Shown: positions 1 through 52,153 of the stretch, piece by piece
Layout: the number at the start of each line of letters is the position of its first letter
Position numbering within the stretch: position 1 is the first letter of the stretch
Source of the DNA: Opitutaceae bacterium
Lineage (GTDB): Bacteria; Verrucomicrobiota; Verrucomicrobiia; Opitutales; Opitutaceae
Reading direction: 5' to 3'
DNA length: 52,153 bases
NCBI GenBank assembly: GCA_014879845.1
Contig: JACSRI010000105.1
Span: 1 to 52,153, forward strand
Notes under the pieces: generated by a model
The model's database searches: none
What the model was told of the DNA's origin: nothing
The model's input: the letters and a program-made list of their open reading frames with translations, nothing else
Translations under genes and position numbers: made by a program

Positions 1-22
1 GCGGCCGGTCGATCGGCGCCGG

Positions 23-1213
23 TCACATGACCGACTTGATGGCTTCGCAGAGTCGATCCATCGTGGCCGGGCGCATGCCTGCGACGTTGATGCGGCCGTT
101 GCCGACCATGTAGATCGCGTACTGGTCGCGCAGCTTCTGCACCTGGTCCTTGGTCAGGCCGGAGAAGCTGAACATGCCGAGCTGGCGCTCGATGAACCCG
201 AAGTCGCGGGCCACGCCCTTGGCCTTGAGCGTGGCGACGAAGAGCTGGCGCATGCCGTTGATGCGGTCGCGCATGGCGGCGAGTTCCTTCTCCCACTGCG
301 CGCGCAGCGCGGCGTCGCCGAGGATGGTGGCGACGATGGAGCCGCCGTGCGAGGGCGGGTTCGAGTAGTTGGCGCGGATCACGGCCTTGACCTGGCTCTG
401 CACCTTGGCGGCGGTCTCGGCGTCCTTCGACACGGCGGTGAGTGCGCCGACGCGTTCGCGATAGAGCCCGAAGTTCTTCGAGAACGAGCTGCAGACGAGC
501 ATCTCGACGCCCGGCTGGAGGATGGCGAGCAGGCCGGCGGCGTCCTCGGCGAGGCCGCGTCCAAATCCCTGATACGCGAAGTCGACCAGCGCGGTGGCCC
601 CGCGCGCGGCGAGCACGCCGGCGATCTGCTTCCACTGCGCGACGGTCGGGTCGATGCCGGTCGGGTTGTGGCAGCAGCCGTGCAGGAGCACGAAGTCGCC
701 CGCGGCGACCTGGCCGAGCGCGGCGAGGGTCTTGTCGAAGGCGAGGCCATTGGCCGTCGCGTCAAAATACGGGTAGACCTTCGTCGGCACGCCGGCGGCG
801 TCGAAGATCTGCGGGTGATTGGGCCAGGTCGGGTCGGAGAGCCAGACCGTGGCTTTCGGGAAGTTCTTCTTGATGAGATCCGCGGCGACGCGCAGCGCGG
901 CCGTGCCGCCGGGCGTATGGGCGGTGGTGGCGCGCCTGCTCGTGATCACCTCGTGGCCAGCGCCGAACATCATGGCCTGCACGGCCTGGGCGTAGGCCGG
1001 ACTGCCGTCGATCGGCAGATAGCCCTTCGACGCCTCGGTCTCGAGGAGGCGGCGCTCCGCCTCCTTGACCGTGGCCAGGATGGGCGTCTTGCCCGTCTCG
1101 TCGCAGAACACGCCGATGCTGAGGTTTATCTTCGCGGGATTGGGATCCTTGGCGAAGGCTTCGGAAAGGCCGAGGATGGCGTCGGGAGGGGCGAGCGGGA
1201 CGGATTGGAACAT
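23..1213 (-). CDS. Aromatic/aspartate aminotransferase, class I (PLP)
   Basis: A 396-residue fold-type I aminotransferase that transfers the amino group of aspartate or an aromatic amino acid to 2-oxoglutarate using pyridoxal phosphate. Length and motifs match the AspC/TyrB subgroup (I-alpha). The HNPTG motif is at about 182-186, the PLP lysine lies in SSFSKNFGLY (Lys246), the SNPPSHG segment that follows is typical of AspC/TyrB, and GRINVAG near the C-terminus carries the likely substrate carboxylate-binding Arg. It is cytoplasmic. The leader shows no Shine-Dalgarno sequence; the ATG at 1213 gives the normal family N-terminus. A LysR gene lies 140 bases upstream on the same strand and could control it, but nothing in the sequence proves this. 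The family is certain. Whether aspartate or aromatic acids are preferred cannot be read from sequence. Confidence 0.93.
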   Translation of the reverse strand: MFQSVPLAPPDAILGLSEAFAKDPNPAKINLSIGVFCDETGKTPILATVKEAERRLLETEASKGYLPIDGSPAYAQAVQAMMFGAGHEVITSRRATTAHTPGGTAALRVAADLIKKNFPKATVWLSDPTWPNHPQIFDAAGVPTKVYPYFDATANGLAFDKTLAALGQVAAGDFVLLHGCCHNPTGIDPTVAQWKQIAGVLAARGATALVDFAYQGFGRGLAEDAAGLLAILQPGVEMLVCSSFSKNFGLYRERVGALTAVSKDAETAAKVQSQVKAVIRANYSNPPSHGGSIVATILGDAALRAQWEKELAAMRDRINGMRQLFVATLKAKGVARDFGFIERQLGMFSFSGLTKDQVQKLRDQYAIYMVGNGRINVAGMRPATMDRLCEAIKSVM

Positions 1214-1353
1214 GGCAGCGTTTCAGAAAGAGGGAGTTGTGCGCGCTGTGAAGCCAAATGGGGACGGTCGGCAGGCGGCAAGGTGGGAAACCGCACCCGG
1301 GGAAAACGGCTGCGGCGGCCGCGCCGGCAAGGGGGAAGGCGGGCCGGGCGGAC

Positions 1354-2244
1354 TCACCGCGCCGTCGTGGCCGCCAGCGCCTCGAGAAACGCCCGCACCG
1401 CCGGGCCCGCGCGCCCGCGCTGCCACAGGACGATGAAGTCCCACGTCGCCCACGTGTCGGCGATGCGGCGCAGCACCACGCCGGGCGCGGGAGCGTTTTG
1501 CACGTAGTCGGGCACGATCGTGACCACGTGGTCGCTCACGACCATCGAGAACGCCTGCGCCAGGCTCGTCGTCTCGGGGCCGAAACGCGCGCGGAATCCG
1601 GCGCGGCGGCAGAGCTTGGTCACCCAGCGGTTGCGGCCGGGCATGTCGCGCTCGGGCGAACCCACGAATATCTCGTCGCGCAGGTCCGCGAGCTTGATTA
1701 CCGGGCGCGCGGCGAGCGGGTGCGAGTCGGGCAGGACGGCCAGCAGGGGCAACTGGGCGAGCCGGCGCGAATAGAACTCGCCGGCGAGCGGGCCGCCTTC
1801 CTGGCCGGTGACGGCGAGGTCGATCGACCCGGCGCGCAGCGCGGCGATCTGCTCGCCGGGCGAGAGGTCGACGAGCTTGACCTTCACCTCGGGATGGTCG
1901 CGGCGCAGCGCGGCGAGGGCGGGGTTGAGGTGCGTGCCGGTGGCGTAGAGGAGGTAGCCGATGCGCAGTTGGTCGTGCTGGCCCTGGGCGAGGCGGCGGG
2001 CGTTGGCGAGGGTGGCGTCGACGGAGTCGAGGATCGCACGCATGCCGTCGGCCAGCGCGTGGCCGGCGGCGGTCGGCGCGGCTCCGGTGGACGTGCGCTC
2101 GAGCACCCGGCCGCCGAGCGCGTGCTCGAGCGCCTGGATCTGGCGGGTGAGGGTCGACTGGGCGAGGTGCAGGCGCGTCGCGGCGCGGTTGATCGAGCCC
2201 TCCTCGAGGACGACGAGGAACGAGCGGACGAGGTCGAGGTTCAC
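1354..2244 (-). CDS. LysR-family transcriptional regulator
   Basis: A 296-residue LysR-type regulator. The winged helix-turn-helix is at about residues 4-62 (LDLVRSFLVVLEEGS, then AATRLHLAQSTLTRQI), and the LysR substrate-binding domain runs from about 90 to the end (GYLLYATGTHLNPAL, AVTGQEGG, LLAVLPDSHPLA). The start chosen is GTG at 2244, because it places the HTH at residue 4 as in other LysR proteins. The frame stays open for another 77 codons upstream, but that extension has no domain and would overlap the divergent small gene at 2333. The effector is unknown. It is co-oriented with the downstream aminotransferase, so a local regulatory role is possible. LysR proteins often control a neighbour or themselves. 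Confidence 0.9.
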   Translation of the reverse strand: MNLDLVRSFLVVLEEGSINRAATRLHLAQSTLTRQIQALEHALGGRVLERTSTGAAPTAAGHALADGMRAILDSVDATLANARRLAQGQHDQLRIGYLLYATGTHLNPALAALRRDHPEVKVKLVDLSPGEQIAALRAGSIDLAVTGQEGGPLAGEFYSRRLAQLPLLAVLPDSHPLAARPVIKLADLRDEIFVGSPERDMPGRNRWVTKLCRRAGFRARFGPETTSLAQAFSMVVSDHVVTIVPDYVQNAPAPGVVLRRIADTWATWDFIVLWQRGRAGPAVRAFLEALAATTAR

Positions 2245-2332
2245 GGCCTGGAAGAGTATGCGCCCTCCGCATGACGGCAAGCTGGACCTCGCATTGGCGG
2301 GGTCGCGGTAGCCGTGGTAGTGTCTGCGCATC

Positions 2333-2614
2333 ATGAAATCGCATCCGCTCCGCCGCATCCTCCGCCTCGCCGCCGCGCTCGCCTTCGTCGGCGCGGCGGG
2401 TCTCTGGGCCGCCACCGGCGCCCACCGCGGCTGGACCAAGACCCAGATCACCGAGATGCAGCGCGACGAGATCACCGGTATCGACTACCCGGTGACGCGC
2501 GACGGCCTGGTCGCGGGCGTCGATGTCGTGGCGGCGGGCGCCGGACTGGCGGCCGCGCTGCTCGGCGTCTCGTTGCTGGTCGGGCGGCACCCGCGGAAGA
2601 CCGTGTCGGCCTGA
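2333..2614 (+). CDS. Small two-helix inner-membrane protein, unknown function
   Basis: A 93-residue protein with two hydrophobic segments, about 9-26 (ILRLAAALAFVGAAGLWAA) and 62-84 (GVDVVAAGAGLAAALLGVSL), separated by a polar loop of about 35 residues (TKTQITEMQRDEITGIDYPV). A basic tail (GRHPRK) after the second helix suggests both ends are cytoplasmic. I recognise no family. It begins 88 bases from the divergent LysR start and lies 55 bases before the YceI gene on the same strand, so it may share that transcript. Codon use is as GC-biased as its neighbours. Supported by two clean membrane segments and position, not by known homologues. Confidence 0.6.
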   Translation: MKSHPLRRILRLAAALAFVGAAGLWAATGAHRGWTKTQITEMQRDEITGIDYPVTRDGLVAGVDVVAAGAGLAAALLGVSLLVGRHPRKTVSA

Positions 2615-2669
2615 TTCCTTCGCGCCGCCGCCGTCCATTCACTCTCCCTCAATCCCGTAACCATCCTCC

Positions 2670-3296
2670 ATGAATAACATCGTTCGTCTCCTGACCACCG
2701 TCACCGCCGCCTCCGCGGCCCTCGCCCTCTCCGCGCTCGCAGCGCCGCTCTCCTTCGACTTCAAGGACCCGAAGGGCGTGAACAACGTCCAGTTCTCCCT
2801 CGACGCCCCGCTCGAGCAGATCACCGGGCACGCCACCGGCGTGTCGGGCACGATCAGCTTCGATCCGGCCAACCCCGGCGCCACGACCGGCAAGATCGTC
2901 GTCGCTTCGTCCTCCCTCACGGTCAGCAACGCCATGATGAAGGACCACCTGCACAGCGCGGGCTGGCTCGACGTGGCCGCCAACCCGGAAATCGTGTTCG
3001 AGGCCAAGAGCCTGAAGAACGTGAAGACCTCCGGCGACACCACCACGGCCGATGTCACCGGCACGCTCACGCTCAAGGGCGTGTCGAAGGAGGTCACCGT
3101 GCCCGTGACCTTCACCTACCTGCCCGGCAAGCTCGGTGCCCGCGTGCAGAAGATGGAGGGTGACCTCCTCGTCGTGCGCGCCGACTTCCTGGTCAACCGC
3201 AGCGATTTCGACATCAAGCCCGGCCAGATGACCGACAAGGTGGCCGAGCAGATCCATCTCAAGCTCTCGATCGCCGGCGCCGCGCCCAAGGCCTGA
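2670..3296 (+). CDS. Secreted YceI-family lipid-binding protein
   Basis: A 208-residue periplasmic protein. Residues 1-25 (NNIVRLLTTVTAASAALALSALAA) form a signal peptide. The rest matches a YceI-like lipocalin fold: SFDFKDPKGVNNVQFSLDAPLE, GTISFDPANPGA with KIVVASSSLTVSNAMMKDHLHSAGWLD in the middle, then EIVFEAKSL, TADVTGTLTLKGVSKEVTVPVTF and the late NRSDFDI motif. Members bind isoprenoid-type lipids in a beta-barrel. No cytochrome fusion is present. The ATG at 2670 follows a pyrimidine-rich leader without a Shine-Dalgarno sequence. Family assignment is firm; the ligand is unknown. Confidence 0.9.
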   Translation: MNNIVRLLTTVTAASAALALSALAAPLSFDFKDPKGVNNVQFSLDAPLEQITGHATGVSGTISFDPANPGATTGKIVVASSSLTVSNAMMKDHLHSAGWLDVAANPEIVFEAKSLKNVKTSGDTTTADVTGTLTLKGVSKEVTVPVTFTYLPGKLGARVQKMEGDLLVVRADFLVNRSDFDIKPGQMTDKVAEQIHLKLSIAGAAPKA

Positions 3297-3512
3297 TCGC
3301 GGCCGCGGCGGACTCCGCCCGATCCACCGCTCGATTTCTCGTCGGCGGCCCGCACGCAGGTGCGCGGCCGCCGATACTTTTTTCGGGGCTGTTCCGGCGC
3401 GGCGGAGCCGTTGAGGGATTGCGGACGCCGATCCGTCGGTGCAACGTCGCGACCTCGCACACGCCGTGCGAGGCCCCGAGTGTCTCCCCAATCCCCGGAA
3501 AACCAGGACTCC

Positions 3513-6269
3513 ATGCCGTGGCTGCGCGGTCTCGTCGACGCCCTGCCCGGCGCGATCTACCGCTGCCGTGCCGATGCGGTTCGCACCGTGGAGTTCGTCA
3601 GCGCGGGTTGTCGCGAGGTCTTCGGAGTCGGGCCGGACGCACTCGTGGGTCTGGAGCAGGGCGGCCTCGCGCGCCGCATGTATCCGGAAGATGCGATCCT
3701 GGCCGGGCGGATTGTCCAGGAGGCCCTCGCCGCCCGCGAGCCCTTCGAGATCAGCTATCGCGTGCGTCGAGCCGACGGCTCGGTCGCCTGGCTGATGGAC
3801 CGGGGTCGCGGCGTCTTCGCCGCGGACGGGACGGTCGCGGCCGTCGAGGGAATGATCAGCGACGTGACGCGCCTGCGCCATGCCGAGGCGCAGCTGGCCG
3901 AGCGTGAGCGCGTGTCCGGTGCGATCTTCGAGCGGACCTCCCTGCTGGTCGGGCTGCTCGACCGCGAGGGACGTGTGCTGCGCGCCAATCGTGCGGCGCT
4001 GGTCGCGGCGAGGGCGCGCCTCGAGGACGTGCTGGGGCGGTTGTTCTGGGAGACGCCATGGTGGTCGCACGATCCCGCGCAGCAGGCGCGCGTGCGCGAT
4101 GCCGTACGGCGCGCGGCGGCCGGCGAGTCCGTGCATTTTGAGGGCGAACATCGCCGGTCCACGGGCGACAGCGTGTATGTGGATTTCACACTCAGTCCGG
4201 TGCGCGACGAACGCGGGCAGGTTGTGGCGCTGATCCCGGAGGGCCATGACATCACCGAACGGCGGCTGGCGGAGAAGGCGCTGCGCGAGTCCGAGGAGAA
4301 ACTCGCCCGGGCTTTCGCGGCCTGCCCGGATGCGATCACCATCACCGATCTCGCGACCGGCCTGCTCATCGACGTCAACACCGGGTTCGAGCGGCTCTTC
4401 GAGTGGCCGCGGGCCGAGGCGGTGGGGCGTTCTACACTCGAGTTGCGCCTGTGGGCCAACGAGGCCGACCGCGGCCGCCTCATCGGCGAACTCCAGCGCG
4501 CCGGTCATGTCCGCGAACTGGTCGCGGTCGGGCGGACGCGCGCCGGGCGCCTCGTGCGCTGCGTGATCGCGGGCGAGGTGGTGGAGATCGCGGGGGCCAG
4601 TGCGATCATCCTCGTCATCCGCGACGTCACCGAACAGGTGCGCGCCGAACAAGCCCTGCGCGAAAGCGAGGAGCGCCTGCGCCTGCTCATCGAGCACGCA
4701 CCGGACGCCATCGTCGTGCTCGACGTCACGGCGGGGACCTTTGTCGAGGCCAACCGCGAGGCGCAGAAATTCTTCGGCGTCGAGCGCGCCCGGCTCATCG
4801 GACGGCCGCTGGCCGATTTCAACCCCGAGCGCCAGCCCGACGGACGTCTCTCCTGCGAGGTGGCGCGTGCCCAGCTCATGGCGGCGATCGCGGGCGGGCG
4901 GCCCGCCTTCGAGTGGACGCATCGCCTGCCGGATGGCCGCGAGCGGGTGTGCGAAGTACGGCTCATGCGCCTGCCCAGCCCCGACGCGGTGCTCGTGCGG
5001 GGCAGCCTCACCGACCTGAGCGAGCGCAAGCGGGCCGATCAGGCCTTCCGCGCGCTGCTCGAGGGCACGGCCGGCGTGGCCGGGCAGGCGTTTTTCGAGA
5101 ACACCGTCGCGCGACTCGCGCGCGAGCTCGGTGTGCGCGTCGCCTTCGTGGCCGAGATCGACACCAGCCGCCACGGCCTCTGGCTGCGTTGCCTGGCGCG
5201 CTGGGCCGACGGCCCGGCCGGCGCCTGTGAGCGCGATGTCACCGGCACGGCGCTCGAGGAGGTGGTGCAGTGCCCGGTGTTTTGCGCCGAGTCGGGGTTG
5301 GCGGCGCGGTACCCCGGCGATCCGTTCCTGGGTGAATTGCGCGCCGACAGCCTGCTCGCCATGCCTGTGCTCGATCGCGGCGGCTCGCTGCTCGGTGTCG
5401 TGGCGGTGGCCGATGACAAGCCGATGCCCGATTCCGACGCGGCGCGCCTCCTCGTCGCCGTCTCGGCCGCACGTGCGGCGGTGGAGATCCAGCACCGCCG
5501 CGCCGACGAGGCGATCCACCGGCTCAACGCCGATCTCGAGCGGCGCGTGGCCGAGCGCACCGCCCAGCTCGCGGCGGCCAACGCCGAGCTCGAGTCGTTC
5601 AGCTACTCGGTCTCGCACGACTTGCGCAGCCCGCTGCGGGCGATCGATGGATTCAGCCGCGCGCTCGAGGAGGATTTTGGCGCGATGCTCGGGCCCGAGG
5701 GCGGTGAGTTTCTCGCGCGCATCCGTGCGGCCAGCCAGCGCATGGGGCTGCTCATCGACGACCTCCTGCGGCTCTCGCGGGCGACGCGCGTCGAGATGCG
5801 GCCCGAGGCGGTCGACCTGTCGGCCCTGGCCGGGACCGTCGTGGCCGAGCTGCGCCAGCGCGAGCCGGATCGCGCGGTGGAGTTCACGGTCGAACCCGGG
5901 CTGATGGCCGTGGTCGATCGCGCCCTCGCCGCCATCCTGCTCCAGAACCTCCTCGACAACGCCTGGAAGTACACGCGCCGCGTGAGGCCGGCGCAGATCC
6001 GTTTCGCCCGGGCGCCCCAGGCTCCCGCCGCCGGTGAGGGGCCGGTGTTTCAGGTCTCCGACAATGGTGCCGGCTTCGACATGCGCTACGTCGGCAAACT
6101 CTTCGCGCCGTTTCAGCGCCTGCATGGCCCGAAGGACTTCGAGGGCACGGGCATCGGGCTGGCGACGGTCCGGCGCATCGTCGCGCGGCATGGCGGCCGC
6201 GTGTGGATCGAGGGTGCGGTCGGGCAGGGGACCACGGTCTACTTTACTTTTGGGACCACGCCGGTGTAG
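3513..6269 (+). CDS. Multi-PAS/GAF sensor histidine kinase (phytochrome-like kinase core)
   Basis: A 918-residue predicted cytoplasmic kinase with no transmembrane segment. Domains in order: four PAS modules (about 1-125, 130-255, 260-380, 385-510; three end in DVTxL, DITER and DVTEQ), a GAF-like domain (about 515-660), a coiled linker (RRADEAIHRLNADLERRVAE), then the kinase core. The phospho-acceptor His702 is in SYSVSHDLRSPLRAID, the H-box type of bacteriophytochrome kinases. ATPase boxes are N (LLDNAWKYT), G1 (DNGAGFD) and G2 (GTGIGLATV). No bilin-binding Cys is recognisable in the GAF. The start chosen is ATG 3513, just before the first PAS; GTG 3480 in frame is an alternative. The receiver 43 bases downstream is its likely partner. 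Confidence 0.9.
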   Translation: MPWLRGLVDALPGAIYRCRADAVRTVEFVSAGCREVFGVGPDALVGLEQGGLARRMYPEDAILAGRIVQEALAAREPFEISYRVRRADGSVAWLMDRGRGVFAADGTVAAVEGMISDVTRLRHAEAQLAERERVSGAIFERTSLLVGLLDREGRVLRANRAALVAARARLEDVLGRLFWETPWWSHDPAQQARVRDAVRRAAAGESVHFEGEHRRSTGDSVYVDFTLSPVRDERGQVVALIPEGHDITERRLAEKALRESEEKLARAFAACPDAITITDLATGLLIDVNTGFERLFEWPRAEAVGRSTLELRLWANEADRGRLIGELQRAGHVRELVAVGRTRAGRLVRCVIAGEVVEIAGASAIILVIRDVTEQVRAEQALRESEERLRLLIEHAPDAIVVLDVTAGTFVEANREAQKFFGVERARLIGRPLADFNPERQPDGRLSCEVARAQLMAAIAGGRPAFEWTHRLPDGRERVCEVRLMRLPSPDAVLVRGSLTDLSERKRADQAFRALLEGTAGVAGQAFFENTVARLARELGVRVAFVAEIDTSRHGLWLRCLARWADGPAGACERDVTGTALEEVVQCPVFCAESGLAARYPGDPFLGELRADSLLAMPVLDRGGSLLGVVAVADDKPMPDSDAARLLVAVSAARAAVEIQHRRADEAIHRLNADLERRVAERTAQLAAANAELESFSYSVSHDLRSPLRAIDGFSRALEEDFGAMLGPEGGEFLARIRAASQRMGLLIDDLLRLSRATRVEMRPEAVDLSALAGTVVAELRQREPDRAVEFTVEPGLMAVVDRALAAILLQNLLDNAWKYTRRVRPAQIRFARAPQAPAAGEGPVFQVSDNGAGFDMRYVGKLFAPFQRLHGPKDFEGTGIGLATVRRIVARHGGRVWIEGAVGQGTTVYFTFGTTPV

Positions 6270-6312
6270 CGTCCCGGTCCCGTCCCGCTCCCCCGTCGCG
6301 CGGCGCACTCCC

Positions 6313-6756
6313 ATGCCCCATCGGAAGATTCTCCTCGTCGAGGACAACCCCGACGACCTCCTGCTCACCCTCCGCGCGCTCAAGCGCAACAACATCGTCA
6401 ACGAGGTCGTGCACGCGGCCGATGGCGAGGAGGCGCTCGACTGGCTCTTCTGCCGCGGCGCGCATGCGGGCCGCGATCCCGCGGACCTCCCGGCCTTCGT
6501 GCTGCTCGACCTGAAGCTGCCGCGAGTCGACGGGCTCGATGTGCTCAAGGCCGTGCGCGCGGACCCGCGCACGCGGCTGTTGCGTGTGGTCGTGCTCACG
6601 ACCTCGCGCGAGGACCAGGACGTGGCCGAGAGCTACAGCCTCGGGGCCAACAGCTACATCCGCAAGCCGGTCGATTTCGACGAGTTCATCCGCGTGGTCG
6701 GGCAGATCGGGCTCTACTGGCTCGTGCTCAACGAGCCGATGCCCGGCCGCGGCTGA
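6313..6756 (+). CDS. Single-domain response regulator, Rcp1-like
   Basis: A 147-residue stand-alone CheY-like receiver. It carries the acidic pair in LLVEDNPDD (residues 7-15), the phospho-accepting Asp66 in LLDLKLPRVDGL, the conserved Thr/Ser in LTTSREDQD and Lys118 in IRKPVDFDEF. The EDNPDD start, the PRVDGLDVL loop and the LTTS-EDxD segment are typical of the Rcp1 group, which pairs with phytochrome-type kinases. That fits the SHDLRSPL kinase directly upstream. No output domain is attached, so it probably passes phosphate or binds a partner. The next kinase begins 9 bases after its stop, so the three genes are likely co-transcribed. Confidence 0.9.
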   Translation: MPHRKILLVEDNPDDLLLTLRALKRNNIVNEVVHAADGEEALDWLFCRGAHAGRDPADLPAFVLLDLKLPRVDGLDVLKAVRADPRTRLLRVVVLTTSREDQDVAESYSLGANSYIRKPVDFDEFIRVVGQIGLYWLVLNEPMPGRG

Positions 6757-6765
6757 CCCTTCCGC

Positions 6766-9102
<2,337 letters not shown>

Positions 9103-9119
9103 CGCGTCGGGTCGCGGCG

Positions 9120-9148
9120 GTAGGGCGCGCGATCCCCTACGGGATGCG
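9120..9148. repeat. GTAGGG...CCCTAC palindromic element
   Basis: An inverted pair with GTAGGG at 9120-9125 and CCCTAC at 9135-9140, overlapping a second inverted pair (GCGCGATCCC and GGGATgCGC, about 9127-9148). It lies 18 bases after the hybrid kinase stop. Similar GGTAGGG-bounded palindromes occur at 19206-19286 and 27317-27416, and a one-sided case at 38693-38699. I read them as one dispersed family. Confidence 0.5.
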
Positions 9149-9370
9149 CAGGCGGGGCGCGTCGCATTTACGGAGGCTGCGTAACTTTCGCTACGGTTCT
9201 TTTCGGCATCGCCGATAGGCATGCTCGACGAGGTCTGCGGGTCGCCTGCAGGCAGCTTTTTCGGACAGGACTCGGGCCTGTCAGCAAAAGGCACCCGGCT
9301 TCGCCCCCAGACCTGGGCAGGCGCATGTGTGTGTTTTCCGCCAACCGAGACGCTAGGTGTTCACCGTTCC

Positions 9371-9826
9371 ATGACTTCCCATCCAGCCGAAATCCAACCC
9401 GCAGCCTCCGCCGGCGGCGCCAGCGCCGCTCGCGGCACCGTCCCGCTCTTCCGCGTGCTCGTCGTCGACGACGACCCGCTCGTGCGCGGGGCGATCAGCG
9501 CGTGCCTGCGGCACTCCGGTTATGTCGTGCACGAGGCCTCGGATGGGCGCAAGGCCCTGACCTTTCTCAGCCACCGCTCCGTCGAGCTCGTCATCGCCGA
9601 CATCCTCATGCCCGATCTCGACGGCATCGAGTTGGTGATGCGGCTCGCCGATCGTTTTCCCGACATCAAAATCCTCGCCATCTCGGGTGAGGGGCAGTTC
9701 GGACCCGGACCGTTTCTCACCATGGCCGGCCACCTCGGCGCGCACCGCACGCTGGCCAAACCTTTCGAGCCCGCGCAGCTGGTCGGCATGGTCGAGGAGA
9801 TCATCGGACGCGCGGTCGCGAAGTAG
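9371..9826 (+). CDS. Single-domain response regulator
   Basis: A 151-residue receiver with a 25-residue Ala/Gly-rich N-terminal tail. Motifs: VLVVDDDPLVRG, phospho-acceptor Asp77 in VIADILMPDLDGIEL, the switch Ser in LAISGEG and the late Lys in LAKPFEP. No output domain. The ATG at 9371 is chosen because it is the last start before the receiver; the frame is open upstream through low-complexity sequence. It follows the hybrid kinase by 268 bases that contain a palindromic repeat, so it may have its own promoter. It could be the terminal acceptor of the relay, but no partner is shown by sequence alone. Confidence 0.85.
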   Translation: MTSHPAEIQPAASAGGASAARGTVPLFRVLVVDDDPLVRGAISACLRHSGYVVHEASDGRKALTFLSHRSVELVIADILMPDLDGIELVMRLADRFPDIKILAISGEGQFGPGPFLTMAGHLGAHRTLAKPFEPAQLVGMVEEIIGRAVAK

Positions 9827-9827
9827 T

Positions 9828-9849
9828 CGATCGCTCCGGCGAGCGATCG
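9828..9849 (+). terminator. Hairpin directly after response regulator
   Basis: A perfect 8-bp stem, CGATCGCT (9828-9835) and AGCGATCG (9842-9849), with a 6-base loop, starting one base after the TAG stop. No clear U-tract follows, so termination is plausible, not certain. Confidence 0.4.
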
Positions 9850-10128
9850 CGTGCACGGCCCCAGGGCGGGTCGTCGCGCCTTGGCGCTGAGTATTCTTAC
9901 TGGCAGAGGTTGAGGTGTGTTGCGGGCCCGGGCCTGCGCAAATTCCTTCGGCCCGCTTTCACACCGCGGTGCACCCCAGGATCGCGCATCGCGGCGTCGA
10001 GACCTCACCTGTATCGCCGTTTCCCCCACGTCGGTTTGTCGCACGCCCTTGGCCGCCGCTGCCCCGGTGGCCGGTGACGCGCGATGGTCGCAGCGGCGGG
10101 TCCGGCTCATCTCCAAGCCCTTGCCCTC
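9850..10128. other. Intergenic region before the PL11 lyase
   Basis: No gene recognised. It must contain the promoter of the lyase. A GC-rich stretch near 9920-9960 has short complementary runs (GGGCCCGGGCC and CGGCCCG), but I cannot define a riboswitch or a sigma-70 promoter here. Confidence 0.4.
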
Positions 10129-13100
10129 ATGCCCCACCTCAGGAAGACGTTTCTTGCTGGTCTGATTTCCCTCGTCCTCGCCGCGGCGCCGCTGGCCGCC
10201 GCCCCCTCGTTGATGGAGAACCTCGGGCGCGGCGTCGTCGCCGTCCGCTCGTCCGACACCGAGGTCTTCGTCAGCTGGCGCGTGCTCGGCACCGACTACG
10301 CCGACACCGCCTTCAACCTCTACCGCTCCACCGACGGCGCTGATCCCGTCCGGCTCAACGCCGAGCCCATCACGGGCGCGACCCATTTTGTCGACGCCAC
10401 GGCCGATCTCACGCGCGGCCAGGTCTACACCGTGCGGCCCATCGTGTTCGGCGCCGAGCAGCCGGCGGGGCCGGGATTCGCGGTGGCGGCCAACGTCCCG
10501 GTGCAGCAGTACCTCCGCCTCCCGCTCCAGCAGCCCGCCGGTGGCACCTCGCCCGATGGCGTGGCCTACACCTACTCGCCGAATGATTGCGCCGTCGGCG
10601 ACCTCGATGGCGACGGCGAGTACGAGTTTGTCGTCAAGTGGGAGCCGTCCAACGCGAAGGACAACTCCCAGTCCGGCTACACGGGCAACGTCTTCCTCGA
10701 CGGCTACCGGCTCGACGGCACGCGCCTGTGGCGCATCGACCTCGGCGTCAATATCCGCGCCGGCGCGCACTACACGCAGTTTCAGGTGTATGATCTCGAT
10801 GGAGACGGCCGGGCCGAGCTCGCCTGCAAGACCGCGCCCGGCACGCGCGACGGCACGGGCGCCGCCGTGCTCCTGCCCGGTGACGATCCCTTCGCCGACT
10901 ACCGCAACAGCGGCGGCTACATCCTCTCGGGCCCGGAATACCTGACGGTCTTCGACGGGCAGTCCGGCGCAAACCTCGCCACCGTCGCCTACAACCCGCC
11001 GCGCGGATCGGTCGGCAGTTGGGGCGACACCTACGGCAACCGCGTCGACCGCTTCCTCGCCGGTGTGGCCTATCTCGACGGTTCGCGGCCGAGCCTGGTC
11101 ATGTGTCGCGGCTACTATACCCGCGCGGTGCTGGTCGCCTACGACTATCGCGACGGTCAGCTCACCCAGCGCTGGATCTTCGACACCAACCCGGACGGCG
11201 GGGCGGCCGGCGAGTTCGGTGACTACCGCGGCCAGGGCAACCACAACCTCAGCGTGGCCGACGTCGACGCCGATGGCCGCGACGAGATCATCTACGGCGC
11301 GTGCGCGATCGACGACGACGGCCGCGGCCTCTACAACACCACCTGGGGCCACGGCGACGCGCTCCACGTCTCCGACATGGCGCCCGACCGGCCCGGCCTC
11401 GAGGTGTTCAAGGTGAACGAGTCGCCCTCGCAGTACGGGCCGAATGCGGCGGCGATGTTTGACGCCGCGACCGGCGCGCTGCTCCTCGGCGTGCAGGCCT
11501 CCGGCGACATCGGCCGTGGCGTCGCGTTCGATGTCGACCCGCGCTACCGCGGTTACGAGATGTGGGCCTCCGGCGGCACCGGCGGGATGTACACCGCGCA
11601 GCTGACCACGGCCAACGCCGTGCTCGGGCCGCGTGGCGTCGAAATCTCCTCGGGCAAACCGTCGCTCAATTTCGGCGTGTGGTGGGATGGCGACCTCCTC
11701 CGCGAACTGCTCGATAACGTCACCATCTCGAAGTGGAACTGGACCACATCGACCACGGCGAACGTGTTCCAGCCCGCCGGTGTCGGCTCGAACAACGGCA
11801 CCAAGGCCACGCCCAACCTCTCCGGCGACATCCTCGGCGACTGGCGCGAGGAGGTGGTCTGGCGCGAGACCGGCAACACCGCGCTGCGCATCTACACGAC
11901 CACGATCCCGACCACGACGCGGCTCTACACGCTCATGCACGACCGTCAGTACCGCCTGGCCATCGCGTGGCAGAATACCGGATACAACCAGCCGCCGCAT
12001 CCCTCCTTCTTCCTGGGTGACGGCATGGCGCCCGCGCCCACGCCCGACATCGTCACCTCGCTCAGCGTGCTGCTCGGGCCGCCCGCGCCGCAGCTCACGG
12101 CCATCACGACGGACACGGGCGCTTCGGCTGCCGATCTGCTCACGAACGACAGCTCGCTCGTGCTCGGCGGCACGGCCCAGCCCGGCGTGACGGTCAACAT
12201 CACGCGTCTTGGAGCAGGCCTGGTCGGCACGGCCGCGACCGACGCGGCCGGGTCGTGGAGCTTCGACTACACCGGCACGGCGCTCCCGGACGGCGAAGTT
12301 TCCTTTGTGCTCTCCGCGACTGATGGGGCGAATAACACGGGGGCCAGCTCCGCGCCCCTCGTCGTCACGATCGACACTGCGGCGCCGGATGCGCCGGCGA
12401 TTGCCTCGATCTCACTCGAGTCGGGGGCGCTCGTCTTCGCCGGCACGGCCGAGCCGGGCAGTCGCGTCGAGGTGCTTCTCGCCGGTGGCGGTTCGATGGG
12501 CGTCGGCGTGGCCGACGAACTCGGCCTCTGGTCGGTGACCCACGCGGGTCCGGCGCTGCCGGCTGCGGCCTACACGTTTGCCGCGCAGGCGACGGACCTT
12601 GCGGGCAACACCGGGCCGGAGTCGGCTGCGCTGGCCGTCGACACCACGCTCGGCACGCCGGTCATCACCGGCATCGAGACCGACACCGGCATCTCCACGG
12701 CGGACGGCGTCACGAGCGACACGACGCTCGTCCTGCAGGGCACGGCCGACGCCGGTGCCACGGTGCAACTCGCGATCCTCGGTGTCGGTCCGATTGGTTC
12801 GACCACGGCCGACGCGGGCGGAGCCTGGAGTTTTGACTACACCGGCACCGTGTTGGACGACGGTGAGCGGGCCTTTGTCGCCACCGCGACTGCCTCCGGC
12901 GGCAGCAGCCCGTCCTCGCCGGCCTTTGTCGTCGCGGTCGATACGCTCGCGCCGGCGATCGTATCGATCAACCGACTCAACCCATCTGCCGCCACGACCA
13001 GTGCGGCCAGTCTCACGTTCCGCGTCTCGTTCAGCGAGTCGGTCGCCGGGCTCGACGTCGCGGACTTCGCGCTTGTGACCACGGGCGATCTCGCCGGCTC

Positions 13101-15381
13101 GATCGCGTCGATCACGCCGGGCGCGCCCGGCGTCTTCGACGTAGAGATCGCGCCGGTGAGCGGCGAGGGCACCTTGCGGCTCGACCTCGCTGCATCCGGA
13201 ACCGGCATCACCGACCTCGCCGGCAACGACCTGCCCGGCGGATTCGCCGGCGGCCAGACCTACACGCGGTCGCTCACGGGCAATGGCACGTGGACCCGCG
13301 GTGCGACGGGCGGAGCCTGGAGCGCAAACGCCCACTGGCTCGAGGGCATCGTCGGCGCGGGCGTCGGCAACACGGCCGACTTCTCCACGCTCGAGCTCGT
13401 CGAGGACAACACCGTGCATCTCGACTCGCCGCGCACGCTGGGCAACCTCGTGTTCGGCGACACCGACATCGCCACCGCGGCAAGCTGGACGATCGACGCC
13501 GACGGCGACTCCACCGGCAACGTGCTCACGCTCGCGCTCGTCTCGGGATCGCCGACGATCACGGTCAACCCGCTCGGTCTCGGTGCCAGGACCACGCTCG
13601 CCGTCCCACTCGCCGGCACCCAGGGTCTGACCAAGCTCGGTTCCGGGCCGCTTGTGCTCGCCGGTGCGAACACGCTCACCGGCGCCATCAACATCAACGG
13701 CGGCACCGCCACCCTCCCGGCCGGCGCGGCCCTGAGCAACGGCAACGCCCAGATCAATCTCGGCACCGGGACACAGCTCGTTCTCGACGGCGGTTCGCTG
13801 GCCAACAACAACCTCATCACCGCCGTCTCCAGCTCGCTCGTGATCAACAGCGGCACGGCCAACCTGCTCGACTTCCGCACCAACTCGGACTTTGGCGGCA
13901 CGCTCCGCGTCAACGGCGGCACAGTCACGCTGCGCGACATCAACGTCCGCCGCAACAGCGCGGCCAGCCCCGACTTCAACTCGGGCGTGATCATCGCCGG
14001 CGGCGAGACCACTGTGGCGACGATCGGTCTGGGCACGAACAACTCCACCGGGGCCATGTCGGTGCAGGGCGGCCGCATCACCGCCACCGGTGCGGTCACG
14101 ATCGCCAACCAGAGCTCCAGCGGACGCGGTGGCGCGCTGCGCGTGCTCTCCGGTTCGTTCGTATCCACCGACACGGTCAACGGCCTCATCATCACGCGCC
14201 GCGCCAACAACGTCGGTTCCGCCACCTTCACCGGCGGCACGAGCTCGGCCGAGCGCATCGTGATGGGCTTCGACGCGACGGTGAATTCGGGCTCCGCGAC
14301 CCTCACGGTCAACGGCGGTGAACTCTACGTCGGTGCCGGCGGCATCTTGGTCAACGGCTCGGGGACATTCACGGCGGCGATCAATCTGAGCTCCGGCACG
14401 CTCGGCGCTTTGGCCGACTGGTCGACGACGCGGCCGATTAACCTGCCCACGGGCGGCTCCATCGCGATCCGCGCCGCCGACGCCGCCAACACGCCGCGCA
14501 CGATCACTCTCGCCGGGGCCCTCTCCGGCGCCGGCGGCCTGACCAAGACGGGCGCGGGCACGCTCGCGCTCACCGCGGCCAACACCCATTCGGGCGCGAC
14601 GACCGTCGCCGCCGGCTTGCTCGCGCTCGACGGCAGCCTCGCCGGCAGCGCGACCGTACAGGCCGGCGCCGCGATCTCCGGCTTGGGTACGATCGGCGGC
14701 ACACTCACGCTTGATCCGGGCGCGACCCTCGTGGCCGATCCGTTCGCGGCCACGCCGCTCGGAGTCTCGGGCGCGCTCCTCTCGGGCGGTGCCGGCACGC
14801 GCACGGTCCAGCTCGCGCCGTCGGCCGCGCCGGCCATGGGCGCGACCTACACCTTGGCGACGTTCGGATCGACCGACCTGACTGCCGCGGATTTCCTCCT
14901 CGCGCCGACCAGCGGTTACCTCGGCGTGCTCGAGCTCGATGCCACCGCGCTGCGCTTCCGCGTCACGGGTGTCGGCCCGACGGCCGAATACACCCACTGG
15001 GCCCATCTCGAGGGCCTGCCGCCCGACCAGGCCGGGCCCGACGACAATCCCGCCGGCGACGGCGTGCCGAACCTGCTCAAGTTCGTGCTCGGGCTCGACC
15101 CGCACGCGGGCACGCCGCAGGGCATCGCGCCGACCACCGTCCAGGAGGGCGACGCGACGTATCCGGCCATCGTTTACGTGCGCCGCCAGGCGCTGGGTGG
15201 CGTCACCGTGCAGGTGCTGGTCGCGCCTGACCTGGGCTTCGCCAGCGACCTCGGCGCGGTCGAGGTCTCGGTCTCCGACAACGGCGACGGCACCGAACTG
15301 GTGACCGTGCGCTCCGCGGTCTCCACCGCGCAGCAGCCGCGGCAGTTCTTCCGACTCGCGGCCACGCTGCCCGAACTCTGA
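10129..15381 (+). CDS. Secreted rhamnogalacturonan lyase (PL11) with Ig-like and autotransporter-type beta-strand repeats
   Basis: A 1750-residue secreted enzyme. A signal peptide (1-26, RKTFLAGLISLVLAAAPLAAA) precedes a family PL11 rhamnogalacturonan lyase module (about 27-648) beginning with the typical MENLGRGVVAV and rich in DLDGDGEYEFVVKW-type Ca-binding blades; it cleaves the rhamnogalacturonan-I backbone by beta-elimination. Three Ig-like repeats follow (about 655-940, each with AGSWSFDYTGTALPDGE-like text), then a Big-like module (SFSESVAGLDVADFAL, about 945-1047). A beta-helical region (about 1051-1611) carries two autotransporter-associated repeats (GLTKLGSGPLVLAGANTLTG and GLTKTGAGTLALTAANTHSG). 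The C-terminal 120 residues start EYTHWAHLEGLPPDQAGPDD and end RQFFRLAATLPEL, with no outer-membrane barrel and no PEP-CTERM. The start ATG 10129 begins the signal peptide. Confidence 0.9.
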   Translation: MPHLRKTFLAGLISLVLAAAPLAAAPSLMENLGRGVVAVRSSDTEVFVSWRVLGTDYADTAFNLYRSTDGADPVRLNAEPITGATHFVDATADLTRGQVYTVRPIVFGAEQPAGPGFAVAANVPVQQYLRLPLQQPAGGTSPDGVAYTYSPNDCAVGDLDGDGEYEFVVKWEPSNAKDNSQSGYTGNVFLDGYRLDGTRLWRIDLGVNIRAGAHYTQFQVYDLDGDGRAELACKTAPGTRDGTGAAVLLPGDDPFADYRNSGGYILSGPEYLTVFDGQSGANLATVAYNPPRGSVGSWGDTYGNRVDRFLAGVAYLDGSRPSLVMCRGYYTRAVLVAYDYRDGQLTQRWIFDTNPDGGAAGEFGDYRGQGNHNLSVADVDADGRDEIIYGACAIDDDGRGLYNTTWGHGDALHVSDMAPDRPGLEVFKVNESPSQYGPNAAAMFDAATGALLLGVQASGDIGRGVAFDVDPRYRGYEMWASGGTGGMYTAQLTTANAVLGPRGVEISSGKPSLNFGVWWDGDLLRELLDNVTISKWNWTTSTTANVFQPAGVGSNNGTKATPNLSGDILGDWREEVVWRETGNTALRIYTTTIPTTTRLYTLMHDRQYRLAIAWQNTGYNQPPHPSFFLGDGMAPAPTPDIVTSLSVLLGPPAPQLTAITTDTGASAADLLTNDSSLVLGGTAQPGVTVNITRLGAGLVGTAATDAAGSWSFDYTGTALPDGEVSFVLSATDGANNTGASSAPLVVTIDTAAPDAPAIASISLESGALVFAGTAEPGSRVEVLLAGGGSMGVGVADELGLWSVTHAGPALPAAAYTFAAQATDLAGNTGPESAALAVDTTLGTPVITGIETDTGISTADGVTSDTTLVLQGTADAGATVQLAILGVGPIGSTTADAGGAWSFDYTGTVLDDGERAFVATATASGGSSPSSPAFVVAVDTLAPAIVSINRLNPSAATTSAASLTFRVSFSESVAGLDVADFALVTTGDLAGSIASITPGAPGVFDVEIAPVSGEGTLRLDLAASGTGITDLAGNDLPGGFAGGQTYTRSLTGNGTWTRGATGGAWSANAHWLEGIVGAGVGNTADFSTLELVEDNTVHLDSPRTLGNLVFGDTDIATAASWTIDADGDSTGNVLTLALVSGSPTITVNPLGLGARTTLAVPLAGTQGLTKLGSGPLVLAGANTLTGAININGGTATLPAGAALSNGNAQINLGTGTQLVLDGGSLANNNLITAVSSSLVINSGTANLLDFRTNSDFGGTLRVNGGTVTLRDINVRRNSAASPDFNSGVIIAGGETTVATIGLGTNNSTGAMSVQGGRITATGAVTIANQSSSGRGGALRVLSGSFVSTDTVNGLIITRRANNVGSATFTGGTSSAERIVMGFDATVNSGSATLTVNGGELYVGAGGILVNGSGTFTAAINLSSGTLGALADWSTTRPINLPTGGSIAIRAADAANTPRTITLAGALSGAGGLTKTGAGTLALTAANTHSGATTVAAGLLALDGSLAGSATVQAGAAISGLGTIGGTLTLDPGATLVADPFAATPLGVSGALLSGGAGTRTVQLAPSAAPAMGATYTLATFGSTDLTAADFLLAPTSGYLGVLELDATALRFRVTGVGPTAEYTHWAHLEGLPPDQAGPDDNPAGDGVPNLLKFVLGLDPHAGTPQGIAPTTVQEGDATYPAIVYVRRQALGGVTVQVLVAPDLGFASDLGAVEVSVSDNGDGTELVTVRSAVSTAQQPRQFFRLAATLPEL

Positions 15382-15426
15382 GCCATGCGCACGGCCATCC
15401 GGACAACCTCCAACGAAAGCACCACC

Positions 15427-16563
15427 ATGACCGCTTCGTTCACCTTCCTCGTGCGCCGGGCCGCCGGCGCGTTCGTGCTCGCCGCCGCCCTCACCAGCAG
15501 CGCGGCGGCGCAGACCACCGTCCTGTCCACGCCCGTGGGCGTCATCACCGATTCGATACGCCACGGCTCCTCCGGCCTGGCCCTGCCGCTCATCGGCGAG
15601 GACCTCGTCGTCGGCGTCGCCACCGGAAACACTGCGGGCGCGATCGCCTTCGGCGCCGCCGCAGGGGACCTCGGCGAACGCCTCGCCGCCGACCGCCGCT
15701 ACTACGTGGAGATCGCCACCGGTCCGCTCGAGGGCGAGCGGCTCGATCTTGACACGGCGGCCACGCGCGCCGCCGCCGGCCCGTCTCTGGTGCTCGACCT
15801 CGGCGAGGACACCTTCAGCACGCTCGCCATGCTTCCGGCCGACGCACTCGCCGGGGCGCGCTGCATCGTGCGCCCGCACGTCACCCTGGCGGACTTGCCG
15901 GCCATGTTCAGCCCGGCGCTTTCGGGCAGCCGGAGGCACCGCCATTGGGCCGACTCGGTCTCGCTCCTGGGCACCCGCGGCTTCGAGACCTACACCCTCG
16001 CCGAGGATGACGCCTCGTGGTACAGCGAGGACGAACGGGTCGGGGGCGAGTGGGGACGCAGGCATCGCGCCTGGTGCGAACGCAGGAAGCACAAGCGCCC
16101 GCCGACGGACTTCCGCGACATGGTCATCCCGCCGGATGTCAGCATCGTCGTCAGCGTCAACGGCCAGGCGAGGACCTGGACGCACGAGGGCCTGGTCCGC
16201 ACCAATGCGTTTCGCAAGAATCTCGTGCGTGGCCCGCAGGCGTTTGCTTCCGGCTATCCGGTGGACCTTTCGCCGGCGCAGATCGGCGCCTTTGTCGACG
16301 CGACGCAACCGGCGCGCGAGCGCTGGACGGGGAGCAACACTTTCCCGTTCGCCGATCAGATCGAGGTGCTCTTCAGCGGGCGCAAGCCGCTCGATCTGTA
16401 CTTCCTGCGCGGCGATGGACACACGTGGCAGGCGCTCACGCGTTCGTGGCGCGAGGATTTTGCCAACCAGCCGATCCTGGGCGACACCGACATGATCCTC
16501 ATCCGCCGCAAGAACCCGGATCCAGCCTTCATCATCCCGGTGCCATTCGAGCCGGTGCCGTAG
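15427..16563 (+). CDS. Secreted TIGR02597-like protein
   Basis: A 378-residue protein with a signal peptide (1-29, RRAAGAFVLAAALTSSAAAQ). The body (TTVLSTPVGVITDSIRHGSS, LALPLIGEDLVVGVATG, then RYYVEIATGPLEGERLDLD) resembles what I know as TIGR02597, a family of paralogues in Verrucomicrobiota often next to secreted lyases or repeat proteins. The second half has a basic stretch (RRHRAWCERRKHKRPP) and ends with DMILIRRKNPDPAF. Function unknown. It begins 45 bases after the PL11 lyase stop, so the two are probably co-expressed, which suggests an extracellular or outer-membrane role alongside the lyase. An upstream ATG at 15385 is in frame but would spoil the signal peptide. Its TAG stop is the start of the repeat at 16562. 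Confidence 0.75.
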   Translation: MTASFTFLVRRAAGAFVLAAALTSSAAAQTTVLSTPVGVITDSIRHGSSGLALPLIGEDLVVGVATGNTAGAIAFGAAAGDLGERLAADRRYYVEIATGPLEGERLDLDTAATRAAAGPSLVLDLGEDTFSTLAMLPADALAGARCIVRPHVTLADLPAMFSPALSGSRRHRHWADSVSLLGTRGFETYTLAEDDASWYSEDERVGGEWGRRHRAWCERRKHKRPPTDFRDMVIPPDVSIVVSVNGQARTWTHEGLVRTNAFRKNLVRGPQAFASGYPVDLSPAQIGAFVDATQPARERWTGSNTFPFADQIEVLFSGRKPLDLYFLRGDGHTWQALTRSWREDFANQPILGDTDMILIRRKNPDPAFIIPVPFEPVP

Positions 16564-16619
16564 CGCAGGCTTCCAGCCTTCGGGCCGGGATCGAATGGAG
16601 CAGCCTGATAGCCTGCGCT
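16562..16619. repeat. REP-like inverted repeat (AGCGCAGGCT type)
   Basis: Left arm 16562-16579 begins AGCGCAGGCTTCCAGCCT; the right arm 16602-16619 is its reverse complement at 15 of 18 positions. The loop is 22 bases. The TAG stop of the preceding gene (16561-16563) overlaps the first bases. The element looks like a mobile palindromic repeat of the REP type; only one copy is in this window. Confidence 0.6.
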
Positions 16620-16693
16620 CCTTCGATCGTTCCGAACGGGTTTCGCCGTGCAAACGGCTTGCCCGGCGGGCGCGCGCGTCGAGCCTCGGCGCC

Positions 16694-17638
16694 GTGAACC
16701 GGACCGACCGCCTTGTCGCCATCGTCATGTACCTGCAGGGCAGGCGTGTCGTGCGCGCGGAGGAACTGGCTGCCCATTTCGAGACCAGCGTCCGCACGAT
16801 CTACCGCGACGTCGCGGCCCTGAGCGAGGCGGGCGTGGCCATCGCCGGCGAGGCGGGGGTCGGCTACAGTCTCGTCAAGGGCTACCACCTGCCGCCCGTC
16901 ATGTTTTCCACGGAGGAGGCGATGGCGCTCTTCGTCGGCGGCGAGATGGTGCGGCATTTCACCGATGCCTCGGTGGCCGCGCCGATGAACACCGCGCTCG
17001 CGAAGATCCGCTCGGTGCTGCCGGTGGACCGGCAGGACGACGTGGACCGCCTGGCCCAGGGCATGGCTGTGGAGGGCAGTTGGCGCATGCCGTCGACTAT
17101 CGACCAGCGCGTGCTCCTGCCCATCCAGCGCGCCATCGTCTCGCGCCGCGTGCTGCGCATGACCTACCGCGTGCGTGCCCGCGACGAGGATACGAAGCGC
17201 GATGTCGAGCCGCTGGGTGTGACCTTCTACGGTGGCGCCTGGTACCTCGTCGCCTGGTGCCGGCTGCGGGAGGACTTCCGCCACTTCAAGCTCGAGCGCG
17301 TGCGCCAGCTCGAACTGCTCGAGGACCGCTTCAAGCCGCGCCCGGGCTTTTCGCTCGCGAAGCACATCGACGAGAACAACGCGCGCATGGAGACTTTTCC
17401 GGCCACCGTCTGGTTTTCCGAGGTGGTGCTCGAGCGCGCGCGGCGCGAGTCCTACGGCGGGCTCGGGATCGAGCGCCCGGCGCGCGGCGGCGTGGAGGCG
17501 GAGATGCGCACATTCTCCTATCCGTGGCTCGCGCGCTGGATTGTCTCGCTCGGCGGCGAGGCCGAGGTGATCGCCCCGGCGAGCCTGCGCGCCGAGGTGC
17601 GCGCGCAGGCAAAACGCGTGCTTGCGCGACACTCCTGA
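16694..17638 (+). CDS. YafY-type HTH/WYL-domain transcriptional regulator
   Basis: A 314-residue regulator. A winged HTH of the DeoR/HTH_11 type is at residues 1-60 (NRTDRLVAIVMYLQGRRVVR, ELAAHFETSVRTIYRDVAAL). The WYL domain is at about 150-225 (GVTFYGGAWYLVAWCRLRED, with FKLERV), followed by a C-terminal WCX-type extension. WYL domains sense nucleic-acid or small-ligand signals. The start is GTG 16694, which puts the HTH at the N-terminus; the frame is open 33 codons further upstream, but only through the repeat and basic low-complexity sequence. The following VOC and YdeI genes are typical companions of YafY-like regulators, so it probably controls them. Inference only. Confidence 0.87.
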   Translation: MNRTDRLVAIVMYLQGRRVVRAEELAAHFETSVRTIYRDVAALSEAGVAIAGEAGVGYSLVKGYHLPPVMFSTEEAMALFVGGEMVRHFTDASVAAPMNTALAKIRSVLPVDRQDDVDRLAQGMAVEGSWRMPSTIDQRVLLPIQRAIVSRRVLRMTYRVRARDEDTKRDVEPLGVTFYGGAWYLVAWCRLREDFRHFKLERVRQLELLEDRFKPRPGFSLAKHIDENNARMETFPATVWFSEVVLERARRESYGGLGIERPARGGVEAEMRTFSYPWLARWIVSLGGEAEVIAPASLRAEVRAQAKRVLARHS

Positions 17639-17663
17639 CATACTGTTGTCAGGAGCGTGTGGC

Positions 17664-18158
17664 ATGATCTGCGCCATCATGTTGAGCACGGCATCCCCCT
17701 CCGCCCTGCACTCCGGGATCGTCACGGCGCGATTCGTCGCGACCTGCGAGTTCTACTTCGAGCATTTCGGCTTCGCACCGATCGAGATCAGCGGCGAGTT
17801 CGCCCTCCTCGGGCGGGCCGACGGTTCACGCCTCGCGGTGTTGCAGGCGGGCGGCGACGGCCAGCCGGCGGCTCTGTCGCAGTCGACGCGCGGTGCCGGC
17901 GTGTGGCTTGCCTTCGAGAGCGACGACGTCGACGCGCTCCACGCCCACCTCGCGTCTCGCGGCGCGGAGATCGTGTGCGATCCGGAGACGACGCTCTCCG
18001 GGAGGCGTCGCTGCGTCGTGCGCGACCCGAACGGCGTCCTTGTCTACGTGACGAGCCGGCACGAGGCCGCCCCTGTTTCCCCTCCACCATCCACAAACTC
18101 AAAAACACACCCGCATGAAGATCACCGCTATCGCCTTCGTTGGCTATCCTGTCACTGA
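17664..18158 (+). CDS. VOC/glyoxalase-like protein (first copy)
   Basis: A 164-residue protein with one vicinal-oxygen-chelate fold: SGIVTARFVATCEFYFEHFGF at the start, LGRADGSRLAVLQAG in the middle and RRCVVRDPNGVLVYVTSR at the end. The DPNG loop and the paired beta-alpha-beta layout are typical of glyoxalase/bleomycin-resistance folds. The usual metal His is not evident in the first strand, so activity is doubtful. It has one of the few good ribosome binding sites in the window: AGGAG at 17651-17655, 8 bases before ATG 17664, which decides the start. It overlaps the next VOC gene by 44 bases, in a different frame; the last 15 or so residues lie in that overlap and look unfolded. Confidence 0.78.
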   Translation: MICAIMLSTASPSALHSGIVTARFVATCEFYFEHFGFAPIEISGEFALLGRADGSRLAVLQAGGDGQPAALSQSTRGAGVWLAFESDDVDALHAHLASRGAEIVCDPETTLSGRRRCVVRDPNGVLVYVTSRHEAAPVSPPPSTNSKTHPHEDHRYRLRWLSCH

Positions 18159-18495
18159 CATGGCGCGCGCTCGCGCCTTCTACGAGAAGCTCCTCGGCCT
18201 GAAGCCGGGCGAGATTTGGGAGCACGAAGGCAAGGCCTGGGTCGAGTTCGACATCGGCTCGGGCACGCTCGCGCTCTCCAACATGTCGCCCGACAAATGG
18301 AAACCCTCGCCCGATGGTCCGGGCGTCGCGCTCGAGGTCGACGATCTCGAGAGTGCGGTCAGGGAGCTGAAGTCGGCCGGCGTGCGCTTCTACCTCGACC
18401 CGATGGACAGCCCGGTGTGCCGCCTCGCGGTCGTCGCCGATCCCGACGGCAACAGCGTGGTGCTCCACCAGAAGGCGAAGGCACCGGCATCGTGA
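18115..18495 (+). CDS. VOC/glyoxalase-like protein (second copy)
   Basis: A 126-residue VOC protein: KITAIAFVGYPVTDMARARA at the start, the GLKPGE loop, VALEVDDLESAVRELKSAG and VVADPDGNSVVLHQKAK at the end. This is the usual size of a single-domain member. Substrate unknown; such proteins act on antibiotics, catechols or glyoxal adducts, or are non-catalytic. It starts inside the 3-prime end of the first VOC gene, so the two are translated from one message. The C-terminal Asp/His pattern (DPDGN, VLHQK) is more canonical than in the first copy. The leader is A/C-rich with no Shine-Dalgarno sequence. Confidence 0.85.
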   Translation: MKITAIAFVGYPVTDMARARAFYEKLLGLKPGEIWEHEGKAWVEFDIGSGTLALSNMSPDKWKPSPDGPGVALEVDDLESAVRELKSAGVRFYLDPMDSPVCRLAVVADPDGNSVVLHQKAKAPAS

Positions 18496-18555
18496 ACGAC
18501 TTTCCGGTGGCGCGGCCGTGCCACTGGAGTGCAGGAGTGACTCAGGAATGAAGGG

Positions 18556-18590
18556 GGGCGGCGCGCTCGCGGTTTGCGGGCGCGCCGCCC
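18556..18590 (+). terminator. Strong GC hairpin between VOC and YdeI-like genes
   Basis: A perfect 11-bp stem, GGGCGGCGCGC (18556-18566) and GCGCGCCGCCC (18580-18590), with a 13-base loop, followed by TTGGCCTTCTCTT. It could be a terminator or an attenuator for the next gene, whose ribosome binding site lies 13 bases downstream. Confidence 0.5.
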
Positions 18591-18613
18591 TTGGCCTTCT
18601 CTTGGAGGCCGGC

Positions 18614-19186
18614 ATGATGAAGAGCACACCCGAGATTCAGTTCTTCGCGGACGCATGCGCCTGGCGCGCGTGGCTGGAGCAGCATCACGGTTCCGCGAAG
18701 GAGGCGTGGGTGGGATTCCGCCGAAAGGATTCCGGCCTGGGCGGCATCACCTATGCCGAGGCGCTCGACGAGGCCCTGTGTTTCGGCTGGATCGACGGAA
18801 TCCGCAAGAAGGTCGACGCCACGAGCTACACCAATCGCTTCACGCCGAGAAAGTCCGGGAGCTATTGGAGCGACGTGAACACACGGCGCGCGCAGGAGCT
18901 GATCAAACTCGGCCGCATGGCCCGGGCCGGGCTCGCGGCCTTTGCGGCGCGCGATAGCGGACGCACGGCGCGGTATTCCTTCGAGCGCGCCAGCGCGGTC
19001 TTCGGGCCGGAGCAATTGCGGGTGTTTCGCCGGAACAAGAAGGCCTGGGCCTTCTTCGGGGCGCAGCCGCCGAGCTATCGAAAAGTCGCGACATGGTGGG
19101 TGATCAGCGCGAAGCAGGAGGCGACGCGTGTCCGGAGACTGGAGACGCTGATCGCCAAGTCGGCCGCGGGGCAGCGGCTGATGTGA
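18614..19186 (+). CDS. YdeI/OmpD-associated family protein
   Basis: A 190-residue protein with the family landmarks FFADACAWRAWLEQHHGSAKE (shortened here), KDSGLGGITYAEALDEALCF, GWIDGIRKKVD, YTNRFTPRKSGSYWSDVN and the C-terminal TWWVISAKQEATRVRRLETL. Members are commonly found next to VOC and YafY/WYL genes and may protect against antimicrobial peptides or bind lipids; the function is uncertain. The site GGAGG (18604-18608) lies 5 bases before ATG 18614 and 8 before ATG 18617, so either is possible. A strong ribosome binding site is unusual in this window. The upstream hairpin could set its expression apart from the VOC genes. Confidence 0.85.
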   Translation: MMKSTPEIQFFADACAWRAWLEQHHGSAKEAWVGFRRKDSGLGGITYAEALDEALCFGWIDGIRKKVDATSYTNRFTPRKSGSYWSDVNTRRAQELIKLGRMARAGLAAFAARDSGRTARYSFERASAVFGPEQLRVFRRNKKAWAFFGAQPPSYRKVATWWVISAKQEATRVRRLETLIAKSAAGQRLM

Positions 19187-19205
19187 GCCTCGGCGAGTCG
19201 TGTCC

Positions 19206-19286
19206 GGGGTAGGACGAGGCCTCTGGCCGAGCCGCGGCTGCGGCGGGTGTACGGTCGCGGCTCGGCCAGAGGCCTCACCCTACCTG
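19206..19286. repeat. GGTAGGG-bounded palindrome with 21-bp perfect stem
   Basis: Arms at 19216-19236 (starts GAGGCCTCTGGCCGAG) and 19256-19276 are perfect complements; the loop is 19 bases. The outer ends carry GGGTAGG on the left and CCCTACC on the right, so the unit is symmetric. The prmC stop codon (TAG on the minus strand, 19280-19282) lies within the right GGTAGGG end. It sits between two convergent genes and could end transcription in both directions. Confidence 0.7.
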
Positions 19287-20134
19287 GGCAGCATTGCCGC
19301 GACGAAGCGCGGGCGTTCGCTCCAATCCTGGATCGAACGGCCCTCGATGAGGCCGGCGTCGGCGATGGCCTCGAGCAGGCGTGGGTGCTGGTCGATGCCG
19401 GTCTCGAGAAAGAGCGAGCCGCCGGGCGCGAGATGGCGTGGCGCGGCGGCGATGATTTTCAGCAGGTCGGCGCACCCGGCGTCGGCGGCGACAAGGGCCG
19501 GCTTCGGCTCGTGGTCGCGCACCTCGGGCTGCGCCTCGGCCCACTCGGCCTCGGTGAGGTAGGGAGGGTTGGAGATGATGAGGTCGAAGCGTTCGTCGGC
19601 GCGGATGGCGGCGAACCAGTCGGAGGCGCGAAATTCCACCTGACCGGCGAGCCCGCAGGCCGCGGCGTTGTCCTGCGCGAGTGCGAGGGCGTCGGCGCTC
19701 GCGTCGACCGCGACCACGCGCGCGGCCGGGAAGGCCCTCGCCAGCCCGAGCGCGAGCGCACCGCTGCCTGTGCCCAGGTCGAGGATACGCACGGGCGGCG
19801 TGGCGGCGAAGGCGTCCTTGACGATCTCGACCAGCTGCTCGGTCTCGGGACGCGGCACGAGCACGCGGCGGTCGACCCGCAGTGTGAGGTCGCCGAAGGG
19901 CGCGGTGCCTAGCACGTAGGCGAGGGGCTCGCGCTGGGCGCGGCGTTTGACGAGGGGCCGGATGGACTCGAGTTCCTTCTCGGTGAGCGGTCGCTCGAAC
20001 TGGAGGTAGATCTTCATCCGGTTCATGCCGAGCGCATGCGCGATGACCAGCTCCGCGTTGAGCCGCGCGCTCTCGATCCCGTGCTTCGCGAAGAAGTCGG
20101 TCGTGCGCTTCACGATGTCGAGGAGGGTCAGCAT
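19280..20134 (-). CDS. prmC: Release factor N5-glutamine methyltransferase PrmC (HemK)
   Basis: A 284-residue SAM-dependent methyltransferase that methylates the Gln of the GGQ motif in release factors RF1 and RF2. Residues 1-70 form the HemK N-terminal helical domain (LTLLDIVKRTTDFFAKHGI, AQREPLAYVLGTAPFGDL). Motif I is ILDLGTGSGALALGL (about 117-131), and the NPPY motif that binds the Gln is at 189-192 (LIISNPPYLTEAEWAE). It is downstream of prfA, its substrate gene, on the same strand, as in many bacteria; about 160 bases of repeat-bearing sequence separate them. The stop TAG falls inside a palindromic repeat. Length is normal. Confidence 0.95.
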   Translation of the reverse strand: MLTLLDIVKRTTDFFAKHGIESARLNAELVIAHALGMNRMKIYLQFERPLTEKELESIRPLVKRRAQREPLAYVLGTAPFGDLTLRVDRRVLVPRPETEQLVEIVKDAFAATPPVRILDLGTGSGALALGLARAFPAARVVAVDASADALALAQDNAAACGLAGQVEFRASDWFAAIRADERFDLIISNPPYLTEAEWAEAQPEVRDHEPKPALVAADAGCADLLKIIAAAPRHLAPGGSLFLETGIDQHPRLLEAIADAGLIEGRSIQDWSERPRFVAAMLPR

Positions 20135-20154
20135 GGGCGCGGGGAGGAGGCGAC

Positions 20155-20285
20155 GGAGAGGATCACAGAGTGCACAGAGGTGGCACGGAGTTCACAGAGA
20201 AATCCAAAGAGATGTGCAATGAGCACCCAGTTCGAGCCGCGGCTCCATGATCTCCGTGTCTCCTCTGTGCCCTCTGTGGCCGGAT
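20155..20285. repeat. Cacagag-type inverted repeat between prfA and prmC
   Basis: Left part (20160-20206) has repeated CACAGAG/CACGGAG text; the right part (20250-20282) carries its reverse complement (CTCCGTG, CCTCTGTGCC, CTCTGTGGCC). The pair would form an imperfect stem of about 30 bp around a 45-base centre. The second copy in this window is at 28750-28927. Confidence 0.7.
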
Positions 20286-20295
20286 CGGGAACTCG

Positions 20296-21387
20296 TCACA
20301 CGACCGGCTTCGAGGTGAGTGTCTTGATGCGCTCGTCCTGGTCGGCGGCGAGGAGGGCTTCGATCACGTCGCCGATGCGGCCTTCCATCACCTGCGGGAG
20401 GTTGTGCAGGGTCAGGCCGATGCGATGGTCGGTGAGGCGGCTCTGCGGGAAGTTGTAGGTGCGGATGCGCTCGCTGCGGTCGCCCGTGCCGATCTGGCTG
20501 CGGCGGTGGGCGGCGTATTTTGCCTGCTCCTCCTCGATCTTCTGCTGGAGGAGGCGTGAACGCAGCACGGTCATGGCCTGGATGCGGTTTTTCTGCTGGG
20601 AGCGTTGCTCGGCGCAGGTCACGATCATGCCGGTGGGCTTGTGCAGGATCTGCACGGCCGAGTCGGTGGTATTCACGCCCTGGCCACCTGGGCCGCTGGC
20701 GCGGGCGACGGTGATCTCGAGTTCCGCGGGGTTGATCTCGATGTCGACCTCCTCGGCCTCGGGCAGCACGGCGACCGTCACCGTCGAGGTGTGGATGCGG
20801 CCGTTGGCCTCGGTCGCGGGCACGCGCTGCACGCGGTGCACGCCGCTCTCGAACTTGAGCGTGCGGTAGGCGTTCTCGCCCTTGACCGTGAAGGTGACCT
20901 CCTTGAAGCCGCCGCGCTCGGAGAGCGACGAGTCGAGCGTCTCCACCGACCAGCCGCGTCCCTCGCAATAGCGCACATACATGCGGTAGAGCTCGGCCGC
21001 GAAGAGGCTGGCCTCGTCGCCGCCGGTGCCGGCGCGGATTTCCATGATGGTATTGCGCGAGTCGCCCGGCTCGGGCGGGAGCATGGCGGCGAGGATGGTT
21101 TTTTCGAGTTCGTCGCGGCGGGAGCGCAGCGCGGGCAGTTCGGCTTCGGCGAGTTCGCGCAGCGACGGGTCGGAGGAGTTGGGCGAGGCGAGCGCTTCGT
21201 TCTCGGCGAGGTCGCGCTCGACGACCTTCAACGTGGCCGCGTCATCGAGGAGGCGGCGCAGGCGCTGGTGTTCGCGCGTGTATTCGGCGGCGCGCTTCGG
21301 ATTCGAGAAGAACGTCGGCTCCGCCATGGCCGCGTCGAGTTCCTCGAAGCGAAGCTGGAAGGCGGAGAGGTCGGGAAGGTTGGCCAT
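20296..21387 (-). CDS. prfA: Peptide chain release factor 1
   Basis: A 363-residue class I release factor. The PAT codon-recognition tripeptide (190-192, [10 protein letters not shown]) identifies RF1 (UAA/UAG), not RF2, which has SPF. The catalytic GGQ is at 234-236 ([15 protein letters not shown]). The PCRF domain precedes them ([20 protein letters not shown]). The start ATG 21387 matches the RF1 length; 31 further open codons upstream are not homologous. It runs from a pyrimidine-rich leader. The gene for the enzyme that methylates its GGQ, prmC, follows. RF1 recognises TAG, the codon used by the three repeat-overlapped stops noted in findings. Confidence 0.97.
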
Positions 21388-21562
21388 GCGCGATGGGTCG
21401 AAGCTCCCAAAGAAAGACCGAAGGCGGGAAAGCGGAAGGCTGAAAACGCGGCGAACGCGATTCCGCGCACATCGCTTCATCCCCGGGCGGCCGGAAGGAG
21501 GCGCAGGTCCCCAATTCAGCCTTTCCCCGTGTCGGGCACCCCGCTACAACCGCGGCTTCTTC

Positions 21563-22576
21563 ATGGCCACGGTCCTCTTCACGCAAAACATCATCGCCTG
21601 CGTCTGGGACTTCGACAAGACGCTCATCCCGGGCTACATGCAGGCGCCGTTGTTCCGGCGGTTCGGGGTCGACGAGAACACCTTCTGGACCGAGACCAAC
21701 GCCTTGGGCGAGCGCTACCGCCAGCGCGGTTACCACGTCTCCGGCGAGAGCGCCTACCTCAATCACCTGCTCTCCTATGTGCGCGAGGGTGCGATGAAGG
21801 GCCTGAACAACGCGATGCTGCGCGAACTCGGGCGCGAGATCGTCTTCTATCCGGGTCTGCCGGAGTTTTTCAAATCCCTGCGCGATTTCGTCCGCTCGCA
21901 GCCGCAGTACGTGAAGCACGACATCACGCTCGAGCACTACATCGTCAGCACGGGCATCGCCGAGATGGTGCGCGGGAGCGCGATCGCCCCGTTCGTCGAC
22001 GGCATCTGGGCCTGCGAGTTCATCGAGAACCCGCTGCCGCCGGGCTTTCTCGCGCAGGCGGAGTTCGGCCTGGAGACCCCGCTGGAGATCGCGCAGGTCG
22101 GCTCGATCATCGACAACACGATCAAGACCCGCGCCCTCTTCGAGATCAACAAGGGCACGAACAAGAACGCCGCCATCGACGTCAACGCCCAGATCCGGCC
22201 CGAGGATCGCCGCATCCCGTTCCAGAATATCATCTACACGGCCGACGGCCCGAGCGACGTGCCGTGTTTTTCAGTCGTCAAGGGCAACGGCGGCAAGACC
22301 TACGGCGTCTACAACCCGAAGCGGCGCGACGAGTTTGAGCAGAACGATCGGCTCCGGCAGGTGGGCCGCATCGACCATTACGGTCCGGCCGACTACACCG
22401 AGGGCAGCATCACCGCGCAGTGGCTCATGCTGCACGTGCAGGCGATGTGCGATCGCATCGTGGCCGACCGTGAGGCCGCCGTGGCCGCGCGCGTGGCCAA
22501 ACCCCCGCGCCACCTCAGCACCAAGCCCTCCGATAAGGGCGGCGAACGCACGCCGGTGCAGGGGACGCTGCTCTGA
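21563..22576 (+). CDS. HAD-superfamily phosphatase/hydrolase
   Basis: A 337-residue haloacid dehalogenase-type protein. Motif I is DFDKT in [15 protein letters not shown] (about residues 16-20) with Asp nucleophile and acid. Motif II has the Ser/Thr in [11 protein letters not shown]. Motif IV is DGPSDVP (about 230), the acidic metal-binding pair. The insert between motifs I and II ([20 protein letters not shown]) is a helical cap. It resembles the phosphoserine-phosphatase-like or uncharacterised HAD group; substrate unknown. The start ATG 21563 is chosen at the start of the conserved body. It is divergent from prfA with about 175 bases between, and is separated from the ABC genes by 186 bases. 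Confidence 0.85.
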
Positions 22577-22762
22577 AGCGGGCGATGGGCGAGACGCCAG
22601 GTCGATGGGTTTTCAGCCTGAGCCGATCGCCCTGGCCTCTCGCCTCGCGCGCGCCGCAGGCGCCGTCCTTTCAAAACTGTAATCGCCCCGCGCCCGATTT
22701 TCCCTTGCCGGCCCGCACACCCTCATTTTTCAGAAAAACCCCCACAACACCGCGTTCCCCAC

Positions 22763-23476
22763 ATGGTTGAAGTCAAAGGTCTGGTTAAACACTACGGGCC
22801 CATCCGCGCCGTCGAAGGCGTGTCCTTCTCCGTCAAGCGCGGGGACATCCTCGGCTTCCTCGGGCCGAATGGCGCCGGCAAGTCCACCACGATGAAGATG
22901 ATCACCGGCTACATCCCGCCGACCGCCGGGACCGCCGTGGTCGACGGCTTCGACGTGCACGAGGCGCCCCTCGAGGTGAAACGCCGCATCGGCTACCTGC
23001 CCGAGAGTTCGCCCGCCTACCAGGAGATGACGGTGCTGGAGTTCCTTGGCTTCATCGCTGACGTGCGCCGCATCGGCGACAAGGCCGCGGCCGCCAAGCG
23101 CATCGACGAGGTGCTGCAGCTCTGCCGCCTCACCGAGGTGCGTCACCAGACCATCGAGACGCTCTCGAAGGGCTTCAAGCAGCGCGTCGGCTTCGCGCAG
23201 GCCGTGCTGCATGATCCGCCCGTGCTCATCCTCGACGAGCCGACCGACGGACTCGACCCGAACCAGAAGCACGAGGTCCGCAAGATCATCACGAGCATGG
23301 CCGCCAACAAGGCCATCATCCTCTCCACCCATATCCTCGAGGAGGTCGAGGCGATCTGCACGCGCGCCATCATCATCGCGCGCGGCAAGGTCATCGTCGA
23401 TGAGACGCCCGCCTCGCTGAAGTCGAAGAGCGACACCGGTCGCCTCGACGACATCTTCCGCAAGCTCACCCGCTGA
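22763..23476 (+). CDS. ABC transporter ATP-binding protein, GldA-like
   Basis: A 237-residue ATPase of the ABC-2/GldA group. Walker A is GPNGAGKST (34-42), the Q-loop region follows in IGYLPESSPAYQEM, the signature is LSKGFKQRVGFAQ, Walker B is VLILDEPTDGLD and the H-loop is STHILEEVEAI. LSKGFKQRV in place of LSGGQ is common in GldA and polysaccharide-type exporters. It forms a cassette with the permease 15 bases downstream and the GldG-like protein. Such systems were first linked to gliding in Bacteroidota, but the same set is widespread in non-gliding bacteria. The leader has no Shine-Dalgarno sequence. Confidence 0.92.
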   Translation: MVEVKGLVKHYGPIRAVEGVSFSVKRGDILGFLGPNGAGKSTTMKMITGYIPPTAGTAVVDGFDVHEAPLEVKRRIGYLPESSPAYQEMTVLEFLGFIADVRRIGDKAAAAKRIDEVLQLCRLTEVRHQTIETLSKGFKQRVGFAQAVLHDPPVLILDEPTDGLDPNQKHEVRKIITSMAANKAIILSTHILEEVEAICTRAIIIARGKVIVDETPASLKSKSDTGRLDDIFRKLTR

Positions 23477-23490
23477 GAAAGACCCACGCC

Positions 23491-24213
23491 ATGAACCAGG
23501 TTTGTCCCGTCTTCAAACGCGAGTTTCTCGGCTACTTCCGCTCGCCCGTCGCCTACGTCGTGCTCGCCGCCTTCCTCCTCGTGGTCGGCGCGGTGACGTT
23601 TTTCCTGATGGACTTCTTCGACCGCGGCACGGCCAACCTCGAGCCGATGTTCGTGCCGCTCGTCTTCCTCTACGTCTTCTTCATCCCGGCCGTGGCCATG
23701 CGCCTCTGGGCCGAGGAGCGCCGGTCGGGCACGATCGAGCTGATGTTTACGCTGCCTGTCTCCACGACCGCGGCGGTGATCGGAAAATTCCTCGCCGCCT
23801 GGGCTTTCATCTCGGTCGGCGTGATCCTCACGTTCCCGCTCGCGATCACCGTCGGCTACCTCGGCGATCCGGATTGGGGCGTGATCTTCGCCAGCTACCT
23901 GGCGGCCATCCTCCTCGCTGCGCCCTACCTGGGCATCAGCTCGCTCGCTTCCGCGCTCACGCGCAACCAGGTGGTCGCGTTCGTCATCGGCCTGTTCGTG
24001 TGCCTGATGTTCGCGATCGTCGGCCTGGGCCGCGTCAACGACCTGCTCGGCGGTGTGCTGCCGGTCGGGCTGGTCGACGTGATCGCCAACTTCGGCTTCT
24101 ACCCGCACTTCGACGCAATCGCGCGCGGGCTGCTCAGCCTCGGCTCGCTCATCTACTTCTTCTCGCTCACCGCCTTCGCGTTGCTCGTCAACGTGATCGT
24201 CCTGGAGCGCTGA
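23491..24213 (+). CDS. ABC-2 type permease, GldF-like
   Basis: A 240-residue integral membrane protein with six hydrophobic segments, about 17-42, 52-72, 92-117, 130-155, 160-181 and 214-238. The ABC-2 landmarks are FRSPVAYVVLAAFLLVVG near the N-terminus and LWAEERRSGTIELMFTLPVS (the coupling segment typical of GldF/NosY). It would pair with the ATPase directly upstream (15 bases). The GldG-like protein follows by 28 bases. Substrate unknown. Confidence 0.92.
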   Translation: MNQVCPVFKREFLGYFRSPVAYVVLAAFLLVVGAVTFFLMDFFDRGTANLEPMFVPLVFLYVFFIPAVAMRLWAEERRSGTIELMFTLPVSTTAAVIGKFLAAWAFISVGVILTFPLAITVGYLGDPDWGVIFASYLAAILLAAPYLGISSLASALTRNQVVAFVIGLFVCLMFAIVGLGRVNDLLGGVLPVGLVDVIANFGFYPHFDAIARGLLSLGSLIYFFSLTAFALLVNVIVLER

Positions 24214-24241
24214 ACCCCTCCGACAACGAAAGCCTCACGCC

Positions 24242-26185
24242 ATGAAACTCAGTGGTAAAGTCGTTGCCGTCGCCCTGCTCTTCGCCGGCCTCGTGTTGCT
24301 CAATATCCTCGTGCGCTTCGTTCCCCTCCGCTGGGATCTTACGCAGGACCGCGTGTATTCACTCTCCGAGGGCACGGTGCGCGTGCTCGAGAAGATCGAG
24401 GAACCCATCGCCCTCGAATTCTACTTCAGCCGCTCCAACGCCGACGTGCCGATCGAGTTCAAGAACTACGCCACGCGCGTGGAGGAGATGCTCCGCCAGT
24501 ACGTGGCCAAGTCGCGCGGCAAGATCTCGCTCAAGGTGATCGATCCCAAGCCCGACACCGACGAGGAGATCGCCGCGCGCCGCCTCGGGCTCGAGCCGCA
24601 GCCGGTGGCCTCGGGCGAGACGGTCTACTTCGGCCTCTCGGTCACGCTCGCCGACCAGGAGAAGGCGATCCCCCTCTTCGCGCCCAGCCGCGAGCCGTAC
24701 CTCGAGTACGACATCTCACAGCTCATCTATTCGGTGCAGGAGTTCACCAAACCCAAGCTCGGCGTCATCTCCGGCGTGCCCCTCGGCGGCACGCCCCCGG
24801 AGATGGCGATGCAGCTGCAGATGCAGGGCCAGCGCGCGCAGCCCGCGCAGTTTTCCTACCAGGAGTGGCAGCAGCGCTTCGACGTCGTGGAGATCGAACC
24901 CACGGCCGAGAAACTGCCCGACGGCCTGAGCCTGCTCGCCGTGATCCATCCCACGGACTTGAGCGAGAAGCTCCTGTTTGCCATCGACCAGTACGTGCTC
25001 TCGGGCAAACCCGCGTTCATCGCCGTGGATCCCTCCTCCTACATCCTCAAGGCGCAGAACCGGCAGCAGCAGATGATGATGGGCATGCAGCAGGGCAACT
25101 CGAGCGACCTGCCGCGCCTCTTCGCCGCCTGGGGTATCACCTACGACGCGCAGACCGTGCTCGGCGACGCCAGCCTCGCGACTAAGGTCAACACCGGCCA
25201 GACGCTCATGGAGTATCCGGTGTGGATGGACCTCGGCGCGGCGCAGTTCTCCCGCGACGCGCTCCCGACCAGCGGCCTGCAGAAGATGCTCTTCGTCGAG
25301 GCGGGCTCGATCTCCGTGGCCTCGGATCGTGGATACGAAGTGACGCCGCTCGTCACGACTTCGGACAAGGCGGGCGGCGTGCCGGCAATGACCATGCAGT
25401 TCACCCCGCCGGCCGAGATCGCCAAACAGATCAAACCCGAGGGCGCGGTGAAGAACCTCGCCGTCCTCGTGCGCGGCAAATTCAAGACCGCCTTCCCCGG
25501 CGGCGCGCCCAAGGATCCGCCCAAACCCGAGGAGCCCAAGACCGAAGGCGAGGCCGCCGCGACCGACAAGCCCGCGGACGAGGCCAAGCCCGCCGAGCCC
25601 GTGGTCGACACCACGCCGGTCATCACCGAGTCGGCGCAGCCCAGCGCGCTGGTGGTGGTGGCCGACACCGACTGGCTCATGGACAACTTCAGCGTCCGCT
25701 CGCTCGGCATCATGGGCCTGGTGCAGCCGCTCAACGACAACTACGTCTTCTCGGGCAACGTCATGGACTTCCTCGGCGGCTCGCAGGACCTCGTCTCCGT
25801 GCGCGGCAAGGCCACGGTCCTGCGCCCCTTCGAGGTGATCCGCGAGATGGAGCGCGCCGCGCAGCAGCGGCTCAACGCCCAGGTCGATGAACTGCAGACG
25901 CGCCTCTCCGACGTGGAGAAGAAGATCAATGAGAAGATGCAGGCCGACGGCGGCGTGAAGCGCCTCGTGCTCACGCCCGAGGTCGAGGCGGAGATCGCCG
26001 CCTACCGCGCCGACGAGGCCGACATCCGCAGCCGCCTGCGCGAGACGCGGCGCGCGCTGCGCGAGGACGTCGACGCGCTCAAGAACCTGCTCACCGTCAT
26101 CAACCTCCTCGGCGTGCCGGCCCTCGTCGGCGCGTTCGGGATCACGTTCTTCCTCAATCGCAACCGCCGCGAGAAGGCGGCCTGA
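24242..26185 (+). CDS. GldG-like membrane-anchored ABC accessory protein
   Basis: A 647-residue protein with an N-terminal membrane segment (KVVAVALLFAGLVLLNILV) and a C-terminal one (about 618-636, TVINLLGVPALVGAFGITFF). Between them is a large extracytoplasmic region: the DUF7088-like part (LTQDRVYSLSEGTVRVLEKI) and ABC-type uncharacterised transport region (QLIYSVQEFTKPKLGVISG). An Ala/Pro/Glu-rich insert (about 420-460) and a coiled coil (about 540-600) follow. This is the usual layout of GldG, the third component of GldA/F/G. It lies directly after the permease and is followed 9 bases later by DUF4340. Its role in transport or envelope assembly is not known. Confidence 0.88.
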   Translation: MKLSGKVVAVALLFAGLVLLNILVRFVPLRWDLTQDRVYSLSEGTVRVLEKIEEPIALEFYFSRSNADVPIEFKNYATRVEEMLRQYVAKSRGKISLKVIDPKPDTDEEIAARRLGLEPQPVASGETVYFGLSVTLADQEKAIPLFAPSREPYLEYDISQLIYSVQEFTKPKLGVISGVPLGGTPPEMAMQLQMQGQRAQPAQFSYQEWQQRFDVVEIEPTAEKLPDGLSLLAVIHPTDLSEKLLFAIDQYVLSGKPAFIAVDPSSYILKAQNRQQQMMMGMQQGNSSDLPRLFAAWGITYDAQTVLGDASLATKVNTGQTLMEYPVWMDLGAAQFSRDALPTSGLQKMLFVEAGSISVASDRGYEVTPLVTTSDKAGGVPAMTMQFTPPAEIAKQIKPEGAVKNLAVLVRGKFKTAFPGGAPKDPPKPEEPKTEGEAAATDKPADEAKPAEPVVDTTPVITESAQPSALVVVADTDWLMDNFSVRSLGIMGLVQPLNDNYVFSGNVMDFLGGSQDLVSVRGKATVLRPFEVIREMERAAQQRLNAQVDELQTRLSDVEKKINEKMQADGGVKRLVLTPEVEAEIAAYRADEADIRSRLRETRRALREDVDALKNLLTVINLLGVPALVGAFGITFFLNRNRREKAA

Positions 26186-26194
26186 GTCTCACCC

Positions 26195-27316
26195 ATGAAG
26201 GTCAAATCCCTTGCCCTCGCCGTCGGCGCCCTCGGTGTCGTGACGGCGGCTGTCTGGTTCTTCAACCGGAACGACAACGCCGGCCCTGTCCTCGACGCCC
26301 GCATCGGCCAGCCGCTGCTCGACAGCGCGACAATCGCGAAGGCTTCGCAGTTCTTCCTGCGCAGCGGCGGCAATGAGGTGACACTCACCGGGGTCGATGC
26401 GGCCGCCCTCAAAGCGGGCGTGGTGAAGGAGTATTTCGACATGCCGGCGGACTGGGGAAAGTTCCAGCGCCTGATCGAGGACCTGACGAAATCTGAGGCG
26501 AAGATCACGCGCATGGTGGGCTCCACGCCCGAGCGCGTCGGCACGCTCGGTTTCAGCGGCGACCGCATCGAGCTCCGCGACAAGGACGGCACGGCCTTCT
26601 GGACGCTCAACCTGGGCAACAGCCCCGAGAAGGGCGGCAAGTTCGTGAAGTTCGGCGACGAGACCAAGGCCTACCTCTCCGGCTTCAGCGGCTGGCTCGA
26701 CACCACGGCCAAGAGCTGGGCCGATGCCGTGCTCGTCCCGGCCAAGGCCGACGATGTCGTCGGGATCGAGATCCAGTTCCCGGAAAACGGCGGAAAACTC
26801 TCGGTCAACCGCGTCGACGGGAAGGGAATCTGGAAGTGTCCGGACCTGCTCGACGGCGAGACGCTCAAAGACAGCGAGGTCAGCGCGCTGGCCGGCAAGC
26901 TGGCCGGCCTCCGGTTCATGGATACGACGAACCCGGTGGCGCTCGAGACCATCTCCGGCCGCGCCAACGCACGCACCTTCAAGGTCACGCTCCAGGATGG
27001 GCGCGTCTTCACCATCACCGCCTCCCAGCCGCCGACGCCTCCTGCGCCGCCTGCGCCCGAGGCACCGGCCGACGGCTCCACCCCGCCGCCTCCTCCGCCG
27101 ACGCCGGCTGCTCCACCGGCCGAGTTGTGGGTCCAGTCCTCGCGCGCCGACGATCCGATCAACACCCTCATGACGCGCCGCGGCTTCAACGTGGCCGAGT
27201 GGACCTTCAACGGCCTTCCGGCCAAGCGCGACGCGCTGGTGAACCCGGCGCCCCCATCCGCACCCGCTGCGCCTGCTGTTCCGGCCGCGGAAGCCCAGGC
27301 CGCTGCGACGCCTTGA
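26195..27316 (+). CDS. DUF4340-domain protein
   Basis: A 373-residue protein with an N-terminal signal/anchor (KSLALAVGALGVVTAAVWFF) and DUF4340 text: GQPLLDSATIAKASQFFLRS, KEYFDMPADWGKFQRLIEDL, SEAKITRMVGSTPERVGTLG and ETKAYLSGFSG. The C-terminal part contains Pro/Ala-rich linkers (two clusters, about 278-308 and 352-373). DUF4340 proteins are regular partners of GldG, and it starts 9 bases after that gene, so the four genes form one cassette. Function unknown; it probably sits outside the cytoplasm. TGA stop at 27314-27316 abuts a GGTAGGG repeat. Confidence 0.88.
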   Translation: MKVKSLALAVGALGVVTAAVWFFNRNDNAGPVLDARIGQPLLDSATIAKASQFFLRSGGNEVTLTGVDAAALKAGVVKEYFDMPADWGKFQRLIEDLTKSEAKITRMVGSTPERVGTLGFSGDRIELRDKDGTAFWTLNLGNSPEKGGKFVKFGDETKAYLSGFSGWLDTTAKSWADAVLVPAKADDVVGIEIQFPENGGKLSVNRVDGKGIWKCPDLLDGETLKDSEVSALAGKLAGLRFMDTTNPVALETISGRANARTFKVTLQDGRVFTITASQPPTPPAPPAPEAPADGSTPPPPPPTPAAPPAELWVQSSRADDPINTLMTRRGFNVAEWTFNGLPAKRDALVNPAPPSAPAAPAVPAAEAQAAATP

Positions 27317-27416
27317 GGTAGGGACGCCTCGCGGAGGCCCCCGCGAGGCGAAGGCCGCGTTTGGACAACGCGGCTACGCGATGGGCTCTCGTGCAGCCGC
27401 GTTTGGCAAACGCGGC
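27317..27416. repeat. GGTAGGG element with three tandem GC hairpins
   Basis: Starts with GGTAGGG at 27317. Three hairpins follow: CGCCTCGCGG/CCGCGAGGCG (27325-27350, loop 6), GCCGCGTT/AACGCGGC (27354-27374, loop 5) and GCCGCGTTT/AAACGCGGC (27396-27416, loop 3). The last two share the GCCGCGTT core and look like copies. It probably acts as a transcript end for the ABC cassette. Confidence 0.65.
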
Positions 27417-27487
27417 CGCCCGTGCTGTTGGCTTGTCCCCGCCGGCCGTGCGGCGCCATCGTCGGCATTTCGACTTTTCCCACGCCG

Positions 27488-28732
27488 ATGGCAGACGCAC
27501 CGCAGAAACCCGCCGACCCACGCCTCGCGCACGCGCTCGAACTCATCGCCGAGGCCGAGAAACTCACGATTCCCGGCGACGCCGCCTCGCTCGGTCGCGC
27601 CGCGGCCCATGCGGAGGCCTCGATCGAACTGCTGCGCGCGTTTGTCGGGTCCACACCCACACCCGAGGCGCGGAACCTTCTCGCCGCGGCCTGGATGCGC
27701 CGGGGCGTCGTGCTCCTCGTGCTCAACCTCGAGCCGCGCCTGCCGGAGTCGATCCGCTGCTTCGACGAGGCGATCCGCCTGCGCCGTGAGTTGCTCGCCG
27801 CTCACAAGCACCCCGCGCTCGTGCACGCCCAGGCCTCCAGCTTTCTGGGGCGCGGCGACGCCCTCGCGCGTCAGGGGGGAGAGACCAACCTGCGGCAGGC
27901 GCTCGCCAGCTATGACGAGGCCATCGCGCTCCTCGACACGCTCCCGGTGCGCCAGTCGCCGCAGCTCATGGCCCAGGTCATCGCCGCGCACGGCAGTCGT
28001 GCGGCCGTGTTTGAGGCGCTGCGCTCGCCCGATGCGATCGCCCAGGCCGTCCAGGTGCACCGCGGCATCGCGGAGTTGATCCGCGGCACGCCCGCGGAGA
28101 AACACCCGGACTTCCGGCTGCACCTCGGCGCCGCGCACGCGAACGCCGCCAATCTCCTGCTCGTCGGTGACGCACCGACGTTCGACCCAGCTGCGGCGCG
28201 CGCGGAGTCGGACCAGGCGCGGATCGCGGTCGAGGGACTCGAGCGCGACAATCCCGTCGCCGGCGAGATCGCGATCAAGGCGCGCCGCGGCGTGTGCCGC
28301 GCGATCGCCGCGCTCGTCGAGGCACGTGGCAACGGCTCGGCGCCCCGCGAGTTTCTCAACGCCATGACCGACGCCGCCGACGAGGCCCTCGCGCTGGCGC
28401 GACAGTGGGAGGCCAAGGGCGTGTTGCGGTTTCGCCCGCTCGCCATCGAGCTCTTTGCTTTCGGCGCCAACCTCTACGTGCGGCACCAGACGCATTTCTT
28501 CGCCGAATTCGTCCTCGACAACCTCGACCCCGAGCAGTCGGCCGACGCGTTCAGGAATTGTCCGGAGATGCACGGCCTCGCCACGACGCTCGTGGCCGAC
28601 GCGCTGCGCCACTACGAGCGCGACCGCATGATCACCACCGCGACCAAGGACGTCGACCGCCAGATCGAGATCATGCAGGGCCTGCGCCACGCGGCCGAGC
28701 GGTTGGCGGCGGTCAAGCCGGCCAGCGGGTAG
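27488..28732 (+). CDS. Helical-repeat (TPR-like) protein, unknown function
   Basis: A 414-residue cytoplasmic protein, almost all helix. Repeating helix pairs rich in Ala/Leu suggest a TPR-like solenoid: LAHALELIAEAEKLTIPG, SIRCFDEAIRLRRELLAAHK, ALASYDEAIALLDTLPV, IAQAVQVHRGIAELIRGTPA. No catalytic motif, signal peptide or membrane segment. The start ATG 27488 follows a pyrimidine-rich leader. It lies 171 bases after DUF4340 across a palindromic element, so a shared operon is doubtful. I do not recognise the family; a scaffold role is an inference from the fold only. Confidence 0.7.
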   Translation: MADAPQKPADPRLAHALELIAEAEKLTIPGDAASLGRAAAHAEASIELLRAFVGSTPTPEARNLLAAAWMRRGVVLLVLNLEPRLPESIRCFDEAIRLRRELLAAHKHPALVHAQASSFLGRGDALARQGGETNLRQALASYDEAIALLDTLPVRQSPQLMAQVIAAHGSRAAVFEALRSPDAIAQAVQVHRGIAELIRGTPAEKHPDFRLHLGAAHANAANLLLVGDAPTFDPAAARAESDQARIAVEGLERDNPVAGEIAIKARRGVCRAIAALVEARGNGSAPREFLNAMTDAADEALALARQWEAKGVLRFRPLAIELFAFGANLYVRHQTHFFAEFVLDNLDPEQSADAFRNCPEMHGLATTLVADALRHYERDRMITTATKDVDRQIEIMQGLRHAAERLAAVKPASG

Positions 28733-28749
28733 TGAAGCGTCGTGTGGTT

Positions 28750-28927
28750 CGGATTTGAACCACAGAGGGCACAGAGAGCACGGAGAACGAGCCCGGACGA
28801 GCTGGCCATCCCGAGTCCGCGGGGCGCAGAAGGCACGAAGGGATCGGACTCAGAGTTCGGAGCCCTTGTGCCTCTTGTGGCCAACTCCGTCCTCTGTGCC
28901 CTCTGTGTTCTCCGCGGTTAACACCTA
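28750..28927. repeat. Large cacagag-type palindrome (second copy)
   Basis: The left end (about 28757-28790) reads ACCACAGAGGGCACAGAG and CACGGAGAACG; the right end (about 28885-28925) is its reverse complement (CTCCGTCCTCTGTG, CCCTCTGTGTTCTCCGCGGT). An inner pair (GCACGAAGGG and CCCTTGTGCC) gives a nested stem. It lies between convergent genes (helical-repeat protein and ffh) and matches the class at 20155-20285. Confidence 0.75.
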
Positions 28928-28961
28928 ACCATGCGGACGCAGGTCGCCTGCGTGGTGCGAG

Positions 28962-30329
28962 TTACATCCGCGGCATCCCGCCACCCATTCCGGGGAAACC
29001 GCCGCCGGGTCCGCCCTTGCCGCCCATCTGGCGCATGAGCTTCTTCATGTTCCCGCCCTTGAACATCTTCATCATCTTGCGCATCTGGGCGTACTGCTTG
29101 AGGAGGGCATTGACTTCACTGACACCTACACCTGAGCCCTTGGCGATGCGCAGGCGGCGGCTGCCGTTGAGCACGTTCGGGTTTTGCCTCTCCTTGCGCG
29201 TCATCGAGAGGATGATCGCTTCGGTGCGTTTCATCTGGCCCTCGGCCTCGTCGCCGAGCTTTACACCGCTCATGCCGGGCATCATCGAGAGCAGCGACTC
29301 CATCGAGCCGAGCTTCTTGATCTGCCGCATCTGATCGAGCATGTCCTCGAGATTGAAGTCGGCCTTGCGCATCTTCTCGGCCATGCGCTCGGCCTCCTTC
29401 TGGTCGATGACCTCCTGCGCGCGCTCGACCAGCGACACGACGTCGCCCATGCCGAGGATGCGCTGGGCCATGCGGTCGGGATAAAACACGTCGAAGTCGC
29501 CGACCTTTTCGCCCGTGCCGACGAATTTGATCGGGACGCCGGTGACCGACTTCATCGAGAGCGCTGCGCCGCCGCGGGCGTCGCCGTCGAGTTTGGTCAG
29601 GACGAGGCCGGTGAGCTGCACCGCCTCGTGGAAGGTGCGTGCGACATTGACCGCCTCCTGGCCGAGGGCGCCGTCGGCCACGAGCAGCACCTCGTCGGGC
29701 TGCACGCGGGCCTTGAGGTCCTTGATTTCCTGGATGAGCGCCTCGTCGATCTGGAGGCGGCCGGCGGTGTCGAAGATCGTGAGCGTCGCGCTCGTGCGGT
29801 CGGCCTCCTTCATCGCGGCCACGCCGATGGCGGGCACATCGCGGGAGGTGCGGTCGGCGAAGAAGCCGAGGTTTTCCTGCTTCGCGAGGACCTCGAGCTG
29901 GTCGATGGCGGCGGGGCGGTAGATGTCGCACGCGGCCAGCATCGGGGCGTAACCCTTCTTCTGGAGCAGGCGGCCGAGCTTGGCGGCCGTCGTGGTCTTG
30001 CCGCCGCCCTGCAGGCCGACGAGCATGATCTTGAGGGGCTTCTTCTGCGAGAGGGCCGTGGCGCCTTCGCCGAGCAGCGCGACGAGCTCGTCGTGGATGA
30101 TCTTGATGACCTGCTGACCGGGGGTGACGGACTTGATCACCTCCTGGCCGACGCAGGCGGCTTTCACGCGGTCGATGAACTCGCGGGCGACCTTGAAATG
30201 GACGTCGGCCGAGAGCAGGGCGGTGCGCACCTCCTTGAGGGCCGCCTCCATGTTTTCCTCGGACAGCTTGCCCACGCCGCGCAGGTTGCGCATGGCCTGG
30301 CCCAGTTTCTCGGTGAGTGATTCGAACAT
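28962..30329 (-). CDS. ffh: Signal recognition particle protein Ffh (SRP54)
   Basis: A 455-residue SRP GTPase that binds 4.5S RNA and signal sequences of nascent inner-membrane proteins. N domain: [21 protein letters not shown] domain: P-loop [39 protein letters not shown] domain: methionine-rich, with [16 protein letters not shown] and [14 protein letters not shown], the RNA-binding loop. The tail is Gly/Met-rich (GGMPRM end). The usual GLQGxGK has Gly where many species have Ala/Ser, within normal variation. ATG 30329 is chosen, as upstream codons lie in a repeat. I could not find the 4.5S RNA gene nearby. Confidence 0.96.
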
Positions 30330-30344
30330 CGTGAAAGTCGGGGA

Positions 30345-30536
30345 GGGTGAACCACGAATGGACACGAATGAACACCAATTTTCTCAATCCTCGGACGGGC
30401 GAGAGAACCACTGATGTTCGCTGATTGACGCTGATGGCGAACCGGCCGTTTGAGATCAGCGTGAATCAGCGCAGATCAGCGGTTTCTCCACGTTCCGGGT
30501 CCCTCTTCGTGAAAATTAGTGTGGATAAGTGGTTTC
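30345..30536. repeat. Nested ATCAGCG/ACCACGAATG palindrome upstream of ffh
   Basis: The outer pair, AACCACGAATGGACACGAAT (from 30350) and the complement-like stretch 30506-30535, encloses an inner pair: AACCACTGATGTTCGCTGAT (from 30406) against ATCAGCG, AATCAGCG, GATCAGCGG in 30455-30483. The arms are 25-35 bases. It fills the gap between the divergent ffh and Lrp genes, so both promoters would have to lie in or beside it. Confidence 0.75.
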
Positions 30537-30561
30537 CCTGTCTGCGAGGCTCGCGACTCGT

Positions 30562-31050
30562 ATGAATTCTGTTCTCAAGCTGTTGCTCGAAGGAGGCCGA
30601 CTCTCGACCGCCGAGATGGCGAAGGTCGCGGGTCTGACCGAGGCCGAAGTCAACCAGCGCCTGGAACAGTTGAAGAAAGAGAAAATCTTCCTCGGCTGGC
30701 GTCCGGTGCTCGATCTCTCCCGTGAGGCGGCCGCCGCCGTGGCCGTGCGGGCCCTGATCGAGGTGCGCATCACGCCCGAGCGCGGAGGCGGCTTCAACCG
30801 CCTGGCCGAGCGCGTGAGCCGGTTCGACGAAGTCGAGTCCTGCTACCTCGTCTCCGGCGGCTACGACCTGCTCCTGGTCGTCAACGGCTCGAGCTTGCAG
30901 AAGGTCGCGAGTTTCGTGTCGGAAAAACTCTCGACCCTCGAGGGCGTGCTCTCCACCAGCACGCACTTCATGCTGCGCTCCTACAAGGAGGGCGGCTACC
31001 AGATCGAAACCGAGGTCGAGGACAACGACCGGCTCAAGGTCTCACCCTGA
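30562..31050 (+). CDS. Lrp/AsnC-family transcriptional regulator
   Basis: A 162-residue regulator. N-terminal HTH (about 1-50: LLLEGGRLSTAEMAKVAGLTE, VNQRLEQLKKEKIFLGWRPV) and a C-terminal ligand/dimer (RAM-like) domain (about 75-150: IEVRITPERGGGFN, DEVESCYLVSGGYDLLLVVN). Members respond to amino acids. The HTH is slightly atypical, with longer spacing after the recognition helix. ATG 30562 gives the usual length. The aminotransferase starts 82 bases downstream, a common pairing, so it probably controls that gene and perhaps itself. Confidence 0.9.
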   Translation: MNSVLKLLLEGGRLSTAEMAKVAGLTEAEVNQRLEQLKKEKIFLGWRPVLDLSREAAAAVAVRALIEVRITPERGGGFNRLAERVSRFDEVESCYLVSGGYDLLLVVNGSSLQKVASFVSEKLSTLEGVLSTSTHFMLRSYKEGGYQIETEVEDNDRLKVSP

Positions 31051-31053
31051 GTT

Positions 31054-31089
31054 GACTGCGGATTTCGGATTGCGGAGTGCGGATTGAGT
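31054..31089. repeat. GCGGATT-rich dispersed repeat copy
   Basis: A short tract between the Lrp gene and the aminotransferase, with repeated TGCGGATT, TCGGATTGCGG and GTGCGGATTG. It is AT-richer than the flanks and reads like known intergenic junk repeats in related genomes. It resembles the tract inside parB at 36969-37003. Confidence 0.45.
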
Positions 31090-31132
31090 GAGTCGATCCG
31101 CGGCACCGTGTCCTGATCCGCGCCTCACGACC

Positions 31133-32302
31133 ATGGACACCAAGAAATTCATCGCGCGCCACGTCGTCGACCTGCCCAAGTCGGGCATCCGCGACTTTTT
31201 TGAGATCGTGGCGAAAATGAAGGACGTGATCTCGCTGGGTATCGGCGAGCCGGATTTCCGCACGCCCTGGCATATCCGCGAGGCGGGCATCTACGCCCTC
31301 GAGAAGGGGAAAACCCACTACACCTCGAACCTCGGCCTGATCGAGCTGCGCCGCTCCATCGCCAAGTACGTCGGGAAGAACTTCTCCGTCGCCTACCGTC
31401 CCGAGGACGAGATCCTCGTGACCGTCGGTGTCTCCGAGGCGATCGACCTGGCCTGCCGCGCGCTCATCAATCCCGGCGACAAGGTGATGTTTCACCAGCC
31501 GTGCTATGTGAGCTACCACCCGAGCGTCACGCTCACGCACGGCATCGGCATCCCGGTGCCGACGTATGCGAAAGACAACTTCGCGCTCACGGCCGAGGCG
31601 CTCATCGCCGCGTGGCAGCCGGGCACGAAGCTGCTCATGCTCAACCTGCCGTGCAATCCCACGGGTGGCACGTGCAGCCGCGAGCAGCTCCAGGCCATCG
31701 CCAGGTTCGCCATCGAGAAGGACCTCATCGTGCTGAGCGACGAGATCTACTCCGAGCTGACCTTCGACGGCGAACACGTCTCCATCGCCAGCCTGCCGGG
31801 CATGAAGGAGCGCACCATCTTCCTGCACGGTTTCTCCAAGGCGTTTGCCATGACCGGCTGGCGCATCGGCTTCGGCTGCGGCCCGGCCGACCTGATCGAG
31901 GCGATGATGAAGGTGCACCAGTACTCGATGATGTGCGCCTCGATCATCGCCCAGGAGGCCGCGATCGAGGCGCTCGAGCGCGGCGAGGACGCGATGAAGC
32001 AGATGCGCGACCAGTATCATCGCCGCCGCGACTTCATCGTGCGTCGCTTCAACGAGATCGGCCTGAAGTGCCACATGCCGCGCGGTTCGTTCTACACCTT
32101 CCCGGACGTCACCTCGACGGGCATGGCGGAGAAGGACTTCGCCGTCGGCCTGCTCCAGGCCGAGCGCGTGGCCGTCGTCCCGGGCAAGGCCTTCGGCGAG
32201 AACGGCGCCGGCTTCGTCCGCGCCTGCTTCGCCACCAGCTACGAGCAGCTCATCGTCGCGACGGACCGCATTGAGCGCTACGTCGCGTCGCTGAAGAAGT
32301 AA
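31133..32302 (+). CDS. Class I/II PLP aminotransferase
   Basis: A 389-residue fold-type I aminotransferase. YTSNLGLIELRRSIAKYVG (about 63-81) is the substrate-entry segment, NPTGG is at 175-179, SDEIYSELTFDG follows (about 202-213), and the PLP lysine is in GFSKAFAMTGWRIG (Lys236). It belongs to the aspartate/alanine/aromatic-type gamma subgroup often placed next to Lrp/AsnC genes, likely a branched-chain or aromatic aminotransferase; substrate not readable. The start ATG 31133 follows a repeat tract. Distinct from the AspC-like gene at 23-1213, which is I-alpha. Confidence 0.92.
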   Translation: MDTKKFIARHVVDLPKSGIRDFFEIVAKMKDVISLGIGEPDFRTPWHIREAGIYALEKGKTHYTSNLGLIELRRSIAKYVGKNFSVAYRPEDEILVTVGVSEAIDLACRALINPGDKVMFHQPCYVSYHPSVTLTHGIGIPVPTYAKDNFALTAEALIAAWQPGTKLLMLNLPCNPTGGTCSREQLQAIARFAIEKDLIVLSDEIYSELTFDGEHVSIASLPGMKERTIFLHGFSKAFAMTGWRIGFGCGPADLIEAMMKVHQYSMMCASIIAQEAAIEALERGEDAMKQMRDQYHRRRDFIVRRFNEIGLKCHMPRGSFYTFPDVTSTGMAEKDFAVGLLQAERVAVVPGKAFGENGAGFVRACFATSYEQLIVATDRIERYVASLKK

Positions 32303-32404
32303 GGGGCTCCCCGCGGCGGATTGGCCTCGTCGCACGCAGCGCACCCTCGCCGCCGCAGCCCGCCGCCGAGTCATGGTCGCCTCAGGTATGATCATGCCCC
32401 GGGG

Positions 32405-32441
32405 CGGCCGGTGCGCGTGGGCGATGGGCGCCGGCCGTTTT
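32405..32441 (+). terminator. Candidate terminator after aminotransferase
   Basis: Stem CGGCCGG (32405-32411) with CCGGCCG (32431-32437), 19-base loop, and TTTT right after. Partial G-U-type extension inside the loop. It lies about 100 bases after the aminotransferase and 44 before der. Confidence 0.4.
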
Positions 32442-32484
32442 CCTCCTCGCTACCCGCGTCGTGCTCCCCACTACTAGACGACCC

Positions 32485-33879
32485 ATGCAACGCACCGTCG
32501 CCATCGTCGGCCGGCCCAATGTCGGCAAGAGCCGCCTCTTCAACCGGCTCGCCCGCCGCCGCATCTCGATCGTGCACGACATGCCGGGCGTGACGCGCGA
32601 CATCATTTCCCATGAGGTCGACGGCTACACGTTGCTCGACACCGGCGGGTTCGGACTCACGCCGGGCGACACGCCGAGACAGATCGTCAAGGCCGTCGAC
32701 GCGCAGGTGCTCTTCGCGGTCGAGATGGCCGACTTGATCCTCTTCGTCATCGATGCGAAGGACGGCGTGGCGCCAGAGGACGAGACCATCGCGCAGAAGC
32801 TGCGCAAGAGCGGCAAGCCCGTGCTCCTCGTCCTCAACAAGGTCGACCACGTGAAGTTTGAGGCGGTCGTGGCCGAGGCCTACCGGCTTGGGCTGGGCGA
32901 GGCCTTGCCCGTCTCCGCCGAGCACGGCACGGGAGAACCGGAGCTGCGCGAGAAGATCGCCGCGCGCCTCGAGAAGATCGCCGCGGGCGCGCCGCCGCCC
33001 CCCCCGAGGGACGAATCGCGGCGGTTGCGCATCTGCTTCGTCGGCCGGCCCAATGTGGGCAAATCCTCCATCGCCAACCGCGTGATCGGTCGCGAGCGGC
33101 TCATCGTGAGCGACGTGCCCGGGACCACGCGCGAGGCCGTCGATCTCGACTTCGATTTCCGCTCAAAGAAGGGCGAGACCTGGAAGTTCGCGCTCACCGA
33201 CACGGCGGGCCTGAAGAAGAACACCAAGCTCGCGTCGCCGGTGGAGTATTTTTCGCAGCAGCGCTCGCTCGACGCGATCCAGCGGGCCGATGTCGTGTAC
33301 CTCGTGCTCGACGCGGTCGATGGCGTGGGCGCGCAGGACAAGGCGATCGGCGGCGAAGTCGTCGACGCACACAAGCCGCTCATCATCGTGGTCAACAAGT
33401 GGGACCTCGCGCTGCAGGCCTTCAAGGAGGGCCGCGTCTCCGGCTACGAGAATGTCGACCACTTCAAGAAAGGGTTCGCCGAGTCGGTCTCCGGCATGGT
33501 CTTCTTCAGCCCGGGCTCTCCCGTGCTCTTCACGTCGGCGCTGACTGGATACGCGATCGAGCAGATGCTGCGCGCGGCGCGCACGCTCGACGGCCGGCTC
33601 GACGAGCAGCTGCCCACCGGGCAGCTCAACAAGGTGCTGCTGCGCCTGACCGACCGGAACCCGCCGCCGCACATCGAGGGCCGGCGCTTCCGCATCTACT
33701 ACGCCGTGCAGACCGGAACGCGTCCCTACCGCATCAAGCTCTTCTGCAACCAGTCGCGCCGGCTCACGGAGTCGTACCGGCGTTACCTCGAGGCCGGTCT
33801 CGTGGAGAAGTTCGACCTCGCGGGCTGTCCGGTGCATTTCGACCTCGTCGGCAAGGCGCCGCGGGCGGAGGCGGGTTGA
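32485..33879 (+). CDS. der: Ribosome-associated GTPase Der (EngA)
   Basis: A 464-residue tandem GTPase that acts in 50S ribosome assembly. Both G domains are visible: G1 at about 9-16 (GRPNVGKS) and again at about 190 (GRPNVGKSS); NKVD and NKWD motifs in each; DTGGFGL and DTAGLKKNT as G3. A C-terminal KH-like domain follows (PPPHIEGRRFRIYYAVQTGT). Pro-rich linker PPPPPRD joins the two G domains. Length typical. The start ATG 32485 is 8 residues before the first P-loop. No Shine-Dalgarno sequence in the leader. Confidence 0.97.
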   Translation: MQRTVAIVGRPNVGKSRLFNRLARRRISIVHDMPGVTRDIISHEVDGYTLLDTGGFGLTPGDTPRQIVKAVDAQVLFAVEMADLILFVIDAKDGVAPEDETIAQKLRKSGKPVLLVLNKVDHVKFEAVVAEAYRLGLGEALPVSAEHGTGEPELREKIAARLEKIAAGAPPPPPRDESRRLRICFVGRPNVGKSSIANRVIGRERLIVSDVPGTTREAVDLDFDFRSKKGETWKFALTDTAGLKKNTKLASPVEYFSQQRSLDAIQRADVVYLVLDAVDGVGAQDKAIGGEVVDAHKPLIIVVNKWDLALQAFKEGRVSGYENVDHFKKGFAESVSGMVFFSPGSPVLFTSALTGYAIEQMLRAARTLDGRLDEQLPTGQLNKVLLRLTDRNPPPHIEGRRFRIYYAVQTGTRPYRIKLFCNQSRRLTESYRRYLEAGLVEKFDLAGCPVHFDLVGKAPRAEAG

Positions 33880-33960
33880 CCCTGCCGGGCCGGTGATCGG
33901 CGCCGCCGGCCGGGAAGGGTGCGGAGCGTGATCCGCGTCGGCTGACGTGTCCGAAAATAG

Positions 33961-33999
33961 AACCGGGGCGAAGGTCGCCCTTCGCCCCGGTTTGGTTGT
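33961..33999. terminator. Bidirectional terminator after der
   Basis: A perfect 14-bp stem, AACCGGGGCGAAGG (33961-33974) and CCTTCGCCCCGGTT (33979-33992), with a 4-base loop. T-rich sequence follows on the plus strand (TTGGTTGTCTT), and the minus side has TATTTTC. It could end both der and a minus-strand transcript. Confidence 0.7.
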
Positions 34000-34004
34000 C
34001 TTGC

Positions 34005-34277
34005 TTACTGGAGCATGAGCCCGCGCGCTGCCGCGTGGGCCTGGCCCGCTGTTGAGAGACCCTTCAGGAATGTCTCGAGGAGACGTTCCGTCCAGGAACC
34101 GCGAGCAGTCTCGCGGTCGTTTTGCTGCGTCGCCGTCCCGTCGGTCAATTCCCGCGCCAGCTGCATGTGCTCGGGGGTGATCCACGGCGTTGGATGGCCG
34201 GAGAGTCCCAGGGCCAGAGGCCAGGTGGAGCGGGAGCGCTTCGGGGAAGCGGAGACGTTCATCGGTCGTGTGTTCAT
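34005..34277 (-). CDS. Possible small hypothetical protein (90 aa)
   Basis: A 90-residue reading frame with an amphipathic, helix-like C-terminal half (LARELTDGTATQQNDRETAR, TERLLETFLKGLSTAG). No domain, signal or ribosome binding site. It ends 6 bases before the strong hairpin on the minus strand, which would serve as its terminator, and no other frame here looks better. I keep it as tentative. Confidence 0.3.
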   Translation of the reverse strand: MNTRPMNVSASPKRSRSTWPLALGLSGHPTPWITPEHMQLARELTDGTATQQNDRETARGSWTERLLETFLKGLSTAGQAHAAARGLMLQ

Positions 34278-34587
34278 GATCAGAAGGAGCGCCCGCGGAT
34301 CTTGGGCCGGGAGGCTCCGCGCTGATCACAAGCCGACCTGATTGGCAAAGAACGTGTCCCTTATCGGCAGCTCCGGCTGGGAGATCAAGCATGGGGTGGC
34401 ATCCGGGCGGTCGCTCCCGGGGGGGCGTAGGTGAAACACCTTCGGGCGGGCGGCGCCTCCGGCCCGGGTTGGATTTGTCGCGACAAGGGGCGGAGTCGCT
34501 GATTCCAAGGAGTTTCGACGGTCGATGCGGTGCCGCCGCTTGATGACCGGCCCGGAACCCGACATCGTTGCGCCCGTCCTCCCTCGC
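34278..34587. other. Intergenic region, no gene recognised
   Basis: Lies between a tentative minus-strand gene and the secreted protein at 34588. It has C/G-rich short complementary runs (CATCCGGGCGG and CGCTCCCGGG near 34400-34430) that might fold, but no riboswitch class is recognisable. Promoters for both flanking genes are expected here. Confidence 0.35.
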
Positions 34588-35064
34588 ATGAAGAATATTT
34601 TCCCCTGGCTCGCCTTTCTCGGTCTCGCCGTCGCGGCTTTGGCGGCGGCGCCCGCGCCCAAGCTCATCCTCCCGGCGGTGCCGGAACTCGGCACGACGAT
34701 CCGCGCGCTGCCCGACATGCTCTCGTGGCAACTCGTCAGCCGCACGCAAGTCCTGCCGTGCTTTGAGGTGACGGTCGGGCAGACCGACTACACCGTCGCC
34801 GTGGAAGGCAAGAAACACCGGGTCGCCTGGGTCTCGTCGCAGGCCACGATGTTTGTCACGCCGGAGAATTTCTCCATCCGCACCAAGGTCGCGGACGTGC
34901 TCGCGAAATACCCGGACAAGCTCGTCCAGGAAGAGGGTTTCGGTGGGTTTGTGCCGCTGCCGTCGGGCTGGAACGCGCTCGTGGTCCGCGAGGGCAAACT
35001 CGATCCGAATGCGCGCGTGATCCTGTATTTCCGGCGCGCCGTGACTCCGGAGCCGACCGAGTGA
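34588..35064 (+). CDS. Small secreted protein, unknown function
   Basis: A 158-residue protein with a signal peptide (KNIFPWLAFLGLAVAALAAAP, residues 2-22). The mature part is polar with beta-like text (SRTQVLPCFEVTVGQTDYTV, FVTPENFSIRTKVADVLAKY) and a single Cys. No family recognised. The next gene is fmt, 84 bases downstream, same strand. The start ATG 34588 is set by the signal peptide; the leader is pyrimidine-rich. Confidence 0.65.
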   Translation: MKNIFPWLAFLGLAVAALAAAPAPKLILPAVPELGTTIRALPDMLSWQLVSRTQVLPCFEVTVGQTDYTVAVEGKKHRVAWVSSQATMFVTPENFSIRTKVADVLAKYPDKLVQEEGFGGFVPLPSGWNALVVREGKLDPNARVILYFRRAVTPEPTE

Positions 35065-35148
35065 CGCGACTGCGTCGTGGTGGCGGGCGGCTGGCGTGTT
35101 GACGCTTGCGGGGCGTGCACGATGCCGCCGTCCTTGTCTGTTCTTGCG

Positions 35149-36144
35149 ATGAAACGCCTCGTCTTCATGGGCTCCGACCCGATCGCGCTTCCGGCGCTGG
35201 AGTGGATCTGGCGCGAGGCTGGCGCGCAGGCCGCCGTGGTCGGCGTATTCACGCAACCTGACCGCCCGACCGGGCGCGGACAGAAGCTCACGCCCAACGG
35301 CATCAAGCTCTGGGCCCTCGAGCACGGCCTGCCCGTGCACCAGCCGGAGAAGCTTACGCCGGCGGCCCGGGAGGACCTGGCCGCGCTGAAGCCCGACGCG
35401 GTCCTGGTGATGGCCTACGGCCACATCCTGCGGCAGGACTGGCTCGACCTGCCTCCCTGCGGCGTGTGGAACCTCCATGCCTCGATCCTCCCGGCGTTGC
35501 GCGGGGCCTCCCCCATCCAGGGCGCGATCGTCTCCGGCGCGCGGGAGAGCGGCGTGAGTCTCATGCGCATGGTGCTGCGCCTCGATGCCGGTCCGGTGCT
35601 CGACATCGAGCGCGTGCCGATCGCGCCAGACGACACCGCGGCCGCACTCGAGGACAAGCTCGCGTGCGCCTGCGTGCCGCTGCTCGCGCGCAACCTGGCC
35701 GCGACCCTCGAGCCGCAGCCGCCCGTGCGCGAACAGGATGAGGCGGCCGTGACCTTCACGCGGCGTTTGCGCAAGGAGGACGGGCGCTTGGATTTCGCCG
35801 CACCCGCCGGGGTGCTCGCCCGCCGCGTCAACGGGCTGTTTCCCTGGCCCGGCACGTTTTTCGATCTCGATGGCGAAGTGATCAAGGTCGGGCTCGCCGC
35901 GGCCGACGAGGGCGCGCCTGTGCCACCAGGGTCCGCGGCGCCCGGCACCGTGCTCGCGGGTGGAGGCGACGCACTCGCCGTCGCGACCGGGCGGGGCGTG
36001 CTGCGTCTGCTGCGCCTGCAGCGCCCGGGTGGCCGCATGCTCGCGGCCGCGGAGTTCCTGCGCGGCCGGGCGATCCCGGCCGGTGTGCAGCTGGCCTCCG
36101 CGCCGATGCCCGACCTGATCGCACGCACCCCGTTCAGAGGATGA
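35149..36144 (+). CDS. fmt: Methionyl-tRNA formyltransferase
   Basis: A 331-residue enzyme that formylates initiator Met-tRNA using 10-formyl-THF. N-terminal nucleotide-like fold from RLVFMGSDPIALPALEWI; the family signature HASILPALRGASPIQ (about 109-123) matches HxSLLPxxRG; the C-terminal tRNA-binding domain follows (VTFTRRLRKEDGRLDF, ALAVATGRGVLRLLRLQRPG). The catalytic Asn/His/Asp trio is expected in NLHASILP and further on. Slightly longer than the 310-320 usual. The start ATG 35149 is chosen because MKRLVFMGS is the typical N-terminus. The LysM gene is 89 bases downstream. Confidence 0.95.
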   Translation: MKRLVFMGSDPIALPALEWIWREAGAQAAVVGVFTQPDRPTGRGQKLTPNGIKLWALEHGLPVHQPEKLTPAAREDLAALKPDAVLVMAYGHILRQDWLDLPPCGVWNLHASILPALRGASPIQGAIVSGARESGVSLMRMVLRLDAGPVLDIERVPIAPDDTAAALEDKLACACVPLLARNLAATLEPQPPVREQDEAAVTFTRRLRKEDGRLDFAAPAGVLARRVNGLFPWPGTFFDLDGEVIKVGLAAADEGAPVPPGSAAPGTVLAGGGDALAVATGRGVLRLLRLQRPGGRMLAAAEFLRGRAIPAGVQLASAPMPDLIARTPFRG

Positions 36145-36233
36145 CGCGGCTCCCGCGTCGCGTGTGCGCGGGCCGCGCGATTGGCGCAAGGTTGGGATTG
36201 TGCCGCCCGGGTCAATGTCGCAGGTTTTTCGCC

Positions 36234-36809
36234 ATGACTTTCCGTTCCGCCTTCTGGCTTCGTGTGCTTCCGTTCGCGGTCGTCGTCGCCTGCGCCGCGG
36301 CGCCGGCGCTCCGTGCACAGGATCTCAACGCCGTCATCGCCGGCCTGCGCGAGGACATCCGTATCCTCGATGAACGCACGCGCCAGCTGACCGTCGAGGT
36401 CGAGCAGCTCAAGCGCGAGAACAGCGGGCTGCGCGCGCAGGGCGACGCCAATTACGTGACCATGGCGCAGATGACCGCCGCGCTGGCCGATCTCGAGCGG
36501 GCGCTGCGCGCCGGTGACAAGGAACTGGCCATCCAGCTCACGCAACAGATGGAACGCCTGGCCAAGCAGACCAACGCCGCGCTCGACGCGCTGGCCAAGG
36601 GCTCCGCACGCAGCACCGCGCCCGCCGTGCAGTTCACCCCGCTGCCGGCCAACACACCGGGCACCACCTACGAGGTGCAGCCGGGCGACACGCTCGCGAG
36701 CATCGCCACGCGCTTCGGCTCGACGGTGAAGGATATCCAGAACGCCAACAAGATCGCCGACCCGACCAAACTGCAGGTCGGCCAGACTCTCTTCATCCCG
36801 CAGCGCTGA
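36234..36809 (+). CDS. Secreted coiled-coil LysM protein
   Basis: A 191-residue envelope protein. Signal peptide (1-27, FWLRVLPFAVVVACAAAPAL), a coiled coil (about 28-125; REDIRILDERTRQLTVEVEQ, MTAALADLERALRAGDKELA), a Pro/Thr linker and a C-terminal LysM domain (about 145-190: YEVQPGDTLASIATRFGSTV, KDIQNANKIADPTKLQVGQT). LysM binds peptidoglycan or chitin-like sugars. It could anchor a partner to the cell wall. It sits between fmt and parB with 69 bases before the latter. The start follows the signal peptide; the upstream open frame is not protein-like. Confidence 0.85.
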   Translation: MTFRSAFWLRVLPFAVVVACAAAPALRAQDLNAVIAGLREDIRILDERTRQLTVEVEQLKRENSGLRAQGDANYVTMAQMTAALADLERALRAGDKELAIQLTQQMERLAKQTNAALDALAKGSARSTAPAVQFTPLPANTPGTTYEVQPGDTLASIATRFGSTVKDIQNANKIADPTKLQVGQTLFIPQR

Positions 36810-36878
36810 GCGCACGTCCCTCCACGCGGCCGCCGTGCATCGCCGGTCGCGGTCCTTTCGTCTCCCGACATCCCCTTC

Positions 36879-37862
36879 ATGGCCACCCCGCACAAATCAC
36901 GCCTCGGCCGCGGCCTCGGCGCCATCATCTCCGGTGGCACCGCCAAGACCGCGACGAAGGCGCCCGCCGATCTCAAATCTGAAATCTCAGATTCCAAATC
37001 CAAGGCCCCGCCCGCCGCCCCGGTCGCGGCGCATGTCGCGTCGGCGCCGGCCCCGGCGCCCAGCGCTCCGGGTTACCAGGAGATTCCGGTCGGCTCGGTC
37101 GTGCCCAATCCCTACCAGCCGCGACGCGAGTTTCATCCCGACCACATCAAGGAACTTGCTGATAGCATCGCGGCCGAGGGTCTGCTCCAGCCGATCGTCG
37201 TGCGGCTCGTCGACGGGAAATACCAGCTCATCGCGGGCGAGCGCCGCTGGCGCGCCTTCCAGTCGCTCAAGCTCAAGAGCATCCCGGCGCGCATCGTGCA
37301 GGCCGGCAATTCCTCGGCGGCCACGATGGCGCTGATCGAGAACCTCCAGCGCGAGGGTCTCAACCCGATCGAGGAGGCGCACGGCTACGCCAGTCTCATC
37401 CGCGATTTCGATCTCACGCAGGAAGCCGTCTCCGAGCGCGTCGGCAAGGGGCGCGCCACCATCGCCAACTCGCTGCGCCTGCTAGTGCTCGAGGCCGAGG
37501 TGCAGGGGTTTCTCGGCAGCGGCATGCTTTCGACCGGCCACGCCAAGGTCCTGCTCGGACTGGACAATAAACAGGAACAACTGCTCATCGCCCGCCGCAT
37601 CATCGAGGACGGCCTGAGCGTGCGCGCCACCGAGGCGCTGGTGGAGGGCATCCGCAAGGGCGGCGGCAATCGCGCCGCCGGCGGCCGCCACGTCCCGCCG
37701 GCCGAGGCGACGGCCATCGCCGACATCGAGCGCCGGCTCACCTCCTTCCTCAACGCCCGCGTGCTGCTCAAGCACGCGCGCAAGAAGGGTCGCATCGTGA
37801 TCGAGTATCAGGGCAACGAGGACCTGCAGCGCATCCTCGAGAAGGTCGGCGTCGGCAGCTGA
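36879..37862 (+). CDS. parB: Chromosome partitioning protein ParB
   Basis: A 327-residue CTPase that binds parS sites. It starts HKSRLGRGLGAIISGG, the ParA-interacting motif, then a variable linker (about 21-66). The CTP-binding body follows: VPNPYQPRREF, GERRWRAFQSL (120-130) and ENLQREGLNPIEEAHGY (154-170). HTH: QEAVSERVGKGRATIANSL, and LSTGHAKVLLGL. C-terminal dimerisation region to the end. No parA is present here, although parA usually precedes parB. Residues 31-43 of the linker are encoded by a repeat-like tract (see findings). No parS 16-mer was noticed. Leader without Shine-Dalgarno sequence. Confidence 0.96.
   Translation: MATPHKSRLGRGLGAIISGGTAKTATKAPADLKSEISDSKSKAPPAAPVAAHVASAPAPAPSAPGYQEIPVGSVVPNPYQPRREFHPDHIKELADSIAAEGLLQPIVVRLVDGKYQLIAGERRWRAFQSLKLKSIPARIVQAGNSSAATMALIENLQREGLNPIEEAHGYASLIRDFDLTQEAVSERVGKGRATIANSLRLLVLEAEVQGFLGSGMLSTGHAKVLLGLDNKQEQLLIARRIIEDGLSVRATEALVEGIRKGGGNRAAGGRHVPPAEATAIADIERRLTSFLNARVLLKHARKKGRIVIEYQGNEDLQRILEKVGVGS
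36969..37003 (+). repeat. Dispersed-repeat-like tract in parB linker
   Basis: In-frame tract of repeated ATCTcAAATCT, GAAATCTCAG and ATTCCAAATCC units, coding for LKSEISDSKSKAP. It is much AT-richer than the surrounding parB sequence and partly self-complementary (TCTGAAATCTCAGA). It falls in the flexible linker, so it would be tolerated. Confidence 0.5.
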
Positions 37863-37906
37863 GCCGTGCCCCCCGCGACCGCCCGAATCAAAACCTGCCG
37901 ACGACC

Positions 37907-38590
37907 ATGACCCGGAAGAAACGCGGATGCCTCATCGTGCTCGTCGTGCTCGTGTTGCTCGCCACGGCCGTGGTGGTCGGCGTGTCGATGTTCCTGCCGG
38001 GCGACCTGCGCCTCGGCGGCGCGGCACCGGCCCCGGCGGTGGTTTCCGCCCCGGCCACGACTTCCGCCGTACCCGGCGCCCCCGCGCCGGCCGCTCCTGC
38101 GCCCGCGGCGGGCGGCTGGTTCACGTATGTGGTTCCCGGTGACATCCTCGAGGCCGAGGTGCGCAAGGCGTTCCCGATCCGCCAGAACGTCGTCGACCTG
38201 GTGCGGCTCCAGCTCGACAAGCCCACGTTCCTGACTGATCCGGACGGCACCTACCTGCGCGTGCGCCTGGCCGTGGAGGCGCGCATCCTCGACGGCGGCC
38301 AGAGCGTGCCCGGGATCGCGACCATTCGCACGCAGCTCGCCTACGACCGCACGGCGCGGCGGGTCTCGCTGCGCAGCGCCCAGCTGGTCGATCTCTCCTT
38401 TGTCGGCGGCGTGGCGCCCGCGGCCGCCGCGCTCCAGCCCGTGCTCGCGCAGGCGCTCGCCGCGGAGCTCGAGGGATATACCATCTTCGAGGTGCCGGCC
38501 GACGGACTTTGGTGGCTGAAGACCGGCGTGGGTTTCGTGCGCGACGTGTCTGTGCGCGACGGTCGCGTCTGCCTCACGCTCGGGCCGTAG
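37907..38590 (+). CDS. Membrane-anchored protein, unknown function
   Basis: A 227-residue protein with an N-terminal hydrophobic anchor (CLIVLVVLVLLATAVVVGVS, about 5-24) after a basic TRKKRG start, an Ala/Pro-rich linker (about 35-75), then a folded domain (DILEAEVRKAFPIRQNVVDL, PDGTYLRVRLAVEARILDGG, RTARRVSLRSAQLVDLSFVG). The domain faces the periplasm. It resembles DUF1439-type lipid-binding folds only loosely, so I call it unknown. It follows parB by 44 bases and could share its transcript. It ends about 105 bases from the convergent SulP gene. Confidence 0.65.
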   Translation: MTRKKRGCLIVLVVLVLLATAVVVGVSMFLPGDLRLGGAAPAPAVVSAPATTSAVPGAPAPAAPAPAAGGWFTYVVPGDILEAEVRKAFPIRQNVVDLVRLQLDKPTFLTDPDGTYLRVRLAVEARILDGGQSVPGIATIRTQLAYDRTARRVSLRSAQLVDLSFVGGVAPAAAALQPVLAQALAAELEGYTIFEVPADGLWWLKTGVGFVRDVSVRDGRVCLTLGP

Positions 38591-38618
38591 CGGCGCGCCG
38601 GCGTATCGGGTTGTTGGA

Positions 38619-38640
38619 GCCGCGGATGCCCGTCTGCGGC
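38619..38640. terminator. Imperfect hairpin between convergent genes
   Basis: GCCGCGGA (38619-38626) pairs with TCTGCGGC (38633-38640) with one mismatch around a 6-base loop. No U-tract. It lies between the convergent membrane protein and SulP genes. Confidence 0.3.
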
Positions 38641-38694
38641 CGTACGGCGTGCGGCAGCGCAGGCAGGGGCACGCGGTGGCGGGGCGGGGCCTCC

Positions 38695-40500
38695 CTACCG
38701 TGCGTCCGCCGCCGTCTTGGTCCGCATCTCGCTGAACACCCGCACGGCTGCCTCCTTCTGCCCGAGGATGCCCTGGGCCCGGCGCAGGGCGTTGCGTGTG
38801 GAGAGCGTCGGGTTCTGCTCGGATTCAGGGAAGAAATTCTCGTGGCCGATCGTCGCGAGCAGGCCGGTGCGCTGGCAGATCTTCACCACGTCCTTGCGCG
38901 CGCCTGACACGACCAGGCCGCGTCCGCTCTCGCGCATGAACTGCACGAGCTCCTCGAGCGCGAGGATGGCGGAGGCGTCGAGATGGTGCGCGTGCTTCAG
39001 GCGCAGGATGATGATGCGCAGGTTCGGATCCTCGCACGCGCGGCGGATCTGCTCGTGCAGCAACTCAGCCGCGCCGAAGAAGAGGCTGCCCTCGACGTGC
39101 ACGATCGAGATCTCGGGCAGCGGGCGCTCGTCGCCGGAGGGCACGGCGGCGAGCTGGCCGGCTTCGTTGAAGGCGTATTCGACGAGCTCGGGCGCGCCGG
39201 CCTTGCGCAGGAAGAAGACGATCGAGGCCGCGGTGCCGATGAAGATCGCGGAGTCCAGCGGCAGGAGTAGCGCCGAGCCAGCCGTGAGGGCGAAGACCGC
39301 GGCGTCGGCTGGCGTGGATCGCACGACGAAGCGGATCTGCCGGAGATTGATGAGCGAGAGCGAGATCGAGACGACCACCACGGCGAGCGTCGCCTTGGGG
39401 ATGAACTGAATGAACGCGCCGAGCCCGAGGATCATCACGACCGTCATTGCACCACACAGCATGCTTGCGGCCGGCGTGGCGGCTCCGCTCGTGATGTTGA
39501 GGACGGAGCGTGTCGGCGAACCCGAGGCCGGCATGCCACCGAGGAAGGCGTTGCCCAGGTTGGCCATGCCCATGGCGAACACCTCTTGGTTGGTGTTGAG
39601 CCGCTCACCCGCCTGGGCGGCGAGCGACTTCGAAATGGAGGAACTTTCCAGGATGCCGAGAAACGCGATCGCGAGCGCCGTGCCGGCGAGTTGGTTGATC
39701 GCACCGGAGTCGAGCAGGGGCAGGGCCGGCGTCCACGAGGCGAGATGCACGGCCGGCAGGCAGGGCACCGGGTGGCCGATCTGCGTCGCGCTCCAGCCCA
39801 GGAGCGCTCCGAGACCGAGGGCGATGGCGACGTGCGGCGCCTTCGGAGCGAAGCGCCGGAGCACCACGATCACGACCGCGGTGATCGCGGCGATGAGTGT
39901 CGTGGCGGCGTGGAGACCGGGTGCGCGTGCGATCGTGTCGCGGATCGATCCGATGAGGGTCACCGCCTCGCTCGCCGGCACACCGAGGATGTGCTGGGCC
40001 TGGTTGGCGATGATCAGCACGGCGGCCACCGTGATGTAGGCGACGATCACGCTGCGCGACACATAGGCGATGAGGCTCGCGATGTTGAGGTAGGCGGCGG
40101 CGATCTGCAGCAGCGCGACCATGAGCAGCACCAGCGCGATCAGCGTCGGCGCCGCCGCGCTCGCGCCTGCGGCCGCGAGGGCGCTGAGCAGGAGCACGGC
40201 CGTGGCGTTGGTCGGCCCGAACACGGCGAAGCGCGAACTCGCGAAGAGCGGGCCGAGCAGGCAGGCGAGGGCCATGCCGACGAGCCCGTAGGTGATGGGC
40301 AGACCGGCGATGGCCGCGTAGGCGATGCCCTGGGGAAAGGCGACGAGCGCGACGGTGAGCCCGGCGCGCGCGTCGGGGCGGAGTTTCTCCCGCGAGTAGC
40401 CGGCCAGGGTCAGCCGCCAGGGCGCGAGGTCGATCGCGGTGAAGAGGCGACGCATGCGTGCCTGCACCGAGAGTGCGCGGGTTTCTTCGATCGCGCTCAT
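38695..40500 (-). CDS. SulP/SLC26 anion transporter (second gene of pair)
   Basis: A 601-residue transporter for sulfate, bicarbonate or other anions. The membrane domain spans about 20-430 and carries the SulP signature (FPQGIAYAAIAGLPITYGLV, then FAVFGPTNATAVLLLSALAA). The STAS domain is at about 455-560 (ISIVHVEGSLFFGAAELLHE, ILRLKHAHHLDASAILALEE) with the conserved DAS phospho-Ser region. A C-terminal extension follows (NPTLSTRNALRRAQGILGQK). Its ATG (40498-40500) overlaps the TGA of the upstream SulP gene as ATGA, so translation is coupled. Its TAG stop lies in a GGTAGGG sequence. Substrate cannot be assigned. Confidence 0.92.
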   Translation of the reverse strand: MSAIEETRALSVQARMRRLFTAIDLAPWRLTLAGYSREKLRPDARAGLTVALVAFPQGIAYAAIAGLPITYGLVGMALACLLGPLFASSRFAVFGPTNATAVLLLSALAAAGASAAAPTLIALVLLMVALLQIAAAYLNIASLIAYVSRSVIVAYITVAAVLIIANQAQHILGVPASEAVTLIGSIRDTIARAPGLHAATTLIAAITAVVIVVLRRFAPKAPHVAIALGLGALLGWSATQIGHPVPCLPAVHLASWTPALPLLDSGAINQLAGTALAIAFLGILESSSISKSLAAQAGERLNTNQEVFAMGMANLGNAFLGGMPASGSPTRSVLNITSGAATPAASMLCGAMTVVMILGLGAFIQFIPKATLAVVVVSISLSLINLRQIRFVVRSTPADAAVFALTAGSALLLPLDSAIFIGTAASIVFFLRKAGAPELVEYAFNEAGQLAAVPSGDERPLPEISIVHVEGSLFFGAAELLHEQIRRACEDPNLRIIILRLKHAHHLDASAILALEELVQFMRESGRGLVVSGARKDVVKICQRTGLLATIGHENFFPESEQNPTLSTRNALRRAQGILGQKEAAVRVFSEMRTKTAADAR

Positions 40501-42344
40501 GCGGGCGGGCCTCCGGCCGCGGCGGGTGACTCGTCGGCGCCGGCGGGCTTTTTTGTCGGGTCGACGTAGATACGGATGTTGGCCTGCCGCGTTCCGAGGA
40601 GCTTCTGCGCACGCCGCAGGGCGTTGCGCGTGGCGATCGTCGGGTTCGACGGCGAGTTCATGAAGAAGTTCTCCCGGCCGAGCAGTGCGAGCAGGCCGGA
40701 GCGGCGGAATACGCGGTAGATCCCGCGGTGCGCGCCCGACACGATCACATGGCGCCCGCGCTGACGCGCGAAACGCAGGAACTCCTCGATCGCGAGCGCG
40801 CAGGTGGCGTCGAGATGGTGGGCGTTGCGCACGCGCAGCACGATGACCTTGAGGTTCGGGTCGTCGCAGACGCGGCGCATTTGCTCGAGGAAGATCTCGG
40901 CCGCGCCGAAGAACAGGTCACCCTCGACGTGCACGATCGAGATGTCCGGGATCGGGCGCTCGGCCTTCTGGTCGACTGCGGCGAGCTGACCCTGCTCGGT
41001 GAACCCGTACTCCTCCAGTTGCGGCACGCCGACCTTGCGCAGGAAAAAGACGATCGACGTGCCGGCGCCGATGTAGAGGGCGACATCGAGTCGGAAGAGC
41101 AGCCCGGCGCCCCAGGTGACGAGCAGCACGGTCGCGTCGGCGGCCGAGGCGCGCAGGATCACGTGCAGGTAGTGCCGGCTCACGATCTCCGTCGCGAGCA
41201 CCATCGCGAGCGCGGCGAGCGAGGCCACCGGCACAAAAGCGAGCACCGGGATGCCGACCACGAACAGCCCCCCGCAGCACGCGGCCGCGAAGATGCCGGC
41301 AAACGGCGTGGCCGCGCGGAAACGCCGGCTCAGGCGCGAGCGCGAGAGCGAGACCGACGCCGGCATGCCGGAGAACACGGCGTTGCCGAGGTTGGTCGCG
41401 CCGAGGGCCCACATCTGCTGGCTCGCGTCGAAGCGGTCGCCCGCGCGCGCCGCGAACGAGCGGCCCACGACGGATGTCTCGACTAGCGTGAGCAGCGCGA
41501 GCGCGAGCGCGGAATTGACCAGCACACCGCTGCGGCCGAAATCGAGATCAGCCGGCGCCGTCGGTGAGAAGGCGAGATGCAGCCGCGACACCGCATCCGT
41601 CGCGTATCCACCACGCGCCAACAACCAGGCGGTGAGCGCGCCCAGCCCGAGGCTCACGATCGCGGCGGGTGCGCCCGGCATGCGCAGCGCGAGCGCGAGA
41701 TAGCCGCCCGCCGTGACGCACGCGATGAGCAGCGTCTCCCAGCGCACCTGGGGCAGTGCGTCGATCACGCCGGCGATGTTTTCCAGGAAGACGCTCGTCT
41801 CGGGCAGGTCGAGCCCGAGCACATGCTTGAGCTGGGTCGCCGCGACCACGCACCCGGCCGCCGCGACGAAACCCGTGGTGACGCTGCGCGAGACGAACCG
41901 CGTGAGAGGCGCGAGTCGCAGCCACGCTCCCCCGATCAAAATCACGGCTGTGACCGCGAGGAGCAGGGAGAGCATTTCGGGGCGCTGGGCCCGGGGCACT
42001 CCCAGGTGGCTGAAGGTGCTGAGCAGCAGGATGGCCGTGGTCAGCGATGGGCCGAGACTGGCGTGCCGGCTGTCGGAGAAGACGGCGCCGAGCGCCATGC
42101 CGGTGATGGCCGCATAGACGCCGTGCTCGGGCGGCAGCCCGGCCACGAGCGCGAAGACGAGCGCCTCGGGGAGGGCGAGCAGCGCGACCCGGAATCCCGC
42201 ACCGGCGTCGCGTCGCGCCAGCGTATGGTCGTAGTCGCGGAGATGGCGCAGGACGGGCACGAACTGGAATGGCTTCTGCGCCCAGGGCGCCGCGAGCGCC
42301 GTCAGCCGCCTTTGGAATGTGCGCAGTATCGCCCTCACGCGCAC
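40497..42344 (-). CDS. SulP/SLC26 anion transporter (first gene of pair)
   Basis: A 615-residue paralogue of the next gene. The membrane domain (about 50-440) has LALPEALVFALVAGLPPEHGVYAA, of which the first 20 residues are the signature, and SRHASLGPSLTTAILLLSTF. The STAS domain (about 465-575) has IVHVEGDLFFGAAEIFLEQM and LRVRNAHHLDATCALAIEEF; the DAT replaces DAS. The C-terminal extension (NPTIATRNALRRAQKLLGTR) is clearly related to the other SulP. The start is uncertain: GTG 42344 (or GTG 42338) precedes the RAILRTFQRRL text, and a further 62 open codons upstream are low-complexity and reach the secG promoter. No Shine-Dalgarno sequence is visible. It is divergent from secG. Confidence 0.88.
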   Translation of the reverse strand: MRVRAILRTFQRRLTALAAPWAQKPFQFVPVLRHLRDYDHTLARRDAGAGFRVALLALPEALVFALVAGLPPEHGVYAAITGMALGAVFSDSRHASLGPSLTTAILLLSTFSHLGVPRAQRPEMLSLLLAVTAVILIGGAWLRLAPLTRFVSRSVTTGFVAAAGCVVAATQLKHVLGLDLPETSVFLENIAGVIDALPQVRWETLLIACVTAGGYLALALRMPGAPAAIVSLGLGALTAWLLARGGYATDAVSRLHLAFSPTAPADLDFGRSGVLVNSALALALLTLVETSVVGRSFAARAGDRFDASQQMWALGATNLGNAVFSGMPASVSLSRSRLSRRFRAATPFAGIFAAACCGGLFVVGIPVLAFVPVASLAALAMVLATEIVSRHYLHVILRASAADATVLLVTWGAGLLFRLDVALYIGAGTSIVFFLRKVGVPQLEEYGFTEQGQLAAVDQKAERPIPDISIVHVEGDLFFGAAEIFLEQMRRVCDDPNLKVIVLRVRNAHHLDATCALAIEEFLRFARQRGRHVIVSGAHRGIYRVFRRSGLLALLGRENFFMNSPSNPTIATRNALRRAQKLLGTRQANIRIYVDPTKKPAGADESPAAAGGPPA

Positions 42345-42523
42345 ATCACGGTGGCAGGAATCTCGGGCTTGCGCAACGCACTGGTTGGCAGAGAGCTTGG
42401 GCCGGCGCGGGAGCCCAACGGTCGGGGCCGGGGGCCGGGGCGCGAGAGGGCCCCCATGCCGGGCCGCCGGGTGGACGGCGGCTGGGCGGCCGACCGCGAC
42501 CCTCTGCCGTGCCGCCTCGCTGG

Positions 42524-42552
42524 TTGACAAGCCCGCGCCAAATCCATTCTAA
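42524..42552 (+). promoter_or_regulatory. Candidate sigma-70 promoter for secG
   Basis: A perfect -35 TTGACA at 42524-42529 with a 17-base spacer and a weak -10 (TTCTAA, 42547-42552). In such GC-rich DNA an exact TTGACA is notable. The predicted start would leave a leader of less than 10 bases before ATG 42566. Confidence 0.4.
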
Positions 42553-42565
42553 CAACCCCTTTTCC

Positions 42566-42985
42566 ATGAGCGTACTCCTCGGCATCGGCACCTTCTTCCT
42601 CGTCCTTGTCAGCATCCTCATGGTGCTGGCCATCCTCGCCCAACGCACCAAGTCCGATGGCGGCGTCGGCGCGGCCCTCGGCGGTGGCATGGCGGAGGCG
42701 GCGTTTGGCGCCGAGAGCGGCAACATCCTCACCAAGGCGACGACCTACCTCGCCGTGACGTTTTTCGTCCTCAGCCTCGGGCTCTATCTCGGTTATATCT
42801 ACAACCATCGCCGCGCGGCTGAAGCCGCTGCCGGCGCCCTGCCGAGCAGCCCGGCGCTGACTGCGCCCGCCGAGCCGTCCTCGAGCGACTCGTCCGCCGC
42901 GCCTGCGGGTCCGGAGACGACCGCCCCCGAAACGCCGGCTGCCGCCCCCGAGTCCGTTCCTGCGGCTCCGACAGCCAACCCGTAA
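42566..42985 (+). CDS. secG: Protein translocase subunit SecG
   Basis: A 139-residue SecYEG channel subunit. Two membrane segments, about 3-24 (VLLGIGTFFLVLVSILMVLA) and 55-79 (ATTYLAVTFFVLSLGLYLGY), with the SecG loop (LAQRTKSDGGVGAALGGGMA, EAAFGAESGNILTKATTYLA) between. After residue 85 there is a Pro/Ala/Ser-rich tail of about 55 residues that makes it longer than the usual 75-110. The tail has no domain. The LolA-like gene follows by 31 bases. Confidence 0.92.
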   Translation: MSVLLGIGTFFLVLVSILMVLAILAQRTKSDGGVGAALGGGMAEAAFGAESGNILTKATTYLAVTFFVLSLGLYLGYIYNHRRAAEAAAGALPSSPALTAPAEPSSSDSSAAPAGPETTAPETPAAAPESVPAAPTANP

Positions 42986-43016
42986 CCAAATTCCGGACGC
43001 GCGGTCTCACGGTGGC

Positions 43017-43886
43017 ATGACTGTGAACTGGCGCACCGTCCTGCTCGCGGGCTGCACGCTCGCCCTCGGCGTGGCCGTGTGCGATGCCCAGCCGCGCCGG
43101 CGGCCCCCGTCGACGACCTACGCACCGATCGGCCTGCCCGATCAGGCGGAAGGGCAGCGCATCCTCGAGGCATCGCGGCAGATCGGCTTCGGCGATTCCT
43201 ACTACCTCGAGTTCGAGCTGCGGTTGCTCCCGCGGGTCGGACCCGATGTCCGCCTCTCGGGCCGCTGGTTCGGCGCGAACAATGTATCCGGTCCGATCAC
43301 GCGCCTGGAGATCCTGCACAAGGATGGCACGCCCGAGATCTGGCTGGTGCAGGGCGGTGAACACCCGCAGGTGTGGCGCCGCGGCGCCGACGGACGGGCC
43401 GAGGAGGTGGCCGGATCGAGCGCGGCGATCGCGGGTTCGCAGATTAGTGCGGTCGATCTGCAGACCCCGTTCATGCAGTGGACGGAGTTCACCTACGAGG
43501 GCATGCTGCGTTTTCGGGGCCGTCCGACGCATGTCTTCCTTCTCTATCCACCCGACTCCCAGGCCGCGCGGTATCCCGGCGTGGGCGGCGTGCGCGCCTT
43601 CATCGACACCGAGTTCAACGCGCTCTCGCAGGTGCAGTGGGTCGACGAGGACGGCAAGGCGCTAAAGACCATCACGGCGGGTAGCGTGCGAAAAGTGCCC
43701 GGCACCGATCGTTGGATCGTGACGACGCTCGACGTGCGCGACGAGACCACACGCAACAAGTCGCGCATCATCATCGGCGCGGCTGCGCTCGATCTCCCGT
43801 TGCCGGGATCGTTGTTCCTTCCGGCCGGTGAACTGCAGCGGGCTGAGGTCGTGCCGCCCGAAGGATCGCTCCGGCGATTCGAGTGA
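43017..43886 (+). CDS. Secreted LolA-like (outer membrane lipoprotein-sorting family) protein
   Basis: A 289-residue protein with a signal peptide (1-24, WRTVLLAGCTLALGVAVCDA). The C-terminal half matches the LolA-like layout of Verrucomicrobiota: VGGVRAFIDTEFNALSQVQW, DEDGKALKTITAGSVRKVPG and RWIVTTLDVRDETTRNKSRI, the usual 'residue set by hand-over of a lipid' beta-sheet. The N-terminal half (GQRILEASRQIGFGDSYYLE) is more divergent. These proteins are periplasmic and may bind lipids; true sorting activity is not shown. It is likely co-transcribed with secG (31 bases apart). Confidence 0.72.
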   Translation: MTVNWRTVLLAGCTLALGVAVCDAQPRRRPPSTTYAPIGLPDQAEGQRILEASRQIGFGDSYYLEFELRLLPRVGPDVRLSGRWFGANNVSGPITRLEILHKDGTPEIWLVQGGEHPQVWRRGADGRAEEVAGSSAAIAGSQISAVDLQTPFMQWTEFTYEGMLRFRGRPTHVFLLYPPDSQAARYPGVGGVRAFIDTEFNALSQVQWVDEDGKALKTITAGSVRKVPGTDRWIVTTLDVRDETTRNKSRIIIGAAALDLPLPGSLFLPAGELQRAEVVPPEGSLRRFE

Positions 43887-43930
43887 ACGGCGGGGTGGGG
43901 TGCGGCCGGCCCGTGCGGCCGAAGGTCCTC

Positions 43931-45061
<1,131 letters not shown>

Positions 45062-45206
45062 GGCGTGTGCGGGGAGAAGCGGCGCGCGTGCGCCGGCGGC
45101 GCCCGCGAGGGTGAGAGCAGAAACCCAGCGGCCGCGGGTCGTGTCAACTGCGAACAACCCCGCCGTGGGTGCCCCCGTCTGTGTCCAGTGCGGCATGACC
45201 GGACGG

Positions 45207-45263
45207 CATGTGTGGACATGTTTGTCTCGCCGCGCGGATGTCGTGAACATCGGTCACGCGCGG
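45207..45263. promoter_or_regulatory. Two palindromes upstream of the sugar ATPase
   Basis: CATGT-GTGG-ACATG at 45207-45220, and a larger nested one at 45230-45263: CCGCGCG and CGCGCGG (outer), GATGT and ACATC (inner). They lie about 146-202 bases upstream of the ATPase start and could be operators of a sugar-responsive repressor. No regulator gene is adjacent. Confidence 0.4.
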
Positions 45264-45460
45264 CGAAAATCGCGCGTAACGGACCGCCCGATGCGCGCTC
45301 GCGCCGAAAAAAAACGCGCTTTGTCCGCGCCTCGTCCGACCATCGAATGGCACCCTCGCGAAGGCTGTTTTTCAGAGGAGAAACGTGTATTCAGTGGCTG
45401 GGGGCGCGGCGTCAGCCGGATTTGGAAGTGGAATGCAACCGAATATTTTCGTTGAAATGC

Positions 45461-45487
45461 GGTGTAAGTTTTTTGAAACTTCGCACC
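45461..45487 (+). promoter_or_regulatory. AAGTTT hairpin before the ribbon-helix-helix gene
   Basis: GGTG (45461-45464), AAGTTT (45466-45471), loop TTTG, AAACTT (45476-45481), CACC (45484-45487) form a stem 56 bases before ATG 45544. The region is AT-rich for this window. It could be an operator or an RNA element in the leader. Confidence 0.4.
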
Positions 45488-45543
45488 AGCGAACCAAAAA
45501 CCGCCTCCATCCCGGCTGTGACTGGTTCAGGTTCCTCACCCAT

Positions 45544-45939
45544 ATGTCCAAAGCATCCGATCGAGAGAGTTCACCCCTGACCTTCGACCTGAAGGACGAT
45601 CTCCTGGCCAAGTTGGAGTCGCTTCAGAGTTCGCATGCCGGCGTCACCAAGAGTGAGATCATCCGGCACGCCATCGCCGTGTTCGACTATTCGAAGTTTG
45701 CTCCCGATGCGCAGGGTCACCGTCAGATTTCGGTGCGCCTGCCCGGCAAGCAAAAGGCCGCGCTGCTCAAGCTCTCGCGCCAGAAGGCCGTGAGTGTGGG
45801 CGAGCTCCTCCGTGTGGCCTTGGAATCACTTCCTGCCAATCTGGCAGGTCTCAAAACCAAAACCGCAGTAGTCGACACCATGAAAAAAGCCGCAAAGAAG
45901 GCCGCCAAGAAGGCGGTCAAGAAGGCCAAGAAGAAGTAA
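45544..45939 (+). CDS. Tandem ribbon-helix-helix-like protein with histone-H1-like basic tail
   Basis: A 131-residue protein. Two RHH-type units in one chain: residues 11-52 (PLTFDLKDDLLAKLESLQSS, VTKSEIIRHAIAVFDYSKF) and 61-97 (QISVRLPGKQKAALLKLSRQ, KAVSVGELLRVALESLP). Each has a beta-strand followed by two helices, with the KSEIIRHA and VGELLRVA helix pattern. The last 20 residues are KAAKK repeats, like bacterial histone H1 or HU tails, which bind DNA non-specifically. A tandem RHH would act as a monomeric pseudo-dimer. It ends before two hairpins, so it seems monocistronic. Start ATG 45544 precedes the first RHH. It could be a nucleoid protein; I infer this from the tail. Confidence 0.75.
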   Translation: MSKASDRESSPLTFDLKDDLLAKLESLQSSHAGVTKSEIIRHAIAVFDYSKFAPDAQGHRQISVRLPGKQKAALLKLSRQKAVSVGELLRVALESLPANLAGLKTKTAVVDTMKKAAKKAAKKAVKKAKKK

Positions 45940-45949
45940 CGCCTGCTTG

Positions 45950-45980
45950 CCGGCGTGGACTTCTCTGAAGTCCACACGGC
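45950..45980 (+). terminator. Hairpin after the ribbon-helix-helix gene
   Basis: GTGGACTTC (45955-45963), TCT loop, GAAGTCCAC (45967-45975), with an outer GCCG and CGGC. It starts 11 bases after the TAA stop. Confidence 0.5.
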
Positions 45981-45994
45981 CTGCGATTTCTTCG

Positions 45995-46042
45995 AACGGG
46001 GCGGTCCCTCTGTAAACCGGGGATTGCCCCGTTTTGTTTTTT
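45995..46042 (+). terminator. Intrinsic terminator with U-tract
   Basis: AACGGGGC (45995-46002) pairs with GCCCCGTT (46026-46033); inner GTCCC and GGGGA extend it; TTTTGTTTTTT follows. This is the most canonical terminator in the window. Confidence 0.8.
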
Positions 46043-46081
46043 GCGAGGCCTGGATGTCGGGTGGTGCAGTAGGCGCAACTC

Positions 46082-46978
46082 ATGGACATCCCGGAACTCC
46101 AGCTGCGCGAGGCGTATTGGGACGATCCGGCGGCGAAGGCGGCGTTTGGCGCCTTGTTGCGCGAGGTGTTCGGGATCGATTTCAGCCTATGGGATCGCGC
46201 CGGATTCTGGGATGACGACTACCGCCCGTTCACGCTGTTCGATCGCGACGGTCGGGCCGTATCGTCGGTCTGCCTCTACTCGATGCGGGTGGTCGTCGGG
46301 GGCCGACTGTGTCGGGTCGGACAACTCTCCGGAGTCGCTACCCGCCCGGAGTGGCGACGGCGAGGCCTGGCGATGCGGCTCGCGGGCCACGCGCTCGCGC
46401 GTTCGGCCGAGTTCGGGCACCCGTTCCAGTACCTGTTCGCTGACGATCACGCCGTGCCACTCTATCAGCGACTCGGCTTCGCTCCGGTCGCCGAATACCT
46501 GACCTCAATCGAACTCAGCTCCAGGAGAGCGCCCATCGCGGGGGCGCGGCGGCTCGACCCCGAGTCCCCGGATGATGTGCGTCTGGTCCATCGTCTCGCG
46601 TGCGAACGTGCGCCGGTGTCGCTGGAGTTTTCCGCCCTCAATGAGCGGCTCGTCCTCTACTATGCGCTGGTCGCCTTGCGCGACGCGTTCTGGTTTGTCG
46701 AGCCTCTCGGTGTCGTGGTGGCGGCCCGACGCGTCGACCACGTGCTCAAGGTCTACGATATCATCGGCCGGGAAATTCCCGCGCTCGACGAGGTGTATCC
46801 CTACTTGGCGGATCCCATGGACCGCCAGGTGCAGCTCTACTTCGCGCCGGACCAGATGGGCGACCTGGCGAGACTCGGGATGTCCACGCAGCGACCGTTT
46901 CTCGGAAACAACCTCCATGTGCGCGGCTCCTTTCCGCTGACGGCGCCGGTCTCATTTCCGATCACCGCGCAGGCGTGA
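46082..46978 (+). CDS. GNAT-family acetyltransferase
   Basis: A 298-residue protein. The GNAT acetyl-CoA fold is in the first half: GRLCRVGQLSGVATRPEWRR (about 77-96), then RGLAMRLAGHALARS (the Q/RxxGxG/A motif) and FAPVAEYL after LYQRLGF. The second half (about 150-298) is a further domain with acetyltransferase-like beta strands (RRVDHVLKVYDIIGREIPAL), so the whole resembles the Eis or two-domain GNAT type. Acceptor unknown. It starts with ATG 46082, 40 bases after the terminator, without a ribosome binding site. It is separated from the esterase by 71 bases. Confidence 0.85.
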   Translation: MDIPELQLREAYWDDPAAKAAFGALLREVFGIDFSLWDRAGFWDDDYRPFTLFDRDGRAVSSVCLYSMRVVVGGRLCRVGQLSGVATRPEWRRRGLAMRLAGHALARSAEFGHPFQYLFADDHAVPLYQRLGFAPVAEYLTSIELSSRRAPIAGARRLDPESPDDVRLVHRLACERAPVSLEFSALNERLVLYYALVALRDAFWFVEPLGVVVAARRVDHVLKVYDIIGREIPALDEVYPYLADPMDRQVQLYFAPDQMGDLARLGMSTQRPFLGNNLHVRGSFPLTAPVSFPITAQA

Positions 46979-47049
46979 GGCGCGTGAGGCCGCGCCTCTC
47001 GCCGCGGTCGGGTTGCGCCAGGGTGAAACCGACGGCCGGAGACCGCATC

Positions 47050-47865
47050 ATGCTGGGTATGCGCTCACGTCACGCGGCTCGTCTCGGATGTTTCGTTGTC
47101 CTCCTGGTGGCCGTGCCGTTCGCGCGCAGCTCCGAACTCGTGCGCCGCACGTGGACGATCGACGGGGTCGTGCGCGAAGCGTTGGTCGCGGAGCCGGCCT
47201 CGGTCGAGGCGCCCGGCTCGCCCGCGCCGCTCGTATTCGTCTTCCACGGTCACGGGGGGACGATGCGACACGCGGCGCGCACGATGGCGATCCATGAGGC
47301 GTGGGCCGAGGCGCGCGTCGCCTTCCCGCAGGGCCTGCCCACGCCGGGGCGGCTGACCGACCCGGAAGGCAGGAAACCCGGCTGGCAGCGCGAGGCCGGA
47401 GATCAGGGCGATCGCGACCTGAAGTTGGTCGATGCCATCCTGGCTTCATTGCGCGCCGAGGGGTGCGTCGACGAGCGGCGCGTCTATGCGACGGGCCACT
47501 CGAATGGTGGATCGTTCACCTACCTGCTCTGGGCGGAGCGCGAGACGACCTTTGCCGCCTTCGCGCCCTCGGCCGCCGTCCTCGCGCGCGGTGCCGGCAA
47601 ACTCGTGACTCGGCCGGTCCTGCACCTCGGCAGTCCGGATGATCCGCTGGTGAAATGGACGTGGCAGTCGCGTTTGATCGACCACCTGCTCTCGGTCAAC
47701 GGCTGTGGTCCTCGCCGTCCCGATGCACCCGGGCTCGTGATCTATGAACCCCGGACTCCGGCGGGGGCGCCGGTGGGAGTCTACATCCATGCGGGTGGAC
47801 ACGGATACCCGCCGGCGGGCCCGGAGGTGATCGCGGCGTTCTTTCGCGCACGCACGGCGCCATGA
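47050..47865 (+). CDS. Secreted alpha/beta-hydrolase, PHB-depolymerase/feruloyl-esterase-like
   Basis: A 271-residue enzyme with a signal peptide (about 1-26, RLGCFVVLLVAVPFARS). Alpha/beta-hydrolase fold of the LpqC/PHB depolymerase type: oxyanion HGHGG (66-70), nucleophile elbow GHSNGG with Ser151, a Asp in LGSPDDPL and His in HAGGHGYP. Similar enzymes remove feruloyl or acetyl groups from plant polysaccharides or cleave polyester. The pectin lyases nearby make a plant-wall role likely, but it is not proven. ATG 47050 and ATG 47059 are both possible. It converges with the GH28 gene, 30 bases apart. Confidence 0.85.
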   Translation: MLGMRSRHAARLGCFVVLLVAVPFARSSELVRRTWTIDGVVREALVAEPASVEAPGSPAPLVFVFHGHGGTMRHAARTMAIHEAWAEARVAFPQGLPTPGRLTDPEGRKPGWQREAGDQGDRDLKLVDAILASLRAEGCVDERRVYATGHSNGGSFTYLLWAERETTFAAFAPSAAVLARGAGKLVTRPVLHLGSPDDPLVKWTWQSRLIDHLLSVNGCGPRRPDAPGLVIYEPRTPAGAPVGVYIHAGGHGYPPAGPEVIAAFFRARTAP

Positions 47866-47895
47866 GCCGTGCGTGCTGCGCGGCGATGGGACGAC

Positions 47896-49317
47896 TCAAC
47901 GCGGCGCGGCTTCGGCTCGGGCCCAGTCGAGGTGTCCGTTCACGGTCTGGCCGGCGATGGTCACGTTTTCGAACTTCAGGTCCGCGACGTTTTCCAGCAC
48001 GAGCGTGCGGTCGGCCTGCTTGATCGTGATGTTGCGCAAGGTCACGTCGCGCAGCGGTGCCTCGGCCGGCGCGTGGGCGTCGAAGACCGTGCCTGCGCGC
48101 TCGACCGTGAAGTTTTCGAAGACGATGTCGCGGTATGTTGCCGGATGTCCGCCGCCGAGGAGGCCGGGGTAGTCGAGCTGGAACCAGAAGAGTGTGTCGA
48201 ACGACTCCACCGTCATGTTGCGGACGCGGATGTGATCGACTGTGCCGCCGCGGTCGAGGTTGGCCTTGAAGCGGATCGCGGAGAGTCCCTTGCGCAGGAT
48301 GTTGTCGGTGAAGTAAACGTGGCGGATACCGCCGGACATCTCGCTGCCGAGCGCGATGCCGTCCTCGCCGCCCATGTCGTTGTGACGAACGACCACGTAC
48401 TCGCTCGGCCGGCCGACCTCGCGGCCGTCGCGATCGCGGCCGGATTTCACCACGACCGAGTCGTCGCCGGTGCGGAACCAGCAGTGCTCGATCAACACGT
48501 GCCGGCTCGAGTCGACGTCGACGCCGTCATTGTTGTGGTGGTGGCTGTCGACGCGGATGTTCCGAATCGTGGCGTGGTCGGTGTAGACGAGGTGATTCAC
48601 CCAGAAGGGCGAGTGGTGCAGCGTGTAGTCCTCGAGCAACACACGCTCGGCGCGGAAGAACTGGATGAGCGGCGGACGCAGGAACGTGCCTTCGCCAAAG
48701 ATGCGCTTCGTCGCCGGTGTGCCATCCACGCCCATGCGGCGCAGGGCGTTCATGTCGCGGTGCTGCTTGTCGCCGGTCCAGGTGTGAAACTCGCTCGCCT
48801 CGTTGCCGTCGATCAGGCCCTTGCCCGTGATCGCCACGTCCTGCACCTCGAAGGCGTAGATGAGCGGAGAGTAGCTGTAGACCTCCGTGCCCTCCCAGCG
48901 CGTGAGCACGACGGGCAGGTAGTGCTTCGGGTCCGGGCTGAAGCGCAGCGTCGCACCCTCGGCCACGTGCAGATTGATCCGGCTCGCGAGATGGATCGGC
49001 CCGTGGCTCGGCCAGAGGCCCTTCGGGATGACGACGCGGCCGCCGCCGTCGGCCGCGGCCTTCTTGATCGCGGCGAGGACCGCCGGGCGCGCGTCGCTCA
49101 CGCCGTCGGCTTTCGCCCCGAAATCGGTGATGACATAGTCGCGCGCCGGGATATTGGGCACTTGGATCGAGGCAACGATCTCGTCGGCCACCTTCCAATC
49201 GGCGGGCGTGTCGACGGCGGCGAATAATCCGGGGACGGCGGACACGGTCGCGACGATCGCGGCCACGATCGCATAGCGGAAGGAGCGAAGGGTGGAAAAG
49301 GTTACGCGGGTGGGCAT
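47896..49317 (-). CDS. Secreted GH28 pectinase (polygalacturonase-like)
   Basis: A 473-residue right-handed beta-helix enzyme. Signal peptide (about 1-33, FRYAIVAAIVATVSAVPGLF), then the N-terminal pectinase text YVITDFGAKADGVSDARPAV and GGGRVVIPKG. Catalytic motifs: NNDGVDV (262-268), GDDSVVV (284-290), both Asp sites of GH28; GSEMSGG (324-330) replaces the usual GHG; AIRFKA (347-352) stands for RIK. The GSEM variant is frequent in bacterial exo-acting members, which attack galacturonan or rhamnogalacturonan ends. It is divergent from the pectate lyase-like gene with 132 bases between, so both may be co-regulated from one region. Confidence 0.9.
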   Translation of the reverse strand: MPTRVTFSTLRSFRYAIVAAIVATVSAVPGLFAAVDTPADWKVADEIVASIQVPNIPARDYVITDFGAKADGVSDARPAVLAAIKKAAADGGGRVVIPKGLWPSHGPIHLASRINLHVAEGATLRFSPDPKHYLPVVLTRWEGTEVYSYSPLIYAFEVQDVAITGKGLIDGNEASEFHTWTGDKQHRDMNALRRMGVDGTPATKRIFGEGTFLRPPLIQFFRAERVLLEDYTLHHSPFWVNHLVYTDHATIRNIRVDSHHHNNDGVDVDSSRHVLIEHCWFRTGDDSVVVKSGRDRDGREVGRPSEYVVVRHNDMGGEDGIALGSEMSGGIRHVYFTDNILRKGLSAIRFKANLDRGGTVDHIRVRNMTVESFDTLFWFQLDYPGLLGGGHPATYRDIVFENFTVERAGTVFDAHAPAEAPLRDVTLRNITIKQADRTLVLENVADLKFENVTIAGQTVNGHLDWARAEAAPR

Positions 49318-49449
49318 GGATGAGTATTGGGTGGGAACGGAGACGCCGCCGCCTCCGGGTGGTTTCCGCCGCGCGAGTTTCTCTGCGTGTTTCATGAAGA
49401 ACGCGCGACTTCGGCACCACTGAAACGCCGGTCTCCTCGGCGGCGTCTG

Positions 49450-50991
49450 ATGGCGTCGATGAATGTTACCCGCCTCCTGGCCCTCACCGCGTCGACCGCG
49501 CGCTTTCACCTTGTTTCGTGTCTCGCCGTGCTCGTCCTCGCTCCGGTCCACGGCGCCGAACCTGAGGCGGGCCAGGTGCCGCCGCATCCGATCCGCATGG
49601 ACCGCGTCATCCCAGCGTTTCCGGGTGCGTGGGGCGGCGGCATGTTCACCACGGGCGGACGTGGTGGGCGTGCGATTCCGGTCACGACGCTCGAGGACAG
49701 CGGCCCGGGCAGCCTGCGCGCGGCGATCGAGGCCGAGGGTCCGCGCATCGTGGTCTTCCGCGTCGCTGGCATCATCCGCCTCGCCTCGAACCTCGACATC
49801 AACCACCCGGACATCACGATCGCCGGCCAGACCGCGCCGGGCGACGGCATCTGCCTCGCCAATCACTCGCTCAACATCAACACGCGCAACGTCATCATCC
49901 GGCACCTGCGCGTGCGCCGCGGCGATCCGGTCGGCGGTCAGGGTAGCGACAACATCGGCGGCAATCCCGAGCGCGACATCATCGTCGATCATTGCTCGGT
50001 CAGCTGGGGGCGCGACGAGGGCATCTCGCTCTACCGCCACATGAAGACGATGCCCGACGGCAGTCAGCGCAAATACCCGATGAAGAACCTCACCATCCAG
50101 TGGGTCATGTCGAGCGAGGCGCTCGGGCCCGGCCACGAGTTCGGCGGCACCTGGGGCGGCGAGGACGCGACCTTCCACCACAATCTCTTCGCCTGCAACA
50201 CGGGCCGCAACCCCTCGATCGGCATGTCGGAGCGTTTCGACTACCGCAACAACGTGATCTACAACTGGGGCCACCGCTCGATGGACGGCGGCGATGAGAC
50301 CTCCGAGATCAACGTGATCAACAACTACTACAAGCCCGGCCCCGCCACCGACCGCGACATGGTCTCGACGATCGCGCGCGTCGGCCCCGGCGTGCGCAAG
50401 ATGTACTCGCCCGGCTCCGAGTGGGCCGCCGGTGGCTGGTATCCGGAAACTGGACCGCGCCCGGGCAAGTGGTATGTCGCCGGCAACATCGTCGAGGGCC
50501 ACGACGCGGTGACGCAGGACAACTGGCGCGGCATGGACGCGCGCCCCGAGATCGAGCGCCTCGCGCGCGTGAACACGCCGTTCACCGGCTGGCCGGTGCG
50601 TCAGGAGACCGCGGCGCGGGCCTACGAGTCGGTCCTCGCCAAGGTCGGCGCCACCCGCCCGCGTCGCGACGCGGTGGACACGCGCGTGATCGAGACGGTG
50701 CGCACCAACAAGGTCCTCGTGCGCGGTGGCATCGTGCACGACCCGGCCGAGGTCGGCGGTTTTCCTGCCTACACGTTCGCGCCGGCGGATGTGCCGGTCG
50801 ACAGCGACAGCGATGGCATGCCCGATCCCTGGGAAAAGCAGCACGGGCTCGACCCCGCGGTCGCTGACGACGGCCGGACCGACTCCGATGGCGACGGCTA
50901 CACCGACCTTGAGGAGTGTATCAACGGAACGAATCCGCGGGAGAAGATCGACTACCTCAACCTCGGCAACAACACCGACACGATCAGCTGA
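49450..50991 (+). CDS. Secreted pectate lyase-like protein (PL1-type) with Ca-binding TSP3-like tail
   Basis: A 513-residue secreted protein. Signal peptide (about 1-36, RFHLVSCLAVLVLAPVHGAE). Right-handed beta-helix from about 50: AFPGAWGGGMFTTGGRGGRA, TTLEDSGPGSLRAAIEAEGP, IRLASNLDINHPDITIAGQT and NVIIRHLRVRRGD; the AGQTAPGDG and HCSVSWG segments are characteristic of bacterial PL1-like lyases. The C-terminus has calcium repeats (DSDSDGMPDPWEKQHGLDP, DSDGDGYTDLEECINGTNP), like thrombospondin type 3. It would cleave pectate outside the cell. ATG 49450 or 49459. Divergent from GH28. Confidence 0.9.
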   Translation: MASMNVTRLLALTASTARFHLVSCLAVLVLAPVHGAEPEAGQVPPHPIRMDRVIPAFPGAWGGGMFTTGGRGGRAIPVTTLEDSGPGSLRAAIEAEGPRIVVFRVAGIIRLASNLDINHPDITIAGQTAPGDGICLANHSLNINTRNVIIRHLRVRRGDPVGGQGSDNIGGNPERDIIVDHCSVSWGRDEGISLYRHMKTMPDGSQRKYPMKNLTIQWVMSSEALGPGHEFGGTWGGEDATFHHNLFACNTGRNPSIGMSERFDYRNNVIYNWGHRSMDGGDETSEINVINNYYKPGPATDRDMVSTIARVGPGVRKMYSPGSEWAAGGWYPETGPRPGKWYVAGNIVEGHDAVTQDNWRGMDARPEIERLARVNTPFTGWPVRQETAARAYESVLAKVGATRPRRDAVDTRVIETVRTNKVLVRGGIVHDPAEVGGFPAYTFAPADVPVDSDSDGMPDPWEKQHGLDPAVADDGRTDSDGDGYTDLEECINGTNPREKIDYLNLGNNTDTIS

Positions 50992-51010
50992 GCGCGCAGC
51001 GCCGCCGCCG

Positions 51011-51997
51011 TCACGCCCAGCGAAACGCCGCGGTCACGAGCCCGGGCTTGGGCCCCTGCAGGTCGCTGTAGACTCCAGGGGCATCCTGCGGCGCGTGCAC
51101 GGCACTGAGCAGGTCGCGCAGCACGAGTTGTCTGCCGGCCAGCAGGCGCAGCACCGTCCGCAGATCGCGGGTCTGGCTGTCTCGCGGGAAATGGATCGTG
51201 AGCTCCCGCCCAAAGGCATCCTCATACGAGAACGCGACCTTCTCGGGATAGCTCCCTTGCACGACGAGCCGCGCGGGCTCGGCCAGGTCGTCGTTCCACG
51301 GGCGGGCGCGGGCGAGCCGCACGGAGTGGGGCAGCAGGGCCGGCGCGCCGCTGGCATCGACGACGACGTCCGCTCCACCCGGCATCGCCCGGGCGAAGGT
51401 CGCCGCCAGGTCGCCCTCGACCTGCACGGCCTCGACGCCGGCGGCCCGCGCGATCCCGACGCGATCACTCCGGAGGTCGGCCGCCACCACGCGGGCGCCG
51501 GCCGCGCGATGCAGGCGCGCGGCCAGCTGGCCGATCGGGCCCAGGCCGACCACGGCCACCTGATCGTGCGGGCGCGTCGCGGCCACGCGGACACCGCGGT
51601 AGGCGATGGACGCGAGCTTGGCCATCGCGGCGTCGTGCAGATCGATCCCGGAGGGGAGCGGAATGGCCGCGGCCTTCGGCATCACCGCGTGGGCGGCATG
51701 TCCGCCCCAGGCGATGGGTTGACTGGCCCGGTCCGTGCCGCGGCAGAGCACGACCGTGCCTTCGGCGAGCGTCGCGCCGTCGCCGCGCGCGACGACACGC
51801 CCGACCATCGCGTATCCAGGAATGAAGGGCGGGTGGACTCCGGCCTGCCGGCCCGCCAGGCAGCGCAGCTCTGTGCCCGGACTGATCGTCGTTAGCATCG
51901 CCTCCACGAGGATCTCGGAGGGGCCGGGTTCCGGAACGGAGACGTCGGCCAGCTCGATGCGATTCACTGCGGTGACGACCAGGGCGCGCGAGTTCAT
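51011..51997 (-). CDS. MDR-family dehydrogenase, zinc-independent type
   Basis: A 328-residue medium-chain dehydrogenase/reductase. N-terminal GroES-like region begins SRALVVTAVNRIELADVSVP; the Rossmann motif is VGLGPIGQLAARLHRAAGA (about 165-183). The catalytic zinc site (GHE, Cys) is missing: TTISPGTELRCLAG and PGYAMVG stand in their place, as in the MDR subfamily with an ISPGTE motif, so it is likely zinc-independent. Substrate unknown; a sugar-alcohol or galactonate-type dehydrogenase would suit the pectin genes beside it. Start ATG 51997; 21 open codons upstream lack homology. Converges with the PL1-like gene, 19 bases apart. Confidence 0.85.
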   Translation of the reverse strand: MNSRALVVTAVNRIELADVSVPEPGPSEILVEAMLTTISPGTELRCLAGRQAGVHPPFIPGYAMVGRVVARGDGATLAEGTVVLCRGTDRASQPIAWGGHAAHAVMPKAAAIPLPSGIDLHDAAMAKLASIAYRGVRVAATRPHDQVAVVGLGPIGQLAARLHRAAGARVVAADLRSDRVGIARAAGVEAVQVEGDLAATFARAMPGGADVVVDASGAPALLPHSVRLARARPWNDDLAEPARLVVQGSYPEKVAFSYEDAFGRELTIHFPRDSQTRDLRTVLRLLAGRQLVLRDLLSAVHAPQDAPGVYSDLQGPKPGLVTAAFRWA

Positions 51998-52115
51998 GCG
52001 ATCAATCGTGCGGAAGATGTAGCGCTTCGCCGGGATTGATTCGAGTCCAATGCCCACCACGCGCCGCCTCCGGCCGGTTCATCCCGGGCCGGGGTGGCTG
52101 CGTCACGCCGCGGGC

Positions 52116-52153
52116 TCAGCCCTTCTTCACGAAGCAGGCCTTGAGCGCCATCG
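52116..52153 (-). CDS. C-terminal end of an unidentified protein (partial)
   Basis: The last 11 codons of a minus-strand frame running off the window edge, reading MALKACFVKKG then TGA (52116-52118). Too short to identify. The same-strand MDR dehydrogenase starts 119 bases downstream, so the two may form one transcript. The Met may be internal or the start of a tiny frame. Confidence 0.45.
   Translation of the reverse strand, partial: MALKACFVKKG

Follow-up and report, generated by a model that had tools for sequence, protein, structure and literature searches.

The window analysed here is a stretch of 52,153 nucleotides of DNA from an Opitutaceae bacterium. It carries an open and complete parB gene encoding 327 amino acids, with the Pfam domains ParB_N (residues 67–157), HTH_ParB (159–258), and ParB_C (280–323). 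Between the N-terminal LGRGL motif and ParB_N lies a linker (residues about 19–66) that is predicted to be mostly disordered; AlphaFold2, run with 28 sequences, gave pLDDT below 50 at residues 19–29, 31–38, 42–45, and 49–61 and no secondary structure there. The tract that concerns us lies within this linker. The features are as follows.

36879–37862, + strand: parB, the host gene (Pfam domains, PDB homologues)
36933–37076, + strand: linker from the LGRGL motif to ParB_N (AlphaFold2, relatives)
36970–37003, + strand: heptad array of five imperfect 7-bp units within the codons for DLKSEISDSKSK (sequence, Tandem Repeats Finder, genome-wide matches)
37077–37349, + strand: ParB_N domain, the downstream border of the linker (Pfam)
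31057–31086, − strand: second heptad array, (ATCCGCA)n, of another family (Tandem Repeats Finder, period 7, unit TGCGGAT)

The heptad tract in ParB

The five units read ATCTCAA, ATCTGAA, ATCTCAG, ATTCCAA, and ATCCAAG, and Tandem Repeats Finder reports a period of 7 with 4.4 copies over 36970–37000. The original prediction had placed a repeat-like, in-frame tract at 36969–37003 within ParB and had called it AT-rich and partly self-complementary; the tract is present, parB is intact, and both descriptions hold. GC content is 36% and GC3 is 4/11 in the eleven central codons of the tract, versus a GC3 of 0.90 in the window genes (nine ORFs of the window taken as genes, which also supplied the codon-usage reference). 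As RNA, the tract is more stable than all but one of 200 shuffles (z −2.80), and so it can be described as partly self-complementary. When the 13 residues were back-translated with the codon usage of the window, none of 20,000 sequences reached the observed 7-bp self-match or fit to the heptad ATYTSAR, which indicates that the pattern is a property of the DNA rather than of the peptide.

We also considered and rejected an RNA regulator or terminator at this position: the window has no match to Rfam 15 at the gathering score, and hairpin strength is inconsistent among the arrays described below. Two terminator-like sites lie nearby (36839–36853 and 37242–37226), neither of which overlaps the tract.

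A dispersed family in the genome of the window

The genome of the window (G000) comprises 5.44 Mb in 277 contigs; the genomes used for comparison come from other genera. The original prediction had proposed a genome-wide search for the tract, and this search gave a clear answer: AATCTSARATYTSARAT with at most one mismatch has 14+18 matches in G000, versus 0+0 for the reversed-pattern control, and on these counts we rejected a chance tract. A looser heptad pattern has 29+38 matches (control 1+2). Together these define a self-complementary (ATYTSAR)n family with ten arrays in G000, five of them in spacers and five in frame in conserved genes. Arrays of this family in G000 and in a second genome, G029 (see below), span 23–49 bp. 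The ten arrays of G000 lie at the following positions, given as contig and start or as contig and range.

C75:31059–31098 (L140:2060–2099): spacer between ribosomal S3- and L16-type (rpsC/rplP-type) genes
C83:1683: spacer between E1-alpha- and E1-beta-type dehydrogenase genes
C106:60323: spacer between two glutamate synthase-type genes (subunits)
C169:14788–14822 (L146:1989–2023): spacer between two nitrogenase-type genes, occupying nearly all of it
C137:14591: spacer after a HEAT-repeat gene
C177:36965: the copy in ParB
C124:11262, C154:31202, C195:181, and C272:28484: the other arrays in frame in genes

In four of the five spacers the neighbours are partners of operon type, and these four arrays are thus likely to be inside operons. 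The spacer assignments rest on the flanking genes, as identified by Pfam, and on our reading of start and stop codons; on C83 and C137 the array, which directly precedes the presumed start, also falls in an open frame, and the gene may begin farther upstream there.

The tract had also been likened to one at 31054–31089 in the window. This likeness extends to the period and stops at the unit: the array there, at 31057–31086, follows the stop (31050) of an AsnC/Lrp-type regulator gene and is built of ATCCGCA, a different heptad family, and we therefore do not count it as a member of the ATYTSAR family. Two Verrucomicrobiaceae also carry (ATCCGCA)n arrays, some 2 kb before parB (L125:567–594 and 902–936; L127:565–592 and 893–934), which indicates that the ATCCGCA family is wider than Opitutaceae. 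Further short tandem tracts in the window, at 20164–20199, 28761–28786, and 30348–30379, are made of the 9-mers CACAGAGTG and CACAGAGAG and the 10-mer TGAACACGAA, and these may be additional dispersed repeat families.

In-frame copies in conserved genes

According to Pfam and NCBIfam, the five in-frame arrays of G000 lie in ParB, PurL (FGAM synthase), UvrA, dihydrolipoyl dehydrogenase (Lpd), and a NirA family protein. The peptides that they encode outside ParB are PESQISDLKSQIP in PurL, SHISDSKSEIP in UvrA, SQISDLKSQMP in Lpd, and SISNLKSEISN in NirA. Because 7 and 3 have no common factor, three units make one cycle of 21 bp and seven residues, and all five in-gene peptides are turns of a single cycle, I-S-[DN]-[LS]-K-S-[EQK]. 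Alignments with PDB homologues place the PurL, UvrA, Lpd, and NirA peptides at gaps or next to them. For these four proteins, "loop" is used here in the sense of alignment gaps and length variation; a model of the PurL fragment has a mean pLDDT of 38, too low to be of use.

The same loops in relatives

The closest ParB relatives in named genomes belong to Opitutaceae and other Opitutales. The linkers of 62 relatives are mostly Ala/Pro- or Lys-rich and vary in length and sequence, and the 13-residue peptide of the window is found in none of them. The original prediction had pointed to this comparison, and it had named a linker conserved in all relatives, with no related repeats elsewhere, as the outcome that would speak against an inserted repeat; instead, there is no conserved linker peptide, and related repeats are found elsewhere in the genome. 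Its suggestion that a repeat was inserted as a linker is borne out as far as a dispersed repeat in frame in ParB is concerned, but the array did not create the linker, since relatives have a varied linker there anyway.

Loops were located by pattern in 62/63 ParB (L081 was missed), 25/25 PurL, 22/30 UvrA, 25/29 Lpd, and 14/14 NirA sequences. Among the ParB linkers, two show strong 7-bp periodicity of the ATCCGCA/ATCCAAA type, namely L092 (VNPQSKIQNPKS; self-match 19/21) and L107 (AVRNPQS; 17/21), and L080 is a weak case. With a threshold of 14/21, four of the 62 linkers match themselves at lag 7, three at lag 5, and 20 at lag 6. At 16/21, only L092 and L107 remain at lag 7 and none at lags 4, 5, 8, 10, 11, or 13; the linker of the window, at 15/21, falls below this cut. 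The period-7 excess for ParB linkers alone is thus modest.

PurL provides the clear case of 7-bp periodicity at a shared site. Of its loops of at least 45 bp (11 shorter ones were dropped), 9/14 are 7-bp periodic, including that of the window's genome, versus 0/50 flanks; other lags gave 0–1 and the harmonic at 14 gave 9. Periodic loops are fewer in the other genes, at 3/22 in UvrA (a scored set without the loop of the window's own genome, L247), 3/14 in NirA, and 1/25 in Lpd, and no flank is 7-periodic over the five genes (0/296).

The heptads in these loops differ between genera: CTCTCAR and AGCCCAG in G003, AGCNNTC in G020, GGGTTC- and CAAAAC-types in G024, and CTCCTGA in G002. We searched with two of them. 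Allowing one mismatch, (CTCTCAR)3 matches G003 at 62+65 places, including that genome's own PurL loop (C1:4822577) and UvrA loop (C1:3466631), and has no match in G000, G002, G020, or G024; its reversed control gave 34+30 matches in G003 and is not independent, as the reversed pattern resembles the pattern itself. (AGCNNTC)3 has 40+16 matches in G020, with the PurL loop of that genome (C1:5712296) among them and no matches for the controls; elsewhere it has 6+8 in G000, 3+0 in G003, and none in G002 or G024. In both cases tested, then, the loop heptad is the genome's own dispersed family. G003 and G020 are single-contig genomes that show the same behaviour as G000, and on this basis we set aside an assembly artefact.

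Period, spread, and age

The second genus with ATYTSAR arrays that we followed is g30, where 373,504 bp of the roughly 3.1 Mb of G029 were analysed. This 373 kb holds 11 ATYTSAR arrays, five in called genes and six outside, by a home-made hexamer caller that is crude. Four of the array-bearing genes were tried against NCBIfam; three had matches, one of them above the cut-off. Self-match clusters in the same sequence numbered 33 at period 7 and 17 at period 14, with 1–4 at periods 4, 5, 8, 10, 11, and 13 and 34–40 at multiples of 3, as expected of coding DNA. Period 7, with its harmonic 14, is therefore the sole enriched period not divisible by 3 in the 373 kb of G029. The 33 period-7 arrays belong to many families, and by the same caller 10 lie in called genes and 23 outside. 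ParB loci gave a similar picture, with 10 clusters at period 7, eight at 14, and 0–5 at other non-multiples of 3 in Opitutales, and nine, seven, and 0–3, respectively, in other Verrucomicrobiota. The window itself has one cluster at period 7.

In addition to the heptads, G029 carries a repeat at L311:18421–18466 that contains ACGGATT-type sub-repeats and has tens of matches in its congeners G068 and G091, some of them as close inverted pairs as in REP/REPIN; L311:9356–9404 has many matches of 30–49 nt in the same two genomes.

Across the family, (ATYTSAR)3 occurs in 58/150 genomes (reversed control 7/150), and a slightly longer pattern occurs in 35/240 genomes of the phylum (reversed control 5/240). 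Even congeners differ in this respect: of the g8 genomes, four have none and two have 79+81 and 41+41 matches. G029, G068, and G091, of genus g30, share an array located in an rsmB-type gene; over the first four units of this array, positions 3 or 7 account for 4/4 differences between G029 and G068 and for 3/4 between G029 and G091. G029 and G068 also have a second in-gene array that G091 lacks; the pairwise alignment with G091 shows an 18-nt gap at that place, but the flanks are only 67% alike. Because they are kept across species, the g30 arrays are old and vertically inherited, persisting through speciation. The loops vary among the relatives compared, and none of these gave a clean empty site or a target duplication.

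Unit structure and explanations of the tract

In the family as a whole, the unit is fixed at A1, T2, T4, and A6, with a two-way choice at positions 3 (C/T), 5 (C/G), and 7 (A/G). This was measured in the contiguous G029 sequence with a pattern that fixes only AT.T.A. in three successive units and that has no matches in the reversed sequence. The 36 units counted there have C 15/T 21 at position 3, C 20/G 15/T 1 at position 5, and A 17/G 19 at position 7; the loci of G000 were left out because they had been preselected by a similar pattern, and the picture is the same when they are added. All eight unit types occur. We saw no sign of pairing between units, and within units the Y3/R7 combination is C with A in 13/62. 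A unit followed by its in-phase reverse complement was found in 0/42 neighbouring pairs, with 5.0 expected; these are weak signs that the arrays avoid perfect palindromes. When the ten G000 arrays were folded as RNA and compared with shuffles, five had z of −2.36 or lower and five lay between −0.05 and −1.31. Hairpins are possible but not general among these arrays.

Taken with the matches in spacers and genes, this structure suggests that the ParB tract is probably one copy of the dispersed, degenerate (ATYTSAR)n family, inserted in frame into a disordered linker, and we favour a tolerated insertion, either selfish or neutral. Insertion would be the event that brought the array into the linker, and the heptad family of each genome would disperse by some copying process. 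Within genes, presumably only arrays that keep the frame and have no stop in the frame used would survive, and they would persist where the added residues are harmless; in ParB, the outcome may merely be a longer linker. Weighing against this reading are the age of the g30 arrays, the modest period-7 excess in ParB linkers, neighbouring units that are identical somewhat more often than chance, and the matches of some genomes to the reversed control. A broader proposal, which we put forward tentatively and regard as doubtful, is that the fixed 7-bp period is the signature of the machinery. The framework would then differ per genome (ATYTSAR, CTCTCAR, AGCNNTC, and others), the process would operate in Opitutaceae and patchily in other Verrucomicrobiota, and core enzymes such as PurL would be recurrent sites for each lineage's own heptad.

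Could the heptads instead be functional sites? Each heptad family would then be bound by a protein or RNA that contacts the framework positions, and selection would keep the arrays wherever they are placed. A fixed framework with two-base choices does resemble a recognition motif, and it persists in three species of g30, where the rsmB-type differences fall mostly at the variable positions 3 or 7. The four spacer arrays between operon-type partners and the missing in-phase reverse complements also fit such a role, and TAACTGA heptamers have been proposed as translational control sites (PMC4679880; for this and all papers cited below, our statements refer to the portions of text available). However, core genes with no relation to one another hold half of the copies, presence is patchy in both the family and the phylum, unrelated heptads occupy the same loop in related genomes, and RNA hairpins are clear in only five of ten arrays. 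We consider functional sites unlikely.

Under local slippage, a 7-bp motif that happened to be present in the linker would have expanded there into a microsatellite. The units are in tandem, 7-bp repeats are over-represented among simple repeats in many bacteria (PMC4692102), and some prokaryotic phyla show an enrichment of units of six to nine bp (PMC12699852). Neighbouring units are identical in 10/42 pairs versus 5.5 expected by composition, and since this is somewhat above chance, some slippage or conversion is likely. Yet the other 32/42 pairs are not identical, whereas a slippage microsatellite should have identical or nearly identical neighbours, one degenerate family is present at ten loci, and in the two relatives tested the loop family is the one dispersed in the genome, all of which makes growth in place very unlikely as the origin of the tract. 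An ordinary flexible linker, in which protein-level selection for K/S/E/D residues left a coincidental DNA pattern, fits the residues, which are typical of such linkers, and the predicted disorder of the region, but is scarcely credible given the failed back-translations, the low GC3, and the same DNA pattern in spacers.

Comparison with known repeats

Rickettsia and Wolbachia offer the best-known cases of repeats within the interior of essential proteins. Here the repeat is far smaller and differently built, and it lies in core enzymes of a different phylum. The original prediction had drawn the parallel to the RPEs of Rickettsia, which measure 105–146 bp, have terminal inverted repeats and long stem-loops (PMC2229807; see also PMC3733652), and are tolerated in conserved genes such as that for guanylate kinase (PMC2229807). 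The parallel is good in that a dispersed, self-complementary repeat occupies spacers and also sits in frame in conserved genes, here ParB and four others (PurL, UvrA, Lpd, and NirA). It fails on build: the arrays are 23–49 bp of degenerate 7-bp units and do not reach the length of an RPE, folding is not general (five of ten arrays fold clearly), no constant terminal repeat was seen by eye in the G000 arrays, and the phylum is another. As an array is tens of bp of heptads with no constant stem-loop bounded by terminal inverted repeats, it is not an RPE, a distinction drawn from the published length and folding of RPEs.

In kind, the ATYTSAR arrays belong with the little-studied heptameric repeats of bacteria, and they are RPE-like in effect. 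Like dispersed bacterial heptamers in general, they are short 7-bp arrays at many loci. The heptamers GGGAATC of Xanthomonas and GGGGA(C/T)T of Nostoc share the 7-bp unit, the small number of units (four preferred), partial heterogeneity, and dispersal (PMC4692102). Those units are G-rich and have been proposed to form G-quadruplexes (PMC4692102), whereas ATYTSAR units lack a G-run of three or more. In two Xanthomonas, 11% and 7% of the heptamers are intragenic (PMC4692102), versus 5/10 of the arrays here, and the available text of that paper has nothing on recurrent in-frame insertion of the Xanthomonas or Nostoc heptamers into core enzymes.

TAACTGA repeats of marine Beggiatoaceae, Cyanobacteria, and Bacteroidetes are likewise 7-bp direct repeats that are patchy across lineages, and they lie mainly in spacers and in some ORFs (PMC4679880). 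They are built of a single unit that, on one strand, carries stops in every reading frame, and their in-ORF copies are mostly at protein ends (PMC4679880), whereas here the coding strand is open and the copies lie in the interior of conserved proteins. Borg repeats also make mostly disordered stretches inside proteins from DNA repeats; 43–65% are in ORFs, where unit lengths are always multiples of three, and almost all of the repeats are unique (PMC9879509). By comparison, the unit here is 7 bp and degenerate, and one family recurs across the genome.

The available portion of a survey of short tandem repeats contains neither the word heptanucleotide nor the name Verrucomicrobia (PMC12699852). 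Among the best-matching open-licence literature, we found no report of heptad arrays of Verrucomicrobiota, which is weak evidence of their absence from print, and none of heptads that recur in frame in core enzymes. Different repeat families at the same loop amount to replicated natural experiments in which DNA repeats become protein sequence, and the over-representation of 7-bp repeats in many bacteria becomes testable in a defined set of genomes.

Other repeats in the window

Two larger repeats lie outside the tracts discussed above. The segments 38762–39130 and 40594–40962 are direct copies 1832 bp apart, 75–76% identical over 110 and 233 nt, and are perhaps paralogous genes. A strong inverted repeat at 19208–19284 has 29-nt arms that are 93% complementary and 19 nt apart.
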